Shown here: piece by piece, positions 1 through 64,000 of the stretch
How the letters are laid out: each line of letters opens with the position of its first letter
How positions within the stretch are numbered: the first letter of the stretch is position 1
Translations under genes and position numbers: made by a program
The notes under the pieces: model-generated
The model's input: only the letters and a program-made list of their open reading frames with translations
Database searches by the model: none
Told to the model about the DNA's origin: nothing
Assembly (NCBI RefSeq): GCF_029626105.1
Contig: NZ_JARUBH010000009.1
Location: forward strand, 7,062,011-7,126,010
Length of the DNA: 64,000 nt
Direction: 5' to 3'
Source of the DNA: Solwaraspora sp. WMMD792
Lineage (GTDB): Bacteria; Actinomycetota; Actinomycetes; Mycobacteriales; Micromonosporaceae

Positions 1-126
1 GCGGCGAGCAAGTGTGGGCGACACTCAAGGCGACCGAGGTGGCCGGATATCCGGCGGACCCGGACCGTACGATTCTCGGTGGAAGCCAGGCTTCCGACGG
101 CAATTCGTCTCCAGGAGGGAATCCAG

Positions 127-2040
127 GTGAGCACCGGGGTCGAGACGCGTGAGTTCCAGGCCGAGGCGCGCCAGCTCTTGCAGCTGATGGTCCATTCGAT
201 CTACTCGAACAAGGACATCTTCCTGCGCGAGTTGATCTCGAACGCCTCCGACGCGCTGGACAAACTGCGCTTGCAGGCGCTGGTCGACAAGGATCTCGAC
301 GTCGACACGTCGGACCTGCACATCGAGATCGAGGCCGACCGCGAACAGCGCACCCTCACCGTGCGGGACAACGGCATCGGCATGTCCCGTGACGAGGTGG
401 TCAGCCTGATCGGCACGATCGCCAAGTCCGGCACGGCCGAGTTGCTGCGCAAGATGAAGGAATCCAAGGAAGCCGCCGCGCAGGAGCTGATCGGGCAGTT
501 CGGCGTCGGCTTCTACGCCACCTTCATGGTCGCCGACCGGGTCGTGCTGACCACCCGGCGGGCCGGGGAGACCGAGGCGACCCGCTGGGAGTCGTCCGGC
601 GAGGGCACCTACACCATCGAGACGCTCGACGAGGCGCCTCAGGGCACCACGGTCACCCTGCACCTCAAGCCCGAGGACAAGGACGACCAGCTGCACGACT
701 ACACCGACGAGTGGAAGATCCGGGAGATCGTCAAGCGGTACTCGGACTTCATCGCCTGGCCGATCCGCACCACCACCGAGCGTCCCGGTGAATCCGACGG
801 CGAGACCACCAGCGAGGTGGTCACCCTCAACTCGATGAAGGCGCTGTGGGCGCGGCCCCGTTCCGAGGTCACCGACGACGAGTACAAGGAGTTCTACAAG
901 CACGTCAGCCACGACTGGAACGACCCGCTCGACATCATCCACATGAAGGCCGAAGGCACCTTCGAGTACGAGGCGTTGCTGTTCGTGCCGGCGCAGGCGC
1001 CGTTCGACCTGTTCATGCGGGACGCCCGGCGCGGCGTACAGCTGTACGTCAAGCGCGTATTCATCATGGACGACTGCGAGGCGCTGATTCCGGAGTACCT
1101 CCGGTTCATCAAGGGTGTCGTCGACGCGCAGGACCTGTCGTTGAACATCAGCCGGGAGATCCTGCAGCAGGACCGGCAGATCCAGCTGATCCGGCGCCGG
1201 CTGGTGAAGAAGGTGCTCTCGTCGCTCAAGGAGCTGATGGACAACGACGCCGACCGGTACCGCACGTTCTGGACCCAGCTCGGCCGGGCGGTGAAGGAAG
1301 GCCTGCTCAACGACTACGAGAACCAGCGGGCGATCCTGGACATCTCGTCGTTTGCCTCGACCCACGACCCGGAGCAGCTGACCACCCTGGCCGGGTACAT
1401 CGAGCGGATGAAGGACGGTCAGGAGGACATCTACTACATGACCGGCGAGTCCCGGACGATGATCGAGAACTCGCCGCACATGGAGGCGTTCAAGGCCAAG
1501 GGGTACGAGGTCCTGCTGCTCACCGACCCGGTCGACGAGATGTGGGTCGAGTCGGTCGCCGACTACGACGGCAAGAAGCTGCGGTCGATCGCCAAGGGCC
1601 AGGTCGACCTGGCCGGCGACGACGACACCGCCGAGTCCGACCCGGAGCGGGAACAGCAGAAGGAAACGTACGCCCCGCTGCTGTCCTGGCTGGGCCAGAC
1701 GCTCGACGAGCAGGTCAAGGAGGTACGGCTGTCCACCCGGCTGACCACCTCGCCGGCCTGCCTGGTCGGCGACGCCGCGGACATGACCCCGGCGCTGGAA
1801 CGGATGTACCGGGCGATGGGTCAGGACGGGCCGAAGATCAAGCGGATCCTGGAGCTGAACCCGACCCACCCGCTGGTCACCGGCCTGCGGGAGGCGTACG
1901 GTGCCCGCTCCGACGATCCGGCGCTGGCCGAGACCGCCGAGCTGCTGTACGGCACCGCGCTGCTCGCCGAGGGCGGTGAACTCGACGACCCGGCCCGGTT
2001 CGCCAAGCTGCTCGCCGACCGACTGGCCCGTACCGTCTGA
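127..2040 (+). CDS. htpG: Molecular chaperone HtpG (Hsp90 family)
   Basis: Bacterial Hsp90, a cytosolic ATP-dependent homodimeric chaperone. The N-terminal GHKL ATPase shows ELISNASDALDKLR, DNGIGM and GQFGVGFYATFMVADRV, followed by the middle domain with SLNISREILQQ and the C-terminal dimerisation region. There is no MEEVD tail, as expected for bacterial HtpG. The reading frame is open from 79, but GTG at 127 is preferred because an AGGAGG lies at 113-118 with 8 nt spacing. This gives 637 residues, close to the usual 620-640. It looks monocistronic and converges on the racemase gene, with a strong hairpin between them. Confidence 0.96.
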   Translation: MSTGVETREFQAEARQLLQLMVHSIYSNKDIFLRELISNASDALDKLRLQALVDKDLDVDTSDLHIEIEADREQRTLTVRDNGIGMSRDEVVSLIGTIAKSGTAELLRKMKESKEAAAQELIGQFGVGFYATFMVADRVVLTTRRAGETEATRWESSGEGTYTIETLDEAPQGTTVTLHLKPEDKDDQLHDYTDEWKIREIVKRYSDFIAWPIRTTTERPGESDGETTSEVVTLNSMKALWARPRSEVTDDEYKEFYKHVSHDWNDPLDIIHMKAEGTFEYEALLFVPAQAPFDLFMRDARRGVQLYVKRVFIMDDCEALIPEYLRFIKGVVDAQDLSLNISREILQQDRQIQLIRRRLVKKVLSSLKELMDNDADRYRTFWTQLGRAVKEGLLNDYENQRAILDISSFASTHDPEQLTTLAGYIERMKDGQEDIYYMTGESRTMIENSPHMEAFKAKGYEVLLLTDPVDEMWVESVADYDGKKLRSIAKGQVDLAGDDDTAESDPEREQQKETYAPLLSWLGQTLDEQVKEVRLSTRLTTSPACLVGDAADMTPALERMYRAMGQDGPKIKRILELNPTHPLVTGLREAYGARSDDPALAETAELLYGTALLAEGGELDDPARFAKLLADRLARTV

Positions 2041-2057
2041 ACCGCCGGACGTCGGGA

Positions 2058-2087
2058 TCCCCCGGTGGGTAGATGCCCGCCGGGGGA
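2058..2087. terminator. Bidirectional hairpin between convergent genes
   Basis: A 12-bp stem (2058-2069 with 2076-2087) with one G-U pair and a 6-nt loop lies 18 nt after the htpG stop and 27 nt before the end of the convergent racemase gene. There is no U-tract, which is common for actinobacterial terminators. Confidence 0.7.
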
Positions 2088-2113
2088 CGCCCACCGAACG
2101 GACCCGCGACGGC

Positions 2114-2827
2114 TCAGACGGTGACCGCCGCCGCCTCAGCGGCGATCGCCTGGTCGACGGCGGCGGCGACGTGCAGCCGGCTGGTCGGGAAGAGCAGCAG
2201 CGGGGTGTCCTCCTGACGGACCAGCAGCTCGATCTCGGTGCAGCCGAGCACCACGCCCTGCGCGCCGGCGGCGATCAGCCGCTCGATGACCTTCAGGTAC
2301 CTGGCCCGGGACGACTCGCTGACCACCCCGAGGCACAGCTCGTCGTAGATGACCGAGTGGACCATCTTGCGATCCGCGGCGTCGGGCACCAGGACGGTCA
2401 GGCCGTGACCGGCCAGCCGGTCGCGTAGGAAGTCCTGCTCCATGGTGAACGCGGTGCCGAGCAAACCGACCGTGTGCAGCCCGTGGCTGCGGACCGCGTC
2501 AGCGGTGACGTCGGCGATGTGCAGCAACGGGATGTCGATTGCGGCGGCGACCTGGTCGGCGACCTTGTGCATGGTGTTGGTGCACAGCAGCAGCAGGTCG
2601 GCGCCGGCCGCTTCGACCCGCCGCGCGGCGTCGGCGAGCAGGTCGGCGGCTTCGTCCCATTCGCCGGCTGCCTGCCGTCGTTCGATGTCGGCGAAATCGA
2701 CCGAGTAGAGCACGCACCGTGCCGAATGGTGCCCGCCCAGCCGGTCGCGGACCAGTTCGTTGGCGAGCCGGTAGTAGTGCCCGCTGCTTTCCCAGCTCAT
2801 GCCGCCGAGCATGCCGATCGTCATCAT
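2114..2827 (-). CDS. Aspartate/glutamate racemase family protein
   Basis: 237-residue cytosolic enzyme of the Asp/Glu racemase family, a cofactor-independent two-cysteine racemase fold. The two catalytic-cysteine motifs are visible as LLCTNTMH (about residue 83) and GCTEIELL (about residue 197). The N-terminus MLGGMSWESSGHYY matches the YgeA/aspartate racemase subgroup rather than MurI glutamate racemase. It is divergent from the LacI-type regulator, and no other amino-acid gene is near. The substrate (L-Asp, L-Glu or another amino acid) cannot be decided from sequence alone. Confidence 0.88.
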   Translation of the reverse strand: MMTIGMLGGMSWESSGHYYRLANELVRDRLGGHHSARCVLYSVDFADIERRQAAGEWDEAADLLADAARRVEAAGADLLLLCTNTMHKVADQVAAAIDIPLLHIADVTADAVRSHGLHTVGLLGTAFTMEQDFLRDRLAGHGLTVLVPDAADRKMVHSVIYDELCLGVVSESSRARYLKVIERLIAAGAQGVVLGCTEIELLVRQEDTPLLLFPTSRLHVAAAVDQAIAAEAAAVTV

Positions 2828-3015
2828 GCTGCCATCGTGCCACCGGGTGCCCGGGTACCGGGCGGATATTCGTCGGCGGACATCGACCCGGTTGGCAGCT
2901 GTCGCGGACGTCCAGTATTGACTATTGTGGACTCATCTTTCGCGGACTACCGGCAGCTGTCCGAACATCAGGCGTGCCACCTGCGATGACCCAGCGACGG
3001 GCGGGAGGGACCGTG

Positions 3016-4077
3016 GTGCCCAGGGACGTACCGGTACGACGGATCGGCATGCGTGAGGTCGCTCGGGCTGCTGGCGTATCGGTCTCTACCGTGGCCAACG
3101 TGCTGAGCCGACCGTCGATCGTCGCGCCGGCGACCCGCCGCCGGGTGGAGGCCGTCATCGAGTCCGTCGGCTATGTGCCGAACGGTCCGGCCCGGCAGCT
3201 GCGCGGCCGGCCCAGCCCGATCGTCGCCAGCGTCACCCTGGACCTGGCCAACCCGTTCTACGCCGAGGTCAACCGGGGCATCGAGGACGAGCTCGCCGAG
3301 CACGGCTGTCTGGTGCTGGCCTGCAGCACAGACCTGCGCCCGGCCAAGGAACGGCAGCTGCTGAAACTGCTGCAGACCCAGGCCGTACGGGGCGTCATCA
3401 TCGCGCCGGTCGGTGCGGACCCGGCGCCGCTGTTGTGGATGAGCGAGCACGGGATGGCGGTCGTGCTGATCGACCATCCGCGCGCAGGGCTCGACCTGTG
3501 CGCGGTCGCGGTCGACGACGTCGCCGGTGGCCGGCTGGCCGGTGAGCATCTGGTCGGGCTGGGGCACCGCAGGATCGCGTTTCTCGGCGGCACCCGGGAC
3601 GCCGGACCGGTGGCCCGCCGTCGCGACGGCGTACGCAGGGCGCTGGCCGCCGCCGGTCTCGACCCTGCGACGGGGTTGCTGGACGTCCGCGTACCGCTGC
3701 ATCCGCCGCCGCTAGTCGAAGCCGCCGCCTCGGCGGCGGCGCTGATTCTCGCCGCGACCCCGCCGGTGACCGCGGTGGTCTGTCTCAACGACACGGCGGC
3801 GCTGGGCCTGCTGGACGGGTTTGCCGCAGCCGGTGTCCGGGTGCCGGCGGACATCTCGGTCGTCGGCTACGACGACCTGCCGTTCGCCCGCCGGCTGGCG
3901 CCTGCGCTGACCACGGTCAGCCAGCCGAAGTATCGGCTGGGCCGGGCCGCCGCCGAACTGCTGCTGGACGAGGCCAGGCCGGGGCACGTTCACCGGGAGA
4001 TCGGGTTCCGCCCGACGCTGGCGGTCCGCGCCTCGACCGCCCCGCCGACGTCCGACGCGTCGAAACGCATCGACTGA
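3016..4077 (+). CDS. LacI-family transcriptional regulator
   Basis: LacI/GalR repressor. The N-terminal helix-turn-helix reads MREVARAAGVSVSTVANVLS, followed by the hinge region and a periplasmic-binding-protein-like effector domain (SVTLDLANPFYAEV, RGVIIAPV, VVGYDDLPFA). The reading frame continues upstream. GTG at 3016 is chosen because GGGAGG at 3003-3008 is well spaced; GTG 3013, ATG 2986 and ATG 3049 are alternatives. The next gene, 185 nt downstream on the same strand, is a secreted mannanase, so control of mannan or oligosaccharide use is a reasonable inference. No convincing full operator was found in the gap, only an AACGTT core at 4163-4168. Confidence 0.9.
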   Translation: MPRDVPVRRIGMREVARAAGVSVSTVANVLSRPSIVAPATRRRVEAVIESVGYVPNGPARQLRGRPSPIVASVTLDLANPFYAEVNRGIEDELAEHGCLVLACSTDLRPAKERQLLKLLQTQAVRGVIIAPVGADPAPLLWMSEHGMAVVLIDHPRAGLDLCAVAVDDVAGGRLAGEHLVGLGHRRIAFLGGTRDAGPVARRRDGVRRALAAAGLDPATGLLDVRVPLHPPPLVEAAASAAALILAATPPVTAVVCLNDTAALGLLDGFAAAGVRVPADISVVGYDDLPFARRLAPALTTVSQPKYRLGRAAAELLLDEARPGHVHREIGFRPTLAVRASTAPPTSDASKRID

Positions 4078-4262
4078 TAGCTATTGCTTTCGGTCGGGGT
4101 GCGGACGTAGCTTGTTGGCACACCGTAGAGCGCCGAGCCGGTCCTCGTACCCCCGGTTTACAAACGTTGCAATAGCGCGCCGCGCACGCCCCGCTCCGGG
4201 TCCGTGCGCTCGGGCAGGCGTGCCTCGCCCCGGGACTTCCCGGGCTCAACCTGAGGTAGGTC

Positions 4263-5660
4263 ATGAGAAGAAGACTCTTCGTCCTCGGCGCTGCCCTGAT
4301 CACCTTCGTCGCGTCGATCCTGCTCGTCGTGCGGCCGGCCAGCGCGGCCGTCGGCCTGCACATCAGCGGCACCGACATCGTCGAGGCCAACGGCCAGCCG
4401 TTCATCATGCGCGGGGTCAACCACCCGCACGTCTGGTACACCGGAGAGACCGAGTCGTTCGCCGACATCAAGGCGCTCGGTGCCAACACCGTACGGGTGG
4501 TGCTGGGCAGCGGCCAGCGCTGGGGTCCGTCCGACGACGTCGCCGACGTGATCGACCTGTGCAAGCGGAACCGGATGATCTGCGTGCTCGAGGTGCACGA
4601 CACCACCGGGTACGGCGAGGAAGGTGCCGCTGCCTCGCTCGACCAGGCCGTCGACTACTGGATCAGCCAGAAGAGCGCGCTGGTCGGCGAGGAGAACTAC
4701 GTCGTCATCAACATCGGCAACGAGCCGATCGGCAACGTCGACGCCGGTCAGTGGACCGCCGCCACGGTCGACGCCATCGGGCGGATGCGGGCCAACGGCT
4801 TCGAACACCTGCTGATGGTCGACGCGCCGAACTGGGGCCAGGACTGGCAGAACGTCATGCGGGCCGATGCCCAGACGGTGCTGGACGCGGACAGTCACGG
4901 CAACACCGTGCTGTCGATCCACATGTACGCGGTCTACAACAGCGCCTCGTCGATCGTGAGCTACCTCGACGACTTCGAGGCCAACGGGTGGCCGCTGGTG
5001 ATCGGCGAGTTCGGCTGGCAGTTCAACTCCGGCGAGGTGGACCACGACACGATCCTGGCTGAGGCGCAGGCCCGTGGCCTCGGCTACCTCGGCTGGTCGT
5101 GGAGCGGCAACACCGACCCGATCCTCGACATGGTGCTCAACTTCGACCCGAACCAGATGACCACCTGGGGTGAGCGGATCTTCAACGGACCGAACGGCAT
5201 CAGCTCCACCTCCCGGGAGGCCAGCATCTTCGGCGGTACGCCGCCGACCACGGCGCCGCCGACCACCGCCCCGCCGACGACGGCGCCGCCGACCACCGCC
5301 CCGCCGACGACGGCGCCGCCGACCACCGCCCCGCCGCCGACCACCGCCCCGCCCGGCAGCGGAGCCTGCACCGCCAGCTACCGGGTCGTCGGCCAGTGGC
5401 CGGGTGGCTTCCAGGGCGACGTCCGGGTCACCGCCGGCGGTTCGGCGATCAGCGGCTGGGTGGTGACCTGGACCTTCGCCGACGGCCAGACCGTCAACCA
5501 GGCTTGGAACGCCACCGTCACCAACAGTGGGTCCAACGTGACCGCCCGCAATGTCAGCTACAACGGCAGCCTCGGTGCCGGGGCCGGCACGACGTTCGGC
5601 TTCATCGGGTCCTGGAACGGCACCAACAGTGTTCCGACGCTGACCTGCGCCGCGGCCTGA
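4263..5660 (+). CDS. Secreted endo-beta-1,4-mannanase (GH5_8-like) with CBM2
   Basis: 465-residue extracellular glycoside hydrolase. Order: Sec signal peptide (1-28, cleaved near ASAAVG), GH5 catalytic domain (about 30-325), a PPTTAP-repeat linker (about 328-358), and a C-terminal cellulose-binding CBM2 module (about 365-465) with paired cysteines in GACTASYRV and LTCAAA. The general acid/base is predicted as E154 in NIGNEP and the nucleophile as E249 in VIGEFGWQ. The N-terminal pattern (GTDIVEANGQPFIMRGVNHPH) is that of actinobacterial GH5 subfamily 8 mannanases, so mannanase is favoured over cellulase. The LacI regulator directly upstream is a plausible controller. Confidence 0.92.
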   Translation: MRRRLFVLGAALITFVASILLVVRPASAAVGLHISGTDIVEANGQPFIMRGVNHPHVWYTGETESFADIKALGANTVRVVLGSGQRWGPSDDVADVIDLCKRNRMICVLEVHDTTGYGEEGAAASLDQAVDYWISQKSALVGEENYVVINIGNEPIGNVDAGQWTAATVDAIGRMRANGFEHLLMVDAPNWGQDWQNVMRADAQTVLDADSHGNTVLSIHMYAVYNSASSIVSYLDDFEANGWPLVIGEFGWQFNSGEVDHDTILAEAQARGLGYLGWSWSGNTDPILDMVLNFDPNQMTTWGERIFNGPNGISSTSREASIFGGTPPTTAPPTTAPPTTAPPTTAPPTTAPPTTAPPPTTAPPGSGACTASYRVVGQWPGGFQGDVRVTAGGSAISGWVVTWTFADGQTVNQAWNATVTNSGSNVTARNVSYNGSLGAGAGTTFGFIGSWNGTNSVPTLTCAAA

Positions 5661-5707
5661 CCCAACAGCGCGGCACGCGGCCTGACGTGCAGCCTGGCCA
5701 CCAGGTG

Positions 5708-5751
5708 CTGGTGGGTCGGGGGAGACGACAAGTCGTCCCCCGACCCACCAG
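5708..5751. terminator. Strong bidirectional terminator hairpin
   Basis: About 20 paired bases (left arm 5708-5729, right arm 5732-5751) with a two-base bulge, sitting in the 92-nt gap between the convergent mannanase and binding-lipoprotein genes. The right arm abuts the lipoprotein stop codon at 5753. Confidence 0.85.
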
Positions 5752-5752
5752 C

Positions 5753-6985
5753 TCAGCCGCCGAGGGTGGTCAGCTCGGACACCACCACGTTGGCCAGTGC
5801 GCGGCCGTCGCGGCGGACCTGGCGCAGGTACCACTTCTGGATCGGGGCGTGGGTGGTCTTGGCGAACTGCCAGGGCCCGCGTGGGCTGGTGAGCTGCCCC
5901 AGCCCGGCGATCGCCGTGTTGATCTCCGCCGGTGTCGGGTTGACCCCGGCCGCGGTGATCGCCCGGTCCAGCACGGCCGCCGCGTCGTACGACGCCATCA
6001 CGATCGAGGTGGGGGTCCGGCCGGGGTAGGTGGCGTTCCAGGCGGCGACGAACTCCCGGTTGGCCGCGTTGTCCAGGTCGGGGGAGTAGTTCAGCCCGTT
6101 GTAGATGCCTTCCGCCGCAGTGCCCTGCGCATCGAGGCTCGCCGGTTCGGTCACGAAGCCCGCCGCGTAGAGCGGCAGGTCGGCGACGTCCGACTCGGCG
6201 TACTGCTGGACGAAGGAGATGGCGCTCTGGGCGTCGAAGAAGCAGTAGATCGCGTCGGCACCGGTCTGGGCGATCTCGTCGAGGTACGGCCCGAAGTCGG
6301 TGGTGCCCGGGAATGGGGAGAAGACGGCCTGCCCGGTGGGGTTGGCGATCCGGCCACCGAGCGACTTGAAGGTGTCGACGAAGCCGCGCAGCTCGTCGCG
6401 GCCACCCTGGAAGTCCGGCCCGATGGCGTACACGCGGCCGTTGCCGACCTCCTGCTTGACGAACGGTGCCATGGCGACGCCGGGCTCTTCGGAGAGCAGG
6501 TTGGTGTGCCAGACGTACGTCACGTCGTCCAGCTCGGGTCGGCCCAGCCCGCCGACGAGCGGCACCTTGTGTTCGTTGATCAGCGGCAGGATGGCGGTGA
6601 CGTTTCCGCCGTTGATGATGCCGGTGATCGCGGAGACGCCGTCCTGCTCCAGCAGCCGGGTGGCCGACTCGACGGCCACTCCGCTCTCGTACCCCTCGTC
6701 GCCGATGACCATCTCGGCCGGGTGGCCGCCGAGCTGGCCATCGTGCATGTCCAGGTAGAGCTGGAAGCCGTCGCGTAGCTCGTCACCGGGTGCTTCGAGC
6801 TGGCCGTCGATGTTGGCGAGCATGCCGATCTTGATCAGCTGCGGCGTTTCGCCCGATCCGCCGAAGCATCCGGCGGTGCTGACGGCCAGGACGCCGGTCA
6901 GGCTGGCGGCGAGCAGCCGGCGACGGTCGGCGCGGGCGGCGGCGGGGCGGCGTGTCCACCAGGTCGGACGTCGCATGCCGATCAC
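5753..6985 (-). CDS. Peripla_BP_6-type substrate-binding lipoprotein
   Basis: 410-residue extracellular lipoprotein of the branched-chain amino acid/amide/urea-type solute-binding family (type I fold). A basic N-terminus and hydrophobic stretch lead to the lipobox VSTAGC, cysteine about residue 40. Family-like stretches include IKIGMLANIDG, GDEGYESGVAVESA and GIINGGNVTAILP. The GTG start overlaps the stop of the roadblock gene (GTGA at 6982-6985), so the two are translationally coupled; ATG 6976 is an alternative. No permease or ATPase is nearby. Its coupling to a sensor kinase and a roadblock protein suggests it presents a ligand for sensing rather than uptake (inference). Confidence 0.85.
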   Translation of the reverse strand: MIGMRRPTWWTRRPAAARADRRRLLAASLTGVLAVSTAGCFGGSGETPQLIKIGMLANIDGQLEAPGDELRDGFQLYLDMHDGQLGGHPAEMVIGDEGYESGVAVESATRLLEQDGVSAITGIINGGNVTAILPLINEHKVPLVGGLGRPELDDVTYVWHTNLLSEEPGVAMAPFVKQEVGNGRVYAIGPDFQGGRDELRGFVDTFKSLGGRIANPTGQAVFSPFPGTTDFGPYLDEIAQTGADAIYCFFDAQSAISFVQQYAESDVADLPLYAAGFVTEPASLDAQGTAAEGIYNGLNYSPDLDNAANREFVAAWNATYPGRTPTSIVMASYDAAAVLDRAITAAGVNPTPAEINTAIAGLGQLTSPRGPWQFAKTTHAPIQKWYLRQVRRDGRALANVVVSELTTLGG

Positions 6986-7386
6986 AGGGCCCGTAGCAGT
7001 TCGGCGCGGACCGCCGGGGTGAGCGCCTCGCCCATCCGGTTCGCCAGGTCGGTCATTTCGTACGAGACCTGGCCGACGTCGCAGGTGGGGGAGGCGAGTA
7101 CGAGCAGCGACGCGCCGTCGCTGAACGACATGCAGAACATGAATCCGCCGTCCATCTGGGTCACGTTGGAGATCACCGTTCCCGCCTCGAAGAAGCGGGC
7201 CGCCCCGACGAGCAGGGCGATGAGGCCGCTGCCGGTGGCGGCGAGCTGGTCGGCCCGGTCCCGGGGCAGGCCGTAGTTGTGCGCGAGGACCAGCCCGTCG
7301 GTCGAGATGGCAAGGGCGTGGCTGACCTCTGGGGTCTGACTGACGAAGTTCTGCAACAGCCAGCTCAAATCGTTCGGGCTCGTCAC
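6982..7386 (-). CDS. Roadblock/LC7-domain protein (conservon CvnB-like)
   Basis: 134-residue small cytosolic protein with the roadblock/LC7 fold: a helix (NDLSWLLQNFVSQ), then a strand pattern around HALAISTDGLVLAHN and GGFMFCMSFSDGASLLVLASPTCDVGQV. In Streptomyces and relatives such proteins lie between a NIT-domain kinase and a DUF742 protein plus a Ras-like GTPase (conservon). Here the kinase is 38 nt upstream, but a binding lipoprotein follows and no DUF742 or GTPase gene is present. The start is GTG at 7386, just inside the intergenic gap. Confidence 0.88.
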   Translation of the reverse strand: MTSPNDLSWLLQNFVSQTPEVSHALAISTDGLVLAHNYGLPRDRADQLAATGSGLIALLVGAARFFEAGTVISNVTQMDGGFMFCMSFSDGASLLVLASPTCDVGQVSYEMTDLANRMGEALTPAVRAELLRAL

Positions 7387-7424
7387 GGTGGCGCTCCAGG
7401 TCGCGAGAGGTGAAAGGGTCGACG

Positions 7425-10205
7425 TCAGGCGGAGGTGGGGGCGCGACGCCCGGCCACGCCCTTGGCGTAGGCAGACATCGCCGCCGATACGGCGCCCGGG
7501 TCGAGCTTGCGGGGCGCGTCGGATGCGGGCTGCGGCGCGTCGGGGATCAGGTGGTGCTGCGGTACGCGGCGCGGCAACCCGACCTGGTCGGCTGCGCTCG
7601 TGGCGGTGGTGGTCGCGGCGGTGGTGACTGCGGTCGTGGCAGCCGTCCACCGTTCACCTTCGTCGTTCGGCCAGGTGACGATCACCGAGTCGCCGTCCAT
7701 CGCCGTCTTGAACCAGCCGTTGACCGAACGCCGGGCCTCGGTCACCGCCGTTCCCGCCGCGGCCACTGTCGCGGCCGTCGGTGGGGCTGACACCGGCCGC
7801 GTGGGGGCGGGTACGGACGCCGACGCGGATGCCACTGCCGGCACCGACGGCGGCGGAGCTGACGCGGGCGGCGGCACCGGGGTGAACGGCGGAGCTGACG
7901 CGGGCGGCGGCACCGGGGTGAACGGCGGCGCTGACGTGAGCGGGGGAGCTGACGCGGGCACCGGTGCCGACATCGGCGGCGGTGGAGGCGTCGACACGGG
8001 TGGTGGTGGCGGCGACGCGGGTGGCGGTGGTGGCGGCGACGCGGGTGGCGGTGGTGGCGTCGACGCGGGCGGGGGTGCCGGTGCCGACTCGGGTGCGGGT
8101 GCCGGGCGGAACAGCGGCGCAGGCGCATTCACCGTGGCCCGGCCGGCGTTGATCACCGGCCGGTCGCCGCCGAAGGCTGCCGGTACGATCGGCCGACCGC
8201 CGACCAGCGACGGCCGGGCATGCCCGGCGAGGGCTGGCGCCGGCTCGGGATTCTGCACCGGCCGGCGGGTGATGACCGAGGCGGGCATCATGATCTCGGC
8301 GACCGTGCCACCGGATGATCCGGGACGCAGCTCGACCCGGACGCCGTGCCGGGCGGCCAGCCGGGCGACAACGCTGAGACCCATCGCCCGTACGCCCGAC
8401 ACGTCCACCGTCCCAGGGCTGGCGAGCTGGGCACTGAGCTGGGCACACCGCTGCTCGGAGAGCCCGACCCCCTGGTCCACCACCTCGACGATGGCCCGGT
8501 CGGACAGCGCGTGCCCGGTGACCATCACCTCGGTCTCCGGCGGCGAGTACCTGGTCGCGTTGTCCAGCAGTTCAGCGAGCAGGTGCGCAACCTCGTCGAC
8601 GGCCGCGCCGGCGACGGACAGCTCCCGGTCGACTGTGCCGATCCGTACCCGGGTGTAGTGCTCGATCTGGGAGAGCGCGGCCTGGATCACGTTGTCCAGC
8701 GGTACCGCTTCCCGCCGTACCCGGGAAATGCCGGAACCACCGAGCACCAGCAGGCTCTGGTTGATCCGCGCCATCCGGGTGGCGAGGTGGTCCAGTTGGT
8801 AGAGCTGTTCGAGCCGGTCCGGGTCGGTCTCGTCGCGCTCCACCCGGTCGACCTGGGCCAGCATCGCGTCGACCAGTCGCTGCTCGCGTCGGGACAGGTG
8901 GACGAAGATCTCCGAGACGTTGGCCCGCAGTACCGCCTGTACGCCGGCGACCCGTACCGCCTCGCGGTGCAGCGCGCGGGTCGCGGTCGCCACCTCGGCG
9001 ATCTCGTCGGTACCGGTGATCGGGAACTCCGACACCGACCGGTCGGCGACCTCGTCGGGCTGGACGGTGCCGGGCGCGGCGGCGTCGAGTTCGCGGACCA
9101 CGGCCGGCAGCCGGTCGTACGCCACGGTGGTCACGATGTTGCGGAGGCTGCGGAGCCGCTTGGTGATCCGCCGGGCCACCACACCGGTGAGCGCCGCGGT
9201 GAGGACCAGTACGAGGAGGATGCCGACACCCTGCAGCACCGCGGCATAGAGCCGCTGCTGACGCTCGGCCGCCACCGCGTCGGCCACCGCGGCGTCCATC
9301 TGGCGCTGGATCCCGAACAGCTGACCGATCCACCCCTCGGTGGCCTCGACCCAGGCGTCCGCGTTGATCCCGAACCGTTCGCCGGGCAGGGTCCGCCCGA
9401 CCTGGTCCTGCAGGCGCTGACCGGCGACGACCTGCGGGTCGGTGCCGATCTGCTCCCAGCGCACCACCCACTCCTGCCCGGCCAGTTCGAGGAACGAGTT
9501 GCTGGCCTCGACGAACCGGGCCTGCGCGCCGGCGCTCTCCTGCTGGCCTGCGGCGGTCAGCGGGCTGCCGAGACTGCGCAGCACGATGATCTGCTGCTGC
9601 CCGATGGCCTCGCTCGCCTCCGACACCGCGACCGCCGCCCGGACCAGGTCGGCGGTGGCCGCCGAGTTCTCGGCGACCACCGAGGTGCGGAAGGCGAGCA
9701 GGTCGGCGATGAGGATTCGGTAGCTGAAGGCGATCGCGGACAGCGACACGCGTGGACTGGAGCGGACCTGTTCGCGAACGGTGGTCAGCGCGTCCAGCCC
9801 GGCGTCGACGCGGCGGAGCACGGGGTTGTCCCCGGTCACCTCGGTCCGTTGCTGCTGGAACGTGGCGATCGCCGCGTCGGTCCGGGCGACCTGCTGCGCG
9901 TAGCTGTCGCTGGCCGTCTCCCGGTCGGCGGTCAGCTCCACGGCGGCGACCACCCGCTCAGCCTGCAACGCGCGGGCGAGCGTGCCCGCCTCTGCGGAGA
10001 GCTGTACCAGGTCGGTGACCCGGTTGGTGTTGATCACCTGCCGGACGGTGCCCTGCAGGGCGATTCCGGCGAATCCGATGACGGCGACCAGCGGTACGGC
10101 CACCAGGAGCCGGAGCAGGCGGACGATGCTGCCGCGGGTCAACCACCGGCGGCGGTGGTCACCGGAGCGGGTGTGCGCCGCGCCTGCTGACAAGGCCCGT
10201 GTCAC
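7425..10205 (-). CDS. NIT-domain sensor histidine kinase (conservon CvnA-like)
   Basis: 926-residue membrane sensor. TM1 about 27-50; extracellular nitrate/nitrite-sensing (NIT-type) helical region about 55-315; TM2 about 320-344; HAMP-like segment to about 420; dimerisation helix with YQLDHLATRM (candidate H473); HATPase domain about 505-645 with N-box AELLDNATRYSPPE and DQGVGLS; then a long Pro/Ala-rich tail with a 12-residue duplication, and a conserved-looking C-terminus (about 860-926). The asparagine of the usual RRNAENL stretch after the H-box is replaced by a MARINQSL sequence. GTG start at 10205 with GGAG 5 nt upstream. It heads the unit that contains the roadblock and binding-lipoprotein genes. 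No response regulator is adjacent. Confidence 0.9.
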   Translation of the reverse strand: MTRALSAGAAHTRSGDHRRRWLTRGSIVRLLRLLVAVPLVAVIGFAGIALQGTVRQVINTNRVTDLVQLSAEAGTLARALQAERVVAAVELTADRETASDSYAQQVARTDAAIATFQQQRTEVTGDNPVLRRVDAGLDALTTVREQVRSSPRVSLSAIAFSYRILIADLLAFRTSVVAENSAATADLVRAAVAVSEASEAIGQQQIIVLRSLGSPLTAAGQQESAGAQARFVEASNSFLELAGQEWVVRWEQIGTDPQVVAGQRLQDQVGRTLPGERFGINADAWVEATEGWIGQLFGIQRQMDAAVADAVAAERQQRLYAAVLQGVGILLVLVLTAALTGVVARRITKRLRSLRNIVTTVAYDRLPAVVRELDAAAPGTVQPDEVADRSVSEFPITGTDEIAEVATATRALHREAVRVAGVQAVLRANVSEIFVHLSRREQRLVDAMLAQVDRVERDETDPDRLEQLYQLDHLATRMARINQSLLVLGGSGISRVRREAVPLDNVIQAALSQIEHYTRVRIGTVDRELSVAGAAVDEVAHLLAELLDNATRYSPPETEVMVTGHALSDRAIVEVVDQGVGLSEQRCAQLSAQLASPGTVDVSGVRAMGLSVVARLAARHGVRVELRPGSSGGTVAEIMMPASVITRRPVQNPEPAPALAGHARPSLVGGRPIVPAAFGGDRPVINAGRATVNAPAPLFRPAPAPESAPAPPPASTPPPPPASPPPPPPASPPPPPVSTPPPPPMSAPVPASAPPLTSAPPFTPVPPPASAPPFTPVPPPASAPPPSVPAVASASASVPAPTRPVSAPPTAATVAAAGTAVTEARRSVNGWFKTAMDGDSVIVTWPNDEGERWTAATTAVTTAATTTATSAADQVGLPRRVPQHHLIPDAPQPASDAPRKLDPGAVSAAMSAYAKGVAGRRAPTSA
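7852..7923. repeat. 36-bp perfect tandem duplication inside the kinase gene
   Basis: Two identical 36-bp units, 7852-7887 and 7888-7923, encode the repeated peptide FTPVPPPASAPP in the kinase's Pro-rich tail. More degenerate copies follow to about 8090, so the tail length probably varies between strains. Confidence 0.9.
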
Positions 10206-10501
10206 GCGAACTCCGTCCTCTTACGTTTGCGTTGTCGACGTCGGCCACCGCAGGAGCCAGGGAAGCGTGGGTCGATGGGTACATCGGCACGTCTACCCAT
10301 GTCAGGGCGCATTCCTACCATGACGTTGATGGCGCCTTCTAGACTCCTGGTCGGCTCCCGGCCCGGATTAACGCGGTGGTTACGTCCGGGACGCGCAACG
10401 GCTGATGCTCGCCTCCACCGATCGATGGACCGATTGGCCGTACGGGTGAGCCCGTGCTGGCTGCGATCTTGTATGACGGCGCCGAGCCAGGAGGTTCTAC
10501 C

Positions 10502-11464
10502 CTGCCGCAGGTGCGCAGAACGAACAGTCCGGTCGTCGGTCCGTGGCAGGCGCTCACCCTCGATATCGGACGGCGGCGGATGCCCGGTCTGCGGATGCGG
10601 GTGGCGGGGCGTGGCAGGCTGCTGCTGGACCAGTACGGCCCGGACCAGTGCGGCCCGGAGTGCGGCTGCGGTCTGCGCTGCGGCACGGTGCTGCTCGCCC
10701 TGGTGGCGCCGGACCACGGCGGCGTCGACTACCTGCGTACCGACCGGTTCGTGGCCCCGGTTCCGCCGGTCAGCGCGGCGCTGGCCCGGTCGATCGGGCC
10801 GGGTTCCGACGACGGGGCCTGGCACGCCCGGTGGGCGCACTGGTTCGCCACCGGGTTGGCCGCGGCCACCAGCGGCCCGTTGCACGACGGGCGCTGGGTG
10901 ATCAGCCGGCTGCCGGCCGGTCAGGTGGTGACGCCGCTGCCGGGCAACCCCGGCGTCCTCGACTGGTTCGCGGCCCGCGACCCCGGTCAGGTGCTTCCGC
11001 TGCGGCGACTCGCGTCGCCGGACGACGGCCGGGTCAAGGCGTACCGTAAGCAGGTCCGTGACGGCATCCTCGCGCCGGTCCTGCTGTGGTGGATCAGCGG
11101 CCTGGACGGCTACGCGCTGCTCGACGGCCACGACCGGTTGGTCGCCGCGCACGCCGAGGGCAGCCAGCCGGAGCTGCTCGCCCTGTCGACCGCGCCGGCC
11201 CGCCGGGCCGCCGACGACACCGACGACGCGACGCGGCGTTACCGTCGGACAGCGGACCGGATGCGGCGGCTGGTCGAGGCCGGCACGCCGGGCGCGGCCG
11301 GCGCCGTGGTCGCGGTCAATCGGCGGTACGCCGCCGAGCTGCGGGCGATCGAGGCCGGTCACGGCGTCACCCGCGCCTGGCAACTGCCCGGCGGTACGCG
11401 ACGCTGGGCTGAGGTGGCGTGCTGCTTCGCCCCCGACTGGTACGCCACCGTGGTTCAGCCGTGA
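10502..11464 (+). CDS. ParB-like protein of unknown role with N-terminal Cys cluster
   Basis: About 320 residues, no signal peptide or membrane segment. The N-terminal part has four closely spaced cysteines (DQCGPECGCGLRCG, pattern C-x3-C-x-C-x3-C), which could bind a metal. The central part has VKAYRKQVRDGI followed by a DGHDRLVAA motif resembling the ParB/sulfiredoxin-like DGxHR loop. The frame is open from GTG 10454, but the only strong ribosome site, AGGAGG at 10489-10494, lies inside it and points to CTG 10502 (7-nt spacing) or GTG 10511 (16 nt). Divergent from the NIT kinase, with about 250-300 nt of shared upstream DNA. The real function is not recognised. Confidence 0.7.
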   Translation: MPQVRRTNSPVVGPWQALTLDIGRRRMPGLRMRVAGRGRLLLDQYGPDQCGPECGCGLRCGTVLLALVAPDHGGVDYLRTDRFVAPVPPVSAALARSIGPGSDDGAWHARWAHWFATGLAAATSGPLHDGRWVISRLPAGQVVTPLPGNPGVLDWFAARDPGQVLPLRRLASPDDGRVKAYRKQVRDGILAPVLLWWISGLDGYALLDGHDRLVAAHAEGSQPELLALSTAPARRAADDTDDATRRYRRTADRMRRLVEAGTPGAAGAVVAVNRRYAAELRAIEAGHGVTRAWQLPGGTRRWAEVACCFAPDWYATVVQP

Positions 11465-11505
11465 CGGTCGCACCGGCGGCTTGGGGTGCGTGGCGGTACA
11501 GCGGG

Positions 11506-11889
11506 TCAGCCGCGCTGCGTCGTCTCGTCGTCGAAGCGGCGGCGGGCCCGTTCCACCTCGGCGTAGTTGGCGGCGGTCCAGCCGAAGAGGGCGTCGACGA
11601 GGTCCTGCAGGGTCTTGCCCAGCGGGGCGATGCGGTACTCGACGGCGAGTGGGCGGGTGCCGGTGACGACCCGTTCGACCATGCCGTTGCGTTCGAGTCG
11701 GCGCAGCGTGGCGGTCAGCGACTTCTGGGTGACCGCCGGGATCTCCCGGCGGAGCTCGTTGAACCGCAACGGCCGCCCGCACAGCGTCTCCAGCACCCGT
11801 AACGACCATTTGTCCAGTACCTGGTCCAGTAGTTCCCGCTGCTCGGCATTGAGTGGGGAGTCAGCTTCCGCGAGGGTGGTTTCCGGCAT
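11506..11889 (-). CDS. HxlR-family transcriptional regulator
   Basis: 127-residue winged-helix protein of the HxlR (MarR-like) family: DKWSLRVLETLCGRPLRF, FNELRREIPAVTQKSLTATL (recognition helix) and RRLERNGMVERVV (wing). It lacks the usual N-terminal cysteine of redox-sensing HxlR/HypR members. It is divergently arranged with the RidA gene across an 80-nt gap that carries repeated GATACC elements, so it probably controls that gene and itself. Confidence 0.92.
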   Translation of the reverse strand: MPETTLAEADSPLNAEQRELLDQVLDKWSLRVLETLCGRPLRFNELRREIPAVTQKSLTATLRRLERNGMVERVVTGTRPLAVEYRIAPLGKTLQDLVDALFGWTAANYAEVERARRRFDDETTQRG

Positions 11890-11918
11890 GACACCTAGTA
11901 TCGTTGAAGTTCCCTTCG

Positions 11919-11942
11919 GATACCAGGTAGAAGTTTGATACC
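11919..11942. promoter_or_regulatory. Candidate HxlR operator between divergent genes
   Basis: GATACC occurs at 11919-11924 and 11937-11942 (18 bp apart). The first overlaps the small palindrome TACCAGGTA (11921-11929). It lies 30-50 bp from both start codons of the HxlR/RidA pair. Only the repeat is observed; the binding is inferred. Confidence 0.45.
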
Positions 11943-11969
11943 ACTATTCGTCGAAGAAGGGATCCGTCC

Positions 11970-12383
11970 GTGAGCGTGCAACTGCTGTCCCCGGAGGGGA
12001 TGGCCCAGCCCGTCCCGTACCACCATGTGTCGATCGCCACCGGCAGTCGCCAGGTACACGTCGCCGGCCAGGTCGGGCGGGACGCCGACGGCAAGCCGGT
12101 CGGCGACACCGACGAGCTCGCCGACCAGGTGGCGCAGGCGTTGCGCAACACCGCGCGCGGTCTGGCCGGTGCCGGCGCGAGCTTCGCGGACGTGGTCCGG
12201 CTGCGGTTCTATGTCACCGACTGGACCCCGGAGCAGATGGACGACCTGATGGCCGGCGTCGGGCGGGTGGCCGACGAACTCGCTATCCCGCAGCCGTTCC
12301 CACCGTCGTCGCTGATCGGCGTCGAGGTGCTGTACGCCCCCGACGTGCGCGTCGAGATCGAGGCCGACGCGGTCCTGGACTGA
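11970..12383 (+). CDS. RidA/YjgF family protein (enamine/imine deaminase)
   Basis: 137-residue protein of the Rid superfamily. It retains the arginine in ADVVRLRFYVTD, but the substrate-pocket stretch near the C-terminus reads SLIGVEVLYAPDVRVEIEADAVLD. Many Rid proteins hydrolyse reactive enamine/imine intermediates released by PLP enzymes; whether this subgroup does so is unknown. GTG start preceded by AGAAGG (11955-11960). Partnered with the divergent HxlR regulator. Confidence 0.9.
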   Translation: MSVQLLSPEGMAQPVPYHHVSIATGSRQVHVAGQVGRDADGKPVGDTDELADQVAQALRNTARGLAGAGASFADVVRLRFYVTDWTPEQMDDLMAGVGRVADELAIPQPFPPSSLIGVEVLYAPDVRVEIEADAVLD

Positions 12384-12427
12384 GCGGCCCGGCCGTGCGG
12401 GCGGCTGCGGCCGAGCGGGCTGTGGCG

Positions 12428-13123
12428 TCAGCGCGGAACCAGTCCGTTCTGGTACGCCCACACCACGGTCTGCAGCCGGTCCCGTACGCCGATCTTCGCC
12501 ATCGCCCGTCCCAGATGCGACTTGACGGTGCTGGTCTCGATGAACAGTTCGTCGGCGATCTCGTTGTTGGACAGGCCCCTGGCGAGCAGCCGGACGATCT
12601 CCGCCTCCCGGGGGGTCAACTGCTGCGCGGCCGCCGACTCGGGTGACGCCGCCGGACGTCGTCGGGCGAATTCGGCGATCACCCGGCGGGTCACCGCCTG
12701 GTCGACCAGGCCGTAGCCGGCCGCCAGCCGGCGGATCGCGTCGATCAGGTCCTCGGGCTCGCAGTCCTTGAGGATGAATCCGCTGGCCCCGGCTTCGAGC
12801 GCGCCGAAGACGTACTCGTCGAGGTCGAACGTGGTCACCACCAAGACCGCTGGCGGTGACTCGCCGGCTTCGGCGAGGATCTGCCGGGTCGCGGTGAGCC
12901 CGTCCCCGCCGGGCATCCGCACGTCCATGCAGATCACGTCGGGGCGCAGCCGGCGGGCGGTGCTGACCGCCGCCGACCCGCTCGACGCCTCCGCCACCAC
13001 CTCGATGTCGGCGGCCTGCTCCAGCAGCACCCGGAAACCGGCCCGGACCACCGCCTGGTCGTCCACCAGCATCACCCGGATCGTCCCGGCACCGGCGTCA
13101 GCCCCGGCTTCCGCAGTGGTCAC
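12428..13123 (-). CDS. NarL/LuxR-type response regulator
   Basis: 231 residues: receiver domain with [15 protein letters not shown], phospho-acceptor D in [12 protein letters not shown] and the K of [10 protein letters not shown], then a LuxR C-terminal HTH ([25 protein letters not shown] cut short here, then [19 protein letters not shown]). Its GTG start overlaps the stop of the upstream kinase gene (GTGA at 13120-13123), indicating translational coupling. The pair forms a NarX/NarL-like system of the DesK/LiaS kinase class. Confidence 0.95.
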
Positions 13124-14376
13124 GACCGCTCACCTCCGTCGTCCGTCAGCGTCACAGTGACAGACCAGCCGCCGTCGGCGGTCGGCCCGTCCGCGAACCG
13201 GGCACCGATCAACTGGGCCCGTTCCCGCATGCCGACCAGGCCGACGCCGCTGCTGCTCCGGGCCGCCGGCTCCGGGCGTCGGGCCGGTGGTGCGTTCACC
13301 ACCGCCAGCGAAACCTCACGCGGCAGATACCGCAGCGTGACCTGGACCGGAGCGCCCGGCGCGTGCTGCCGGGCGTTGGACAGCGCCTCCTGCACCGTCC
13401 GGTAGAGCGCCACGTCGGCGATCGGCGACACCGGGCGGGGCGTCCCGTCGACGGTGACGTCGACCGGCGTACCGAGGTCCCGGGCGGTCCGGACCAGTTC
13501 GTCGAGCACGGCCAGCCCGGGCACCGGAACGGTGCCCTCGCCGTCGAGGTACGGGCCGGCACCGTCGGTCCGGTCCGGCGGACCGGCACGCAGCACCCCG
13601 ACGACCAGTCGCAGATTGTCCAACGTCGCCTTGCCCTGCGCCCGGATCCAGGCCACCCCCTCCTTTGCCGCGGCCGGATCCCGGTCGATCAACTGCTGCA
13701 CCGCCGCCGCCTGCACCACCATGCCGGACAGGTGGTGCGCGGCGACGTCGTGCAGCTCCCGGGCCATCTGGGTGCGTTCCGCGCCGATCGCCGCCCGTAC
13801 CTTCGCCTGCTGGGTCCGGACCGCCTCGGCGGCCTGCTGACGGAGCAACCGCACATAGCGCCGGTGGGTGGCCACATAGCTGCCGACGAACGCGCCGCCG
13901 AGATAGGACAGCGCGCTCGACCCCGCCGGGCCGACCGCCGGCAGCAGGCCGGACGATGCCGCCACCGCGGTGCCGACCGAGGCCGCCGCCTCGACCGCCA
14001 CCGCCGTCCCGACCAGCGCGAAGGACCGCCGGGTCGGCAGCAGACCCCCGATGGTGTACGCCACGACGAACGGCGCGAACCCCCGAATCGTCGCGTCCGG
14101 TGGAGACGACGCGATCATCACGACCTGGACGCCGACCACGGCGGCGAGGCAGACCAGCGGGCGGACCCGGCGCAGACACAGCAGCAGGGCCTGTCCGACG
14201 GCGAGGCAGACCAGCAGCCACTCCCGTGCCGGGGCGAGCGCGAACGCGTCCGGCGGCGTCACCACCCAGAACAGCGCCGCCAGCATCGTGAACGTCAGTG
14301 CGGCGACGCCGGCCGCGAGCAGACAGTCACGGACGAACGGCCGGCCCTCGATGTGGTCGTTCATGGTCGTCGGCAT
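13120..14376 (-). CDS. HisKA_3 sensor histidine kinase
   Basis: About 418 residues. Several N-terminal transmembrane helices (roughly residues 15-140), then the HisKA_3 phospho-acceptor region [21 protein letters not shown], then a degenerate N-box ([14 protein letters not shown]) and glycine box ([17 protein letters not shown]). The frame is open further upstream to 14493. ATG 14376 is preferred because it precedes the membrane domain; ATG 14364 is also possible. It is coupled to the downstream response regulator. A membrane serine-hydrolase gene (14445-16538) lies just upstream on the same strand and may be co-transcribed. Confidence 0.92.
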
Positions 14377-14444
14377 CCTCTGTTCCAGGTCGTGACAAAC
14401 CGCGACGGGCGGTCTGGCCGGTGTCGAGTTGGCGGTTCGTGCTG

Positions 14445-16538
14445 TCAGTAGGAGATGTCCGGCGCGAGCAGCATGAACTCGATAGCGAACCATCCCGTAC
14501 CGGCGAGGGCCAGCAGAACCAGGATGCTGCCGGCGGTGCGCGACCAGCCGACCCGACGGCGGACGTCGTCGACCAGCCGGACCGCCGCCGGGACCACCCC
14601 GAGCAGGCCGATCAGCTGGAACAGCTGCACGGTGCGCAGCGAGACGGTGGAGAGATCCTCCAGCCTCATGATCAGCACCAGACCCACCGCCCAGCTGGTG
14701 AGCGCGAGCAGGGCACTGCCGACGGCGACCCGGCTCAGCACCCGAGCGGTGCGTCCGGCCCGGTCGCGGGGTGCCCGGCGCAGGACCCGCCGGCCGATCG
14801 CCCCGACCGGCCAGGCGAGGACGGTGAGCAGCAGGACCACCGCCGACGCCCCGATCACGCCGAGGGCCAGGACGGTGCCACGGGCCGGTTCGACCGGCAG
14901 TAGCGCGAACGCGGAGTCGAAGGCGATCGCCTCCACCTTGCCGCCGGCCGCCCGCATCGCGATGGTGTGCTGACCGCCCACCTCACGCCACACCCACGGC
15001 TCGATCTCCTCGTAGACGGCGGCGGAATCGGACAGCGGACGCGGCTCGAACAGCAGGCGGCCGTCGTCACGGACGCTCACCGTGGTCCGCCCGGTCAGGC
15101 CGATCAGGGTCAGGAAGTTGCTCCGGACGGTGCGGGAGCTTTCGTACGTGCCGGCGGCCATCGCGGCCCGCTCGGCCGAGCCGGCCGGCGCGTTGGACAC
15201 CGCCGCCGCCTCTGCCCCTGCAGCCGGCGTCGCCGCCGGGAAGTAGCGGTCGGCGAACTGTTCGGTCAGGGTCAGCCGCAGCTCGTGGTTGGCCAGCGCC
15301 GACGTGCCGGTGCTGTTCAGCGAGACGAAGAAGCCTGCGCCTTCCTCCGGGTAGATCTGCAGGTGGCTGTGGAAGTACAGGGTGTCGCCGCCGTGTCCGA
15401 TGATCCGCCGACCGTTGCGGCTCTCGTCGAAGAATCCGAGGGTCATCCGGGGGCCGGCCGCGAGCGTTCCGAGCGACGCCGCGTCCAGCGCCGGCTGGTG
15501 CATCAGGTCGAGTGTCGACGCGTCCAGCAACGGCTGGTCACCGACCGGTTCACCCAGGTGGGCGAGCATGAACCGGGCCATGTCCGGGGCGGAGGCGCTC
15601 ATCGCCCCGGCCGGCGGGGTGCCGACGATCTCGAACGGGCCGGCCTGGGCGGACGCGGTGGCGTACCCCTGCGACATGCGGCCGGCCAGCGGCGCGGGCA
15701 GCGGCTGGACGAAGGACGACGACGTCATGCCGAGCCGGTCGAAGATGTTGCGCTGGACGTACTCCTCGAACGGGACGCCGCTGACCCGCTCGACGATGTA
15801 GCCGGCCAGCGAGTTGCCGTAGTTGGAGTACGCCGGCACGGTGCCCGGCCGGAAGATCTGCTCCGGTGGGTCGGTGACCAGCGCCTCACGCAGATCGGCC
15901 GGGGTGCCTTCCTGCCCGATCAGGCCGGCGATTCGTTCCTCGAAGCCGGGGGTGTGGGTCAGCAGGTGCCGCAGGGTGATCGGCTCGTCGAAGCTGCGGG
16001 GGAGGTCGAAGTCGAGGTAGCGGTCGATGTCGGTGTCGAGGTCGAGACGGCCGTCCTGAACGAGTTGCATGACGGCGGTGGCGGTGGCGAGTTTCGACAC
16101 CGAGCCGATCCGGAACAGGTGCTGCTCCGGATCGACCGGTACCGCTGTGTCGCCGGTGTCGCCGGTGCCGGTGTCGGCGTGGCCGTACCCCCGGGTGGTG
16201 ACGATCTTGCCGTCGTGGACGACGGCGACGGTGGCCCCGGCGATGTCGTTACGCTCCAGCGCGGCCGGGAGCACGTCGTCGAGCCAGGCGTCGACGTCAC
16301 CGCCGTCCAGCGGAGCTGGTTCGACGGCGGCTGCCGGGGTGCCGTCGGCCGGGGTGGTGGCTGTCGGGGTCGGGTCCGGTGCGGCGGCGCCCGCGTCGCG
16401 CCCGGCGACGCCTGCGCCGGCGCTCGCGCCGACGGCGACCGCGATCGCCAGGGCGGCGCCGACGCGCCGCAGTCGGCCGGTGGGCCGGGGCAGGTACGGC
16501 CGGTACCCGGTCTGCTCTGAGGGATTGCTCTGGATCAT
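14445..16538 (-). CDS. Beta-lactamase family serine hydrolase with C-terminal membrane domain
   Basis: 697 residues. An N-terminal hydrophobic segment (about 25-45, signal or anchor) and an Ala/Pro/Thr-rich linker are followed by a class C beta-lactamase/D-alanyl-D-alanine carboxypeptidase-like domain: SVSK (S146-K149), YSN (237-239) and GHGGD (382-384). The last 150 residues contain about four transmembrane helices. The architecture resembles FmtA/penicillin-binding-protein-like esterases anchored in the membrane. ATG 16538 is preferred over the much longer open frame because the hydrophobic N-terminus follows it. Substrate unknown. Confidence 0.88.
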   Translation of the reverse strand: MIQSNPSEQTGYRPYLPRPTGRLRRVGAALAIAVAVGASAGAGVAGRDAGAAAPDPTPTATTPADGTPAAAVEPAPLDGGDVDAWLDDVLPAALERNDIAGATVAVVHDGKIVTTRGYGHADTGTGDTGDTAVPVDPEQHLFRIGSVSKLATATAVMQLVQDGRLDLDTDIDRYLDFDLPRSFDEPITLRHLLTHTPGFEERIAGLIGQEGTPADLREALVTDPPEQIFRPGTVPAYSNYGNSLAGYIVERVSGVPFEEYVQRNIFDRLGMTSSSFVQPLPAPLAGRMSQGYATASAQAGPFEIVGTPPAGAMSASAPDMARFMLAHLGEPVGDQPLLDASTLDLMHQPALDAASLGTLAAGPRMTLGFFDESRNGRRIIGHGGDTLYFHSHLQIYPEEGAGFFVSLNSTGTSALANHELRLTLTEQFADRYFPAATPAAGAEAAAVSNAPAGSAERAAMAAGTYESSRTVRSNFLTLIGLTGRTTVSVRDDGRLLFEPRPLSDSAAVYEEIEPWVWREVGGQHTIAMRAAGGKVEAIAFDSAFALLPVEPARGTVLALGVIGASAVVLLLTVLAWPVGAIGRRVLRRAPRDRAGRTARVLSRVAVGSALLALTSWAVGLVLIMRLEDLSTVSLRTVQLFQLIGLLGVVPAAVRLVDDVRRRVGWSRTAGSILVLLALAGTGWFAIEFMLLAPDISY

Positions 16539-16620
16539 GCACAACAGCCTGCTGTGGCGGCGCGGCCAGGCCATCTGGCGCAGGGCCACATTCGACTTAC
16601 GACCTTGGTAGGAGGTCGGA

Positions 16621-16989
16621 TCAGCCTCCGGTAGGCGGCTCGGGTCGTGGCTGCGCCGGCCCGGGCCGGTCTGATCGCCGGGTGAACAGGTCGAGCAGGT
16701 CGCCGATCTGCCGGTTGGCTTCGGCAGGGTGTCGAAAGTGCCCGGTCGGGTCGACGGTGTACTGGTTACGGCGGCCGACGCGGGTGCGGCGCAGGTACCC
16801 GGCGGCCTCCAGGTCGGCGACGATGCCCTGGGCCGCGCGTTCGGTGATCCCGACGGACGCGGCGACGTCACGCAGCCGTACCGTCGGGTCCCGGGCGATG
16901 GCAAGCAGCACGTGCGCATGGTTGGTGAGGAAGGTCCAGCCCCGGGTGGGTGGCCGCGCGCCGGGCTTGGCTGACGCTGGCACCGACAT
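16621..16989 (-). CDS. Winged-helix (MarR/ArsR-like) regulator
   Basis: 122 residues. The core winged helix is FLTNHAHVLLAIARDP, then LRDVAASVGITERAAQGIV (HTH) and DLEAAGYLRRTRVGRRNQY (wing). A short C-terminal tail is rich in Pro. It lies 82 nt upstream of, and on the same strand as, the serine-hydrolase gene, so it may regulate that unit. The frame extends upstream, but ATG 16989 (MSVPASAKPG) is the first start that gives a normal-length regulator. Confidence 0.82.
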   Translation of the reverse strand: MSVPASAKPGARPPTRGWTFLTNHAHVLLAIARDPTVRLRDVAASVGITERAAQGIVADLEAAGYLRRTRVGRRNQYTVDPTGHFRHPAEANRQIGDLLDLFTRRSDRPGPAQPRPEPPTGG

Positions 16990-17110
16990 GCTGATCCGCC
17001 GTCCCCTCGTTGTCGCGCGGCCTTCAGACGCAATATACGTAGGACGGTACGTGAAAGCGGGATCGTAGGTCCGGCCGATCGCCGCCGCGTCGGGTGTGGC
17101 GGTCCGGCCC

Positions 17111-17140
17111 TTGACGTGCGAACCATACTTCGCGAATACT
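17111..17140 (+). promoter_or_regulatory. Candidate promoter for the riboswitch-terC transcript
   Basis: TTGACG at 17111-17116 and AATACT at 17135-17140 lie 18 bp apart, overlapping the palindrome TTCGCGAA (17129-17136). The expected start is just upstream of the riboswitch aptamer, giving a leader of about 155 nt. The rest of the 16990-17305 gap is the riboswitch and its expression platform. Confidence 0.45.
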
Positions 17141-17151
17141 TGTACGTAGTT

Positions 17152-17254
17152 CGAGGGGGAGTACCCGCGTACCGCCGCGTCGTCGTCAACACGGGCCCGG
17201 ACCTGCCGCGCCCCGGCGACGCAGCCACCACCCGGTGGCCTGGGGAGACCTTCG
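17152..17254 (+). promoter_or_regulatory. yybP-ykoY manganese riboswitch aptamer
   Basis: The leader carries the two conserved loops of the yybP-ykoY class: GGGGGAGTA at 17155-17163 (L1) and GTCGTCAACACG from about 17179 (L3). It closes with GAGACCTTCG at 17245-17254. The first and last bases can form P1 (CGAGGG with CCTTCG, one G-U pair). The family is known to sense Mn2+ and often precedes TerC-like and other Mn-exporter genes, exactly the gene found 51 nt downstream. Identification is by eye; a covariance-model score was not computed. Confidence 0.8.
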
Positions 17255-17300
17255 TCCAGTAGCGCCGGCCCTGACCACGGGTCGGCCGGGCGAAAGGTCT
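17246..17300 (+). promoter_or_regulatory. Riboswitch expression platform sequestering the terC ribosome site
   Basis: The 3' strand of the aptamer P1 (AGACCTTCG, 17246-17254) is complementary, with one bulged A, to CGAAAGGTCT (17291-17300), which contains the AAAGG ribosome site of terC. A strong hairpin (CCGGCC..GACC with GGTC..GGCCGG, 17265-17289) brings the two arms together. When P1 forms with Mn2+ bound, the ribosome site would be released. That predicts translational activation by metal. Confidence 0.65.
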
Positions 17301-17305
17301 GTCCG

Positions 17306-18337
17306 TTGACCGTTTCCTGGTGGGTCTGGGTCGCGCTGATGCTGGCGGTCGCCGCGATGTTGGCCGTCGACCTGTTCCTGCACCGCGACAACCACGTCAT
17401 CGGCTTCCGTGAGGCCGCCATCTGGTCCGGCGTCTGGATCGCCGCCGGCCTGCTGTTCGGCGTACTGCTGTGGGCCTGGCAGGGCGGCGAGGTCGCCGGC
17501 ACCTACTACGCCGGCTACCTGATCGAGAAGGCGCTGTCGATCGACAACGTCTTCGTCTTCGCGCTGGTCTTCAGCTACTTCGCCGTCCCGGCCGCGTACC
17601 AGCACAAGGTGCTGTTCTGGGGCGTCATCGGCGCCCTGGTGTTCCGGCTGGTGTTCATCTTCGTCGGCGCCGAGCTGCTGGAGACGTTCTTCTGGACCGC
17701 GTACCTGTTCGGCGCGTTCCTCGTCTACACCGGCTACAAGATGGCCTTCCGGCACGACGAGCAGACCCCACCGGACCGCAACCCGGTGGTCCGCCTGGTC
17801 CGCCGGGTCATCCCCACCGACCCCGCCTACCACGGCGAGAAGTTCTTCACCCGCGTCGACGGCAAGCGCGTCGCGACCCTGCTGTTCGTCGTCCTCATCG
17901 CGGTCGAGGCCACCGACCTGATCTTCGCCATCGACTCGATCGCGGCGATCCTGGCCATCAGCACCAGTACGTTCATCGTCTGGACGGCGAACGCCTTCGC
18001 CATCCTCGGGCTGCGCAGCCTCTACTTCTGCCTCGCCGGGCTGCTGCGCCGATTCGTTCACCTGCACTACGGCTTGGCGGTGCTGCTCGCCTTCGCCGGC
18101 GTCAAGCTGATCCTCTCCGAGACCCCGGTCGGCAAGCTGCCCATCCCGGTCACCCTCGGGGTCATCGTCGTCACCATCGCGGTGTCGATCATCTGGAGCC
18201 TGCGCAGCACCAGCGGAACCGGCGGCGGTGACGCCATCGGCGGCGGTGGCGACGACGTCAGCGGGCCGGACGCCGGTGTCTCCGGTGCCCGACCCGCTGA
18301 ACCAGCTGATCAACCTGACCGTTCAGTTGTCAGATGA
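17306..18337 (+). CDS. TerC-family membrane protein, probable Mn2+ exporter
   Basis: 343-residue integral membrane protein with about eight or nine hydrophobic helices. Family hallmarks are KALSIDNVFVFALVFSYF (about residues 79-96) and VEATDLIFAIDSIAAILA (about 202-220), whose acidic residues sit inside helices, and a Gly/Asp-rich hydrophilic C-terminal tail. TTG start, with AAAGG 8 nt upstream held inside the riboswitch platform. Several TerC members (Alx, MeeF/MeeY) are linked to manganese efflux. The manganese riboswitch supports the same role here better than tellurite resistance. Confidence 0.9.
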   Translation: MTVSWWVWVALMLAVAAMLAVDLFLHRDNHVIGFREAAIWSGVWIAAGLLFGVLLWAWQGGEVAGTYYAGYLIEKALSIDNVFVFALVFSYFAVPAAYQHKVLFWGVIGALVFRLVFIFVGAELLETFFWTAYLFGAFLVYTGYKMAFRHDEQTPPDRNPVVRLVRRVIPTDPAYHGEKFFTRVDGKRVATLLFVVLIAVEATDLIFAIDSIAAILAISTSTFIVWTANAFAILGLRSLYFCLAGLLRRFVHLHYGLAVLLAFAGVKLILSETPVGKLPIPVTLGVIVVTIAVSIIWSLRSTSGTGGGDAIGGGGDDVSGPDAGVSGARPAEPADQPDRSVVR

Positions 18338-18347
18338 TGGTCCGGCC

Positions 18348-18362
18348 CGTCGTCAGACGACG
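18348..18362. terminator. Short hairpin at the convergent terC/protease junction
   Basis: CGTCGT and ACGACG flank a 3-nt loop across the 15-nt gap and the protease stop. It may help termination but is small. Confidence 0.35.
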
Positions 18363-20200
18363 GTGCAGGGCGTTCCGTTCAAGGTGAACGCGGTCGGCTC
18401 CGCGGTCCCCGAACCGGTGCCGTTGAACCCGATGTTCGCCGTGCCCTGCGGCAGCAGCGTCGAGTTCCACGTCAACGAGGTCGCGGTGACGTCCTGGCCG
18501 CTCGTACCGTAGGTGGCGGACCACCCGCTGCCGAACGAGTGCCCACTGGGCAGGGTGAAGGCCAGGGTCCAGCCGTTGATCGTACTGGTGCCGGTGTTGG
18601 TGATGACGATGTTGCTGGTGAACGTGGAGCCACCGCTGTTGATCGTGTAGGACACCTGGCAGGTGCCCGCCCCCGTCGGCGTGTTGACGGTGACCGCCGA
18701 CGAGAACGACGACAGGTTTCCGGCCGCGTCCTCAGCCCGTACCCGGAACTGGTAGCCGGTCCCCGGGGTCAGCCCGGTCGCCAGGAACGAGTTCGTCGCC
18801 GAGGTGCCGGCCGGCGTGAACGTACCGCCGCCGGTGGCCCGCTCGATCTCGTAGCCGACCACCCCGACGTTGTCGGTTGACGCGGTCCAGGTCAGCGTGG
18901 CCGAGGTCGCGGTCACACCCGAAGCCACCGGGGTGCCGGGGGTCGACGGCGCGACAGTGTCGGTCGACGTGCTACCCGGGTCGGCGTACAGCAGCAGGTT
19001 CGGCGACCCGGTGCCGATGCCGCTCAGCACGTTGCTGGTGGCCGCGCTCAGCAGCGCCGCCTTGGCCTGCGCCATCGTCGCGCTCGGGTTGGTCTCCAGG
19101 TACCGGGCCACCCAGCCGGTCACGTGCGGAGCGGCCATCGAGGTGCCCGACCAGCCGGAGGCGACGGCGCTGTCGCTGCTGTTGCCGGCCGAGGTGATGC
19201 TGTTGCCCGGAGCGAAGACGTCGATGCAGGAGCCGTAGTTGGAGCTGGACCACCGGCTGTCGGTGATGGTGGTCGCGCCCACCACGATGCCGTCCGGCGA
19301 CCGCGGGTTGTTGTTGCAGGCGTCGCTGTTGTTGTTGCCCGCCGCGAACACCGCCAGCACCCCGGCGTCGATCATGTTCTGGGCGGCCGTGTTCACCACG
19401 ACGCCGTAGTTCTGCAGACTGAGATTCGCCACCGAGCGCGGCGGTGCGTTCGTCGCCACCCAGTCCATGCCCTCGATGAGGTCCGCGTTGGTGCCGCCGT
19501 TGCTGCAGTTCAGCACCCGCACGTCGCGGATCTGCACGTCCTTGGCGACGCCGTACGTGGCGCCACCGACGGTGCCGGAGACATGCGTGCCGTGGCCGTG
19601 GCAGTCGCCTGGGCTGTTGCCGTCGTTGACGGCGTCGTAGGCCCACTGCGCCCGGGTGCCGAAATCGTCGTGCGTGGTACGGATCCCGCTGTCCAGGACG
19701 AACACGGTGGTCCCGGTGCCGTCGGTGTCGTAGCTGAACTCCTGGTCGAGCGGGAGGTTCCGCTGGTCGACGCGGTCCAGACCCCAGGACGGGGGATTGG
19801 GCTGGGTGGTCGCGCCACCACCGGTCACAGCTGGCTCGACGGCCTGGACCACGGCGTCGGCCTGGACGTACTCGACGTTCGGGTTGGCCCGCACCGCCTC
19901 GAGAGCGTCGGCGTCGAGCTTCGCGGAGAATCCGTTCAGCACCGTCGCGTACGGGTGGACCTCCCGGCCACCGGCCCGCTCGGCGACCACCACAGGGTCG
20001 TTCGCCGCGCCGCCGGTGAGCGGCTGGTCCTTGAGAACGACAATGTAGCCGCCGTTAGGCGTGCCATTCTCGGCAGGTAGCAGGGGAGCGGGAGAAGTCG
20101 CCGATTGAGCCATCGCTGGAGTGGCGCCGAGAACTACCAGAAGTGCGGAAGTCGCGGCTGTCGCGATTGCCTGGCGACGGTATCGATGCGGTCTGGACAT
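18353..20200 (-). CDS. Secreted subtilisin-like protease (S8) with FnIII and CBM2
   Basis: 615 residues: Sec signal peptide (1-31), I9 propeptide inhibitor (about 48-120), S8 catalytic domain (about 140-405), fibronectin type III domain (about 415-505), and a C-terminal CBM2-like module (about 510-615, cysteines in GTCQVSY and TPCTVV). Catalytic triad: D170 in FVLDSGI, H203 in HGHGTHVSG, S354 in GTSMAAPH; oxyanion asparagine in FAAGNNN. This is the proteinase K/aqualysin subgroup. Autoprocessing of the propeptide is expected. ATG 20200 has AGGAGG 12-13 nt upstream, a rather long spacing. A CBM2 on a protease is notable. Confidence 0.94.
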   Translation of the reverse strand: MSRPHRYRRQAIATAATSALLVVLGATPAMAQSATSPAPLLPAENGTPNGGYIVVLKDQPLTGGAANDPVVVAERAGGREVHPYATVLNGFSAKLDADALEAVRANPNVEYVQADAVVQAVEPAVTGGGATTQPNPPSWGLDRVDQRNLPLDQEFSYDTDGTGTTVFVLDSGIRTTHDDFGTRAQWAYDAVNDGNSPGDCHGHGTHVSGTVGGATYGVAKDVQIRDVRVLNCSNGGTNADLIEGMDWVATNAPPRSVANLSLQNYGVVVNTAAQNMIDAGVLAVFAAGNNNSDACNNNPRSPDGIVVGATTITDSRWSSSNYGSCIDVFAPGNSITSAGNSSDSAVASGWSGTSMAAPHVTGWVARYLETNPSATMAQAKAALLSAATSNVLSGIGTGSPNLLLYADPGSTSTDTVAPSTPGTPVASGVTATSATLTWTASTDNVGVVGYEIERATGGGTFTPAGTSATNSFLATGLTPGTGYQFRVRAEDAAGNLSSFSSAVTVNTPTGAGTCQVSYTINSGGSTFTSNIVITNTGTSTINGWTLAFTLPSGHSFGSGWSATYGTSGQDVTATSLTWNSTLLPQGTANIGFNGTGSGTAEPTAFTLNGTPCTVV

Positions 20201-20749
20201 AGGAGAAACTGGCCTCCTGGGCGCGGTGACGCATGGACTACCGGTGAATTGACGGCTTGCCCGGCTCGTCAGCTGCCGGGATCACCGGGCGCTGTGGCCG
20301 GACAGAGTGCTCGAGCCCCGTCTGCTGCAATGAGAGCACGGGTGTCGGCGTTCGCCAATGCCCGGACTATTTGAAACCTGAATGAACTATGTTAAGGATG
20401 CGGGGTGGCCAGGGGCTGTTCACAGGATCGAAAAAAGCGACTGCCCACGTGATTGCTCTCACGTTGCCAAACGATGCACTGGTCGATCTGCACCGGTCGT
20501 GCGCCCTCTCGGGGCTGCCGGGCTACTGCGCCGCCGGGGTTGTCGGCGAGAGCGGGTTGGGCCGCCGGCTGCGGGCACCAGCAGCTCAGCAGGATAGTGA
20601 TCCGTCGATCCCGCGACCACCGGTGCTGTCGCAAGCCCGGGAACATCGGCCCAGCCCGGTCTCAGACATGGGTGTCACCGGTACTTTCGGCGCAGTCCGG
20701 GGCGGGGTGCGTTGCCCGTTCACAGTGCGAGTGGTGTCGGGAGTCGGCG
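20201..20749. other. 549-bp intergenic region without a convincing gene
   Basis: It lies between the divergent protease and epimerase genes and must hold both promoters. The middle (about 20360-20410) is AT-richer than its surroundings. Open frames here lack ribosome sites and domain-like sequence. No strong hairpin or RNA gene was recognised. Confidence 0.6.
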
Positions 20750-21766
20750 ATGAGTGGTGAGCAGGTGCTGGTGACAGGAGGCTCCGGCTTCGTCGGGGCG
20801 CACTGCGTCGTACGACTGCTGCTGCAGGGGTACCGGGTGCGTACCACGGTGCGTTCGGCGGGTCGTGCCGCCGACGTACGCACGATGCTGCAGACGGGGG
20901 GAGCGGAACCGGGTGACGCGCTCAGCTTCGCCGTGGCCGACCTGACTGCCGACGACGGCTGGGCCGAGGCGGTGGCCGGATGCGACTACGTACTCCACGT
21001 CGCCTCTCCGGTGCCGCTGGCCGAGCCCCGCGACGAGAACGAACTCATCGCGCCGGCACGCGACGGGGTGCTGCGGGTGCTGGGCGCGGCACGTACGGCC
21101 GGGGTGAAACGTACGGTGCTGACGTCGTCGATCGCGACGGTAAAGCACGGTCACCCGGCAGACAAGCGGCTGTTCACCGAACAGGACTGGACCGATCCGG
21201 AACAGGGGCGGGTCTCCGCGTACGCGAAGTCGAAGCTGCTCGCCGAACGCGCCGCCTGGGACTTCGTGCGTAAGGACGGCCAAGGCATGGAGTTGGTGGT
21301 GGTGAACCCGGTCGGCATCTTCGGTCCGGCCCTCGGACCGGACAAGTCCCTGTGGTCAGAACAGATCGACCGGATGCTGACCGGACGCCAGCCCGTCCTG
21401 GCCCGGATCCACATCGGTGTGGTCGACGTACGGGACGTCGCAGACCTACACGTACGGGCGATGACCGATCCGGCGGCGGCCGGGGAGCGGTTCCTGGCCA
21501 GCGCCGGCACCATGTCGATGCGGGACATTGCGGTGTTGCTGCGTACCCGGCTCGGTGACGAGGCTGACCGGGTGTCGACGCGGGTGCTGCCGGACTGGGC
21601 GGTGCGTCTCGCCGCCAGGTTCAGCCCGCGGATCGCGTTCGTGTTGCCTGAGCTCGGGGCGGTACGCGAGGCGTCGAGCGAGAAGGCTCGTCGGATGTTG
21701 GGCTGGCAGCCCCGGCCGGCTGAGGAAGCCGTCATCGACATGGCGAACAGCCTGATCCAACGCTGA
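20750..21766 (+). CDS. NAD(P)-dependent epimerase/dihydroflavonol-reductase-like SDR
   Basis: 338-residue extended SDR. The Rossmann motif VLVTGGSGFVGAHCV is at residues about 5-20, the active-site Y-x3-K appears as SAYAKSKLLAE, with VLTSSIATV upstream (catalytic Ser/Thr) and VNPVGIFGPALGPD downstream. It resembles bacterial homologues of dihydroflavonol-4-reductase/cinnamyl-alcohol dehydrogenase-type reductases that reduce carbonyls with NADPH. ATG 20750 has GGGAG about 6 nt upstream. It stands alone and converges on a hypothetical gene. Physiological substrate unknown. Confidence 0.9.
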   Translation: MSGEQVLVTGGSGFVGAHCVVRLLLQGYRVRTTVRSAGRAADVRTMLQTGGAEPGDALSFAVADLTADDGWAEAVAGCDYVLHVASPVPLAEPRDENELIAPARDGVLRVLGAARTAGVKRTVLTSSIATVKHGHPADKRLFTEQDWTDPEQGRVSAYAKSKLLAERAAWDFVRKDGQGMELVVVNPVGIFGPALGPDKSLWSEQIDRMLTGRQPVLARIHIGVVDVRDVADLHVRAMTDPAAAGERFLASAGTMSMRDIAVLLRTRLGDEADRVSTRVLPDWAVRLAARFSPRIAFVLPELGAVREASSEKARRMLGWQPRPAEEAVIDMANSLIQR

Positions 21767-21786
21767 ACGGCTGCCCGCTGACCGGG

Positions 21787-22422
21787 TCAGTTCAGTAGCC
21801 GCTCGGCCCAGTAGATCTGCCGGTCGGGGCCGACGCTGATCAGAGCGACCATCAGGTCGTCGACGGCGGCGGGAGCGGACGCGATCGCGAACTCGGGTGG
21901 CGTCTGGGGATGTGCCGGGTGCAGGACGAAGGAGTACGTGACGGGGGTGGCGTCGACCGACGTGACCACGACGACGCTGCCGGAGGTATAGAAGCCGCCG
22001 TTGATCTCGCGGTCACCGACGCCCTGCAGCCAGGGATAGCGCTCTTCAACAGCGTTGAGTACGCCGTCGGAGCCTGATCCGACCTGGTCCGGTCGATTCG
22101 ACCTGGTGGAGATGATCCCGGGCAGGGTGCGGGTCCGTTTGTCGATCACCGCGATGATTAGCATCGCGCCGGGTTTCGGCTGCGGTGGCGGCGTCCACCT
22201 GACCTGGCCGAGGAGGACCTGGGCGCCGTCGGAGGGAACTACCAGCTGTTGACCGTCGAAGGCGGCGTCCGCGGTCGCTTGGTCGACCAGCCGCAGCGTC
22301 GCGGTCGGCTTCAGGATCTCCGGCCCGTACGGCGACCGATGGTGCCACCACCGCCACCCGGTCAGGGTGACCACGATGACTACGGCTATCGTGCCGAGAG
22401 CCAGCATTCGCCGTCGTGTCAC
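21787..22422 (-). CDS. Hypothetical membrane-anchored protein
   Basis: 211 residues: one N-terminal hydrophobic helix (about 7-24) that could be a signal anchor, followed by an extracytoplasmic domain of mixed beta pattern with no recognised motif. No lipobox cysteine. It converges on the epimerase gene and is divergent from the next membrane protein gene. Function not recognised; codon use and the membrane anchor support a real gene. Confidence 0.65.
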   Translation of the reverse strand: MTRRRMLALGTIAVVIVVTLTGWRWWHHRSPYGPEILKPTATLRLVDQATADAAFDGQQLVVPSDGAQVLLGQVRWTPPPQPKPGAMLIIAVIDKRTRTLPGIISTRSNRPDQVGSGSDGVLNAVEERYPWLQGVGDREINGGFYTSGSVVVVTSVDATPVTYSFVLHPAHPQTPPEFAIASAPAAVDDLMVALISVGPDRQIYWAERLLN

Positions 22423-22557
22423 AGTGGAAGCTAATCACATCACCCGCACCATAAGCCACTACCGGTTCTCTTGGCAGCCGTTTTCCGCCTCCCAGAAGAG
22501 CCAGGGGCTACGGGAGAGAGACTTTAGGGACACCATCGGGCGCATGCGTCACAGGGT

Positions 22558-23733
22558 TTGGAGAACGTCGTCCGGACATACCTCCTGAGCGCATACCGTC
22601 GCATCATGGCATCGAGGGCGAGAAGGCGGGAGTGTCCCCAACCGCCGAGAGTGGCGGAGGGGCCACCGCTGCGTGGATTCCTCTTTGGTGCCACATGGCG
22701 TCAGAACGTTCTAGCGCGCGCTGACTATCTCGAAAGCATGGCCGCACTTATCCGTGTCAGGGACTGTGCCGACATGAGGCGAGCGTCACTCCATAGCGTA
22801 TGTGAGTCTCTCAGAAAGGCCCGGAGTGCGGCCCGGCGTCGTGGAATTCTCAACGGAACGATGGAGTGTGCATGGCTCAGTATCCAGGCCGCCGAGTTGT
22901 TGATTCTGGAGATGCTCGATACAAAGGATCTACAGGGCTGGCTGCCGTCCGTCCTGGAGTTGGCCAAAGGTCGTCTGAAGGCGGACGACTGTCGTGTCGT
23001 CGAGCTACGGCGGCAATCCTCTCGATGTGGGCGGTGGCTGGTAGGGGGAAGCCAACCGGAGGAGCTCCGGTGCGCCATGAAGGCCGCCCTGGTCGGCGTT
23101 CATTTGGCGATGAACAAGTATTACTCACGTATCCGGAGGCTGCGGAATGCGATGTGGTCCGCGACAATGTTGACTACGGCCACCGTTGTCGCGCTTGCCA
23201 TTTGGGGTGCCTGTGCCCCGGAAACGCTCAGTCTCTGCTTCGGCTATCCGGACGATCTGGTCTGTCCGCATGACAGGGCGACGACGGGACAGGGCCCCGA
23301 GCGTCAAGTCCCAGCGGACGATCCACAGACTGAGCCGGACCGTATCGACGTCCTTTTGGTTCTGGTGTACGGCTTCATGGGTGCCGTTCTTGTGGGTATT
23401 GCAATGCTAGCCAAAATCCGCGAGTCGGCAGTGCCCTACGACTTGTCGCTCGCCTCGACTGTTCTCAAGCTGCCGGTTGGTGCACTATCCGCTTTTATCG
23501 GGATAATATTTGTTCGGGGAGAGTTTGTTCCTGGGCTGACGCAGCTCGACACAGGGGCACAGATCCTTGGCTGGAGCGCCGCTTTCGGGGGCGCCCAATA
23601 CTCGGTCACCAGACTTCTCGACAAGCGGGTCAGTGAGGTTGTCAATGATTCGCGCGACGGGTCGGATCCCAAAGAAAGTCCGGATTCCAAGAATCGGTGG
23701 CGTGATGGAGACGAAGTCAGGGCTCTGCAGTAG
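22558..23733 (+). CDS. Hypothetical protein with C-terminal membrane helices
   Basis: Up to 391 residues from TTG 22558; ATG 22606 gives 375. The N-terminal half is basic and Cys/Arg-rich, predicted helical and soluble. The C-terminal half has about four hydrophobic helices (around SATMLTTATVVALAIWG, VLLVLVYGFMGAVLVGIAML, LKLPVGALSAFIGIIFV and the QILGWSAAFGGAQYSV stretch), then a charged tail. The gene is visibly AT-richer, with codons unlike its neighbours, suggesting recent transfer. It lies just left of the long duplication. No family recognised. Confidence 0.65.
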   Translation: MENVVRTYLLSAYRRIMASRARRRECPQPPRVAEGPPLRGFLFGATWRQNVLARADYLESMAALIRVRDCADMRRASLHSVCESLRKARSAARRRGILNGTMECAWLSIQAAELLILEMLDTKDLQGWLPSVLELAKGRLKADDCRVVELRRQSSRCGRWLVGGSQPEELRCAMKAALVGVHLAMNKYYSRIRRLRNAMWSATMLTTATVVALAIWGACAPETLSLCFGYPDDLVCPHDRATTGQGPERQVPADDPQTEPDRIDVLLVLVYGFMGAVLVGIAMLAKIRESAVPYDLSLASTVLKLPVGALSAFIGIIFVRGEFVPGLTQLDTGAQILGWSAAFGGAQYSVTRLLDKRVSEVVNDSRDGSDPKESPDSKNRWRDGDEVRALQ

Positions 23734-23864
23734 AGGGCGACGATACTCCTGCGCCGGGATCGATCGTCATCAAGGGTGTCGCGGGACGCGGCTGTCATTA
23801 GTCTCCGGGGTGGGCCGGCGACGTGCGCCTCTATCCCGTGTACGCAATGCCTACTGGTTGAGTC

Positions 23865-23902
23865 TGATGCCACAGGTGCATCAAGATGCACCTGTGGCAT
23901 CA
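23865..23902. repeat. Perfect 17-bp inverted repeat with 4-nt loop (left copy)
   Basis: TGATGCCACAGGTGCAT pairs perfectly with its complement around the loop CAAG. No U-tract follows. It lies 67 bp inside the direct repeat, downstream of the membrane protein gene and upstream of the Nudix pseudogene, so it could end the former transcript. Confidence 0.85.
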
Positions 23903-24055
23903 GGTCTCCGGAAGCGCCATGGGATTCCTCGGAGGAACCCGAGCCGGCGGTCGAGTCGGCGGCAGCCCGGGCGGTGCGGCTGAGAGGGCAGCACTTCTCT
24001 CGGGCTGTATGGATAGGCTGGCCGGCATGGGTAGGCGACGGGTGACGAACGGCCG

Positions 24056-24643
24056 TTGCTGGGCCGGACTGGCGGCGACCGCAGTCCTGAGCAGGCCGAC
24101 GCCCATCGCTGGCACGTGTTTGGACGACGGACCGTGTACGAGCGGCGGCCGTGGGTCAGTCTCGACCTGGTCGATGTCCAGCCGCCCGGCGGCGGGCGGT
24201 TCGAGCACCATGTCGTGCGGCTGTTTCGTGCGGCTATCGGCGTTGTCGTCAACGATCGGGACCAGGTGTTGATGCTGTGGCGGCACCGGTTCGTGCCGGA
24301 CCAGTGGGGGTGGGAGCTGCCCGGCGGGATCGTCGACGAGGGCGAGAGCCCGGAGACAGCCGTAGCGCGGGAGGTCGAAGAGGAGACCGGCTGACGGCCG
24401 AACGCGATGCGTCGACTGATCTCGTACCAGCCGATGGTCGGCATGGTCGACTCGCCGCACGACGTCTACTACGCCCGAGGTGCGACGTATATCAGTCGGC
24501 CCGTCACGTCCGACGAGGCCGGCGAGGTCGCATGGGCGCCGCTCGCCGGAGTCCGGCGGCTCCTCGACCGGAACGAGATCCTGGGTTCCGGATCGATCGT
24601 CGGACTGCTGCACGTGCTGGCGTTCGGCCTGCCAGAGGGCTGA
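24056..24643 (+). pseudogene. Nudix hydrolase interrupted by an in-frame TGA (left copy)
   Basis: The frame reads through 195 codons as a normal actinobacterial Nudix (MutT-like, ADP-ribose-pyrophosphatase type) protein, except for a TGA at 24392-24394. The Nudix box is complete: GGIVDEGE, then AREVEEETG. The stop falls directly after it, where homologues normally have tryptophan (TGG to TGA). The C-terminal half resumes in the same frame (RPNAMRRLISYQPMVGMVDSP). The first piece (112 residues) lacks about 40% of the fold and is unlikely to work. Likely start TTG 24056. Confidence 0.85.
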
Positions 24644-24672
24644 ACCGCTGAGGGCTGCGACAGGCGTTTTCG

Positions 24673-24801
24673 TCAGGCGGCGAGGCCGAGGAGTTCGGTG
24701 GCGCGGGTGGTGAAGTGGCGTACCTCGGGGAGGCTGGCGTACGGCTTCATGCGATGTTGGAGGTCCTTGACGGTCTCCAGGGTGCGGGACGAGTTGACGG
24801 T
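24673..24801 (-). pseudogene. Duplicated 3' end of the HTH-TPR regulator gene
   Basis: Identical to the last 43 codons (with stop) of the intact regulator at 27326-28687. It is cut off at the IS boundary and has no start, so it is a by-product of the long duplication. Confidence 0.88.
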
Positions 24802-24815
24802 CCTGACTCTTATCA
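24802..24815 (+). repeat. Left terminal inverted repeat of the IS
   Basis: CCTGACTCTTATCA; pairs with 26437-26450 at 12 of 14 positions. Confidence 0.75.
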
Positions 24816-24905
24816 CGGGGCTGGGTTTTGGCGGACCGTAGTTCGCTGACCTGGGGTTTTGGTGTGGTGGATGTGCACTAAACCGTGGCGTCTAGGCTGT
24901 CGGGT

Positions 24906-26434
24906 GTGTCGCCGTACGTCCGGACTGTGAAGACGGCTTCGGGTGCGAGGGCCGTGCAGATCGTGCACTCCTCGCGGCGGGGGTCACGCGATATCGAGCA
25001 CATCGGGTCGGCGCACGACGAGACGCAGCTCGCGGTGTTGAAGTCGGTCGCGCGGCAGCGGTTGGCGGCGGGTCAGGGCGAGCTCGACCTGGGGCTGGAC
25101 GACAGTTCGGACGCGGGCGGTCCGTTGGAGATCACGAGTTCGCGGATGGGCACCTGTGGGACGCGTTGTGCCGCGGCTACGACCAGCTCGGGTTCGCCGA
25201 GGCGACCGGCGGTGACGAGGTGTTCCGGCAGCTGGTCCTGGCCCGGATCATCGAGCCGACCAGTAAGCAGGACAGCCTGCGGGTCCTGGACGAGGTCGGC
25301 GTCGACGCGGTGTCGTATCCGACGGTGAACCGCCGCCTGCCGCAGTACGCCAAGGCCGGCTGGCGTCAACGCCTGTCGGCGGCGTGCGCGGCGCACGCCC
25401 GGCTGGGACCGGCGTCGTTGGTGCTGTACGACGTGTCGACCCTGTACTTCGAGACCGACACCGGTGACGGGTTCCGCGAGTCCGGGTTCTCCAAGGAACG
25501 CCGCCTCGAACCGCAGATCACGATCGGGCTGCTGACCGACGCGGGCGGGTTCCCGCTGATGGTCGAGGCGTTCGAGGGCAACAAGGCCGAGACGTTGACG
25601 ATGGTGCCGACCATCCGGTCGTTCATGGACGCGCACCGGCTGCCCGATGTCACGGTCGTGGCCGACGCGGGGATGATCTCGGCGGCGAACCAGCGCGCGA
25701 TCGAGGACGCCGGGTTGTCGTTCATCCTCGGCGCCCGTATCGCCGAGGTTCCCTACGTGGTGTCCGAGTGGCGGCGTGAGCACCCCGGCCAGGAGATCGG
25801 TGACGGGCACGTGTTCTGCCAGCCGTGGCCCGCCGGCCCCGGCGACCGACGCCGCGACCAGGTCATCTACTACCAGTACAAGGCGGACCGGGCCCGACGC
25901 ACCCTGCGCGGCATCGACGAGCAGGTCGCGAAGGCCGTCAAGGCGGTGGCGGGCAAGGCCCCGGTGAAACGCAACCGGTTCATCCACCTGGCCGGGGAGA
26001 CCAGGACCGTCAACCGGACCCTGGAGGCGAAGGCCCGCGCCCTGGCCGGGCTGAAAGGCTATGCCACCAACCTCACGACCAGCCCTGACGGGGCACCGGT
26101 CACCGCTGGGTTCGTGATCGACGCCTACCACCGGCTGTTCCAGATCGAGAAGTCGTTCCGGATGTCCAAGCACGACCTCGCTGCCCGGCCGATCTACCAC
26201 CACAAACGCGAGTCCATCGAGGCGCACCTGACGATCGTGTTCGCCGCCCTGGCCGTCGCCAGATGGATCGAGGACCGCACCGGCTGGTCGATCAGGAAGT
26301 TCGTCCGGACCGCCCGCCGCTACCGCACCATCCGCATCCAGGCCGGCGACCACACCCTCACCGCAGCCGACCCCCTACCCGACGACCTCCGCCACGCCCT
26401 CAAGACCATCCACGCCCACCCAGGTGCGCACTAA
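24906..26434 (+). pseudogene. IS1634-family DDE transposase, frameshifted
   Basis: The N-terminal part (from GTG 24906, or GTG 24885) and the rest (from about 25148) are in different frames. Moving to the -1 frame at 25146-25153 restores a continuous protein of about 510 residues (SSRMG then HLWDALCRGYDQLGF), so a single base appears to be missing. Catalytic DDE landmarks are the D in VLYDVSTLYFE, the D in VVADAGMISAAN, and the E in RESIEAHLTIVFAAL. There is no classical slippery heptamer at the join, so inactivation or a sequence error is more likely than programmed frameshifting. Confidence 0.85.
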
Positions 26435-26436
26435 TT

Positions 26437-26450
26437 TGATAAGACTCGGG
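26437..26450 (-). repeat. Right terminal inverted repeat of the IS
   Basis: TGATAAGACTCGGG, immediately before the right direct repeat and just after the transposase stop codon. Confidence 0.75.
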
Positions 26451-26517
26451 TTAGTCTCCGGGGTGGGCCGGCGACGTGCGCCTCTATCCCGTGTACGCAA
26501 TGCCTACTGGTTGAGTC

Positions 26518-26555
26518 TGATGCCACAGGTGCATCAAGATGCACCTGTGGCATCA
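26518..26555. repeat. Perfect 17-bp inverted repeat (right copy)
   Basis: Same hairpin as 23865-23902, now lying downstream of the transposase gene. Confidence 0.85.
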
Positions 26556-26708
26556 GGTCTCCGGAAGCGCCATGGGATTCCTCGGAGGAACCCGAGCCGG
26601 CGGTCGAGTCGGCGGCAGCCCGGGCGGTGCGGCTGAGAGGGCAGCACTTCTCTCGGGCTGTATGGATAGGCTGGCCGGCATGGGTAGGCGACGGGTGACG
26701 AACGGCCG

Positions 26709-27296
26709 TTGCTGGGCCGGACTGGCGGCGACCGCAGTCCTGAGCAGGCCGACGCCCATCGCTGGCACGTGTTTGGACGACGGACCGTGTACGAGCGGCG
26801 GCCGTGGGTCAGTCTCGACCTGGTCGATGTCCAGCCGCCCGGCGGCGGGCGGTTCGAGCACCATGTCGTGCGGCTGTTTCGTGCGGCTATCGGCGTTGTC
26901 GTCAACGATCGGGACCAGGTGTTGATGCTGTGGCGGCACCGGTTCGTGCCGGACCAGTGGGGGTGGGAGCTGCCCGGCGGGATCGTCGACGAGGGCGAGA
27001 GCCCGGAGACAGCCGTAGCGCGGGAGGTCGAAGAGGAGACCGGCTGACGGCCGAACGCGATGCGTCGACTGATCTCGTACCAGCCGATGGTCGGCATGGT
27101 CGACTCGCCGCACGACGTCTACTACGCCCGAGGTGCGACGTATATCAGTCGGCCCGTCACGTCCGACGAGGCCGGCGAGGTCGCATGGGCGCCGCTCGCC
27201 GGAGTCCGGCGGCTCCTCGACCGGAACGAGATCCTGGGTTCCGGATCGATCGTCGGACTGCTGCACGTGCTGGCGTTCGGCCTGCCAGAGGGCTGA
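26709..27296 (+). pseudogene. Nudix hydrolase interrupted by the same TGA (right copy)
   Basis: Identical to the left copy, including the stop codon at 27045-27047. The shared lesion means the gene was already broken before the duplication, or the copies were homogenised afterwards. Confidence 0.85.
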
Positions 27297-27325
27297 ACCG
27301 CTGAGGGCTGCGACAGGCGTTTTCG

Positions 27326-28687
27326 TCAGGCGGCGAGGCCGAGGAGTTCGGTGGCGCGGGTGGTGAAGTGGCGTACCTCGGGGAGGCTGGCGTACGGCTT
27401 CATGCGATGTTGGAGGTCCTTGACGGTCTCCAGGGTGCGGGACGAGTTGACGGTGGCTGCCAGCTCGACGACATGAGCGGCGCGGGTGGCGGCGGCTTCG
27501 ACGTCTGCGCGGTCGAGGTCGGCGGTGGCGAGGGCGGCGTGGCTGAGGGCGGCGCGGCGGGCGCGGCCCTGCTGGCGTGCGGCTTCGGCGGATGCGGTGG
27601 CGAAGCGTTCGGTGTCGTCGGGCTGTCGGAGGTCGCGGAAGCAGTGGGCGGCTTCGCCGTACAGGTATGGGGTGTCGATGAATCTGGCCCAGACGGGTTC
27701 GTCGTCGTGGTCGACCTGGGCGAAGGTGTGTTCGGCCTTGGCTACGGCGGCGGCCGCCGGTGCTGATTCGCCGAGTGCGGCCAGGGCGCGGGCTTCGAGG
27801 ACGTGCAGGTCGGCGAGGCAGGCGGGGGAGTCGCCGTCGGCGAGGCCGCGTCGGCCGGCGCGGGCGAGCATCAGTGCTTCGCGCGGGTGGCCGAGCAGGT
27901 TGGCCTGGTCGGACATGCCGGCGAGGACGTGCGCGCCGAGTGCGGCGTGGTTGGCGGCCTGGGCCAGCCGGAGCGCCTGGATGAGGTAGCGCTGGGCGAG
28001 CCCGTGTTCGCCGTCGTCGTACGCCATCCAGCCGACGAGGTACGACTGCTCGGCTGCTGCCTCGTAGAGCGCCTGCTGCACGTCCGGCTCGTGCTCGCGC
28101 CTGAGCAGCGGCAGTACGTAGCTCTGCATGTACTCGACGAGGGCGGTGCGGGCGTGGCCGCCGCCGCGCATCACGTCCAGCTCCTGGAAGAGGGCGAACA
28201 TCTCCCGGATGCCGGCCACCTGCCGCATCCCGATCTGCCGGGGGCCGCGCTCCGTCGATGTTTCGTCGAGGGTGGCGAGCAGCCAGTCCCGGCTCGGTGC
28301 CCCGAGCGCGGCGAGTACGAACGGGGCTTTGACGATGTTGCGGCGCGCGACGTCAGCCTTGCCGAGGTCGATGATCGTGTCGACTGTGGTACGCGGATGG
28401 TCGGCGTACTGCAGGCCGCGAGCGGCAAGGGTTTCCTCGTCGGTCATGCCGAAGTCTGCCGGGGTGATCCGGCGACGCAGACGTTCACTGAGCGCCCGTG
28501 CCAGCAGCGTCGGCACCGGCGGTCGCGGACGTTCGCCGCGCTTTACCCAACGGTGCACCGCCGTGTAGTCGTAGCGCAGGGCGAGCCCTTCGTCCGCCCC
28601 GAGGTCGTTGACCCGCCGGGCCAGCCCGGCCCACGAGTAGCCGGCCTCGGTGATCAATGAGGCCAGAGCATCGTTGGATCCGTTCAC
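27326..28687 (-). CDS. HTH regulator with TPR-like C-terminal domain
   Basis: 453 residues. The N-terminal helix-turn-helix region (LASLITEAGYSWAGLARRVND, then DYTAVHRWVKRGERP) is followed by about 350 residues of helical repeats (EQSYLVGWMAYDDGEHGLA, RYLIQALRLAQAANHAALG, HVLEARALAALGESAPAAA), typical of actinobacterial XRE/TPR regulators of the kind often found beside DivIVA-like or secondary-metabolite genes. GTG 28687 is preferred because GGAGG lies 8 nt upstream; an in-frame start at 28696 has none. The stop-proximal 129 bp is duplicated left of the IS, but this copy is intact. Confidence 0.85.
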   Translation of the reverse strand: MNGSNDALASLITEAGYSWAGLARRVNDLGADEGLALRYDYTAVHRWVKRGERPRPPVPTLLARALSERLRRRITPADFGMTDEETLAARGLQYADHPRTTVDTIIDLGKADVARRNIVKAPFVLAALGAPSRDWLLATLDETSTERGPRQIGMRQVAGIREMFALFQELDVMRGGGHARTALVEYMQSYVLPLLRREHEPDVQQALYEAAAEQSYLVGWMAYDDGEHGLAQRYLIQALRLAQAANHAALGAHVLAGMSDQANLLGHPREALMLARAGRRGLADGDSPACLADLHVLEARALAALGESAPAAAAVAKAEHTFAQVDHDDEPVWARFIDTPYLYGEAAHCFRDLRQPDDTERFATASAEAARQQGRARRAALSHAALATADLDRADVEAAATRAAHVVELAATVNSSRTLETVKDLQHRMKPYASLPEVRHFTTRATELLGLAA

Positions 28688-28768
28688 AGAGCACACCTCC
28701 CCATGTGACTACCGCGAACGCTACCCGCTCACACATGCAGATGAACATGGCCGCACGAGAACTCGAAC

Positions 28769-28789
28769 TTCACATGGGGATTCACATGG
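28769..28789. promoter_or_regulatory. Tandem TTCACATGG repeats upstream of the HTH-TPR gene
   Basis: TTCACATGG occurs at 28769-28777 and 28781-28789 (12-bp period), with a related CCATGTGA at about 28701. It lies 80-100 bp upstream of the regulator start and may be an autoregulatory site. Confidence 0.35.
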
Positions 28790-28839
28790 TGCTGGCGATG
28801 GCTGCGCTGCGGTTATCTCTCTGAGTGACAAACGGATTG

Positions 28840-29028
28840 TCAATCGTCGAGTTGGGAAGGGCGGTGCTCCTTGATCCACTCGGCGACCGCCTCGCGGGAC
28901 CAGATCCGCCCTGCGTTCAAGGAGTCCAGAGGTGCGGGGAAGGTGGACCTCTTGACGATCTCGGAGGCTCGTTGGCGGGAAATGCCGCCGAGCATCTGCT
29001 GAATTTCTGTCATCCCAGCCAACCGCAT
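28840..29028 (-). CDS. Small AlpA/excisionase-like HTH protein
   Basis: 62 residues. It matches the MerR-like HTH_17 pattern: MRLAGMTEIQQMLGGISRQR (HTH), EIVKRSTFPAPLDSL (turn), GRIWSREAVAEWIKEH (second helix). Such proteins act as excisionases or small DNA-binding regulators. No integrase is in the window. No Shine-Dalgarno is visible; the upstream region is full of TTGAC/GTCAA inverted repeats. Confidence 0.8.
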   Translation of the reverse strand: MRLAGMTEIQQMLGGISRQRASEIVKRSTFPAPLDSLNAGRIWSREAVAEWIKEHRPSQLDD

Positions 29029-29045
29029 GCGGAGAAGCTAAGGAC

Positions 29046-29074
29046 TTGACGAGTGTCAACCCTGTCAACTTGAC
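29046..29074. promoter_or_regulatory. TTGAC/GTCAA inverted-repeat operator region
   Basis: TTGAC-gagt-GTCAA (29046-29059) and GTCAA-c-TTGAC (29064-29074) lie back to back, 18-46 bp upstream of the HTH gene start, within the divergent gap shared with the small gene at 29160. It is likely a repressor site overlapping promoter elements. Confidence 0.5.
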
Positions 29075-29159
29075 GGCCCTTGCATCTGCCTAGACGAACA
29101 TCGAATTCTACGCTGAATCCACGAACGAGAACCGCCAACTGATTGGAGGGGAATCGATC

Positions 29160-29369
29160 ATGACGCAGATGGATGACGACCGTTGGCGGTCGTGTGGGTC
29201 GGACTGGGACGACCCGGGAACCGGCCTTCGGCAGGTGCCGGTCGACGTACCGCCGCCGGTGCTCATGCCCGACGCCCGGCGCGGTGACGCCGACGTCCGG
29301 CCCCGTACCGCTGCCCGGAGCGCGACCGGGCCGGGCAGCGCGCACCCCGACCTCGGCGACTGCGCCTGA
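29160..29369 (+). CDS. Small hypothetical protein
   Basis: 69 residues, acidic and Pro/Arg-rich, no recognised motif. A good ribosome site (GGAGGGG, 29145-29151, 8-nt spacing) precedes the ATG, which is the main reason to accept it. It starts the co-directional run leading to the DivIVA-domain and Cys-cluster genes. Confidence 0.5.
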   Translation: MTQMDDDRWRSCGSDWDDPGTGLRQVPVDVPPPVLMPDARRGDADVRPRTAARSATGPGSAHPDLGDCA

Positions 29370-29452
29370 TCCGGATTTCCGCAGCTCACGCAAGCGGGAC
29401 CAAGGTCTGCCCCGGTCGCCGTACCGCCAAGGAGGGCTGCGGTGATCGGGGC

Positions 29453-29495
29453 GGGGGTGGCCCCGCCCGAGTCGGCAAGGGGCAGGGCCACCCCC
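29453..29495. repeat. 11-bp perfect inverted repeat upstream of the DivIVA-domain gene
   Basis: GGGGGTGGCCC (29453-29463) pairs with GGGCCACCCCC (29485-29495) across a 21-nt loop, 55 bp before the DivIVA-domain gene. It could be a leader hairpin or terminator after the small gene. Confidence 0.5.
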
Positions 29496-29550
29496 ATCCA
29501 CCACGCACACCACCAAAGCAATCACCGCACCACACAGGGGAGGAGCACTG

Positions 29551-29937
29551 ATGATGCGAAGGATGTGGCAACGGATGCGGGTCCGCTGGGGACGCCGGCG
29601 GATGGCGTCCACCCCGCCCAGCCGTTGGCCGGCCGGCGGCGACCCCGGCGTCCACCGGGTGCCCGGCACCAACATGCGCTCGGCGGCGTACCGGCCGATC
29701 CGGCCCTGGCAGGTGCGCAACCAACGGTTCCGCCCGGTCGGCGTCACGGCCCGCGGCCTCGACCCGGTCGAAGTCGGCGCGTTCCTCGACCGCGTCGCCT
29801 ACGACCTCGGTGTCCTCTACGCCGAACTCGACCGCACCTGGGAGCAGAACAACCGGATCAAGGACGCGCTGCGCCGCTGGCAGTCCACCCAGGCCGCGAT
29901 GAACCAGGCCGCGATCAACCAGGCCGCCGTCCGGTGA
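29551..29937 (+). CDS. DivIVA-domain protein
   Basis: 128 residues: a very basic N-terminus (MMRRMWQRMRVRWGRRRM) followed by a DivIVA-like segment (RPVGVTARGLDPVEVGAFLD, then VAYDLGVLYAELDRTWEQN), whose G-L-D-P-x-E-V core is typical, and a short helical tail. DivIVA proteins recognise curved membrane or scaffold polar growth, but this one has only one short coiled coil. A very strong ribosome site (AGGGGAGGAG, 29536-29545) lies 5 nt upstream. Its TGA overlaps the GTG of the next gene (GTGA), so the two are coupled. Confidence 0.82.
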   Translation: MMRRMWQRMRVRWGRRRMASTPPSRWPAGGDPGVHRVPGTNMRSAAYRPIRPWQVRNQRFRPVGVTARGLDPVEVGAFLDRVAYDLGVLYAELDRTWEQNNRIKDALRRWQSTQAAMNQAAINQAAVR

Positions 29938-32117
29938 CCGAGCCCGATAACCCCGGCGTCACCGTCGTCGACTGCACCACCTGCGACGGCGGTGGCGTCA
30001 CCTCCCACCGGTGCAGCTGCACCTGGTACGGCGACCAGCTGATCGTCGACGACGACCAGTTGACCGTCGGCACCCCGGGCGGGGCGGCGTACCGCGACTG
30101 TCAGGTCTGTCTCGGCACTGGCACGAACTGCGTGACCTGCGACCGCTGCGCCGGGCTCGGCCGCCGCCGCGCCCAACTCGTCTACACCGTCGCCAACGCC
30201 GACACCGCCGCCGTCGCCTCCGTCAACATCGTGCCCGGCGCGCTCGACCCGGTGCACCGCGCCGGCCGCTGGTGGCTCGACCTCGACGCCGTCGTCACCG
30301 AACTGGCCGACCGGGTCGGCGCCGACCACCTCTACGACCCGGCTGCTGCACCCGAACGGGAACTTCTCGTCGGCGGGCTGGTGCTGCCCCGCGACTGGCG
30401 ACCCGACCTGCCGCAGGCACGGCGGCACGCCCTGGAAGCGGTGGCGATCGCCAACTACACGTACCACCCGTGGCAGCTCTGGCTGGGCCGGACCGCCCCG
30501 CCGGACCGCCCCGACCCGGCCCGCCACCTCGGCCGACTCTGCGCCCTCGCCGAACTGCTCTGCCTCGACCTGGTCGTCGAAACCCGGCCCGACCCGTACG
30601 GCGACGACCGCTACGGCTGGCAGTTGCGCCTCGAACTGCCCGACACCGGAGTCGGCGACGCGTTCGCCAGCGGCGTCGGCAGCACCGAGAGCCTCGACGC
30701 GGCGATCGTCGCCGCCGACGCGACCCGCCTCGCCACCGGGATCGGCGACCGTGGTGTCGACGTACCCGCCCACTACCTGCGCCCCGGCCGACCCGGCCCG
30801 CCGATCGGGCCGCCGAAACTCGACCTGGACCAGCTCGAACGCCGCATGATCGCCGACTGCACCGCACTCGGCACCGGTGAGGCCACCCCCGGCGCGCAGG
30901 CCATCTGGCGCGACGGCCGCTGGTGGCACACCAGCCTGCGGGTGGTCGCCGTCGTCGAGGAACTCACCGAACGCACCACCGGACAGATCTCCCGGCGTAC
31001 GGTCGACAAGCTCGCCCGCTCGTGGCAACCGCCGCCGCCCAGCTGGCAGGGGCCGGCGATCCCGTCCGAACCCTGCCCGTACTGCGTACCGGAGCAGGGG
31101 TTGCGCCGCTGCGTCTGCACCGTCGGCGCGCCCGCCGCCGACCCGGAGTGCCGCCACTGCGGCGGTGCCGGGCGCAGCGGCCGGTACGCCGCCGGCCTCA
31201 GCCGTTGCTTCAGCTGCGGCGACACGCTGCGCATCCGGCACGGTGCGGTCGTCACCGTCACCGACGGGCAGCACTGGGCCCGCCACCTGAACTGGGCACT
31301 GCCCGACGAAGCCACCGCCGAGCTGTCGCAGATCGGCAGCCAGCCGGGCGGCAAACCCATCCACCAGGTGCCGCCGCAGTTCCGGCTCCCGTTCCACGTC
31401 GGCGATTTGACGGTACGCGGCCAGCCGATCGGCCCGGACCAGCTCGCGCCGCTCGACGAGTACGAGATCCTGCTGGTGCAGGAGCTGTGGTACGGCTACG
31501 TCACCCTCGACCACCCTGGGCAGGACCCGCTGACCGCGTACCTGGCGAACGTCGCCAACGGGCACCCCGGCGGCCGGGTGCTGCTGCACGCCGCCGAGCC
31601 GGACGCGCCACCGCTGGCGCGGGTGCTCGCGTTGGCGTACGGGCTGGGGCTGGCGCTGATCGTCACCGTCGCCGACCACCGCAACGACGCCGGTACGCCG
31701 TACCGCATGCAGGGGGTGTCGTGGGGCGCGTACTTCGCCGCGCCCGGTGCCGCGATCGGCCTGCGGGCCTACCCGCACCGGCCCACCCTGGGGCACGCGC
31801 TCGCCCAGGCCGTCGAGTACGTGTGCGCCGCCACCCGCTCGGCGACCCCGGTCGACCCGGGTACGCCGATCGCCGTACCGCAATCCGTACCGCAGAACGT
31901 GCCGACGCCAGCGGCCGACGGTGACTCCGACGACCTGGTGCCGTCGCTGTCGGTGCTCGCGGGGTACTACGCCGGCGAGACGGTGATCGTCTCGCTCGCC
32001 GCGTCCCACTGTGAGGTGCACGTACGCGAAGGTCCCGAGACCACCCGCCGGGTCGCCACCGCCGCCGACCTGCCCGCCGCCGTCGCCGCCCTGCGCCTGC
32101 GCCCACCCGCCACCTGA
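29934..32117 (+). CDS. Large protein with DnaJ-like cysteine clusters, function unknown
   Basis: 727 residues, no signal peptide or membrane helix. N-terminal cysteines form CTTCDGGG (C14, C17), CSC (C27, C29), CQVCLGTG (C56, C59) and CVTCDRCAGLG (C66, C69, C72), resembling the C-x2-C-x-G-x-G zinc repeats of DnaJ. A second set in the middle reads CPYCVPEQG, CVC, CRHCGGAG and CFSCGD. The remaining regions have no recognised domain. The GTG start overlaps the DivIVA-domain stop. An in-frame extension to 29442 is only a shadow of that gene. Zinc binding is inferred from the motifs. Confidence 0.75.
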   Translation: MTEPDNPGVTVVDCTTCDGGGVTSHRCSCTWYGDQLIVDDDQLTVGTPGGAAYRDCQVCLGTGTNCVTCDRCAGLGRRRAQLVYTVANADTAAVASVNIVPGALDPVHRAGRWWLDLDAVVTELADRVGADHLYDPAAAPERELLVGGLVLPRDWRPDLPQARRHALEAVAIANYTYHPWQLWLGRTAPPDRPDPARHLGRLCALAELLCLDLVVETRPDPYGDDRYGWQLRLELPDTGVGDAFASGVGSTESLDAAIVAADATRLATGIGDRGVDVPAHYLRPGRPGPPIGPPKLDLDQLERRMIADCTALGTGEATPGAQAIWRDGRWWHTSLRVVAVVEELTERTTGQISRRTVDKLARSWQPPPPSWQGPAIPSEPCPYCVPEQGLRRCVCTVGAPAADPECRHCGGAGRSGRYAAGLSRCFSCGDTLRIRHGAVVTVTDGQHWARHLNWALPDEATAELSQIGSQPGGKPIHQVPPQFRLPFHVGDLTVRGQPIGPDQLAPLDEYEILLVQELWYGYVTLDHPGQDPLTAYLANVANGHPGGRVLLHAAEPDAPPLARVLALAYGLGLALIVTVADHRNDAGTPYRMQGVSWGAYFAAPGAAIGLRAYPHRPTLGHALAQAVEYVCAATRSATPVDPGTPIAVPQSVPQNVPTPAADGDSDDLVPSLSVLAGYYAGETVIVSLAASHCEVHVREGPETTRRVATAADLPAAVAALRLRPPAT

Positions 32118-32146
32118 CGATCCACACGGCCGGCAGCAGCCCGCGT

Positions 32147-32203
32147 CGATGTGAGGCTGAGATACCCTACGCCGCAATCATTCGGTATCTCAGCCTCACA
32201 TCG
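32147..32203. repeat. 20-bp perfect inverted repeat with 17-nt loop
   Basis: The arms 32147-32166 and 32184-32203 are perfectly complementary (CGATGTGAGGCTGAGATACC and its complement). It lies 30 nt after the Cys-cluster gene, before the convergent LysE gene. No U-tract. CCGCATGCG also occurs twice just to the right (about 32204 and 32240). It is probably a terminator, but the stem is unusually AT-rich and long for this genome. Confidence 0.8.
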
Positions 32204-32330
32204 CCGCATGCGATTTCCCAGGTATTGCAGCCCGCCGTACCGCATGCGTGCACGATGTCTCGATCATCACCCGCACCTGCTCGATGAAGATCGAAGACGG
32301 TGACCGACCTCGTCGAGCCCTGACCGTCGG

Positions 32331-32975
32331 TCAGCTGACGGCCTGCCAGGCGAGGCGGATGGCGAGCAGGCCGATGATGCCGTTGCCAACCAGCGCCGTC
32401 ACCAGCCGGCCGCGTGGGCTGGCGAGCGTACGGCCGAGAAGCGCGCCACCGGATGCCAGCAGGACTTGCCAACTGGCCGAGGCAACGAACGCCGCTGCGA
32501 CGAACACCGCCCCGACGAGTAGCAGGCTGCTGGTCGAATCTGCCGCTCCGCCCTGGTGGCCGACCACGAGCGCGGCGAAGTAGACGATCGTCATCGGGTT
32601 GAGCAGGGTCAGCCCGACGAAGGTGGCGTACGTCCGGATCAGGGACCTGGCCGGTGTCGACCGGGTCGCGTCGGCCGGCGCGCGGCTCGCCCGGACCGCG
32701 ACGACGATGCCGCGTACGGCGATCGCGGCGAGCACCACGGCGGCGGCCGCCTGCAGGACGGCGATGGCCGGGCTGACCAGCCTGGCGACGGTCACGCCGC
32801 CGACGACCGCGGCGAGGGCGTACAGCCCGTCGGCGGTGGCGACGCCGAGCCCGGCCGCCGCGCCGTGGCGCAGCGACACCCGCGCGGCAAGGGTGACGAT
32901 CAGGACCCCGATCGCGCCGACCGGGACCGCGATGCCGTAGCCGGCGAGCAGTCCGGAGGTCAGCGCGTCGATCAC
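32331..32975 (-). CDS. LysE/RhtB-family exporter
   Basis: 214-residue membrane protein with about six helices: GLLAGYGIAVPVGAIGVLIV at the N-terminus carries the PVGAI variant of the family's P-G-P motif, and GLTLLNPMTIVYFAAL carries the conserved N-P. Members export amino acids or small metabolites. GTG 32975 is chosen; a much longer open frame upstream is not homologous. Divergent from the sugar ABC operon. Confidence 0.88.
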   Translation of the reverse strand: MIDALTSGLLAGYGIAVPVGAIGVLIVTLAARVSLRHGAAAGLGVATADGLYALAAVVGGVTVARLVSPAIAVLQAAAAVVLAAIAVRGIVVAVRASRAPADATRSTPARSLIRTYATFVGLTLLNPMTIVYFAALVVGHQGGAADSTSSLLLVGAVFVAAAFVASASWQVLLASGGALLGRTLASPRGRLVTALVGNGIIGLLAIRLAWQAVS

Positions 32976-33036
32976 GGCAGGACTATGCCGACCCGCCGGA
33001 TCCGGCGACAACCAGTTTTTTTGCGCCCTCGTCCGG

Positions 33037-33065
33037 TTGACGGCATCCATTGCATTGACTACCGT
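33037..33065 (+). promoter_or_regulatory. Candidate promoter of the sugar ABC operon
   Basis: TTGACG (33037-33042) and TACCGT (33060-33065) with 17-bp spacing. Downstream, CATTGAC (33053-33059) and GTCAATG (33094-33100) form an inverted repeat around an AACGTT core that could bind a LacI-type regulator. Confidence 0.4.
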
Positions 33066-33171
33066 CACTCCCAGTCTGGAGATGTTAACGTTCGTCAATG
33101 TCTTGCGCGTAGGGGTGATCCTGACAATCGCTGAAGCCGCGGCAGTCGACGACCACCGTATGGAGGGCCGC

Positions 33172-34446
33172 TTGAAGCGCGTCGTCACCACCGCCACCGC
33201 CGTCGCTGCGGCGGCGGCCATGATCCTGACCGCCGGCTGTACGCCAGGTTCGGGCGGGTCCGGATCGTCCGATCCGAACACCTTCGAGTTCTGGTCGTTC
33301 ACCGGGATCAACCAGCAGGCGTCCGTCGATGCGTACACCAGTGACCGACCGGACATCGACGTCAAGCTCACCGAGGTAGGCGACACCAGCGAGACGGCCC
33401 AGGCGCTCACGGCGGCACTGGCCGGCGGCAAGGTGCCCGACCTGGTGCTGATCCAGGGCGACAACATGCCGAAGTTCATGCAGGCCCCGGAGAACTTCGT
33501 CGACCTGACCACGCTCGGCGCCGACCAGATGACCGGTGACTACCTCGACTGGGTCATCTCCCAGTCGACGACCGAGGACGGCAGGGTCATCGGAATACCG
33601 ACGGACGTCGGCGGCATGGCGATCGCGTACCGGACCGACCTGTTCGCCGCCGCCGGCCTGCCCACCGACCGGGACGAGGTCTCCGAGCTGTGGCCGACCT
33701 GGGACGCGTTCCTGGAGGTCGGCGAGCAGTACGTCGCGGCTACCGGCAAGCCGTTCCTGGACAACACCCCGACGAGCATCTTCTTCCAGGCGGTCAACCA
33801 GGGCGCGGAACGCTACTACGACGAGAACCGCGAACTGTCGTACGACAAGAATCCACAGGTCAAGGCGGCGTTCGACCTGACGTTGCGGATGTACGAGGCG
33901 GGCATCTCCGGTCGGATCGCCTCCTGGACGCCGGCGTGGACCGCCGGCATGAGCAAGGGCGACTTCGCGGTGATGTCGGCACCGTCCTGGATGCTCAACG
34001 CGATCAAGACCAATGCCCCGGACAGCGCCGGAAAATGGGACGTCGCCACCATTCCGGGTGGTTCCGGGAACTGGGGCGGCAGCTACCTCGCCATCCCGGC
34101 GCGGGCGCAGAACCCGGCGGCGGCCTGGGACTACATCGCCACGATGCAGTCGCCCGAGGGCCAGCTCGCGCACTTCCTGGAGCACGGGGCGCTGCCGACC
34201 ACGCCGTCGGTCTACACCGACCCGCAGTTGCTCGCGAAGACCGACCCGTTCTTCTCCGACGCGCCGATCGGCCAGATCTACACCGAATCAGTGGTGAACA
34301 TCGAGCCGTTCTACATCGGCCCCGACGACGCCACCATCGGCACCGAGCTGCTCAACACGCTCACCAGCGTGGAGCAGGGCCAGGTCGAGCCCGACGAAGC
34401 GTGGGACACCGCGTTGACCAACGTCAGGAACGCCCTCCGCGGCTGA
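33172..34446 (+). CDS. Sugar ABC transporter substrate-binding lipoprotein
   Basis: 424-residue type I (MalE-like, SBP_bac_1) binding lipoprotein. Signal peptide with lipobox LTAGC, cysteine 23; family-like stretches FEFWSFTGINQQASV, GKVPDLVLIQGDNMP, IGIPTDVGGMAIAYRTDL. TTG 33172 is chosen because GGAGG (33162-33166) sits just upstream, giving a standard signal peptide. It is the first gene of a three-gene uptake operon, 69 nt before the first permease. Substrate, probably an oligosaccharide, unknown. Confidence 0.9.
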   Translation: MKRVVTTATAVAAAAAMILTAGCTPGSGGSGSSDPNTFEFWSFTGINQQASVDAYTSDRPDIDVKLTEVGDTSETAQALTAALAGGKVPDLVLIQGDNMPKFMQAPENFVDLTTLGADQMTGDYLDWVISQSTTEDGRVIGIPTDVGGMAIAYRTDLFAAAGLPTDRDEVSELWPTWDAFLEVGEQYVAATGKPFLDNTPTSIFFQAVNQGAERYYDENRELSYDKNPQVKAAFDLTLRMYEAGISGRIASWTPAWTAGMSKGDFAVMSAPSWMLNAIKTNAPDSAGKWDVATIPGGSGNWGGSYLAIPARAQNPAAAWDYIATMQSPEGQLAHFLEHGALPTTPSVYTDPQLLAKTDPFFSDAPIGQIYTESVVNIEPFYIGPDDATIGTELLNTLTSVEQGQVEPDEAWDTALTNVRNALRG

Positions 34447-34515
34447 GCAGACGACTGACCTGCGGCGGCCGCCGGAGCCTCCAGCCGGCCGCCGCACGTG
34501 CGGAAGGTGAGCGCT

Positions 34516-35478
34516 GTGACCACCATGCTCAGCCCGGCCACGGCCCGCAAGGACACCGGCCGGCCGACCCGGTCCCGTCAGATCCAGCAGGGCGTACGGG
34601 AACGACTGGCGCCCTACGCGTACATCGCGCCGTTCTTTCTGCTCTTTTTCATCTTCGGGCTGTTCCCGCTGCTGTTCACGTTCTACATCGCCCTGTTCGA
34701 CTGGAATCCGATCGGCGAACGCAGCTACGTGGGGCTGAAGAACTTCTCCGATCTCGTCGACGACCCCCGGTTCTGGGGTGCGCTGCGCAACACGTTCAGC
34801 ATCTGGGTGCTGTCGACGGTTCCCCAGCTGCTGATCGCGCTCGGCATGGCGCACGTGCTCAACCACGTACGGCTGCGGGCGGCCACCCTGTTCCGGATGT
34901 CGATGCTGGTTCCCTACGTGACCTCCGTGGCCGCGACGACCATCGTCTTCGCCCAGCTGTTCGACCGCGACTACGGCATGCTCAACTGGCTCCTCGGGCT
35001 GCTGGGATTCGAGCACATCGACTTCACCGCGTCGCTGTGGGGCAGCCACTTCATGATCGCGGTGATGGTCGCCTGGCGGTGGACCGGCTACAACACGCTG
35101 CTGTACCTCGCCTCACTGCAGGCGGTTCCCCGAGACCTGTACGAGGCCGCCGCCGTGGACGGTGCCAACGGCTGGAAGCAGTTCCGGCACATCACCGTTC
35201 CCTCGCTGCGGCCGATCATCGTGTTCACCGTCATCACCTCGACGATCGGCGGGCTGCAGATCTTCACCGAGCCGCTGCTGGCCAACCCGGTGGGTGGACT
35301 CACCTGCGGCGCGGCGCGGCAGTGTCAGACCCTCACCCTGTTCCTCTACGAGCAGGCCTTCGGCCGGTTCCACTTCGGCTACGGCGCGGCCATCGGTGTC
35401 GCGCTCTTCGTGCTGGTCGTGATCATCTCCGCGATCAACTACCTCCTGGTCACCCGGATCCGCTCGGAGCGCCCATGA
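34516..35478 (+). CDS. Sugar ABC transporter permease (MalF-like)
   Basis: 320-residue inner-membrane permease with six helices. The cytoplasmic EAA loop is present as EAAAVDGANGWKQFRHITVP, the site that contacts the ATPase. GTG 34516 has GGAAGG 8 nt upstream. Its stop overlaps the next start (ATGA at 35475-35478). Confidence 0.92.
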   Translation: MTTMLSPATARKDTGRPTRSRQIQQGVRERLAPYAYIAPFFLLFFIFGLFPLLFTFYIALFDWNPIGERSYVGLKNFSDLVDDPRFWGALRNTFSIWVLSTVPQLLIALGMAHVLNHVRLRAATLFRMSMLVPYVTSVAATTIVFAQLFDRDYGMLNWLLGLLGFEHIDFTASLWGSHFMIAVMVAWRWTGYNTLLYLASLQAVPRDLYEAAAVDGANGWKQFRHITVPSLRPIIVFTVITSTIGGLQIFTEPLLANPVGGLTCGAARQCQTLTLFLYEQAFGRFHFGYGAAIGVALFVLVVIISAINYLLVTRIRSERP

Positions 35479-36323
35479 ATCCCGCACCGCACCGGCGACG
35501 CAGCGCCAACCGGATCCACCCGGCCGTGTACGTGGCGCTCGGCGGCATGGTGTTCTTCAGCGTGTTTCCGCTCTACTGGATGTTCGTGGTGGCCACCACC
35601 GATTCGGCCACCGCGTACAGCCTGCCGCCGCACGTGCTGCCCGGTGGCAACTTCTTCCACCTGGCCAGCCTGGTCTTCGAGATCGTGCCGTTCGTGCAGG
35701 CGCTGATGAACAGCCTGGTCGTGGCCACCTCGATCGGCGTCGGTCAGGCGTTCCTCTGCGCGCTGGCCGGGTTCGCCTTCGCCAAACTGTCCTTCCGGGG
35801 CCGCAACACGTTGTTCCTCATCGTCGTGCTGACGATGACGGTGCCGACCCAGCTCGCCGTCGTACCGCAGTACCTGATCATGTCCCGCTTCAACTGGGTG
35901 GACACCCTCCAGGCACTGATCGTCCCCGGGCTGGTGAGCGCGTTCGGCATCTTCTGGATGCGGCAGCACATCGGCAACGTGGTCAACGACGAGCTGATGA
36001 ACGCCGCCCGGGTGGACGGCGCGACGACCTGGCAGATCTTCTGGCGGATCGCTTTCCCGGTGGTCCGCCCGGCGGCGTTGATCCTGGGCCTGTTCGGCTT
36101 CGTCAACGCCTGGAACGACTTCCTGTGGCCGTTCATCGTGCTGAAGTCCCCGGAGCGGTACACCGTCCAGATCGCCATCAAGGCACTGCAGAACAACCGG
36201 GACATCGACCTGGGCCTGGCCATGTCCGGCTCGTTCCTGGCCACCTTGCCCGTGCTGGTGTTGTTTGTCTTCGTCGGCCGGCGCCTGGTGCAGGGGATCA
36301 TGGAAGGGGCGTTCAAGGGGTGA
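35475..36323 (+). CDS. Sugar ABC transporter permease (MalG-like)
   Basis: 282-residue permease with six helices. The EAA-type loop reads ELMNAARVDGATTWQIFWRI. Coupled to the preceding permease by a 4-nt overlap. No ATPase gene follows; in actinobacteria such importers usually share a multitask ATPase (MsiK type) encoded elsewhere. No glycosidase or LacI gene is directly attached. Confidence 0.92.
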   Translation: MNPAPHRRRSANRIHPAVYVALGGMVFFSVFPLYWMFVVATTDSATAYSLPPHVLPGGNFFHLASLVFEIVPFVQALMNSLVVATSIGVGQAFLCALAGFAFAKLSFRGRNTLFLIVVLTMTVPTQLAVVPQYLIMSRFNWVDTLQALIVPGLVSAFGIFWMRQHIGNVVNDELMNAARVDGATTWQIFWRIAFPVVRPAALILGLFGFVNAWNDFLWPFIVLKSPERYTVQIAIKALQNNRDIDLGLAMSGSFLATLPVLVLFVFVGRRLVQGIMEGAFKG

Positions 36324-36563
36324 CCAGATCCAGCGTCGCCCCTAACCCGGCTGTCCGATCCTGACGGTCGTCTGTGTACTACCGTGCTTCGGCTTAGTGT
36401 GCCCGGTGTCAACGGCTACGCCGGATAGTCAACTCTGTCGATGTTGTGACGTTTTCGGCGCACTGGGTCGGGGAGCATCTGGCGCACCCACCGGCGGTTC
36501 CCGGATGCCGCGCGACGTGCACGGCCCGACCGCCGCGACAAGCAAGAAGAGGGGCTGGTCGCC

Positions 36564-37844
36564 ATGCTGATCATGGATCGACGACGACAGCGGCGGTGTC
36601 TGGCCGCCATCCTGGCCGGCGTACTGCTGACCGCCGGCCTGACGCCACCGGCCGCGACGGCCGCCCCGACGGCGGCATCGCAAGCGGTGTGGCAGGTGGA
36701 TCCGCTCGGCTCACCGGTGCCGGACCCCACCTCGATCCGGCTCGTCGGGGCGGTGGCGGTGCGAGACGCGCCAAATGCCAAACAGCGGCCGTACGTGTTC
36801 AACGTCGTCGACGGTGAACTGTGGCTGAACTGGTGGAACGGTGGACAGTGGATCTGGACCGGGTTCGGTGGTGTGCCGTCGGGCAGCCCGATCGCCAAGG
36901 CCGTCGGGGCGATCACGGTCCAGGACAGGTCGAACGGGGCGGACTACCCGTACGCCTTCGTCAGCACCGCCGACGGGCACCTGTGGGTCAACCGGTGGAC
37001 CGGCGACAGATGGCTCTGGCAGGACCTGGGCCTCCCGTTCGACGGTGTCCGGGTCGCCACGCCTGTCGGTGTCCTCGCGGTCCAGCAGACTCCGGACGGC
37101 CCGCAGGTGCCGCAGACCTTCGCGGTCGGCTCGGACGGCAACCTGTGGCTGCACAACTGGGTCAGCGGCACGGGCGACTGGCTCAACTACGGCACCCCGC
37201 GCACCGGCACGTTCGACAATTTCCGGGAGAGCCGGGTGGTCGGCGTCGCGAACCTGCGGACCACCGCCACCGGCCCGGACCGCGCCCAGGCGTTCCTGCT
37301 CGACCGGCAGGGCAACCTGTGGCGCGGCGCGGACACCGGCTATTCCTGGGCCTGGACCAACCACGGTCTGGCGCCGTTTCCGAACGCCGGCGCGACCAAC
37401 GGCGTCGGGGCGACGACGGTTCTCGGTGCCCCCGGCGAGGGGACCTTCCCGCTCGCCGTCGTCGGCAACCTCAGCATCATGTACGCGCTGAGCTGGACCG
37501 GCAGCGAGTACAGGTGGACAGCTCAGGGTGGTCCCGGTTCCGTGGTCTATCTGCGGCGCACCGGTGCGGTCGCGGTCCGGGACACTCCACTGGTGCGGCA
37601 GCGGCCGTACGTGTTCACCGTCGATCTGGAGGGTGGCGTGATCGAGTGCAACTGGTTCACGCCGCAGCAGCAGTGGACCTGGTCGGCGCAGGCGGGTACG
37701 GACGCCCTCGGCATCGACCCGACCGCCGGGGTCGCCGTCGGTATCCAGGATGCCCCGCTGCTGCCGGAGCGGCCGTACGTCTTCTACTGGTCCCGGCAGG
37801 GTCCCACCCAGCTGATGGTCAACTTCCGGGGCCTGGCGCCCTGA
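36564..37844 (+). CDS. Secreted seven-repeat beta-propeller (PLL-like lectin) protein
   Basis: 426 residues. Sec signal peptide (about 1-33), then seven repeats of about 50-55 residues, each ending in a strand pattern of the type LWLNWWNGGQWIWTGFG, LWVNRWTGDRWLWQDLG, LWLHNWVSGTGDWLNYG, LWRGADTGYSWAWTNHG, MYALSWTGSEYRWTAQG, IECNWFTPQQQWTWSAQ and LMVNFRGLAP. This is the look of the fucose-binding PLL-type propeller. Sugar binding is therefore inferred, with no assigned ligand. ATG 36564 has GAGGGG 9 nt upstream. Its 3' end overlaps the convergent regulator by 26 bp. Confidence 0.75.
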   Translation: MLIMDRRRQRRCLAAILAGVLLTAGLTPPAATAAPTAASQAVWQVDPLGSPVPDPTSIRLVGAVAVRDAPNAKQRPYVFNVVDGELWLNWWNGGQWIWTGFGGVPSGSPIAKAVGAITVQDRSNGADYPYAFVSTADGHLWVNRWTGDRWLWQDLGLPFDGVRVATPVGVLAVQQTPDGPQVPQTFAVGSDGNLWLHNWVSGTGDWLNYGTPRTGTFDNFRESRVVGVANLRTTATGPDRAQAFLLDRQGNLWRGADTGYSWAWTNHGLAPFPNAGATNGVGATTVLGAPGEGTFPLAVVGNLSIMYALSWTGSEYRWTAQGGPGSVVYLRRTGAVAVRDTPLVRQRPYVFTVDLEGGVIECNWFTPQQQWTWSAQAGTDALGIDPTAGVAVGIQDAPLLPERPYVFYWSRQGPTQLMVNFRGLAP

Positions 37845-38448
37845 CCGGCTGGTCGGCGGCGGTGCCCGTGGTGGCCGCCGCCCAGCGGGCGAGGGCTTCG
37901 CCGACCCGGTGGAAGCCCTCGCCTGCGGCGCTGAAGGCGTACCTGCCGTCGGCGAGCCGCTGGATCAGCCCGCGCTGCTCCAGGTCGGCGAGGCGCTGGG
38001 TGAGGGTGACCTGGTTGACGCCGGTGTCGCGGGCCAGGTCGGTGAAGCGGCGCGGCCCGACCAGCAGTGCGCAGTGCAGCTCCAGCATCCAGCGTTCCTG
38101 CATCAGTGCCAGCAGGCCGTCGAGCTGGTGGTGGCGGGTGTCCGGGTCGCTGGTGTCGCCGGCCCAGGTCGCCATTTCGGCGAGCACCGGGCGCAGTCCG
38201 GTGCCGGTCGACGTCAGTGTGTAGCGGGTGCCCGGTGGGGTGGTGTCGATCACCGTACGGCTGACGACCCCGACGGCCTCCAGCTCGCCGAGCCGGCGGG
38301 CGAGAGTGCTCGGCCCGACCGCCGGGACCGCCCGGCGCAGGTCGTTGAAGCCGGCCGGTCCGTCGAGCAGCGCGTGCACGATGTGCAGCGTCCAGCGGCC
38401 CCGCAGCCGACCCACGGCGGCCAGCAGTACGCCCTGCTCGACCTGCAC
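37819..38448 (-). CDS. Tandem HxlR-domain transcriptional regulator
   Basis: 209 residues containing two complete HxlR-type winged helices: first RLRGRWTLHIVHALLDGPAGF with DLRRAVPAVGPSTLARRLGEL, second ALMQERWMLELHCALLVGPRRF with DLARDTGVNQVTLTQRLADL. HxlR proteins are normally single-domain dimers of about 110 residues; this reads as an internal fusion of two subunits. Divergent from the SDR gene with a 62-bp gap, so it probably regulates that gene. Confidence 0.85.
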   Translation of the reverse strand: MQVEQGVLLAAVGRLRGRWTLHIVHALLDGPAGFNDLRRAVPAVGPSTLARRLGELEAVGVVSRTVIDTTPPGTRYTLTSTGTGLRPVLAEMATWAGDTSDPDTRHHQLDGLLALMQERWMLELHCALLVGPRRFTDLARDTGVNQVTLTQRLADLEQRGLIQRLADGRYAFSAAGEGFHRVGEALARWAAATTGTAADQPVRAPGPGS

Positions 38449-38494
38449 GTCGCCACTGTATCCAGCGGCACACTTGTTAAAGCTCAGTAGCTAG

Positions 38495-38510
38495 TACTAT
38501 TTTCTTAGTC
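38495..38510 (+). promoter_or_regulatory. Candidate -10 element of the SDR gene, short or absent leader
   Basis: TACTAT at 38495-38500 lies 10 nt before the ATG at 38511, with TTGTTA (38474-38479) upstream at a short 15-bp spacing. There is no ribosome site between, so the transcript may be leaderless. Confidence 0.4.
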
Positions 38511-39446
38511 ATGACTGAGTCAACGAAGCGGGCCCTGGTCACCGGTGGTACCGGCGGGATCGGCCTGGCCACCGCCCGTGCCCTGGCCGGCCACGGCTAC
38601 GCCGTCACGATCGTCGGGCGCGACCAGCAGCGAGGCGACGCCGCCCGCGACCAGGTGAGCGCCGCCGGTCCGGTTCCCGCCCGGTTCATCCGGGCCGACC
38701 TCTCCGCACTGTCCGCCGTCCGCGCACTGGCCGACGACACCCGCGCCGCCGGCCCGCTCGACCTGCTGGTCAACAACGTCGGCGGGGTCTACCGCCAGCA
38801 CTGGCACACCGTCGACGGCATCGAGGCGACCTTCGCCATGAGCCATCTCTCCGGCTATCTGCTCACCGAACTGCTGGTCGACGACATGGTCGCCGCCGGC
38901 CGGGGGCGGATCGTCAACCTCACCTCGGGCGCGATCCGGCTCGCCGACCGCACCCCGCTGGACCGGGTCGAGGTGGCCGGGCGCTACTACGGGTTCTCCG
39001 CGTACGGGCGGGCGAAGCTGGCCAACCTCGCGTACACGATGGGTCTGGCCGACCGGCTCGCCGGCACCGGCGTCACGGTGCTCGCCGCCGACCCGGGGGC
39101 CAGCGCCACCGAGATGGGCCGGTCGATGCGTGCGGACCTGTTCCCGATGCCGGCCCGGCTGGCCTTCCCGCTGATCTACCTCAACCTGTTCCGGACCAGC
39201 GCGACCGACGCCGCCCGCAGCTCCATCGCCGCCGCCACCGGCGACCTGCCATCCGGTACCGCCGCCTCCGGCGACCTGCCATCCGGTACGGTGCTCGGCC
39301 CGAAGGGCACACCGGTGCGCCCGGACGCGCGGGCCACCGACCCGACGGTCATCCAGACCGTCACCGCGCTCAGCCAGGCGACCTGCGCCTCCACCCGCAC
39401 CGACAGCCGGTCAGCGACTGCGGGACAGGATGCGCTGCCCGAGTAG
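38511..39446 (+). CDS. Short-chain dehydrogenase/reductase
   Basis: 311 residues. Classical SDR: cofactor motif LVTGGTGGIGLATARAL, NNVGG, catalytic S in VNLTSGAIRL and Y-x3-K as SAYGRAKLANL. The family length is about 290; the C-terminus carries a small internal duplication (GDLPSGT twice, about residues 243-260, encoded by a repeated DNA segment at 39240-39290). Its end overlaps the convergent lipoprotein gene by 36 bp. It is divergent from the tandem-HxlR regulator. Substrate unknown. Confidence 0.88.
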   Translation: MTESTKRALVTGGTGGIGLATARALAGHGYAVTIVGRDQQRGDAARDQVSAAGPVPARFIRADLSALSAVRALADDTRAAGPLDLLVNNVGGVYRQHWHTVDGIEATFAMSHLSGYLLTELLVDDMVAAGRGRIVNLTSGAIRLADRTPLDRVEVAGRYYGFSAYGRAKLANLAYTMGLADRLAGTGVTVLAADPGASATEMGRSMRADLFPMPARLAFPLIYLNLFRTSATDAARSSIAAATGDLPSGTAASGDLPSGTVLGPKGTPVRPDARATDPTVIQTVTALSQATCASTRTDSRSATAGQDALPE

Positions 39447-40022
39447 CGTCACATGGATCAGATCGGCGGTCTCGTCCGTACCGTCGCCGGTCTTCACCGC
39501 GAGCAGCAGCCCGGTGTCGGCGGCGGTGAACGCGGCAGTGACGCCGCCACGCTTGGCCACGCCGATGCCGACCGTTCCCGGGAAGGTCACCGAGCCGGCA
39601 CCCAGCCCGGTCGCGCCGTCGCGGGTGGTGAGCTGGTCGATGTAGTCGGCCTGCAGGTTCTCCGGCGGCACCACACTCAACCGGACGAGCTGCCCGGCCG
39701 GGTCCTGCCACACGCATTCGCCGAAGCCCGCCCCGTAACCGGTGCCGGTTGGCTCCGGGACCTCGTCGAAGACGGTGGCCAGCTCCGGCCGGGTCAGCAG
39801 GGTGCACGGGTCACTGAAGTCCGGACCGTCGGCGGTGGTGCCTGCGGCGGGCGTCGCGGCCGCTGCGGAACCGGCCGATGCCGACGGCGCGTCCCCAACG
39901 GCGGGTCGGCCCGCCCCACCGGCTCCCGGGCCGGCCGGGTCGCCGCCGCAAGCCGCGAGCGCCGCGAGCATGGCCACGAGCAGGCCGGCACCGGACACGC
40001 GGTTCGAAGCCGTCGGAGTCAT
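39411..40022 (-). CDS. Hypothetical DUF3558-like lipoprotein
   Basis: 203 residues. Signal peptide ending in lipobox LAACGG (cysteine about 25), an Ala/Ser/Pro linker, then a small domain with a pair of cysteines (DPCTLLTRPELATV and GECVWQDP), the arrangement of DUF3558-type actinobacterial lipoproteins. Its ATG overlaps the stop of the LPXTG gene (ATGA at 40019-40022), so the two surface proteins are co-translated. Confidence 0.75.
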   Translation of the reverse strand: MTPTASNRVSGAGLLVAMLAALAACGGDPAGPGAGGAGRPAVGDAPSASAGSAAAATPAAGTTADGPDFSDPCTLLTRPELATVFDEVPEPTGTGYGAGFGECVWQDPAGQLVRLSVVPPENLQADYIDQLTTRDGATGLGAGSVTFPGTVGIGVAKRGGVTAAFTAADTGLLLAVKTGDGTDETADLIHVTLLGQRILSRSR

Positions 40023-40894
40023 CGGTCACCTCCACTGACGAACCGGATGCGCCGCCGACGTACCCCGGCGAGCAGGGCCAGGCCGGCGGCGACCAGGACG
40101 ACACCGCCGACCGCGTACGCGATGCCGGCCGCTCCGGTGACCGGTAGCTCGCCGCCTGCGCTCCCGCCACCGCCCGGTGTCGCAGCCACGGTCGGCGTGC
40201 CCGGCGTGGCTGGCAGGCTCGCCCCGGGCGTCGGGGTTGCCCCGGGCGTCTGGGGCGGACTCGACGCGTCGCAATCCGCCGGTGGGGCGTACGTCCCGGT
40301 CATCCAGGTCGGGGCGTCGAGCGCGAACGGCCCGGTGATCAACTGGTACGCGGTGCCGTCGGGCAGCGCGAAGGCAAGCTCGGTGGTGCCGGGCGGGACC
40401 GGCGCCAGGGTCTCCCCGGCCGGGAACGTGTCGGCCGTGACCAGCAGCAGACCGTCGACGGCCGTGGTGCCCCGGTTGGTCAGCGTCAACTCCAGCCCGG
40501 TGCAGCCGTTGTCGGCACTCACCTCGAGGACCGGGGTGCCGGTGCAGCCGTCCGGTGCCCGGAACGGCACCGGCGGGGTGTCCCGTTCGCCCGCGCGCCG
40601 GATCACGAACAGGTCGCCGTCGGCCGCACCGTACCGGTGGAATCCGCTGCCGACCATGGTGAACTCCTCCACCACGACGTCGTTGCGCAGCACCACGGTG
40701 CCGACCGGCTCCACGCTGTCGTCCAGCGGGTCGGAGGTCCACCGTACGTCCAGCGCGCCGCAGAGCATCTCCACCGCCAGGGTCGGTGGGGCGGCCGCTG
40801 CCGGTGCGCCGACTCCGAGCACGAGCCCGGCGGCGGCCACCGAGGCGGCGCCGACGACGCCGGGCAGCTGGCGGATCAGCTGGCGTACACGCAT
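40019..40894 (-). CDS. LPXTG-anchored surface protein
   Basis: 291 residues. Signal peptide (about 1-32), a Cys-containing beta-rich ectodomain, a Pro/Thr/Gly-rich stalk, then sortase signal LPVTG, a hydrophobic helix (IAYAVGGVVLVAAGLALLAG) and basic tail VRRRR. Expected to be covalently attached to peptidoglycan; the sortase is not in this window. Coupled to the lipoprotein gene downstream. Function of the ectodomain not recognised. Confidence 0.85.
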   Translation of the reverse strand: MRVRQLIRQLPGVVGAASVAAAGLVLGVGAPAAAAPPTLAVEMLCGALDVRWTSDPLDDSVEPVGTVVLRNDVVVEEFTMVGSGFHRYGAADGDLFVIRRAGERDTPPVPFRAPDGCTGTPVLEVSADNGCTGLELTLTNRGTTAVDGLLLVTADTFPAGETLAPVPPGTTELAFALPDGTAYQLITGPFALDAPTWMTGTYAPPADCDASSPPQTPGATPTPGASLPATPGTPTVAATPGGGGSAGGELPVTGAAGIAYAVGGVVLVAAGLALLAGVRRRRIRFVSGGDR

Positions 40895-41084
40895 GACAGG
40901 ACTACCTCTTCCAGGGAGCCACCGAGACAGCGGCCACGACGGCAGCCGGGGCGGCGATGTTGATCGAGCAGAGCGGGCACAGTCCAGCACGACACAGACC
41001 GATCCGGCGTGAGCGGTGGCCTACTCAATTTCGGCGCGCGGGACACTCAGCGTGGTACCCGGCACGGGCATCCGGTGCGCCGGT

Positions 41085-43790
41085 TCAGCGCGAGATCAAC
41101 GCCGCCCGCAACTCGGCCCGACCGGCGACGCCCAGCTTGGTGTACGCACGGTGCAGGTGGTTCTCCACGGTCCTGGCCGACAGGTGCAGCCGGGCGGCAA
41201 TCTCCCTGGTGGACTCGCCGTCGGCGGCCGCGAGCGCCACCTCCCGCTCCCGGCCGGTCAGCCCGGCGGCCGGTCGACGACCCCGCCGTAGGGCCGGCGT
41301 CGTCGGCTGTTCGCACCGGGCCAGCTCCCGGTCGGCGAGCAGCCGGGCCGTGGCCGCCGCCCGCCCGGCCCCGGCCCCGGCCCCGGCACCGGACGCGGCA
41401 CCGGACGTGGTGGCGGCCGTCGCGAGCGTCGCCGCCTCCGCCGCGTGCAGTGGCATGCCGTACCCGGAAAAGTCCCGCGCGACCCGCAACAGACCTGCGG
41501 CGTCCCGGTCGGCGGCCGCAGTTGCGTAGTCGACCACGACCCGCCCCAGCGTCCACCGGTCCGGTGGCGGATGGTCGGTGAGGAGCCGGACGGCGACGGT
41601 GGCGCCGCCCAGCCGGATCAGGTCCAGGACCCCGAGGGTGCCGGCTCCGACGGCCCCGGTCGTCCCGTGCCGGACCACTTCCTGCTCCAGCAGGCGCAGC
41701 CCGTGGTCGGTGTCACCGGTCAGCGTGGCCAGCCAGGCCCGACCCCGGGCGACCTCGATGTCGAACAGTCGCACTCCGTCCGGCCCGCCGGGATGCCGGT
41801 CCAGGTCGGCGGCCGCCTGCCCAGCGGTGGTCAGATCGCCGAGCTGGGCGGCGGCCTGCAGCCGCAGCCCGGCCGCCCACCGGCGCACCCCACGCAGCTG
41901 GACGTCGTCGGCGACCAGGTACGCCTCGTTCGCCCAGCGAAGCGCGGTCGCCGGCCGGCCCCGCAGCAGCGCGACCTTGGCGAGGAAGAACGCGGCGAGC
42001 GCCTGGCCGACCCGGTCCGGCGGTTGCAGACTGGCCCGGTAAGTCGACTCGGCGGCGGCCAGCGCGCCCGCCACGTCCGGCAGATCGACCAACAGCGACG
42101 CGACGGCCGCCGGGAAGCCGTCCGACTGCACCTGGCCGGGCCCGATGTGCCGGTGCGCCACCGGGACCACGTCCGCCAGCAGCTTGTCGGCTTCGGTGAA
42201 CCGCCCGGCGAGCAGCAGTCCGCAGCTGGCCGCGCCGGCTGCGGCCAACCGCAGGTCGACCGACCCGGCGGTGTGAAACAACGCCAGCGCCGGCGTCACG
42301 ACGGAGCAGTCGAGCCGGTACGCCCGCAGGTACAGCCGGACCGCGTCGAGCTGTTCGCGACAACCCGGTTCGGTGGCCGCGACGGCGTCCAGAGTGGCGC
42401 GAGCGGCCGCCACGTCGTCGGCGCCGTGCACCAGGATCACCGCCAGTTGAATGGCGATCTGGGTCCGTTCGGCGTCACCGTGCCCCGGCCCGGTGACCGC
42501 CGACCTGCTCAGTTCGGCGCTACGGCGTACCGCCTCGTCGAGCCGGCCCTGCTGAAACAGCGCGCGTACCACCGCCAGCCCGGCGGTCACCGCACCACCG
42601 GCCTCGTACGCCCGTTGCCCGAGTCGCGCGGCCAGTTCGTACTCCCGCAGGTACGCCGCTTCCCGCGCGGCGGCCAACATCAGGTCGACGTCGATGTCAC
42701 CACCGCCGTCGAGACGCCACAACGCGACCCGCATCACGTCTGCGCCATGCAATTGCCCGGCAGCTTCGAGCGTGTCGGCGAGTCGGCGGCTGTGCCGCAG
42801 CCGGGCCAGCTCCGGCGTGGCGGCCCGCAGCATCTCGGCGTACAGCGGGTGGCTGAGCTGGACAATCTGTTGCCCATCCACGGTGGCGACGGTGACCAGG
42901 CCGCGCCGCTCCAGCGCTTCCAGCGTCGCCGACCCGGCTACGGCGACTGCGGCCGGCAGCGGCAGGTGCTGACTGAGGGCGAGTAGTTCCAGGGCGTCGC
43001 GTTCGGCCGGGTCGGCGGCCGTCAGCCGGCTGCCCAACAGCTCGGTGAGGCGTGGTGCCGCATCCAGCGGCCCGGCCAGCCGCCAGATGCCGGCCGGTCG
43101 GTCGATCAGCCCGGCCTCCCGGGCCGAGGTGATCAACTCACGCAACAGCAGCGGGTTGCCGGCGGCCGCGTCCCTGAGCCGGCGCAGCGTCCGGCCCTCA
43201 ACCGGCCCGCCCAGCACGGCCACCACCAGCGTCTCGGTCTGCGGCGGGCTCAGCGGCGCGAGATCGATTCGGTGTACGCCCGCGTCCTTCCACAGCGCTG
43301 TCACCGCGTCCGGTGCGGGCTCGTCGGTACGTACCGTGACGAGCACCGGCACCGTACCGTCGGCCACCAGCTGATGCACGACCGCGGCGGAGACCTCGTC
43401 GAGCAGGTGCGCGTCGTCGATGACCAGGACGTTGCGGGTCCCGCCGACCGCTGCCCGGAGCCCAGCCAGCGCGCGCTGCACCGGTGTGGACGGCGGCGGC
43501 GTGGTGGGTGTCAGCGGTCTGGTGGGTGTCAGCGGTGGGATCAGGCCGGCGAGCGCGGCCAGCGGCAGGCCGGTGCCCGAACCCGAGGCGTGGGCCCGCG
43601 ACAGCCGCCAGCCGGCGGCGGCCAGACCGGCTGCGACCTCCTGCGCGAGCCGGGTCTTGCCGACGCCGGCCGACCCGGCGATCAGTACGCCGCGCCGGTG
43701 CGTCGGCGGGCCGCTCAGCGCGGCCCGTATTGCCCGCAACTCGTCCTGCCGGCCCACCATCGGCGGCTGGTCCACCGCCTCGCGACTCAT
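41085..43790 (-). CDS. LAL-family (large ATP-binding) LuxR regulator
   Basis: About 901 residues. N-terminal STAND/AAA ATPase with Walker A GSAGVGKTRLAQE and Walker B NVLVIDDAHLLDE, a long helical TPR-like middle, and a C-terminal LuxR HTH (LTGREREVALAAADGESTRE, then LSARTVENHLHRAYTKLGVA). Such proteins are typically pathway-specific activators. ATG 43790 (MSREAVDQPP) is used; GTG 43817 is possible, and neither has a clear ribosome site. It lies after the SDR/TetR group on the same strand, and 190 nt before the LPXTG gene. Confidence 0.92.
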   Translation of the reverse strand: MSREAVDQPPMVGRQDELRAIRAALSGPPTHRRGVLIAGSAGVGKTRLAQEVAAGLAAAGWRLSRAHASGSGTGLPLAALAGLIPPLTPTRPLTPTTPPPSTPVQRALAGLRAAVGGTRNVLVIDDAHLLDEVSAAVVHQLVADGTVPVLVTVRTDEPAPDAVTALWKDAGVHRIDLAPLSPPQTETLVVAVLGGPVEGRTLRRLRDAAAGNPLLLRELITSAREAGLIDRPAGIWRLAGPLDAAPRLTELLGSRLTAADPAERDALELLALSQHLPLPAAVAVAGSATLEALERRGLVTVATVDGQQIVQLSHPLYAEMLRAATPELARLRHSRRLADTLEAAGQLHGADVMRVALWRLDGGGDIDVDLMLAAAREAAYLREYELAARLGQRAYEAGGAVTAGLAVVRALFQQGRLDEAVRRSAELSRSAVTGPGHGDAERTQIAIQLAVILVHGADDVAAARATLDAVAATEPGCREQLDAVRLYLRAYRLDCSVVTPALALFHTAGSVDLRLAAAGAASCGLLLAGRFTEADKLLADVVPVAHRHIGPGQVQSDGFPAAVASLLVDLPDVAGALAAAESTYRASLQPPDRVGQALAAFFLAKVALLRGRPATALRWANEAYLVADDVQLRGVRRWAAGLRLQAAAQLGDLTTAGQAAADLDRHPGGPDGVRLFDIEVARGRAWLATLTGDTDHGLRLLEQEVVRHGTTGAVGAGTLGVLDLIRLGGATVAVRLLTDHPPPDRWTLGRVVVDYATAAADRDAAGLLRVARDFSGYGMPLHAAEAATLATAATTSGAASGAGAGAGAGRAAATARLLADRELARCEQPTTPALRRGRRPAAGLTGREREVALAAADGESTREIAARLHLSARTVENHLHRAYTKLGVAGRAELRAALISR

Positions 43791-43880
43791 GGGGTCAGGT
43801 TCGCAGGTGGCGTCCACTGCCGGCCATCGGACCGGCCGTCGAGTTCCCGACCCGGCGGCCGGCGGCGGGGCGTGCCGCGG

Positions 43881-44792
43881 CTAGCCGGCGACGGGGAACT
43901 CGACGCCGGTCAGCTTCTCGCTCTCCGTCCACAGCCGGCCAGCGGTGGCGGCGTTGTCGGCCGCCGGGCTGCGTCGCGCGGCGACCGGCGGGCCGACCGT
44001 CTCGAACCGTCGGCCCGGCCCCCAGTAGCTGCCACCGTCGACTGCCGGGTCGGTGGCGGCGCGCAGAGTCGGCAACGCCCCGTCGTGTGGCGTCATCGCG
44101 ATCAGCCGGCCGACGGCGGTGACGAAGCCACCGGTGTGCCGGGCCAGGTCGGTGGCGGTCCACCCGGGATGGGCGGCGGTGGCCAGCACCGGCGACCCGG
44201 CCCCGGTCAGCCGGCGCTGCAGTTCCAGGGTGAACAGCAGGTTGGCGAGTTTGCTCTGCCCGTACGCGCCCCACCGACGGTAGCGACGCTGTTGCCAGTT
44301 GAGGTCGGCGAAGTCGATCCGGCCGGCGCGGTGGGCGTTGCTGGCGACGGTGACCACCCGGGCGCCGACGCCGGTGGACAGCAGCAGCGGCAGCAGCCGG
44401 CCGGTGAGCGCGAAGTGGCCGAGATGGTTGGTGCCGAACTGCAGCTCGAAGCCCTGCCGGGTGCGCCGCAACGGGGTCAGCATCACCCCGGCGTTGTTGA
44501 TCAGCAGGTCGATCCGGCCGTGGTCGGCACGGTACGCCTCGGCGAACTCGGCCACCGAGTCGAGGTCGGCCAGGTCGAGCCGGGCGCAGCTCACCGTGCC
44601 AGTCGGCCGTTCGGCGCGGATCCGGTCGGCTGCGGTGCCGGCTCGTCCGTCGTCGCGGCAGGCGAGCACCACGTGGGCGCCCCGGGCGGCGAGCATCCGG
44701 GCGGTCTCGAAACCGATGCCGGAGTTCGCGCCGGTGACTACGGCGATCCGGCCGCTCTGGTCCGGCAGGTCGCCGAAGGTCCACGGTGTCAT
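43881..44792 (-). CDS. SDR oxidoreductase, retinol-dehydrogenase-like (paralogue 1)
   Basis: 303 residues. VVTGANSGIGFETARML cofactor motif, NNAGVM, LQFGTNHLGHFALTG and Y-x3-K as GAYGQSKLANLLF. Closely similar throughout to the SDR at 45379-46323 (same FELQFGTNHLGHFALTG block and same ending pattern), so the two are tandem paralogues with a TetR gene between them. GGGAG lies 5 nt before ATG 44792. Substrate unknown. Confidence 0.9.
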   Translation of the reverse strand: MTPWTFGDLPDQSGRIAVVTGANSGIGFETARMLAARGAHVVLACRDDGRAGTAADRIRAERPTGTVSCARLDLADLDSVAEFAEAYRADHGRIDLLINNAGVMLTPLRRTRQGFELQFGTNHLGHFALTGRLLPLLLSTGVGARVVTVASNAHRAGRIDFADLNWQQRRYRRWGAYGQSKLANLLFTLELQRRLTGAGSPVLATAAHPGWTATDLARHTGGFVTAVGRLIAMTPHDGALPTLRAATDPAVDGGSYWGPGRRFETVGPPVAARRSPAADNAATAGRLWTESEKLTGVEFPVAG

Positions 44793-44794
44793 CG

Positions 44795-45382
44795 TCACTC
44801 CCGGGCCAGGTTCTCGCCGCCGGCGAACACGATCGTCACGGCGGTCCGCATTCCGTTTCGGTACTCGTCGACCGACGAGAGCTTGTGTTTCAACCCGAAC
44901 GAGGCGGCGTGCAGATGCTCGGCCAGGTCCCGGGCGGACAGGCCGGCGGCCCGCCACCGGTCGGCGACCCCGCTGTCGGCGAGGACCTGCTCAACCCCGT
45001 CGACCAGCCCGCGCTCGATCCGCTCGGCCAGCGAGCAGCGCAGCGTGGCCGCGGTGGTCAGCAGCTCCTCGAAGTTGCCGTGCACCGCGGCCCCGACCGA
45101 TGGGCCCTGGCACGCTTCGAACGCGGCGAGGATCCGCCCCGGCGGGTCGAGGTCGTCGCGGGCGAAGGCGGCCCCGGTCGCCGCGCACACGCCGGTCACC
45201 ATCCGGTCCACGGCGGCGACGAACAGCTCGTCCTTGGTCTTGAAGTGCAGGTAGAGCCCTTGCCGGGAGATGTCGGCCGCGCGGGCCAGGTCGTCCATCG
45301 AGGTCTTCCGGAACCCGTACCGGATGAACACGTCGATCGCGGCGTCGGCGATGGTGTCCCGTCGGGTACTGCCCGACGTCAC
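44795..45382 (-). CDS. TetR-family regulator between paralogous SDR genes
   Basis: 195 residues. N-terminal TetR HTH: TIADAAIDVFIRYGFRKTSM, then DDLARAADISRQGLYLHFKTKDELF. The GTG start overlaps the stop of the upstream SDR (GTGA at 45379-45382), and its stop is 3 nt before the next SDR start, so all three are one coupled operon. It probably responds to a substrate or product of the SDRs and regulates this operon. Confidence 0.9.
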   Translation of the reverse strand: MTSGSTRRDTIADAAIDVFIRYGFRKTSMDDLARAADISRQGLYLHFKTKDELFVAAVDRMVTGVCAATGAAFARDDLDPPGRILAAFEACQGPSVGAAVHGNFEELLTTAATLRCSLAERIERGLVDGVEQVLADSGVADRWRAAGLSARDLAEHLHAASFGLKHKLSSVDEYRNGMRTAVTIVFAGGENLARE

Positions 45383-46323
45383 GCCGGGCGCTCCGTACGT
45401 CCCAGTGCCGAGAACGGGTACGCCACCCCGGTCAGCTGTTCGCTCTCGGACCACAGTCGGCTGGCCATGACGGTGTCCTTGGCCCGTGCGGAGCTGCGGG
45501 CCGGCGCGGGTGGCCCGGAGGTGCCGAACCGGCGGGCCGGACCCCAGTAGCTGCCGGCGGCGGCCTGCGGGTCGGTCGCGGCGCGCAGGCTGGGCAGCGC
45601 CCCGGCCGATGGTCGCATCCGAATCATCCGCTCGATCCGCGACCGGCTCTCGTCGGTGGACCGGCCCTGGTGGCGGCCGATCTCGGTCGAGGTCAGGCCG
45701 GGGTGGGCGGCGACGGCCCGCACGGTCGACCCGGCCTCGGTCAGCCGGCGCTGCAGTTCCAGGGTGAACAGCAGGTTGGCGAGTTTGCTCTGCCCGTACG
45801 CGGCCCACGGCCGGTAGCGGCGTTGCCGCCAGTTGAGGTCGTCGATGTCGATGCCGCCGGTCCAGTGGGCCAGGCTGGAGACGGTCACCACCCGGGCCGC
45901 CGGTGCCGCGTCGAGCAGCGGCAGCAGTTCGCCGGTGAGCGCGAAGTGCCCCAGATGGTTGGTGCCGAATTGCAGCTCGAAGCCCTGCCGGGTGCGTCCC
46001 AGCGGCGGTGCCATCACGCCGGCGTTGTTGATCAGCAGGTCGAGCCGGTCGTGGTCGGCGCGGTAGGCGTCGGCAAACGCGGTGACCGAGTCGAGGTCGG
46101 CCAGATCCAGCTCGGCCCCGGTCACCACGCCGGCCGGCTGACCGGCCCGAATCCGGTCCAGCGCCGCTTCGCCCTTGCCCTTGTCCCGGTACGTCAGCAC
46201 CACGTGTGCGCCCTTGCCGGCGAGCATCCGGGCGGTCTCGAAGCCGATGCCGGTGTTCGCCCCGGTCACCACCGCGACCCGGCCGGTCTGGTCGGGAATG
46301 TCATCGAATGACCATGCAGCCAC
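45379..46323 (-). CDS. SDR oxidoreductase, retinol-dehydrogenase-like (paralogue 2)
   Basis: 314 residues. VVTGANTGIGFETARML cofactor motif, NNAGVM, VSSLAHW (catalytic Ser), AAYGQSKLANLLF (Y-x3-K). First gene of the SDR-TetR-SDR operon. An 8-bp inverted repeat (ACTTGACA 46350-46357 and TGTCAAGT 46390-46397) lies in the upstream gap and may be the TetR site. Confidence 0.9.
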   Translation of the reverse strand: MAAWSFDDIPDQTGRVAVVTGANTGIGFETARMLAGKGAHVVLTYRDKGKGEAALDRIRAGQPAGVVTGAELDLADLDSVTAFADAYRADHDRLDLLINNAGVMAPPLGRTRQGFELQFGTNHLGHFALTGELLPLLDAAPAARVVTVSSLAHWTGGIDIDDLNWRQRRYRPWAAYGQSKLANLLFTLELQRRLTEAGSTVRAVAAHPGLTSTEIGRHQGRSTDESRSRIERMIRMRPSAGALPSLRAATDPQAAAGSYWGPARRFGTSGPPAPARSSARAKDTVMASRLWSESEQLTGVAYPFSALGRTERPA

Positions 46324-46349
46324 GCTGACGCCTCGCTTCTCCGTTGCCT

Positions 46350-46397
46350 ACTTGACATCCGCGACAAGCTTTACTTGATGTGCTCAATCTGTCAAGT
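46350..46397. promoter_or_regulatory. Inverted repeat in the promoter of the SDR-TetR operon
   Basis: ACTTGACA and TGTCAAGT, 32 bp apart, span the region upstream of the first SDR start (46323); read on the minus strand they supply a TTGACA -35 box. Confidence 0.4.
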
Positions 46398-46964
46398 GTG
46401 CTGGTCCGGCGTTGGCTCGAAGAGCAGTCGGATCACCGGGCCGGCGAGCGCCGCCGGGTCGTCGTCCGCGTCGTGCGGCAGTGCTCCGGACAGCCACAGG
46501 GTGGCGAAGCCGTGCACGATCGACCAGGCAGCCAGGCGCGCGTTGTCCCGGTCACCGGCCGGTACCCGGGTGTCGTCCAGGCTGTCCCGTAGCGCCCGGC
46601 CGGCCCGCTGCCGGGCGGCGGTCAGCTCTGGCGCGTCGAAGTGCAGCAGGCTCGGTTGGAACATCACCTCGAAGTGCGCCCGGTGGGTCGCGGCGAACCG
46701 CACGTACGCCTGGCCGGCGGCGAGGATGTCGCCGCCGGCCGCCGCCAACTGGGTCGCCAGCAGGTCGAGGCCCTCGGCGGCGATCGCGGTGAGCAGGCCG
46801 GTCTTGTCGCCGAAGTGGTGTGTCGGGGCGGCGTGCGAGACCCCTACCCGTCGGGCCAGGTCGCGCAGGCTCAGTGCCGCCGCCCCGGATTCGGCGATCG
46901 CCTCGGTGGCGGCGGTCAGCAGGGCCCGCCGCAGGTCGCCGTGGTGGTACGGCTGTTGCCGCAT
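46392..46964 (-). CDS. TetR-family regulator with WHG-type C-terminal domain
   Basis: 190 residues. HTH: ALLTAATEAIAESGAAALSL, then RDLARRVGVSHAAPTHHFGDKTGLL. The C-terminal part ends in the AAWSIVHGFATLWLSG pattern (WHG-type). ATG 46964 is chosen: it is preceded by GGGGAGG, whereas ATG 46979 lies inside an operator. Two strong palindromes separate it from the divergent membrane protein gene, so it probably represses both. Confidence 0.9.
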   Translation of the reverse strand: MRQQPYHHGDLRRALLTAATEAIAESGAAALSLRDLARRVGVSHAAPTHHFGDKTGLLTAIAAEGLDLLATQLAAAGGDILAAGQAYVRFAATHRAHFEVMFQPSLLHFDAPELTAARQRAGRALRDSLDDTRVPAGDRDNARLAAWSIVHGFATLWLSGALPHDADDDPAALAGPVIRLLFEPTPDQHT

Positions 46965-46976
46965 CACGCCTCCCCT

Positions 46977-47031
46977 CATCTTGCCGTTGACAAGATGCTA
47001 CCCGGAGCGGCTATCTTGTCGGTGACAAGAT
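46977..47031. promoter_or_regulatory. Two TetR operators between divergent genes
   Basis: ATCTTGTC-GGT-GACAAGAT at 47013-47031 is a perfect 8+3+8 palindrome. A near copy, CATCTTGCC-GTT-GACAAGATG (46977-46997, one mismatch pair), lies 35 bp away centre to centre. Both sit between the TetR start and the membrane protein start. Confidence 0.8.
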
Positions 47032-47068
47032 GCCGGGCGCGTGTGGCGCCGACCCCGAGGAGCACCTG

Positions 47069-47467
47069 ATGAGTACGGCGGACCGATGGCTGACCGTGAT
47101 TGCGCTGGTCAGCGTCCCGACGGTGATGTTCGGCGGCTACTCGTTGATGCGGCTGGCCGCCGCCCGAAGACTGACCGACTTCCAGCTGTCGCTGTTCCGG
47201 GCCGGCCACGCCCACGCCGGCGTGCTGCTGGTGCTGACTCTGACCGCACTGAGCATCGCCGCCCGCGCCGGACTGTCCGACCCGTACACCTGGGTGGTCG
47301 GCGCGCTGCTGGCCGCCGGCACGATCAGCCAGTCCGGCGGCTTCTTCCTGCACGCCGGGATCGGCCGCCCCGGACAGTGGTCGTTCGGCAACACCCTGAC
47401 CGTGCTCGGCGCGGGGCAGCTCACCGTCGCGCTGCTGCTGCTCGCGTACGCCGTCGCAACCAGCTGA
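47069..47467 (+). CDS. Small four-helix membrane protein
   Basis: 132 residues with four predicted transmembrane helices (around WLTVIALVSVPTVMFGGYSL, GVLLVLTLTALSIAARAG, YTWVVGALLAAGTISQSG, LTVLGAGQLTVALLLLAYAV). GAGGAG lies 6 nt before ATG 47069. The likely target of the divergent TetR regulator via the twin operators. No named family recognised. Confidence 0.8.
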   Translation: MSTADRWLTVIALVSVPTVMFGGYSLMRLAAARRLTDFQLSLFRAGHAHAGVLLVLTLTALSIAARAGLSDPYTWVVGALLAAGTISQSGGFFLHAGIGRPGQWSFGNTLTVLGAGQLTVALLLLAYAVATS

Positions 47468-47547
47468 CCTGCCGGTACGCCGACCGTAAGACTTTTGCAA
47501 GAGATCAACTACGGTCGGCCGGGCGCTGCCGCCGTAGGCTGATCCGC

Positions 47548-48147
47548 GTGTGGAAACGACTCCTTGCCAACCCGTTGAGCTGGCTGGTCGCCGTCGTCGT
47601 CGCCGCCGGACTCGCGTTCGGCGGCTACTGGTACCAGCCGTGGAAACTGTTCACCGACGACGTGGTCGACGAGGCGCTGCCGCAGGTGCAGATCGCGGCG
47701 ACCGGCACCCCGGCAGCGGACCCCGCCGCGTCCGGGTCCGCATCGCCCGGGTCAGCATCGCCCAGCGCCGCACCGGCCAGCCCGTCACCGGCCGGCAACC
47801 AGCTGCTGGCCTCCGGCGAGTTCGTCACCCACGAGCACGAGACCAGCGGCACCGCCGAGGTCGTCCAGTTGGCCGACGGCCGCCGTCAACTCGTGTTCCG
47901 CGACTTCGCCACCTCCAACGGCCCGGACCTGCGGGTCTGGCTCTCCGACCAGCCGGTGCTGGACGGCCGCGACGGCTGGTTCGTCTTCGACGACGGGCAG
48001 TGGGCCGAGCTGGACCGGCTCAAGGGCAACCGGGGTGACCAGGTGTACGAGATCCCCGCCGACGTCGACCTGACCAGCCTGACCAGCGTCTCCATCTGGT
48101 GCAAACGCTTCTCGGTGTCGTTCGGGGCAGCCGAGTTGGCCGCCTGA
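47548..48147 (+). CDS. Membrane-anchored DM13-domain protein
   Basis: 199 residues. One N-terminal transmembrane helix (about 10-27), an Ala/Ser/Pro linker, then a DM13-type domain (GEFVTHEHETSGTAEVVQL, FRDFATSNGPDLRVWLSD, VSIWCKRFSVSFG) with the single conserved cysteine in WCKRF. DM13 domains are proposed redox or electron-transfer modules. The GTG start follows TAGGCT (47535-47540) by 7 nt with no ribosome site, so the mRNA may be leaderless. The next gene, a response regulator, starts 5 nt after the stop. Confidence 0.85.
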   Translation: MWKRLLANPLSWLVAVVVAAGLAFGGYWYQPWKLFTDDVVDEALPQVQIAATGTPAADPAASGSASPGSASPSAAPASPSPAGNQLLASGEFVTHEHETSGTAEVVQLADGRRQLVFRDFATSNGPDLRVWLSDQPVLDGRDGWFVFDDGQWAELDRLKGNRGDQVYEIPADVDLTSLTSVSIWCKRFSVSFGAAELAA

Positions 48148-48152
48148 CAGCC

Positions 48153-48884
48153 ATGGTCGCGCCCACCACCGGCGGACCGTCCCTACGGGTGCTCGTCGTC
48201 GACGACGATCCCACCGTGTCCGATGTGGTCCGCCGGTACCTGGAACGAGCCGGCTACCAGGTCACCCGCGCCGCCGACGGGGTCGCCGCGCTGGCCGCGG
48301 TCGACCAGTGCCGGCCCGACCTGGTGGTACTGGACCTGATGCTGCCCGGGTTGGACGGTCTGGAGGTGTGCCGGCGGCTGCAGCGGCAGGCCAGCGGCGT
48401 ACCCGTGATCATGCTGACCGCACTCGGGGAGGAGTCCGACCGGGTGATCGGCCTGCAGCTCGGCGCCGACGACTACGTCACCAAGCCGTTCTCGCCCCGG
48501 GAGCTGGTGCTGCGGGTGCAGTCGGTGCTCCGCCGCTCCGGGCCGCCCCCCGGCCCGGTCGGCGGTGAACCTCCGGTGGTCCGCGACGGCGAGCTCGCGC
48601 TGGACACCAGCCGGCGGTCGGCCCGGCTCGGCGACACCGAGCTCGCGCTGACCACCCGTGAGTTCGACCTGCTGCTGCACCTGGTCCGCCACCCGGCGAA
48701 GGCGTTCCGCCGGGAGGAACTGCTTGCCCAGGTGTGGGGCTGGAACTTCGGTGACCAGTCCACCGTCACCGTCCACGTGCGACGGCTGCGGGAGAAGGTC
48801 GAACGGGATCCGGCCCGACCCCGACGGATCGTCACCGTCTGGGGCGTCGGCTACCGCTACGAACCGGCGGCCGGCAATGCCTGA
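48153..48884 (+). CDS. OmpR/PhoB-type response regulator
   Basis: 243 residues. Receiver with VLVVDDDPTVSDVV, phospho-acceptor D in LVVLDLMLPGLDG, K in DYVTKPFSPREL; C-terminal winged helix (LTTREFDLLLHLVRHPAKAF, then VTVHVRRLREKVERDP). It overlaps the downstream kinase by 8 nt and follows the DM13 gene, suggesting one operon. Confidence 0.95.
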   Translation: MVAPTTGGPSLRVLVVDDDPTVSDVVRRYLERAGYQVTRAADGVAALAAVDQCRPDLVVLDLMLPGLDGLEVCRRLQRQASGVPVIMLTALGEESDRVIGLQLGADDYVTKPFSPRELVLRVQSVLRRSGPPPGPVGGEPPVVRDGELALDTSRRSARLGDTELALTTREFDLLLHLVRHPAKAFRREELLAQVWGWNFGDQSTVTVHVRRLREKVERDPARPRRIVTVWGVGYRYEPAAGNA

Positions 48885-49983
48885 CCTGCCCACCGGCGAC
48901 GTCCTCGCCGTGTTCGCCATCGGGCTGGGCGCATCGTTGCTGATCGGTGTGCCGGGCGCGGTCGCGCTGCGGCTGCTGCGCCGGCACAGCATCGTCGTGC
49001 ACCTGACCGTCCTGCTCACCGTCACCGTACTGGCGGTCCTCGCCGGCGTCGTCGGCGCGGCCCAGGCGATGTTCCTGTCCGTCCACGACCGGGACGTGGT
49101 GCTGCTGGTGCTCGCCGCGTCCGGAGCGGTCAGCCTGGCTGTCGGCTGGTGGCTGGGTGCCCGGCTGGCCCGGCAGGCGGTCTGGGCCGACCAGCTGCGT
49201 CAGCGCGAACGCCAGGCCGAGGCGAACCGGCGGGAGCTGGTCGCCTGGGTGTCGCACGACCTGCGGACGCCGCTGGCGGGGCTGCGGGCCATGGCCGAGG
49301 CGCTGGAGGACGGCGTCGTCGCCGACCGGGCCACCGTCGCCGACTACCACCGGCGGATCCGGGCCGAGACCGACCGGATGACCCAACTCGTCGACGACCT
49401 GTTCGAACTGTCCCGGATCAACGCCGGCGCGTTGCGGCTGTCGCTGCGCCGGGTGCCCCTCGCCGAGGTGGTCTCCGACGCCCTGGCGTCGGCGGAGCCG
49501 CTGGCCCGGGCGCGGGGCATCCGGCTGGTCGCCGCCGAACGCGGCTGGCCGTCGGTCACCGCCAGCGAGCCGGAACTGGCCCGGATCATCGGCAACCTGC
49601 TTCGCAACGCGATCCGGTTCACCCCGTACGACGGGGTGGTGCAGGTCAGCGCGGGCCGCGACGGCGGTGCCGCCTGGCTGGCGGTGCACGACACCTGCGG
49701 CGGCATTCCCGAGGCGGACCTGCCGAGGGTGTTCGACGTGGCGTTCCGGGGCGAGACGGCGCGCAGCCCCGCTCCCGCCGGCCCGCCCCGAGCGGGGTCG
49801 CGGGTCGGGCCGGCGTACCTGCCCGGTTGGGCCGGACCGCCCCGTCCCGAGCCGCCGCCGGCCGGCGGCGGGCTCGGCCTGGCGATCGTGCGCGGCTTGG
49901 TCGAGGCGCACGGCGGTCGGGTCGAGGTGGCCAACGCCGGCCCTGGCTGCCGGTTTCTCGTCCACCTGCCCGCCGCCGGTTGA
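48877..49983 (+). CDS. Membrane sensor histidine kinase
   Basis: 368 residues. Three N-terminal helices (about 8-33, 38-65, 72-95), no large extracellular sensor, a short HAMP-like linker, HisKA box VAWVSHDLRTPLAGL, N-box IGNLLRNAIRFTPYDG, and G boxes DTCGGIPEADL and GGGLGLAIVRGLVEAHGG. A Pro-rich insert lies between the last two ATP-site boxes. Pairs with the overlapping OmpR-type regulator. Converges on the ABC exporter genes with only 13 nt between. Confidence 0.94.
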   Translation: MPDLPTGDVLAVFAIGLGASLLIGVPGAVALRLLRRHSIVVHLTVLLTVTVLAVLAGVVGAAQAMFLSVHDRDVVLLVLAASGAVSLAVGWWLGARLARQAVWADQLRQRERQAEANRRELVAWVSHDLRTPLAGLRAMAEALEDGVVADRATVADYHRRIRAETDRMTQLVDDLFELSRINAGALRLSLRRVPLAEVVSDALASAEPLARARGIRLVAAERGWPSVTASEPELARIIGNLLRNAIRFTPYDGVVQVSAGRDGGAAWLAVHDTCGGIPEADLPRVFDVAFRGETARSPAPAGPPRAGSRVGPAYLPGWAGPPRPEPPPAGGGLGLAIVRGLVEAHGGRVEVANAGPGCRFLVHLPAAG

Positions 49984-49996
49984 CCCTCGCGCACGG

Positions 49997-51604
49997 TCAG
50001 CCGACCGGCAGGTCCCGCCGCCGCAGCCCGATCATGCCGGCGGCGGCGGAGCCGGCCGCCAGCAGTGCCAGGACGACCAGCGGTACGGCCGACACCTGCC
50101 CGCCCGGCAGGCTCGGCAGATGCGTGAACGGGGAGAGATCGCGCAGCGGCTGCGGCAGTTGCAGCAGCGCACCGAACAGGTCGAGTCCGACCGTCACCGC
50201 CAGCACCGCCCACCCGGCCATCGCCAGCCGGGGCACCAGCCCGACCAGGGCGAGCGCGACCGCCGCGAGCAGCCACACCGCCGGCAGCGTCGCGAACGCA
50301 CCGACCAGCACCCGGGCCGTCGTCGGGCCGACGTCACCGCCGGACAGCCCGTACGCCGCACCCATCGTCGACCCGGCACCGGCCATCAGCACGACCGGGC
50401 CGACCAGGGCGAACAGCAGATGACTGGCCGCCCAGCGGGACCGGGACACCGGTGCGGCGAGCACCGGCTCGGCCCGACCACTGGTCTCCTCGACCCGCAG
50501 CCGGCCCACGGCGGCGATCGCGTACCCGGCCGCCCCGACAGCGAACAGGCCGAGCATCGCGGCCAGGAACAGGTCGACCAGGCCGGCGGCCCCGCCGAGC
50601 CGGGCGAACAGGTCACGCAGTGTGGGATTGTCGGTCAGCATGTCGCCGACCCCGCCGGCCACCGCGCCCAGCAGCGCACCGGTGAGGGCGAACCCGGCCG
50701 TCCAGCCGGCCAGCGGCCCCCGGTGCAGCCGCCAGGCCAGCGCGACCGGGCCGGCCAGCCGGGGCCCGCCGGTCGCCGGCCCGGTGCCGGCCGCCAGCAG
50801 CCCGGACCCCAGGTCCCGGCGGCCGTGCAGCCCGGCCGCGACGGCGACCAGCCCGGCGGTCGCGGCGGCGAGCGGGCCGAGCACCCACCAGGCGTCGTCG
50901 GCGTACGGACGTAGCCGCATCACCCAGCCGAACGGCGACACCCAGCTCAGCCAGCCCAGCGGCCCGCCGGTGTGGGCGCTGAGGTCACCGACGACCCGGC
51001 CGGCCACGGCGGCGCCGAGTACGCCGGCGGCGATCCCCCGGGCCGCTGCGGCGGTGGTGGCGAGCTGGGCGGCGACCGCCCCGACAGCGGCGAACAGCCA
51101 ACCGGCCGCGGCGAACTGGGCACCGAGGGCGGCCGACCCGGCGACCGGCAGCCCCTGGCCGGCCAGCCCGGCGGCGACCGCCGCGGCGAGCAACAGGTTG
51201 GCGGCGAAGACGACGACGAGGGCGGCGGCCGGGCCGGCGTACCGGCCGATCGGGGCGGCGCCGAGCAGTTCCCGCCGGCCGGCCTCCTCCTCGGTACGGG
51301 TGTGCCGGACGACGGTGAGCAGGCTGATCAGCGCCACGATGACGGTGACGATGCTGATCCGCCAGGCGACCAGCCCGCCGAGGTCGGCGGTGTGCACCGG
51401 GCCGTACAACGCGACCAGCGCGGCGTTGGCGTTGCTGGTCTGCGCGAACGCCGACCGTTCGGCGGCGGTGGGGTAGAGGGCGGGGAAGGCGGCGGCGAAG
51501 TTCGCCGGCATCACCGACAGCCAGATGATCCACAGCGGCATGACCAGCCGGTCGCGGCGCAGGATCAGCCGGACCAGCTGCCCGGTGCCGGCCAGCGGGT
51601 TCAC
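49997..51604 (-). CDS. ABC-2 exporter permease with duplicated halves
   Basis: 535-residue membrane protein with about twelve helices, arranged as two six-helix halves ([17 protein letters not shown] in the first and [21 protein letters not shown] in the second are matching cytoplasmic loops). This is the actinobacterial tetronasin/polyketide-exporter type permease. The GTG start overlaps the ATPase stop (GTGA at 51601-51604). Confidence 0.9.
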
Positions 51605-52503
51605 CGCCGTGCTCCGGTGCCGTGGTAGTGCCGCAGGAACAGTTCCTCCAGCGTCGGCGGCTGGCTGACCAGCCCGCGTACGCCGGCCTCGGCCAGCCGG
51701 CGCAGCACCTCGGGCAGCGCGGCCGGCTCGACCTCGCAGCGCAGCCGGGTCCCGTCGACCCTGAGCCCGTGCACCCCGGCCAGGTCGGCCACCTCGGGCA
51801 GGTCGGCCACCTCGGCCAGGTCGGCGACGATCGTGGTACGGGTCAGATGCCGCAGCTCGGCGAGGGTGCCACTTTCCACGGTCCGTCCGTCGCGGACGAT
51901 GGTGACCCGGTCGCACAGCGCCTCGACCTCGGCGAGGATGTGGCTGGACAGCAGGACGGTCCGGCCCTGCCGGGCGGCGTCGGCGACCCGGTCGCGGAAC
52001 ACCGCCTCCATCAGCGGGTCCAGCCCGGAGGTGGGCTCGTCGAGCAGCAGCAGCTCCACGTCGGCGGCGAGGGCGGCGATCAGCGCCACCTTCTGTCGGT
52101 TGCCCTTGGAGTAGCTGCGGCACTTCTTCGTCGGGTCCAGCGCGAAGCGCTCCAGCAGGTCGGTGCGGCGGCGCCGGTCGAGGCCACCGCGCAGTCGACC
52201 GAGCAGGTCGATCACCTCACCGCCGGTCAGGTTCGGCCAGAGGCTGACGTCGCCCGGCACGTACGCGAGGCGACGGTGCAGGGCGACCCCGTCCCGCCAC
52301 GGGTCGCCACCGAGCAGCGACACCTGCCCGCCATCGGGCCTCAGCAGGCCGAGCAGCACCCGGATGGTGCTGGTCTTGCCGGCACCGTTGGGGCCGAGGA
52401 AGCCGTGCACCTCGCCGGCCGCCACGCTCAGGTCGAGCCCGTCCAGCGCGGTGCTGCGGCCGTACCGCTTGGTCAGGCCCCGGACCTGGATCGTTGTTTC
52501 CAT
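51601..52503 (-). CDS. ABC exporter ATPase subunit
   Basis: 300 residues. Walker [11 protein letters not shown], signature [14 protein letters not shown] (a variant with N instead of the usual Q in SKGNRQK), Walker [14 protein letters not shown]-loop LLSSH. DrrA-like drug-exporter ATPase class. ATG 52503 has no ribosome site but lies exactly where a TTGACC-17-TAGCTT promoter would start transcription, so the message is probably leaderless. Probably controlled by the divergent HTH-GbsR protein. Confidence 0.93.
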
Positions 52504-52539
52504 ATCTAGAAAGCTACGTTGCGTTCGCAAGGTGGTCAA
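52504..52539 (-). promoter_or_regulatory. Leaderless promoter of the ABC exporter operon
   Basis: On the minus strand TTGACC (52534-52539) and TAGCTT (52511-52516) are 17 bp apart and the ATG begins 7 nt after the -10 element. A TTGCG-AA-CGCAA palindrome (52519-52530) sits in the spacer. Confidence 0.65.
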
Positions 52540-52616
52540 TGAAAAGCCCGCCACCAGCGGGCATTACTGCGTTTAATCGGGCCTTGCGTTGCAATGGCGG
52601 TTGCGGTTAACGCAAC
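52519..52616. promoter_or_regulatory. Repeated TTGCG/CGCAA operator sites
   Basis: TTGCGTTCGCAA (52519-52530), TTGC-GTT-GCAA (52584-52594) and GTTGCG-GTTAA-CGCAAC (52600-52616) are related palindromes between the exporter and regulator genes. They are likely binding sites of the divergent regulator; the first would block the exporter promoter. Confidence 0.65.
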
Positions 52617-52674
52617 GATCGGCCAGGATGTGTTGCAATGAATTGAGGCTGAACGCAGCGGAGGGCGGGGGCGG

Positions 52675-53433
52675 ATGCCCGGCGGACGGTTGACCTATCA
52701 GGACCGGCAGCGCATCGAGCAGGCACTCGCCGACGGCGCCGGCTACGCCGAGATCGCCCGCCGACTCGACCGCCCGACCTCCACGATCAGCCGGGAGGTC
52801 GGGCGCAACGGCGGGCCGGGCGGCTACCGGGCCACCGCCGCGCACCGGGCCACCGCGCACCGGGCCCGCCGTACCGGACCGGTCACCCGGCCGCCGGCCG
52901 GCCAGAGCACCGGGTACGGCCGGGACGCGGCCGCCGTGCAGGCCTTCGAGCAGCAGTTCGCCGCCCTGATGATCCAGTCCGGTTTCCCTCGGATGACCGC
53001 CCGGGTGCTGGTCAGTCTCTTCGTCAGCGACGGCGGTGCACTCACCGCCGCCGAGCTGGTCGACCGGCTGCGGGTCAGCCCGGCGTCGATCTCGAAGTCG
53101 ATCGCTTTCCTGGAGCGGATCGGCTTCGTCACCCGGCGACGCGAGCCGGGGCAGCGGCGCGACCGGTACGCCGTCGACGACGGACTGTGGTACCGGGCCT
53201 GGTCGCTGCGGGTGCACGTCTTCCGGACCTGGGCGGACGCGGCGACCCACGGCGCGGCCGTACTTGGGCCGGACACCCCCGCCGGGGACCGGCTGCAGTT
53301 GATGGGCGAGTTCTTCGGGCTGGTCTGCCGGGACGTCGAGCGGATCACCGCCGAGTGGCAGGCGTTCCTGTCCACCCGTGGTCTGCCGCCGCAGCCTGAT
53401 GCGCCCACCGCCGTCGCGGAGCCGGTCCGGTGA
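52675..53433 (+). CDS. HTH_38-GbsR/MarR fusion regulator
   Basis: 252 residues. N-terminal helix-turn-helix of the kind found at the start of IS30-type transposases (LTYQDRQRIEQALADGAGYA, then IARRLDRPTSTISREVGRNG), a Thr/Arg-rich linker, then a GbsR/MarR winged helix (RMTARVLVSLFVSDGGALTA, then LVDRLRVSPASISKSIAFLE and RRREPGQRRDRYAV). GGAGGG lies 9 nt before the ATG. Divergent from the ABC exporter and surrounded by palindromic sites, so it likely represses the exporter and itself. Confidence 0.88.
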   Translation: MPGGRLTYQDRQRIEQALADGAGYAEIARRLDRPTSTISREVGRNGGPGGYRATAAHRATAHRARRTGPVTRPPAGQSTGYGRDAAAVQAFEQQFAALMIQSGFPRMTARVLVSLFVSDGGALTAAELVDRLRVSPASISKSIAFLERIGFVTRRREPGQRRDRYAVDDGLWYRAWSLRVHVFRTWADAATHGAAVLGPDTPAGDRLQLMGEFFGLVCRDVERITAEWQAFLSTRGLPPQPDAPTAVAEPVR

Positions 53434-54284
53434 CCGGCGTGCCGGTCCGGCCCGGTGCCGGCCTCACCCGACGGGCGGTCGGCACCGGCCTGCTCGGCGG
53501 TATCGTGGCGCTGGTGACCACCGGCTGCACCGATTCGAGCGTCGAGTCGAGCACCGAGTCGAGCGTCGAGACCGGGTACCGGGTGCTGGTCTACAGCCGC
53601 ACCACCGGGTACCGGCACGATTCCATCCCGGCCGGGGTCGCGACCGTCGGCGAACTCGGCGCGGAGCACGGCTTCACCGTCGACGCCACCGAGGACCCGG
53701 CCGTCTTCACCCCGGACAACCTGAGCCGGTACGCCGCCGTCGTCTTCCTCAACACCACCGGCGACGTGCTCGACGCCGCCGGCCGGGCCGCGTTCGAGGG
53801 CTACATCAACGGCGGCGGCGGATTCGTCGGGGTGCACGCGGCCGCCGACACCGAACACAACTGGCCGTTCTACGGCGAACTTGTCGGTGCGTACTTCGCC
53901 CAGCACCCGCCGGTGCAGCCGGCCACCGTCGAGGTCGTCGACCGGACCCACCCGGCCACCGCACACCTGCCGACCCGCTGGAAGCGCACCGACGAGTGGT
54001 ACGACTACCGGACCCGGCCGACCGACGCCCGGATCCTCGCGGTGCTCGACGAGACCAGCTACACCGGCGGGCAGATGGGGCAGCCGCACCCGCACGCCTG
54101 GTGCCGGACGTACGCCGGCGGCCGCGCCTTCTACACCGGCGGCGGCCACACCATCGAGGCGTACGCCGAACCGGCGTTCCGCACCCACCTGCTCGGCGCG
54201 GTCCGCTGGGCCGCCGGCCGGTCGGCCGACGACGCCGACGGGGGCCGGTCGGCCGACGACGCCGACCGGGACGCCACAGGGTGA
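53430..54284 (+). CDS. ThuA-like lipoprotein
   Basis: 284 residues. Twin-arginine-like basic N-terminus (LTRRAVGTGLLGG), lipobox VTTGCT (cysteine about 33), then a ThuA (class I glutamine-amidotransferase-like) domain with LVYSRTTGYRHDSIPAG, GGGGFVGVHAAADTEH, RTDEWYDYRTRP and GGRAFYTGGGH. ThuA domains are tied to sugar metabolism, often trehalose or keto-sugars; the reaction is not established. The C-terminus repeats GRSADDAD twice. The 4-nt overlap with the regulator indicates co-translation. Confidence 0.85.
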   Translation: MTGVPVRPGAGLTRRAVGTGLLGGIVALVTTGCTDSSVESSTESSVETGYRVLVYSRTTGYRHDSIPAGVATVGELGAEHGFTVDATEDPAVFTPDNLSRYAAVVFLNTTGDVLDAAGRAAFEGYINGGGGFVGVHAAADTEHNWPFYGELVGAYFAQHPPVQPATVEVVDRTHPATAHLPTRWKRTDEWYDYRTRPTDARILAVLDETSYTGGQMGQPHPHAWCRTYAGGRAFYTGGGHTIEAYAEPAFRTHLLGAVRWAAGRSADDADGGRSADDADRDATG

Positions 54285-54381
54285 CGGCCGGGCCCCGGGC
54301 TCATCCGGACGGTCAGCGCTGACCTCCGAAGGTCGGTAACTATCCAAGATCTGATTGAACACGGAGTGTGACGTAGCGCAC

Positions 54382-54411
54382 GCTGCAGACCGGTCCGAGT
54401 CCGGCTGCAGC
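54382..54411 (+). promoter_or_regulatory. Leader hairpin before the giant protein operon
   Basis: GCTGCAG (54382-54388) and CTGCAGC (54405-54411), with inner CCGG/CCGG pairs and a bulged A, form a stem 8 nt before the ribosome site GAGGAGGAG (54418-54426). It may affect translation of the first large gene. Confidence 0.45.
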
Positions 54412-54430
54412 AGCCTCCGAGGAGGAGCGC

Positions 54431-57400
54431 GTGTCAGAGCCAGTCCGTGGAGATCTCCCCGTCGTCCGTACCGTCCTGACCAGTCTTGCCGCGTCGGCCG
54501 CTCAGCGCGCCGCAGCCGAACTGCCCCGCGACACCCGGCTGGTGCACCGCCGTGACGAACGCGAAGAACTCCTCGCCGGCCGGTTCGTCGACAGCCGCAC
54601 CGGGCTGACCCCGGCCCGCAGGGTCGGCCCGTTCCGCACCCCCGGCGGAGTCGACGTCTGGTACGAAACGTTCGTCGCCGCCCGCCGGCTCCAGGTCCGC
54701 GAGGCCGGCGCCGCCGCGCCCGCGTTCGTGGTCACCCAGGCCCGGCCGCCGACCGTGCAACGTACCGGCACCGTCGTCGACATCGAAGCCGGTACCGTCT
54801 GGATTCGCGGCGACCTGTTCGGCGGGCTGCCCGCCGACGCGTACGCCGGGCTGCTCGTCACCGGTGGGACGCTGACACTGGGCACCGCGACGGTATCGGG
54901 CGACGTCGTCGAGGTGCCCGCGCCGCTGAGCGCCGTACTGCGACTCGACCCCGCACCCGACCCGCCGCCGGCCGGCGGCGTCGGCGGCTGCCACAGCGCC
55001 GGGACCGCCAGCACACTGCCCACCTCGGTGACCTTCCGCTTCAAGTCCGGCGTGGTCGAGATCGTCGGCGACCCCGGGGCGGCCAAGGCCTGGGGGCAAC
55101 AGTTCCGGTTCGGCCCGGCCACCGGGGACTGGACGTTCGTCGAACAACTCTGGACGCTGGCGCTCGGCTACACCGCCGAACCGACCACGGTGGACGCAAC
55201 CCCGGTCGGTGCCGACCCGGCCGGCGACCCGTTGATCGACTTCACCGGCATCGGCGCCGTCCGCGACGCCGGGCTCGGCCTGCCGGTCGTCGTCGTCACC
55301 GACCCGACGATTCTCGGCGAGGCGTCGACCGCGGCGACCTGGCTGCTGCGGGTCACCGGCCTGGCCGCCCGCTGGTACGCCCCGGACCTGCGGGAACACC
55401 CGCTGGAGAGCGCGTGGATGGTGATCGGTGCGTCCGCCGCGACGGTACTCGCCGACCCGGTCACCCCGCTGGCGTCGCCGGTCGCCCATGGCATCCAGTT
55501 ATGGGCGATCGCCGGCGGGGGCGGGCACCGGCTGCCCTGGCGGCAGACCTACGACGAACCGTTCCGGCTGTACTACCGGTGCCACGCCGTCGACGGCGAG
55601 CACCTGATGGTCACCGGCCGCAGCGAGGTCGCCCTGGACCGGCCGGTGACCACCGCCGGGCAACCGGTGCCCACCCCGGGTGGTGCCGGCGCTCTGCTGC
55701 TGCACCGCCGCGACGGCGAGATCACCGTGCTGCTCGGCGCGGCGGTCCCGGTCGATGCCCGCAGCCACCACCAGTTCGCACTGCGCAACGCGCTGCTGTG
55801 GACCACCGTCCCGGCGTTCGTCTACGTCCGGGGCACCCTCGCCGGGTCGGCCGGGCCGACCGCCGACGGACCGCTGCCGGTCGACAACGGCACCGCCCAA
55901 CTGGCGTTCGGGCTGCACGCCTGGGCACCGACGCTGCCCGATCCGTACGTGTCCAATGGCGCCCTCGACCGGCCCCGGATCGGCCGGGAACCGCCACCGG
56001 CGGCGCTGGTCTGCCGGATCGTCTGGACCGCGCCGGCCGACGTGCGGGTCGAGTTCGACGGCCAGCTCGGGCCGGCGGTGGCGGTCACCGGCCGTCCGGC
56101 GTCACCGGGCACACCGCAGCCGCCGCCGAAGTCGTCCGGACCCGACATCGGGTTCAGCCAGGTCGAGCAGGGCCGCATCGGGCTGGACAAGAAGACCGAC
56201 GCGCAGTGGGACTCCGCCCGCCGGCTGGAGCTGGAACTGCGCGGCCAGCGGATTCAGGCCGCCGCCCGGTCCGACGCCACGTCCACCTCGATGGTCGACG
56301 GCTACCTGTCCGAGGTGGTCGGCCAGCCGCCGAACCTGCTGCTGCTGGACGTCTCCACCAACCAGGACCTGCTCGGCGTCGGGCTCGGCGTCGGCCCGAA
56401 CCACCCGGACACCGAGTACGCCGTTGCCGGGCTGGCCACCCGGGCCGAGGTCGGCGCGCTGCGGGTGACTGCGCTGCCGCAGGTGCAGTGGGAACCGGTG
56501 CGCACCCTCGACACCGACCAGGACATCATCACCCTCGGCTGGTTTCCCACCCCGCTCGCCTCGGCCACCGATGGCGGCGCCACCTCACTCGGTGCCCGGT
56601 CCCAGCGGCTCGTCCCGGTGGTGCCCGCCGACGCCGTGGCCGGCACCCTCGACGCGTTCGGCGACGGCACCCCGGTCGGGATGCGCACCACGTTCCCGTT
56701 CGGCCTGATCGCGGCGGTACTGGTCCAGCCGTACGACGACGGACCGCGCCCGGCGGACCTGCTCGGACTGACCCGCCCCGAGTTCGGTGACGCCCGGGGC
56801 GGCATCCAGATCACCGCGCGGGCCGAAGGCGGCCGGCCCGACGACGGCGGCGTGTCGGCCACCTTCGCCGGCCGGATGCGGCAACTGATCAACGGGGTGG
56901 ACCTGGCCAGCGGGGCCCCGCTCGGGCTGTCGGTGCTCGGCTCCACCGCCGACCCGAGCGGCAGTGTGGAGACCGTCTTCAACACCGACATGGCCACCGA
57001 CCCCCGGGTGCCGGTCACCCGGATCGACCTGTCCGGCTACGGCGGCTCCAGCTTCAGCGACTGGAACAACCCGTTCGCCGCGTTCGCTGAGGCGGCCAAG
57101 GTGCAGTTCCGGGTGATGATCGGCCGGACCGCGCTGGAGGTCGTCAAGGTCAACAGCGTGCTGCACCCGTGGGGCATCCGGGTGACCCGCTCGGTCACCG
57201 TGGAACGCCGCCCCGGCGGCGGGGTGATCCGCCGCGACAGCGGCTGGCAGCCGTTCACCCCGGGCCTGTTCGACTACCGCTACCTTGACGCGGGATCGAT
57301 CGCCGTCGCCCCGTACGTCTTCGATGCCGGGGTGTTCCGGGGCCTGTTCGACGTGCGCAACATCCGGCCGGCACCGGGTGCCGAGTTCGGCCACGGTGGC

Positions 57401-59092
57401 GCGCGGCTGGTGCCGTACCACTTCGACGCCGACCTCGCCCTCGACGGCGCCGCCGGGACGACACCGGCGACCGGGGTGCTCGGCTGGCTGCAGGTCGAGC
57501 CGAGCGGCGCGCCGGCCGCCCCGGCCGCGCTGCGGGCGTTGATCGAGGCGCAGGGGCCGGTCGGCGGGCCGATCGACACCGTCGTCGACGTCGGCGGCAG
57601 CGGCCTGCCGATGCGTGCCCAACGGATCGAGGTCGGCCTCGCCGACGACGCCGGCACCCCGGTGTTCGTGGCGACCGTCCGCGGCACCCCGCGACTGCCC
57701 CGTACCGGCTCCTGGTCCATGGTGGTCCGTCCGGTCGTCGGCGCACCGGCCGGTGGCGGCGAGGCGACCGCCGTCGCCGACACCCGTGGTACGCCGCTGA
57801 TCCGCCGCTACCCGGTCGGCTACCCGGCCAACGAGCTGCCGATCGGCGAGCCGCCGCTGGCCGGCACACCGGGGGAGTACCGGTTCGCCGACGCCGCCGA
57901 CCTGCTGCGGCCGACCGACCCGGCCACCGAGTACGCCTTCGTGCAGACCACCGCGACCCACGCGTTCCTGTTTCCCCGGCCGGTGGTGCCGGCACCCGGC
58001 GTGCCGCGTATCGAGTCGCGGCATCGGCCCGCGCTGGCCGACGTCCTGGCCCGGTCGACGTCCAAAGGGGCGTTCCCGCCGCCGCCGAACACCCTGGAGA
58101 CCGCGCCCGGCGCGCTGCACCTGGACGTCGGGGCGGGCGGCACGCTGGCGTTCAGCGCCGCGGTGACGTTCACCAACCCGCCGACCGCGCTGCAGCTGGG
58201 CGGTGCCCCCGGGCACGGATCGGCACTGCGTTACGACACGGCGACGCTGCGCCTGGAGGTCACCGAGGACCGCTGGTCGGCCGACTTCGCCGGACTGCGG
58301 GTCTGGACCGACGTGGCCGGCCTGGCCGAGCTGACCGGGTCCGAGCTGCACATCGTCGGCGGCACCGACCAGCGGCCGCAGGTCGCCCAGCTGCGGTCGT
58401 TGCTGCTCGCCGAGATCGAGCAGATCCTGCAGTACCTGCCGTTCGTCGGCGACCGGGGGGTGCAGGGTCCGATCGACCTGGCGGCGGCGAACGCCAAGCA
58501 CGAGCTGAAGTTCGAGACGAAGCTGAAGGTCGACCTGCCGGACACGGTCGTGCCGCTCGGCGACTACTTCAAGCTGAGCCTGGCGGTGGCGGTCAGCGCC
58601 GGGGTGAGCCTCACCGACGGCAAGGCCAAGGGAGGGGCAAGCCTCGGGATCGCCCTCGAAGGCAAGATCCCGGTGCTGTCGGTCGGCGTGGCGAAGGTCT
58701 TCGTCATCGTCTCCGGCAGCGTCACCTTCTCCATCGCCCTCGTCTCCGGCACGGTCACCAGCGAAAAACTGGAACTGGTCGCGTTCGCCGGCGTCGGGGT
58801 GCAGGGCCAGATCGGCCCGTTCAAGGCGTACGCGTTCCTGGGCATCGGTTTCGTGCTCGTCTACGACGCCATCGCCGGCCAGACCAAGTACGGCGGACTG
58901 GTCGCGCTGGAAGCCGGGGTGGACCTCAAGGTCGTCAAGGTCAAGATCCGGGCCGAGCTGAGAGGCCTGGTGTACGACGACGCCGGCACCACCAAGTGCG
59001 ACTACTCCGGATCGGTGAAGATTCAGGTCGATCTCTTCCTGATCCTTTCGATCAGCGCGTCCTACCAGGTCACCGAGACCGCTGCCCTGTGA
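54431..59092 (+). CDS. Giant protein of unknown function, 1,553 residues
   Basis: No signal peptide and no classical transmembrane helix. Most of the protein is a run of beta-rich, Ala/Gly/Pro/Thr-rich segments without recognised enzymatic motifs and with few cysteines (GGCHSAG, YRCHAVD, LVCRIVW, TKCDYSG). The last 195 residues differ: alternating hydrophobic, glycine-rich strands (KLSLAVAVSAGVSLTDG, ASLGIALEGKIPVL, KVFVIVSGSVTFSIALVSG, AYAFLGIGFVLVYDAI) that resemble amphipathic beta-hairpins of a barrel or fibre. GTG start with a strong ribosome site just upstream. The next gene starts 28 nt after the stop, so the two large proteins are co-expressed. No function is assigned. Confidence 0.85.
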   Translation: MSEPVRGDLPVVRTVLTSLAASAAQRAAAELPRDTRLVHRRDEREELLAGRFVDSRTGLTPARRVGPFRTPGGVDVWYETFVAARRLQVREAGAAAPAFVVTQARPPTVQRTGTVVDIEAGTVWIRGDLFGGLPADAYAGLLVTGGTLTLGTATVSGDVVEVPAPLSAVLRLDPAPDPPPAGGVGGCHSAGTASTLPTSVTFRFKSGVVEIVGDPGAAKAWGQQFRFGPATGDWTFVEQLWTLALGYTAEPTTVDATPVGADPAGDPLIDFTGIGAVRDAGLGLPVVVVTDPTILGEASTAATWLLRVTGLAARWYAPDLREHPLESAWMVIGASAATVLADPVTPLASPVAHGIQLWAIAGGGGHRLPWRQTYDEPFRLYYRCHAVDGEHLMVTGRSEVALDRPVTTAGQPVPTPGGAGALLLHRRDGEITVLLGAAVPVDARSHHQFALRNALLWTTVPAFVYVRGTLAGSAGPTADGPLPVDNGTAQLAFGLHAWAPTLPDPYVSNGALDRPRIGREPPPAALVCRIVWTAPADVRVEFDGQLGPAVAVTGRPASPGTPQPPPKSSGPDIGFSQVEQGRIGLDKKTDAQWDSARRLELELRGQRIQAAARSDATSTSMVDGYLSEVVGQPPNLLLLDVSTNQDLLGVGLGVGPNHPDTEYAVAGLATRAEVGALRVTALPQVQWEPVRTLDTDQDIITLGWFPTPLASATDGGATSLGARSQRLVPVVPADAVAGTLDAFGDGTPVGMRTTFPFGLIAAVLVQPYDDGPRPADLLGLTRPEFGDARGGIQITARAEGGRPDDGGVSATFAGRMRQLINGVDLASGAPLGLSVLGSTADPSGSVETVFNTDMATDPRVPVTRIDLSGYGGSSFSDWNNPFAAFAEAAKVQFRVMIGRTALEVVKVNSVLHPWGIRVTRSVTVERRPGGGVIRRDSGWQPFTPGLFDYRYLDAGSIAVAPYVFDAGVFRGLFDVRNIRPAPGAEFGHGGARLVPYHFDADLALDGAAGTTPATGVLGWLQVEPSGAPAAPAALRALIEAQGPVGGPIDTVVDVGGSGLPMRAQRIEVGLADDAGTPVFVATVRGTPRLPRTGSWSMVVRPVVGAPAGGGEATAVADTRGTPLIRRYPVGYPANELPIGEPPLAGTPGEYRFADAADLLRPTDPATEYAFVQTTATHAFLFPRPVVPAPGVPRIESRHRPALADVLARSTSKGAFPPPPNTLETAPGALHLDVGAGGTLAFSAAVTFTNPPTALQLGGAPGHGSALRYDTATLRLEVTEDRWSADFAGLRVWTDVAGLAELTGSELHIVGGTDQRPQVAQLRSLLLAEIEQILQYLPFVGDRGVQGPIDLAAANAKHELKFETKLKVDLPDTVVPLGDYFKLSLAVAVSAGVSLTDGKAKGGASLGIALEGKIPVLSVGVAKVFVIVSGSVTFSIALVSGTVTSEKLELVAFAGVGVQGQIGPFKAYAFLGIGFVLVYDAIAGQTKYGGLVALEAGVDLKVVKVKIRAELRGLVYDDAGTTKCDYSGSVKIQVDLFLILSISASYQVTETAAL

Positions 59093-59120
59093 CGACCCGG
59101 GCGGCGAAGAAGGCGGACAG

Positions 59121-62100
59121 ATGGCAACCTCGCACAAACTCACCCTGGTGCCGTACCTGCAGCGGTGGGACCACACCGGGCGGACGCTGACCGTACGGCT
59201 GCTGGTCGCCCCGGCCACCGACCCGCTCGCGCCGCTGCTCGCCGCCCCGGCGGGCGTGCCGGCCTTCGCCGACGCACATCTCGCGTTCGCGGTGTCCCTC
59301 TCGGACACCGTTGGGGCGCTGCCGCAGCGCGACCGGGTCGACCAGACCATCGCGTTGCCCGCCGCCCCGGCGACACTGCACGCCCCACACGCCCGGAGCA
59401 TCTTCACCGCGATCGGCGCGGCACTGGAGATCCCGCCCGGCCCGGCCGGCGACACGTTCGCCCCGCAACACCGCGACACCACCCGGCAACTGCGCAAGTA
59501 CCTGCCGGGCAGCTACCGCCGGTCGTTCGGGTTCGTCCGCCCGCGTACCTCGCTCGCCGTCACCGACGCCAGCTACCACTGCCTGATGACCTGCCCACCG
59601 GACCCGGCACCAGCGGTGCCGCCGACGGTGATCGGCTGGGGCGAGGCGATCGCGTACGCGCTGCGCCGCCCCCGGCTCGCCGAAGCCCTCGGCCTGGTCG
59701 TCGCCCTCGACGTGCCGATCGACGCCGACCCACGACTGGCCGCCGGCGGCTGGCTATGGGCCGACCTGGCCGCCCACAGCGACTACGCCGACGCCGTCGG
59801 CGCCGACCCGGGGCTGATCCGTGCCTTCGCCACCCGGGTACCGCCGCTGCCCGCCGCCGACACCCGGCCGGTCTTCACGCCGGTGGCGTTCCCGGTCAGC
59901 GCCGACGCCACCGAGGCCGGTACCCTCGGCAACTACGACAAGGTCTTCGCCGAGACGCTGCGCTTCGACGACGGCTTCGCCAAGATCGTGCACGCCCGGC
60001 AGCCGGTCAGCGCCGACCTGCTCGACGAGACCGGCGACGGCGCGCCGATCGCCCGCGACGAAGGTGTCCAACTCGGCTGGGACGACGAGGACGTCCTCGA
60101 AGGGCAGAACCGGGCGCTCGGCGCCCCACCCGACGGTGCGGATCCGGTGCTCGCCCCCCGCGGCGTGCTCGGCTACCGGGTCGACGTCCGGCCGGCCGGC
60201 GGCACCGACTGGACCTCGCTGTCCCTGGTGGACGCCCCGCTGGCCGTCGGCGTCGACCTGGGTACGGCCCGCGAGGAACGGTGGACCGAGGTCGCCCCGG
60301 CCGAACACAGCGGCCAGCTCTGGCTACCCGCCTGGTTCGTCCGCTGGCGTGGCGGGTCACTCGTCGTCGACACCGACGACGAGCAACGGCTGATGGAGGT
60401 GCCGCCCGGCCCACCGGAGCAGGCGGTGCCGGTCGACGCCGACACTGTGCTGCCCCGCTACGGCCAGGCGTACGAGTTCCGGGTCCGGCTCGCCGACCCC
60501 ACCGGTGGTGGCCCGCCGGTCGACGCCGCGCCGGGCCGGGTCGGCGAGGCACCGGTCGCGATGCTGCACCTGCGTCGGCACCGGCCGCCGGCCCGGGTCG
60601 GGCTGGACCCGTACACCGTGGAACCGGACGGCACCGTCGCGGCGCTGCGGGTGCACCGGCCGCGCCTGGGCTACCCGGAAGCGGTGTACGCCGCCGGCCC
60701 GGCCGCCCGCACCGACCTGCTCGCCCAGATCGCCGCCAACGACGCGGCGCCGCCGGAAGCGGTGACCGTGCCGGGCGTCGCCGACCCGGACGCCGTACTG
60801 CTGCAGGTCCGGGTGCTGCTGAAGGCCCCGGCGTTCGACCCGGCCGCCGACGCCGACGGGTACGTCGAGTGGTACACCACCACCCGGCTGTTTCCCGACG
60901 CCGCCACCGCCGCGCTCGACCTCGACCTGACCTGGGTCGACGCCGGTGACTACCGGTCGGTCGACGTCGCCGACCAGCTCGGCCCGGACGGGCTGGTGAC
61001 CGGCCCGGTCACCGTGGTCACCGGGCGGGACCTGCGGCTGGAGGTCCGAGCGATGGGCCGCGACGACCTCGGCTACTTCGGCAGCGACGCCGCCCGGCGT
61101 GGCCCTGCCGAGCTCATCGACCTGCACGGGACGGCCGACCCGGCGAGCGAAGCCGACCTGCTGCGCCCACTGCCACCGGCCGACAGCCTTCGGTCGGTGT
61201 TCCTACGCCCGGACCCGGCCGGCACGCCGGCGGCCGTGGCGGCCGTCGCCGCCCAGACCGCACCCACCCCGGCGTTGCTCGGCCGGCTGGCCGGCGCGCT
61301 CGACCTGGTCGCCGACGGGCCGACCCTGCTCGGTCCGCCGGGGGAGCGGGTGGTGTTCGGCTGCGCCGGGCTCGGTCACCACCTCGCCCCGGACGGCGGC
61401 AGCGTCGAGTTCGCCGATCCGACCGAACTCGCCGGGCGGTGGCTGCACGCCGTACAGACGGTGGTGGACCGGGACTGGACGTGGCGCGGCGCCGGCTCAC
61501 CGACGCTGACGGTGCGGCGCACCGTGCGACTGCCGGACGCCCCCAACGCGCCGCAGACCGTCACCGACGTCGGCGTGATCGAACTGGTCGACTCGGTCAA
61601 CGTGCAGGCCACCACCGGTGACACCGACCGCGGCTTCGTCCGGATGGTCTTCCTCGACGCGGTGGCGGCACCGCTGGGTCCCGACGGGCTGCCGTACGAG
61701 CCACAGGTCGACTACGAACTGGAGTTCCGCCTCGAGACCGGCGACGTGGTGCGACAGGTGATCTCGTCGAGGCTGCCGATCGTCACTGCGCCGAGGCAGG
61801 TGCCCCGGGTGGTCGCCGCCGGCATCGCGCTCACCCCGTACGGCACTGACGCGTCGTACGCGGCGACCACGCCCCGGATCCGGCGACTCTGGCTGGAGTT
61901 CGCCGAACCGCTGGCCGACCCGCGTGACGCCTACTTCGTCCGGCCGTTGACCGTCACCCCGGACCCGATGCTGCTGCCCGGCACCGAACCGGTCGCGGAC
62001 CCGGCCGCCGTGCCGACCCTGCCGCTGGACCCGGAACCGGTCCGGGTGATCACCCCGGGCCAGGTGCAGGACCTGGCCGGATACGCCACCATGCAGCGCC

Positions 62101-62762
62101 TCGAACCGGCGGCCGACAGCGACCGGCACTTCCTGGTGCCGCTGCCGCCGAACACCGACCCCGGCTCGCCGGAGCTGTTCTCGTTCTACACCTACGAGAT
62201 CCGCGTCGGCCATGACCGTGGCCCGCTCGACGATCCGCTCTGGTCCACCGCCCAGGGCCGGTACGGCGAGCCACTGACGTTGGAAGGGGTGGCGCATCCG
62301 GCACCGGAGCTGGCCGCCACGGTGCTCGCCGAACCGGACGGTGCGGTGCGGGTCCGGGCCCCGTACGCCGTCGCGTACCTCGGGCTGCGCCGGGTGTCGC
62401 CGGACCCGCCGAACACCCAGCTGTGGGCGGTGCTCTACGCCCGGGTGATGCAGGCCGACGCGGGTACCCGGCGCAACGTGCAGGTCGGCCTACGTCCGTT
62501 GTGGATACCCCGACGACAGCACGGTCCGCGTTCGGTGCCGTTGCCGGTGGAGGGGGAGACGACCTGGTCGGGGGCGGAGGTGCGGGCGGCGCTGGAGACG
62601 GCCGGGTTGCCGTCCGGGCTACCGGTCAGCGTGCTTGTCGTCGAGGTGCTGCCGGAGCCGAACGGGAGCTTCGCCGACCCGCTCGGCGGCGACCTGGGCC
62701 AGGTCCGGATCCTGCGGACGTCGCCGCTGTCCGCCGTCGACCGCGACTGCTGCGTACCGTGA
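59121..62762 (+). CDS. Giant partner protein of unknown function, 1,213 residues
   Basis: No signal peptide or membrane helix. It opens with LTLVPYLQRWDHTGRTLTVR and is mostly beta-rich with repeated short segments ending in Pro (several immunoglobulin-like-looking stretches such as GQAYEFRVRLADPTGG, VDYELEFRLETGDVVRQV and LFSFYTYEIRVGHDRG, which recall fibronectin-type strands). It ends in DRDCCVP. GAAGAAGG lies 8 nt before the ATG. It is the second gene of the unit with the 1,553-residue protein, and a strong terminator follows. No homologous domain is recognised by eye; a structural or adhesive role is possible but unproven. Confidence 0.85.
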   Translation: MATSHKLTLVPYLQRWDHTGRTLTVRLLVAPATDPLAPLLAAPAGVPAFADAHLAFAVSLSDTVGALPQRDRVDQTIALPAAPATLHAPHARSIFTAIGAALEIPPGPAGDTFAPQHRDTTRQLRKYLPGSYRRSFGFVRPRTSLAVTDASYHCLMTCPPDPAPAVPPTVIGWGEAIAYALRRPRLAEALGLVVALDVPIDADPRLAAGGWLWADLAAHSDYADAVGADPGLIRAFATRVPPLPAADTRPVFTPVAFPVSADATEAGTLGNYDKVFAETLRFDDGFAKIVHARQPVSADLLDETGDGAPIARDEGVQLGWDDEDVLEGQNRALGAPPDGADPVLAPRGVLGYRVDVRPAGGTDWTSLSLVDAPLAVGVDLGTAREERWTEVAPAEHSGQLWLPAWFVRWRGGSLVVDTDDEQRLMEVPPGPPEQAVPVDADTVLPRYGQAYEFRVRLADPTGGGPPVDAAPGRVGEAPVAMLHLRRHRPPARVGLDPYTVEPDGTVAALRVHRPRLGYPEAVYAAGPAARTDLLAQIAANDAAPPEAVTVPGVADPDAVLLQVRVLLKAPAFDPAADADGYVEWYTTTRLFPDAATAALDLDLTWVDAGDYRSVDVADQLGPDGLVTGPVTVVTGRDLRLEVRAMGRDDLGYFGSDAARRGPAELIDLHGTADPASEADLLRPLPPADSLRSVFLRPDPAGTPAAVAAVAAQTAPTPALLGRLAGALDLVADGPTLLGPPGERVVFGCAGLGHHLAPDGGSVEFADPTELAGRWLHAVQTVVDRDWTWRGAGSPTLTVRRTVRLPDAPNAPQTVTDVGVIELVDSVNVQATTGDTDRGFVRMVFLDAVAAPLGPDGLPYEPQVDYELEFRLETGDVVRQVISSRLPIVTAPRQVPRVVAAGIALTPYGTDASYAATTPRIRRLWLEFAEPLADPRDAYFVRPLTVTPDPMLLPGTEPVADPAAVPTLPLDPEPVRVITPGQVQDLAGYATMQRLEPAADSDRHFLVPLPPNTDPGSPELFSFYTYEIRVGHDRGPLDDPLWSTAQGRYGEPLTLEGVAHPAPELAATVLAEPDGAVRVRAPYAVAYLGLRRVSPDPPNTQLWAVLYARVMQADAGTRRNVQVGLRPLWIPRRQHGPRSVPLPVEGETTWSGAEVRAALETAGLPSGLPVSVLVVEVLPEPNGSFADPLGGDLGQVRILRTSPLSAVDRDCCVP

Positions 62763-62817
62763 CGCCGACCGTCCGCCAGGGCAGGCGGCGGGGTGGGCGG
62801 TGCCGGTCCGGTAGGAG

Positions 62818-62874
62818 CGGAGTCCCCGGGCCCGGGCAGCCGTCGGCGTCGACTGCCCGGGCCCAGGGACTCCG
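62818..62874. terminator. Strong bidirectional terminator, 22-bp stem
   Basis: The arms 62818-62839 and 62853-62874 pair with a single mismatch across a 13-nt loop, midway in the 123-nt gap between the second giant gene and the convergent GH43-like gene. Confidence 0.9.
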
Positions 62875-62885
62875 CTGGTTCGTGG

Positions 62886-64000
62886 TCAGCCCGCCGTGCA
62901 GGTGACGTTGCCGGGTAGCTGACTCGCACCGCTGGCCGATGTGATGAAGCCTGCGGTGGTCGAAGATCCGGCGGACAGCTGGCCGTTGTAGCTGGCGTTG
63001 GTCACCGTCACCTGGCTGCCCTGCTGGCTGAACGTTCCGCTCCAGCCCTGGGCGACGGTCTGCCCGGCGGGCAGGGTGAAGGTCACCCGCCAGCCGTCGA
63101 TGGCGGTGGAGGTGCTGTTGGTGACCGTCAGCCGCCCCTCGTAGCCGCCCGGCCAGGACGCCGGTGCCGACACGGTTGCCGTGCAGGACGACCCAGGTGT
63201 GGTCGGCGGGGCGGTGGTCGGCGGCGCCGTTGTCGGTGGTGGCGTCGTCGGTGGTGGCGTCGTCGGTGGCGCCGTCGTGGGTGGCGGGCTGGTCGGCGGC
63301 GGGGCGGTGCCGGTGTTGAACTGCCACCAGTCGACGTTGAGCAGGTAGCCGCTGCCACCGGTGAACCGTAAGTACAGATCGTGGGTGCCGGAGGCTCCGG
63401 TGACCGGGCAGGAGACACTGGTCCAGCTCTGCCAGCCGCCGGTGCCGGGCACGTCGCAGGTGCCGACCCGGGTGCCGGTCGGGCCGCCGAGTCGCAGCTC
63501 GATGCTCCCGCCGCTGGAGTCAGCGGCCACCCGCGCCGTGAACGACGCCGCCCCGGCGCCGAAGGCAACGCCCTTCACCTTGATGTAGTCGCCGTTCTCG
63601 ATCCAGCCGACGTTCATGGTGCCCTCGCTGGACCGCTCTGTTTCGATCCCGGCCGACCAGGCGACCGTCTCGGCCTCCTGACGGACGTACGGGTTCAGCG
63701 TGCCGATCTGCGGGGCGCCCGCCGTGGTCATGTTCATCGTCGGAATCGTGCCGTCGGCACGGTAGCTGAACTTCTCCACCGCGACGGAACGGGTGAATCC
63801 ACCGCCGCCGGGCAGTGCGCCGTTGTGGTAGAAGAAGTACGAGCCACCGGCGAAGTCGATGACGCCGGGGTGGTTGGTGAAGCTGCCGCCCTGTCGCGGC
63901 ATCACCGTACCCCGGTAGGTCCACGGGCCGGTCGGTCCGGGAGCCGTCGAGTAACCGATGAACTCGGAGCAGCATTCGGCGGCGAAGACGTTGTAGTAGA
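62886..64000 (-). CDS. GH43-like secreted glycosidase with CBM6-like and CBM2 modules (partial)
   Basis: 3' part of a gene that starts beyond the right edge; 371 codons plus the stop are visible in an open frame. Visible order: end of a five-bladed GH43-type catalytic domain (FIGYSTAPGPTGPW, FTNHPGVIDFAGGSYFFYHNG), a CBM6-type domain (QEAETVAWSAGIETE, GWIENGDYIKVKGVAFG, YLLNVDWWQFNTG), a PPTT-repeat linker, and a C-terminal CBM2 (SCTATVSAPASWPGG to NVTCTAG). Enzymes of this layout are arabinofuranosidases or xylosidases acting on plant xylan. The catalytic residues lie outside the window. Confidence 0.88.
   Translation of the reverse strand, partial: YYNVFAAECCSEFIGYSTAPGPTGPWTYRGTVMPRQGGSFTNHPGVIDFAGGSYFFYHNGALPGGGGFTRSVAVEKFSYRADGTIPTMNMTTAGAPQIGTLNPYVRQEAETVAWSAGIETERSSEGTMNVGWIENGDYIKVKGVAFGAGAASFTARVAADSSGGSIELRLGGPTGTRVGTCDVPGTGGWQSWTSVSCPVTGASGTHDLYLRFTGGSGYLLNVDWWQFNTGTAPPPTSPPPTTAPPTTPPPTTPPPTTAPPTTAPPTTPGSSCTATVSAPASWPGGYEGRLTVTNSTSTAIDGWRVTFTLPAGQTVAQGWSGTFSQQGSQVTVTNASYNGQLSAGSSTTAGFITSASGASQLPGNVTCTAG

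Follow-up and report, generated by a model that had tools for sequence, protein, structure and literature searches.

Two neighbouring genes of Solwaraspora sp. WMMD792, here called P1 and P2, form a self-contained two-gene unit that is inherited jointly and has crossed phyla. They lie in the window, the 64,000-nucleotide stretch of DNA that was analysed. Our preferred reading, to which we give a probability of about 0.42, is that P1 and P2 make up one large beta-rich complex that works at or outside the cell surface and is exported in the folded state by a non-Sec route.

Layout, inheritance and spread of the gene pair

An earlier note on this DNA had described two genes of 1,553 and 1,213 codons, and the open reading frames confirmed them with the 28-nt gap that it gave (Table 1). 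Together the genes have a coding capacity of about 8.3 kb. The products, of 161.7 kDa for P1 and 128.7 kDa for P2, would add up to about 290 kDa if they were present 1:1. GC3 was 0.92 in both genes and 0.95 in the neighbouring ThuA gene. When P1 and P2 were compared with four congeners, dN/dS was 0.22-0.37 and 0.23-0.34, respectively, showing that both genes are under purifying selection.

Table 1. Coordinates of the features of the P1-P2 locus in the window
Feature	Position	Strand	Description	Basis
Likely ribosome-binding site of P1	54420..54427	+	AGGAGGAG	Sequence
P1	54431..59092	+	1,553 aa, GTG start; giant protein, beta-rich; first of the two genes	ORF
P1 residues 587-630	56189..56320	+	Long (44-residue) predicted helix	AlphaFold2 model residues 234-277
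P1 residues 1358-1552	58502..59086	+	Ten-strand amphipathic module, predicted closed beta-barrel	Model residues 1005-1199
P2	59121..62762	+	1,213 aa, ATG start; fibronectin-type-III-like domain string, second gene of the pair	ORF
Hairpin between P2 and convergent gene	62816..62876	.	Strong hairpin; probable terminator without U-run	RNA fold

The strong terminator that had been placed behind P2 held in part. RNA folding gave a strong hairpin (-62.9 kcal/mol, z -4.75, with 0 of 200 shuffles equally stable) between P2 and a convergent gene that ends at 62886, but a U-run is absent, and the hairpin was not listed in the terminator pattern and consensus scan.

The pairing of the two genes was followed in 83 loci, which were selected by P2 and hence contain P2 relatives in 83 of 83 cases. 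P1 was found immediately upstream of P2 in 80 of them. The remaining three begin within P2 at a contig edge, and in two of these three genomes P1 was found on a separate contig. The conserved co-occurrence that the earlier note had proposed as a check is therefore observed, and the pair is not peculiar to this strain. The pairwise identities of P1 and P2 were correlated with a Spearman coefficient of 0.93 (2,211 pairs; 0 of 1,000 permutations as high). By record titles the pair is present in eight phyla, with a patchy distribution that includes plasmids, and on the P2 tree the phylum labels need 16 changes where the least possible is 7.

A third partner gene, also suggested in the note, was searched for by comparing the 1,114 mechanical reading frames from the 83 loci all against all, and none was recurrent: only the P1 and P2 families span most genera. 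The next clusters occur in 13 loci at most and mainly reflect conserved synteny in Algoriphagus. Neighbouring frames share the strand of the pair in 28 of 51 cases upstream and 27 of 58 downstream (binomial p 0.58 and 0.69). Any one Pfam family is shared by at most 5 of 109 neighbours, and the neighbour functions are scattered. Two candidates were rejected on inspection, component 17, which is the antisense of P1, and an apparent P1-P2 fusion of 2,889 aa in one locus (L058), which is a shadow frame over two separate genes. A viral origin of the window's branch was likewise rejected: when viral contigs were pattern-scanned with the P1 and P2 profiles from this branch, no relative came up, and the phage collection yielded no P1 relative.

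Family searches and predicted structures

The absence of a recognisable function, as claimed in the earlier note, was borne out by the database searches. No Pfam or NCBIfam family was matched by P1 or P2 at E<=1, and no PDB sequence at E<=10, so that a strong profile match to a characterised family was looked for and not found. In the PHROGs, P1 gave chance-level matches only (0.092 and 0.66) and P2 none. Porin families were not matched at E<=0.1 among 27 family members, nor by the window's P1 in Pfam (E<=1). A PADLOC scan of 26 P2-family members gave one weak ZorC match (E 0.0074) in a single member. Mutual homology of P1 and P2 was considered and rejected (prob 0.2). A literature search on the pair found nothing, which says little about subscription journals.

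P1 was modelled with AlphaFold2 over the residues after 353 (model residue 234 equals P1 residue 587). The last 195 or so residues are made up of alternating beta strands, 11-21 residues long, and 10 of 10 strands have two distinct faces. This module, with pLDDT by tens of about 53-86, is predicted to close like the outer-membrane barrels, in a model of modest confidence that was built from a family-only alignment. When residues 1353-1553 were submitted to VIA-align, the matches listed included NanC (Z 13.0, rmsd 3.7, 158 aligned), KdgM (Z 12.8) and EspP (Z 12.6, rmsd 4.4, 168 aligned). The barrel-like end of P1 that had been suspected from the sequence thus appears as a predicted ten-strand barrel, with NanC as a match. 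Hydropathy over 19 residues peaks in P1 at a mean of 2.09, in a stretch that starts at residue 1420 and falls within predicted beta strands. A Foldseek search with the whole P1 model against the PDB gave low TM scores across long, poor alignments, so that the VIA-align comparison of the barrel is the informative one. A Foldseek search of viral structures gave low-TM matches only, with outer-membrane-like barrels among them.

The two faces of the barrel strands differ in conservation, with the hydrophobic one the better conserved (entropy 1.80 versus 2.35 for the polar one), and the rest of P1 gave 1.87 versus 2.53. In one congener the barrel has an identity of 74%, compared with 81% for the whole of P1, and a dN/dS of 0.60 compared with 0.37. 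Three nearer congeners show the reverse, with a barrel that is more conserved than P1 overall.

P2 is predicted to be a chain of fibronectin-III-like domains. Foldseek matched its model to fibronectin 1fnf (E 2.2e-6) and to the multi-domain fibronectin fragment 6xay (E 2.1e-5), both at prob 1.00, in line with the fibronectin-like strands that the note had seen. The best chain by E-value was human A2ML1 (4.2e-8), and a T5 tail-tip chain was also among the matches. Several of the matched chains are non-surface proteins. The individual Z scores of P2 do not exceed 8.2, about the tool's stated noise level. Pfam FN3 was not matched in P2 at E<=1, part of its profile weakly matches FN3con (E 0.6), and a 63-row alignment showed many invariant residues of its own.

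Export signals and the sister branch

Neither a Tat motif nor a strong hydrophobic stretch is present in the first 80 residues of the window's P1 and P2, in line with the missing export signal of the earlier note. In P1 the highest 19-residue hydropathy of this region is 0.91, and on hydropathy alone no Sec signal peptide was found. Throughout the window's branch, Tat-like N-termini were found in 0 of 62 P1 and 0 of 78 P2 proteins; two of the 62 P1 N-termini have a hydrophobic stretch, but it lies upstream of the likely Met. A twin-arginine motif followed by a hydrophobic stretch was matched at no N-terminus among the 88 P1 and 85 P2 frames of this branch and at five internal sites. TatC is encoded in the window's genome (E 9.3e-65). 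Omp85/BamA (PF01103) was not matched there, and 7 of 14 control genomes were positive. It is therefore unlikely that the barrel has an ordinary outer-membrane role here.

A distant sister branch retains both genes. Profile-profile comparison of the two branches gave prob 98.4 (E 9e-15) for P2 and prob 95.4 (E 1.6e-8) for the P1 barrel region, and the sister-branch P2 profile matches the window's P2 at E 6.3e-6; these computations show both genes to be homologous to the sister pair as judged by sequence profiles. By a fixed rule, 4 of 13 sister P1s have Tat-like N-termini. Another one (L109) is just below this rule and looks Tat-like by eye, and even when it is counted 8 of 13 have no Tat signal. 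One sister P2 (L108) contains three cell-wall-binding stretches (PF04122, 2e-46) and, by eye, no signal of its own; it is the only sister P2 with such repeats. In viral contigs the sister-branch profile gave one match, a pair on a contig classed as viral by IMG/VR. Two family searches for further sister copies (5 and 35 genomes) yielded no new matching genome.

Of the two roles considered in the earlier note, a large surface structure that leaves the cell by a non-Sec route gains indirect support from the Tat-like N-termini and cell-wall repeats of the sister branch, but lacks a signal in the window's branch. Cytosolic assembly is therefore still to be reckoned with.

Interpretation and comparison with known systems

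In the preferred reading, P1 and P2 would be two obligate subunits of one complex, almost wholly beta-structured, whose genes move horizontally as a unit. The fibronectin-III-like chain of P2 would serve as a stalk or scaffold, and the beta-rich body of P1 would be followed by the amphipathic barrel-like module, which may dock to a membrane or a hydrophobic ligand. Synthesis and folding of the complex would take place in the cytosol, and its site of action would be the cell surface or the space outside it. In the sister branch, a Tat-type signal on some P1s would bring the signal-less P2 along. We infer the export in the window's branch and the job given here to the barrel. Several observations count against this reading: no examined N-terminus of the window's branch has an export signal, the cell-wall repeats are confined to one sister P2 and most sister P1s (8 of 13) have no Tat signal. 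Fibronectin-III-like folds also occur in cytosolic and phage proteins.

The same missing signals, together with a genome without Omp85, speak for an assembly that stays in the cytosol in the window's branch, with P1 as a water-soluble barrel that turns its hydrophobic face inward around a lipid or another hydrophobic cargo. The better conservation of this face, shared with the rest of P1, is expected for a buried core, but the low entropy of hydrophobic columns may be trivial, and the Tat-like signals and cell-wall repeats of the sister branch argue for export; we consider this reading rather unlikely. The resemblance of the predicted P1 fold to outer-membrane barrels would also suit a weapon or defence system, in which the barrel would be inserted into the membrane of a target, with P2 as the carrier or targeting arm. 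The patchy, mobile distribution with plasmids and the more divergent barrel of one congener are in its favour, but the 83 loci contain no recurrent third gene as a candidate immunity gene, and a pore-former without immunity must be kept inactive, for which nothing was seen. The single ZorC match is weak, and the barrel is more conserved than the whole of P1 in the three nearer congeners. This role is doubtful.

It is likewise doubtful that the pair is a horizontally mobile two-component machine, in which P1, a giant product of the cytosol, carries an outer-membrane-type barrel that P2 keeps soluble and that is delivered to a membrane without Sec or BAM, in one- and two-membrane bacteria alike. 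That P1 and P2 are building blocks of a phage tail or a contractile injection system is disfavoured and very improbable. Tails often contain large proteins of this beta-rich and fibronectin-rich kind, and the T5 tail-tip match of P2 and the sister pair on the viral contig point in this direction. However, a sheath, tube and baseplate set is absent across the 83 loci because no third gene recurs, the viral-contig scans gave no relative of the window's branch, the phage collection none of P1, and there was no significant PHROG match.

If the pair does form an exported complex with a membrane-type barrel in a cell that lacks BamA, it would raise the question of how barrels fold and are delivered in the absence of the usual machinery. 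A modest reading, too, leaves a clean and testable gene pair, an 8.3-kb unit that is held by purifying selection, occurs in records of eight phyla and is nameless in the family libraries searched.

In Tat-exported hitchhiker complexes, one subunit carries the signal and its partner has none. A Tat-like sister P1 and the signal-less cell-wall-binding partner of L108 resemble this arrangement; the likeness is confined to the sister branch, as a Tat motif is absent from both proteins of the window. Among the fibronectin type III proteins, P2 is like the multi-domain fragments 1fnf and 6xay, but differs in its missing Pfam FN3 match, its low Z scores and its own invariant residues. The predicted shape of P1 residues 1353-1553 is like that of the NanC/KdgM porins and EspP, with 8-10% identity in the structural alignments; P1 differs from them in having no signal peptide, no Pfam match and no Omp85/BamA in the host genome, and a shared barrel fold shows no function. 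The translocator barrel of autotransporters is 12-stranded; the P1 model has ten long strands at modest pLDDT and aligns with EspP. Autotransporters have a beta-rich body in front of a C-terminal barrel, as is predicted for P1.

The gene pair in Solwaraspora

The earlier note had described two giant reading frames, P1 and P2, separated by 28 nt, and the coordinates and the spacing agreed with this claim. P1 is preceded by a good ribosome-binding site, and the GC3 is 0.92 for each of the two genes and 0.95 for the adjoining ThuA gene. Comparison with four congeners gave dN/dS values of 0.22-0.37 for P1 and P2, showing purifying selection. Of the strong terminator that had been proposed 3' of P2, the hairpin is real (z -4.75), but it has no U-run.

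Features of the Solwaraspora sp. WMMD792 window
Feature	Position (strand)	Length	Basis or content
P1	54431-59092	1,553 aa	reading frame
P2	59121-62762	1,213 aa	reading frame
Barrel segment of P1 compared with congener G003	58502-59086		74% identity (locus L005)
Convergent neighbour	62886-63905 (-)		CBM_6 and CBM_2 domains
TetR-like regulator and two flanking genes	43881-46323		translations judged by eye

Both genes were whole in 5 of the 7 genomes of the genus, and these five share the gene block ThuA - P1 - P2 - carbohydrate-binding protein. In the congener G005 P1 is reduced to its start (1-335) and P2 to its end (694-1212); most of the pair has therefore been lost there, and the pair seems dispensable in this species. 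The loss was internal (loci L006 and L012), taking the later part of P1 together with the early part of P2 and leaving the remnants close together; ThuA is retained and the carbohydrate-binding protein flank is absent. Neither P1 nor P2, nor a close orthologue of either flanking gene, was found in G001. A single-sequence search with P1 matched none of the 54 further genomes covered from its family and order.

The convergent neighbour protein had 66 matches in the window's genome, of which many fall on its CBM_2 end. Elsewhere in the window, the two similar short-chain-dehydrogenase-like genes around the TetR-like regulator look as if they arose by duplication.

Pairing and mobility beyond the genus

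A tblastn search of plasmids detected P1 in three records and P2 in four, with Tistrella, Candidatus Chlorohelix and Microvirga (one record for P1, two for P2) as hosts. The two genes are adjacent in three records and the fourth contains the P2 end only. Scanning species genomes with the P2 alignment gave 261 matching stretches, 160 of which encode relatives. The best 80 of these were retained and analysed together with the three plasmid loci, making 83 loci, of which L013 and L025 are one and the same place. P2 is present in all 83 by selection, since it was the criterion for choosing them; in 80 of them P1 immediately precedes it in the same orientation, bearing out the co-occurrence outside this strain that the earlier note had proposed to look for. 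In the other three loci (L040, L073 and L094) the sequence starts within P2 at a contig edge; P1 lies on a separate contig in two of these genomes and was not found for L073. The gap between the genes ranged from -137 to 764 nt over the 77 frame pairs measured and was at most 60 nt in 64. A gene for catalase or catalase-peroxidase sits close by in the plasmid loci of Tistrella and Chlorohelix (L013, L015), a proximity that did not show up as a general rule.

Among the loci analysed, the named organism whose P1 and P2 are nearest to the window's is Micromonospora endolithica; since the pair moves between phyla, this says little about kinship. A quick tree was made from 66 P2 proteins, dropping the plasmid loci and loci with less than 85% coverage of either profile. 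The phylum labels, which were taken from record titles, required 16 changes on this tree (minimum 7), some of which may be due to misbinned MAG contigs. The Micromonospora sequence clusters with a planctomycete and an acidobacterium. The pairwise identities of P1 and P2 correlated at 0.93, in keeping with joint inheritance.

A possible third partner gene was not borne out, as clustering of 1,114 mechanical frames showed no third family recurring across most genera. Frames next to the pair were collected at 67 loci, omitting the duplicate L025 and 15 loci of Algoriphagus or near relatives. Neighbour frames, some of which may be shadows in GC-rich genomes, shared the strand of the pair in 28 of 51 cases upstream and 27 of 58 downstream, indistinguishable from chance. 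Their Pfam families were scattered; among the families listed (25 of 110), the LuxR-type HTH was commonest (5 of 109 frames) and the sole one in more than two frames. One of the 109 frames encodes a type 2A encapsulin shell protein. The pair is almost certainly a real functional unit, and P1 and P2, whose pairing is observed, most likely form an obligate two-protein beta-rich complex, in which they would contact each other.

Predicted folds, the sister branch and cellular location

AlphaFold2 models were obtained for P1 residues 354-1553 (mean pLDDT 85.2, pTM 0.71) and P2 residues 14-1213 (87.4, 0.61). The P2 model is similar in shape to multi-domain fibronectin and to other chains of beta-sandwich type, every single Z being at most 8.2, in line with the fibronectin-like strands noticed previously. 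The barrel-like end suspected in P1 was also predicted: residues 1353-1553 resemble the outer-membrane barrels NanC (Z 13.0), KdgM (12.8) and EspP (12.6), with a pLDDT of only about 53-86 in this region and a shape that by itself is no proof of function. The barrel was better conserved than whole P1 against the three nearer congeners (dN/dS 0.12-0.16 vs 0.22-0.30) and much less conserved against G003 (0.60 vs 0.37). In G003 the barrel has strongly diverged (see table), as if the module had been replaced or were diversifying.

Distant P1-like/P2-like gene pairs form a sister branch. The P2 profile matched 7 of 296 genomes of the phylum. Two belong to the window branch, namely the window's own genome and G147, which also has P1; in all five distant ones a second large frame was found just upstream of the P2-like match. 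A profile of these five P2s matched 15 of 396 genomes, including the window's (E 6.3e-6) and G147 (2.9e-4). Twelve of the other 13 were examined, leaving out G376 with its short frame. The P1-like gene was upstream of the P2-like gene in all 12 and on one IMG/VR contig; at L140 it is split over two frames. The IMG/VR pair (L175) lies on a 16.7 kb contig, of which 8.8 kb was read; its viral label is doubtful because the only other frame read looks lipoprotein-like. Profile comparison of the two branches gave probabilities of 98.4 over 402 columns for P2 and 95.4 over 249 columns for the P1 barrel region, and the branches are therefore homologous. The window-branch P1 profile recognised two of the 12 sister P1s as well as the P1 of the IMG/VR contig (E 4.7e-8, 1.5e-4 and 2e-6), always within the barrel region only.

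We favour a site at or beyond the cell surface over one inside the cell because of the sister branch, at a probability of about 0.4. By a fixed rule, 4 of 13 sister P1s (L107, L108, L140 and L145) have a Tat-like N-terminus, the true start in L107 and L140 being necessarily downstream of the mechanical one. In L109 the motif is present and the hydrophobic stretch scores 1.01 (cut-off 1.2), which looks Tat-like by eye; in the other eight no such N-terminus was found. The sister P2 of L108 terminates in three cell-wall-binding stretches (PF04122, 2e-46) and has no signal of its own by eye, so that it could reach the wall only with a partner or by some other route. TatC is present in the window's genome. 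The P1 barrel may act as a docking or ligand module.

The chief alternative is that the complex stays in the cytosol and its barrel is soluble. All ten barrel strands are two-faced, with a hydrophobic (mean hydropathy +2.07) and a polar side (-1.23). Conservation is higher on the hydrophobic face, in the barrel and likewise in the rest of P1, and we lean towards this face being buried, conservation by face being uncalibrated on true membrane barrels. In the window branch no N-terminus among 88 P1 and 85 P2 frames satisfied the same Tat rule, which found five internal matches. Omp85/BamA had no match in the window's genome (7.4 Mb, completeness 100) and matched in 7 of 14 control genomes.

Comparison with known families

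That the proteins have no recognisable function held up in Pfam and NCBIfam, where neither was matched at E<=1. A Pfam scan of 26 P2 and 27 P1 members at E<=0.1 gave five families only, all of them weak and none in more than one member. PHROGs matched P1 at chance level only, PDB sequences gave nothing for either protein at E<=10, and for each family profile the PDB gave a single match without significance (E 0.6 and 1.8). The full membership test was passed by no known system tested. From this absence of matches in Pfam, NCBIfam, PHROGs and the PDB, and likewise in the superficially surveyed literature, we consider the pair probably new; the folds of P1 and P2 themselves, as modelled, are of known kinds.
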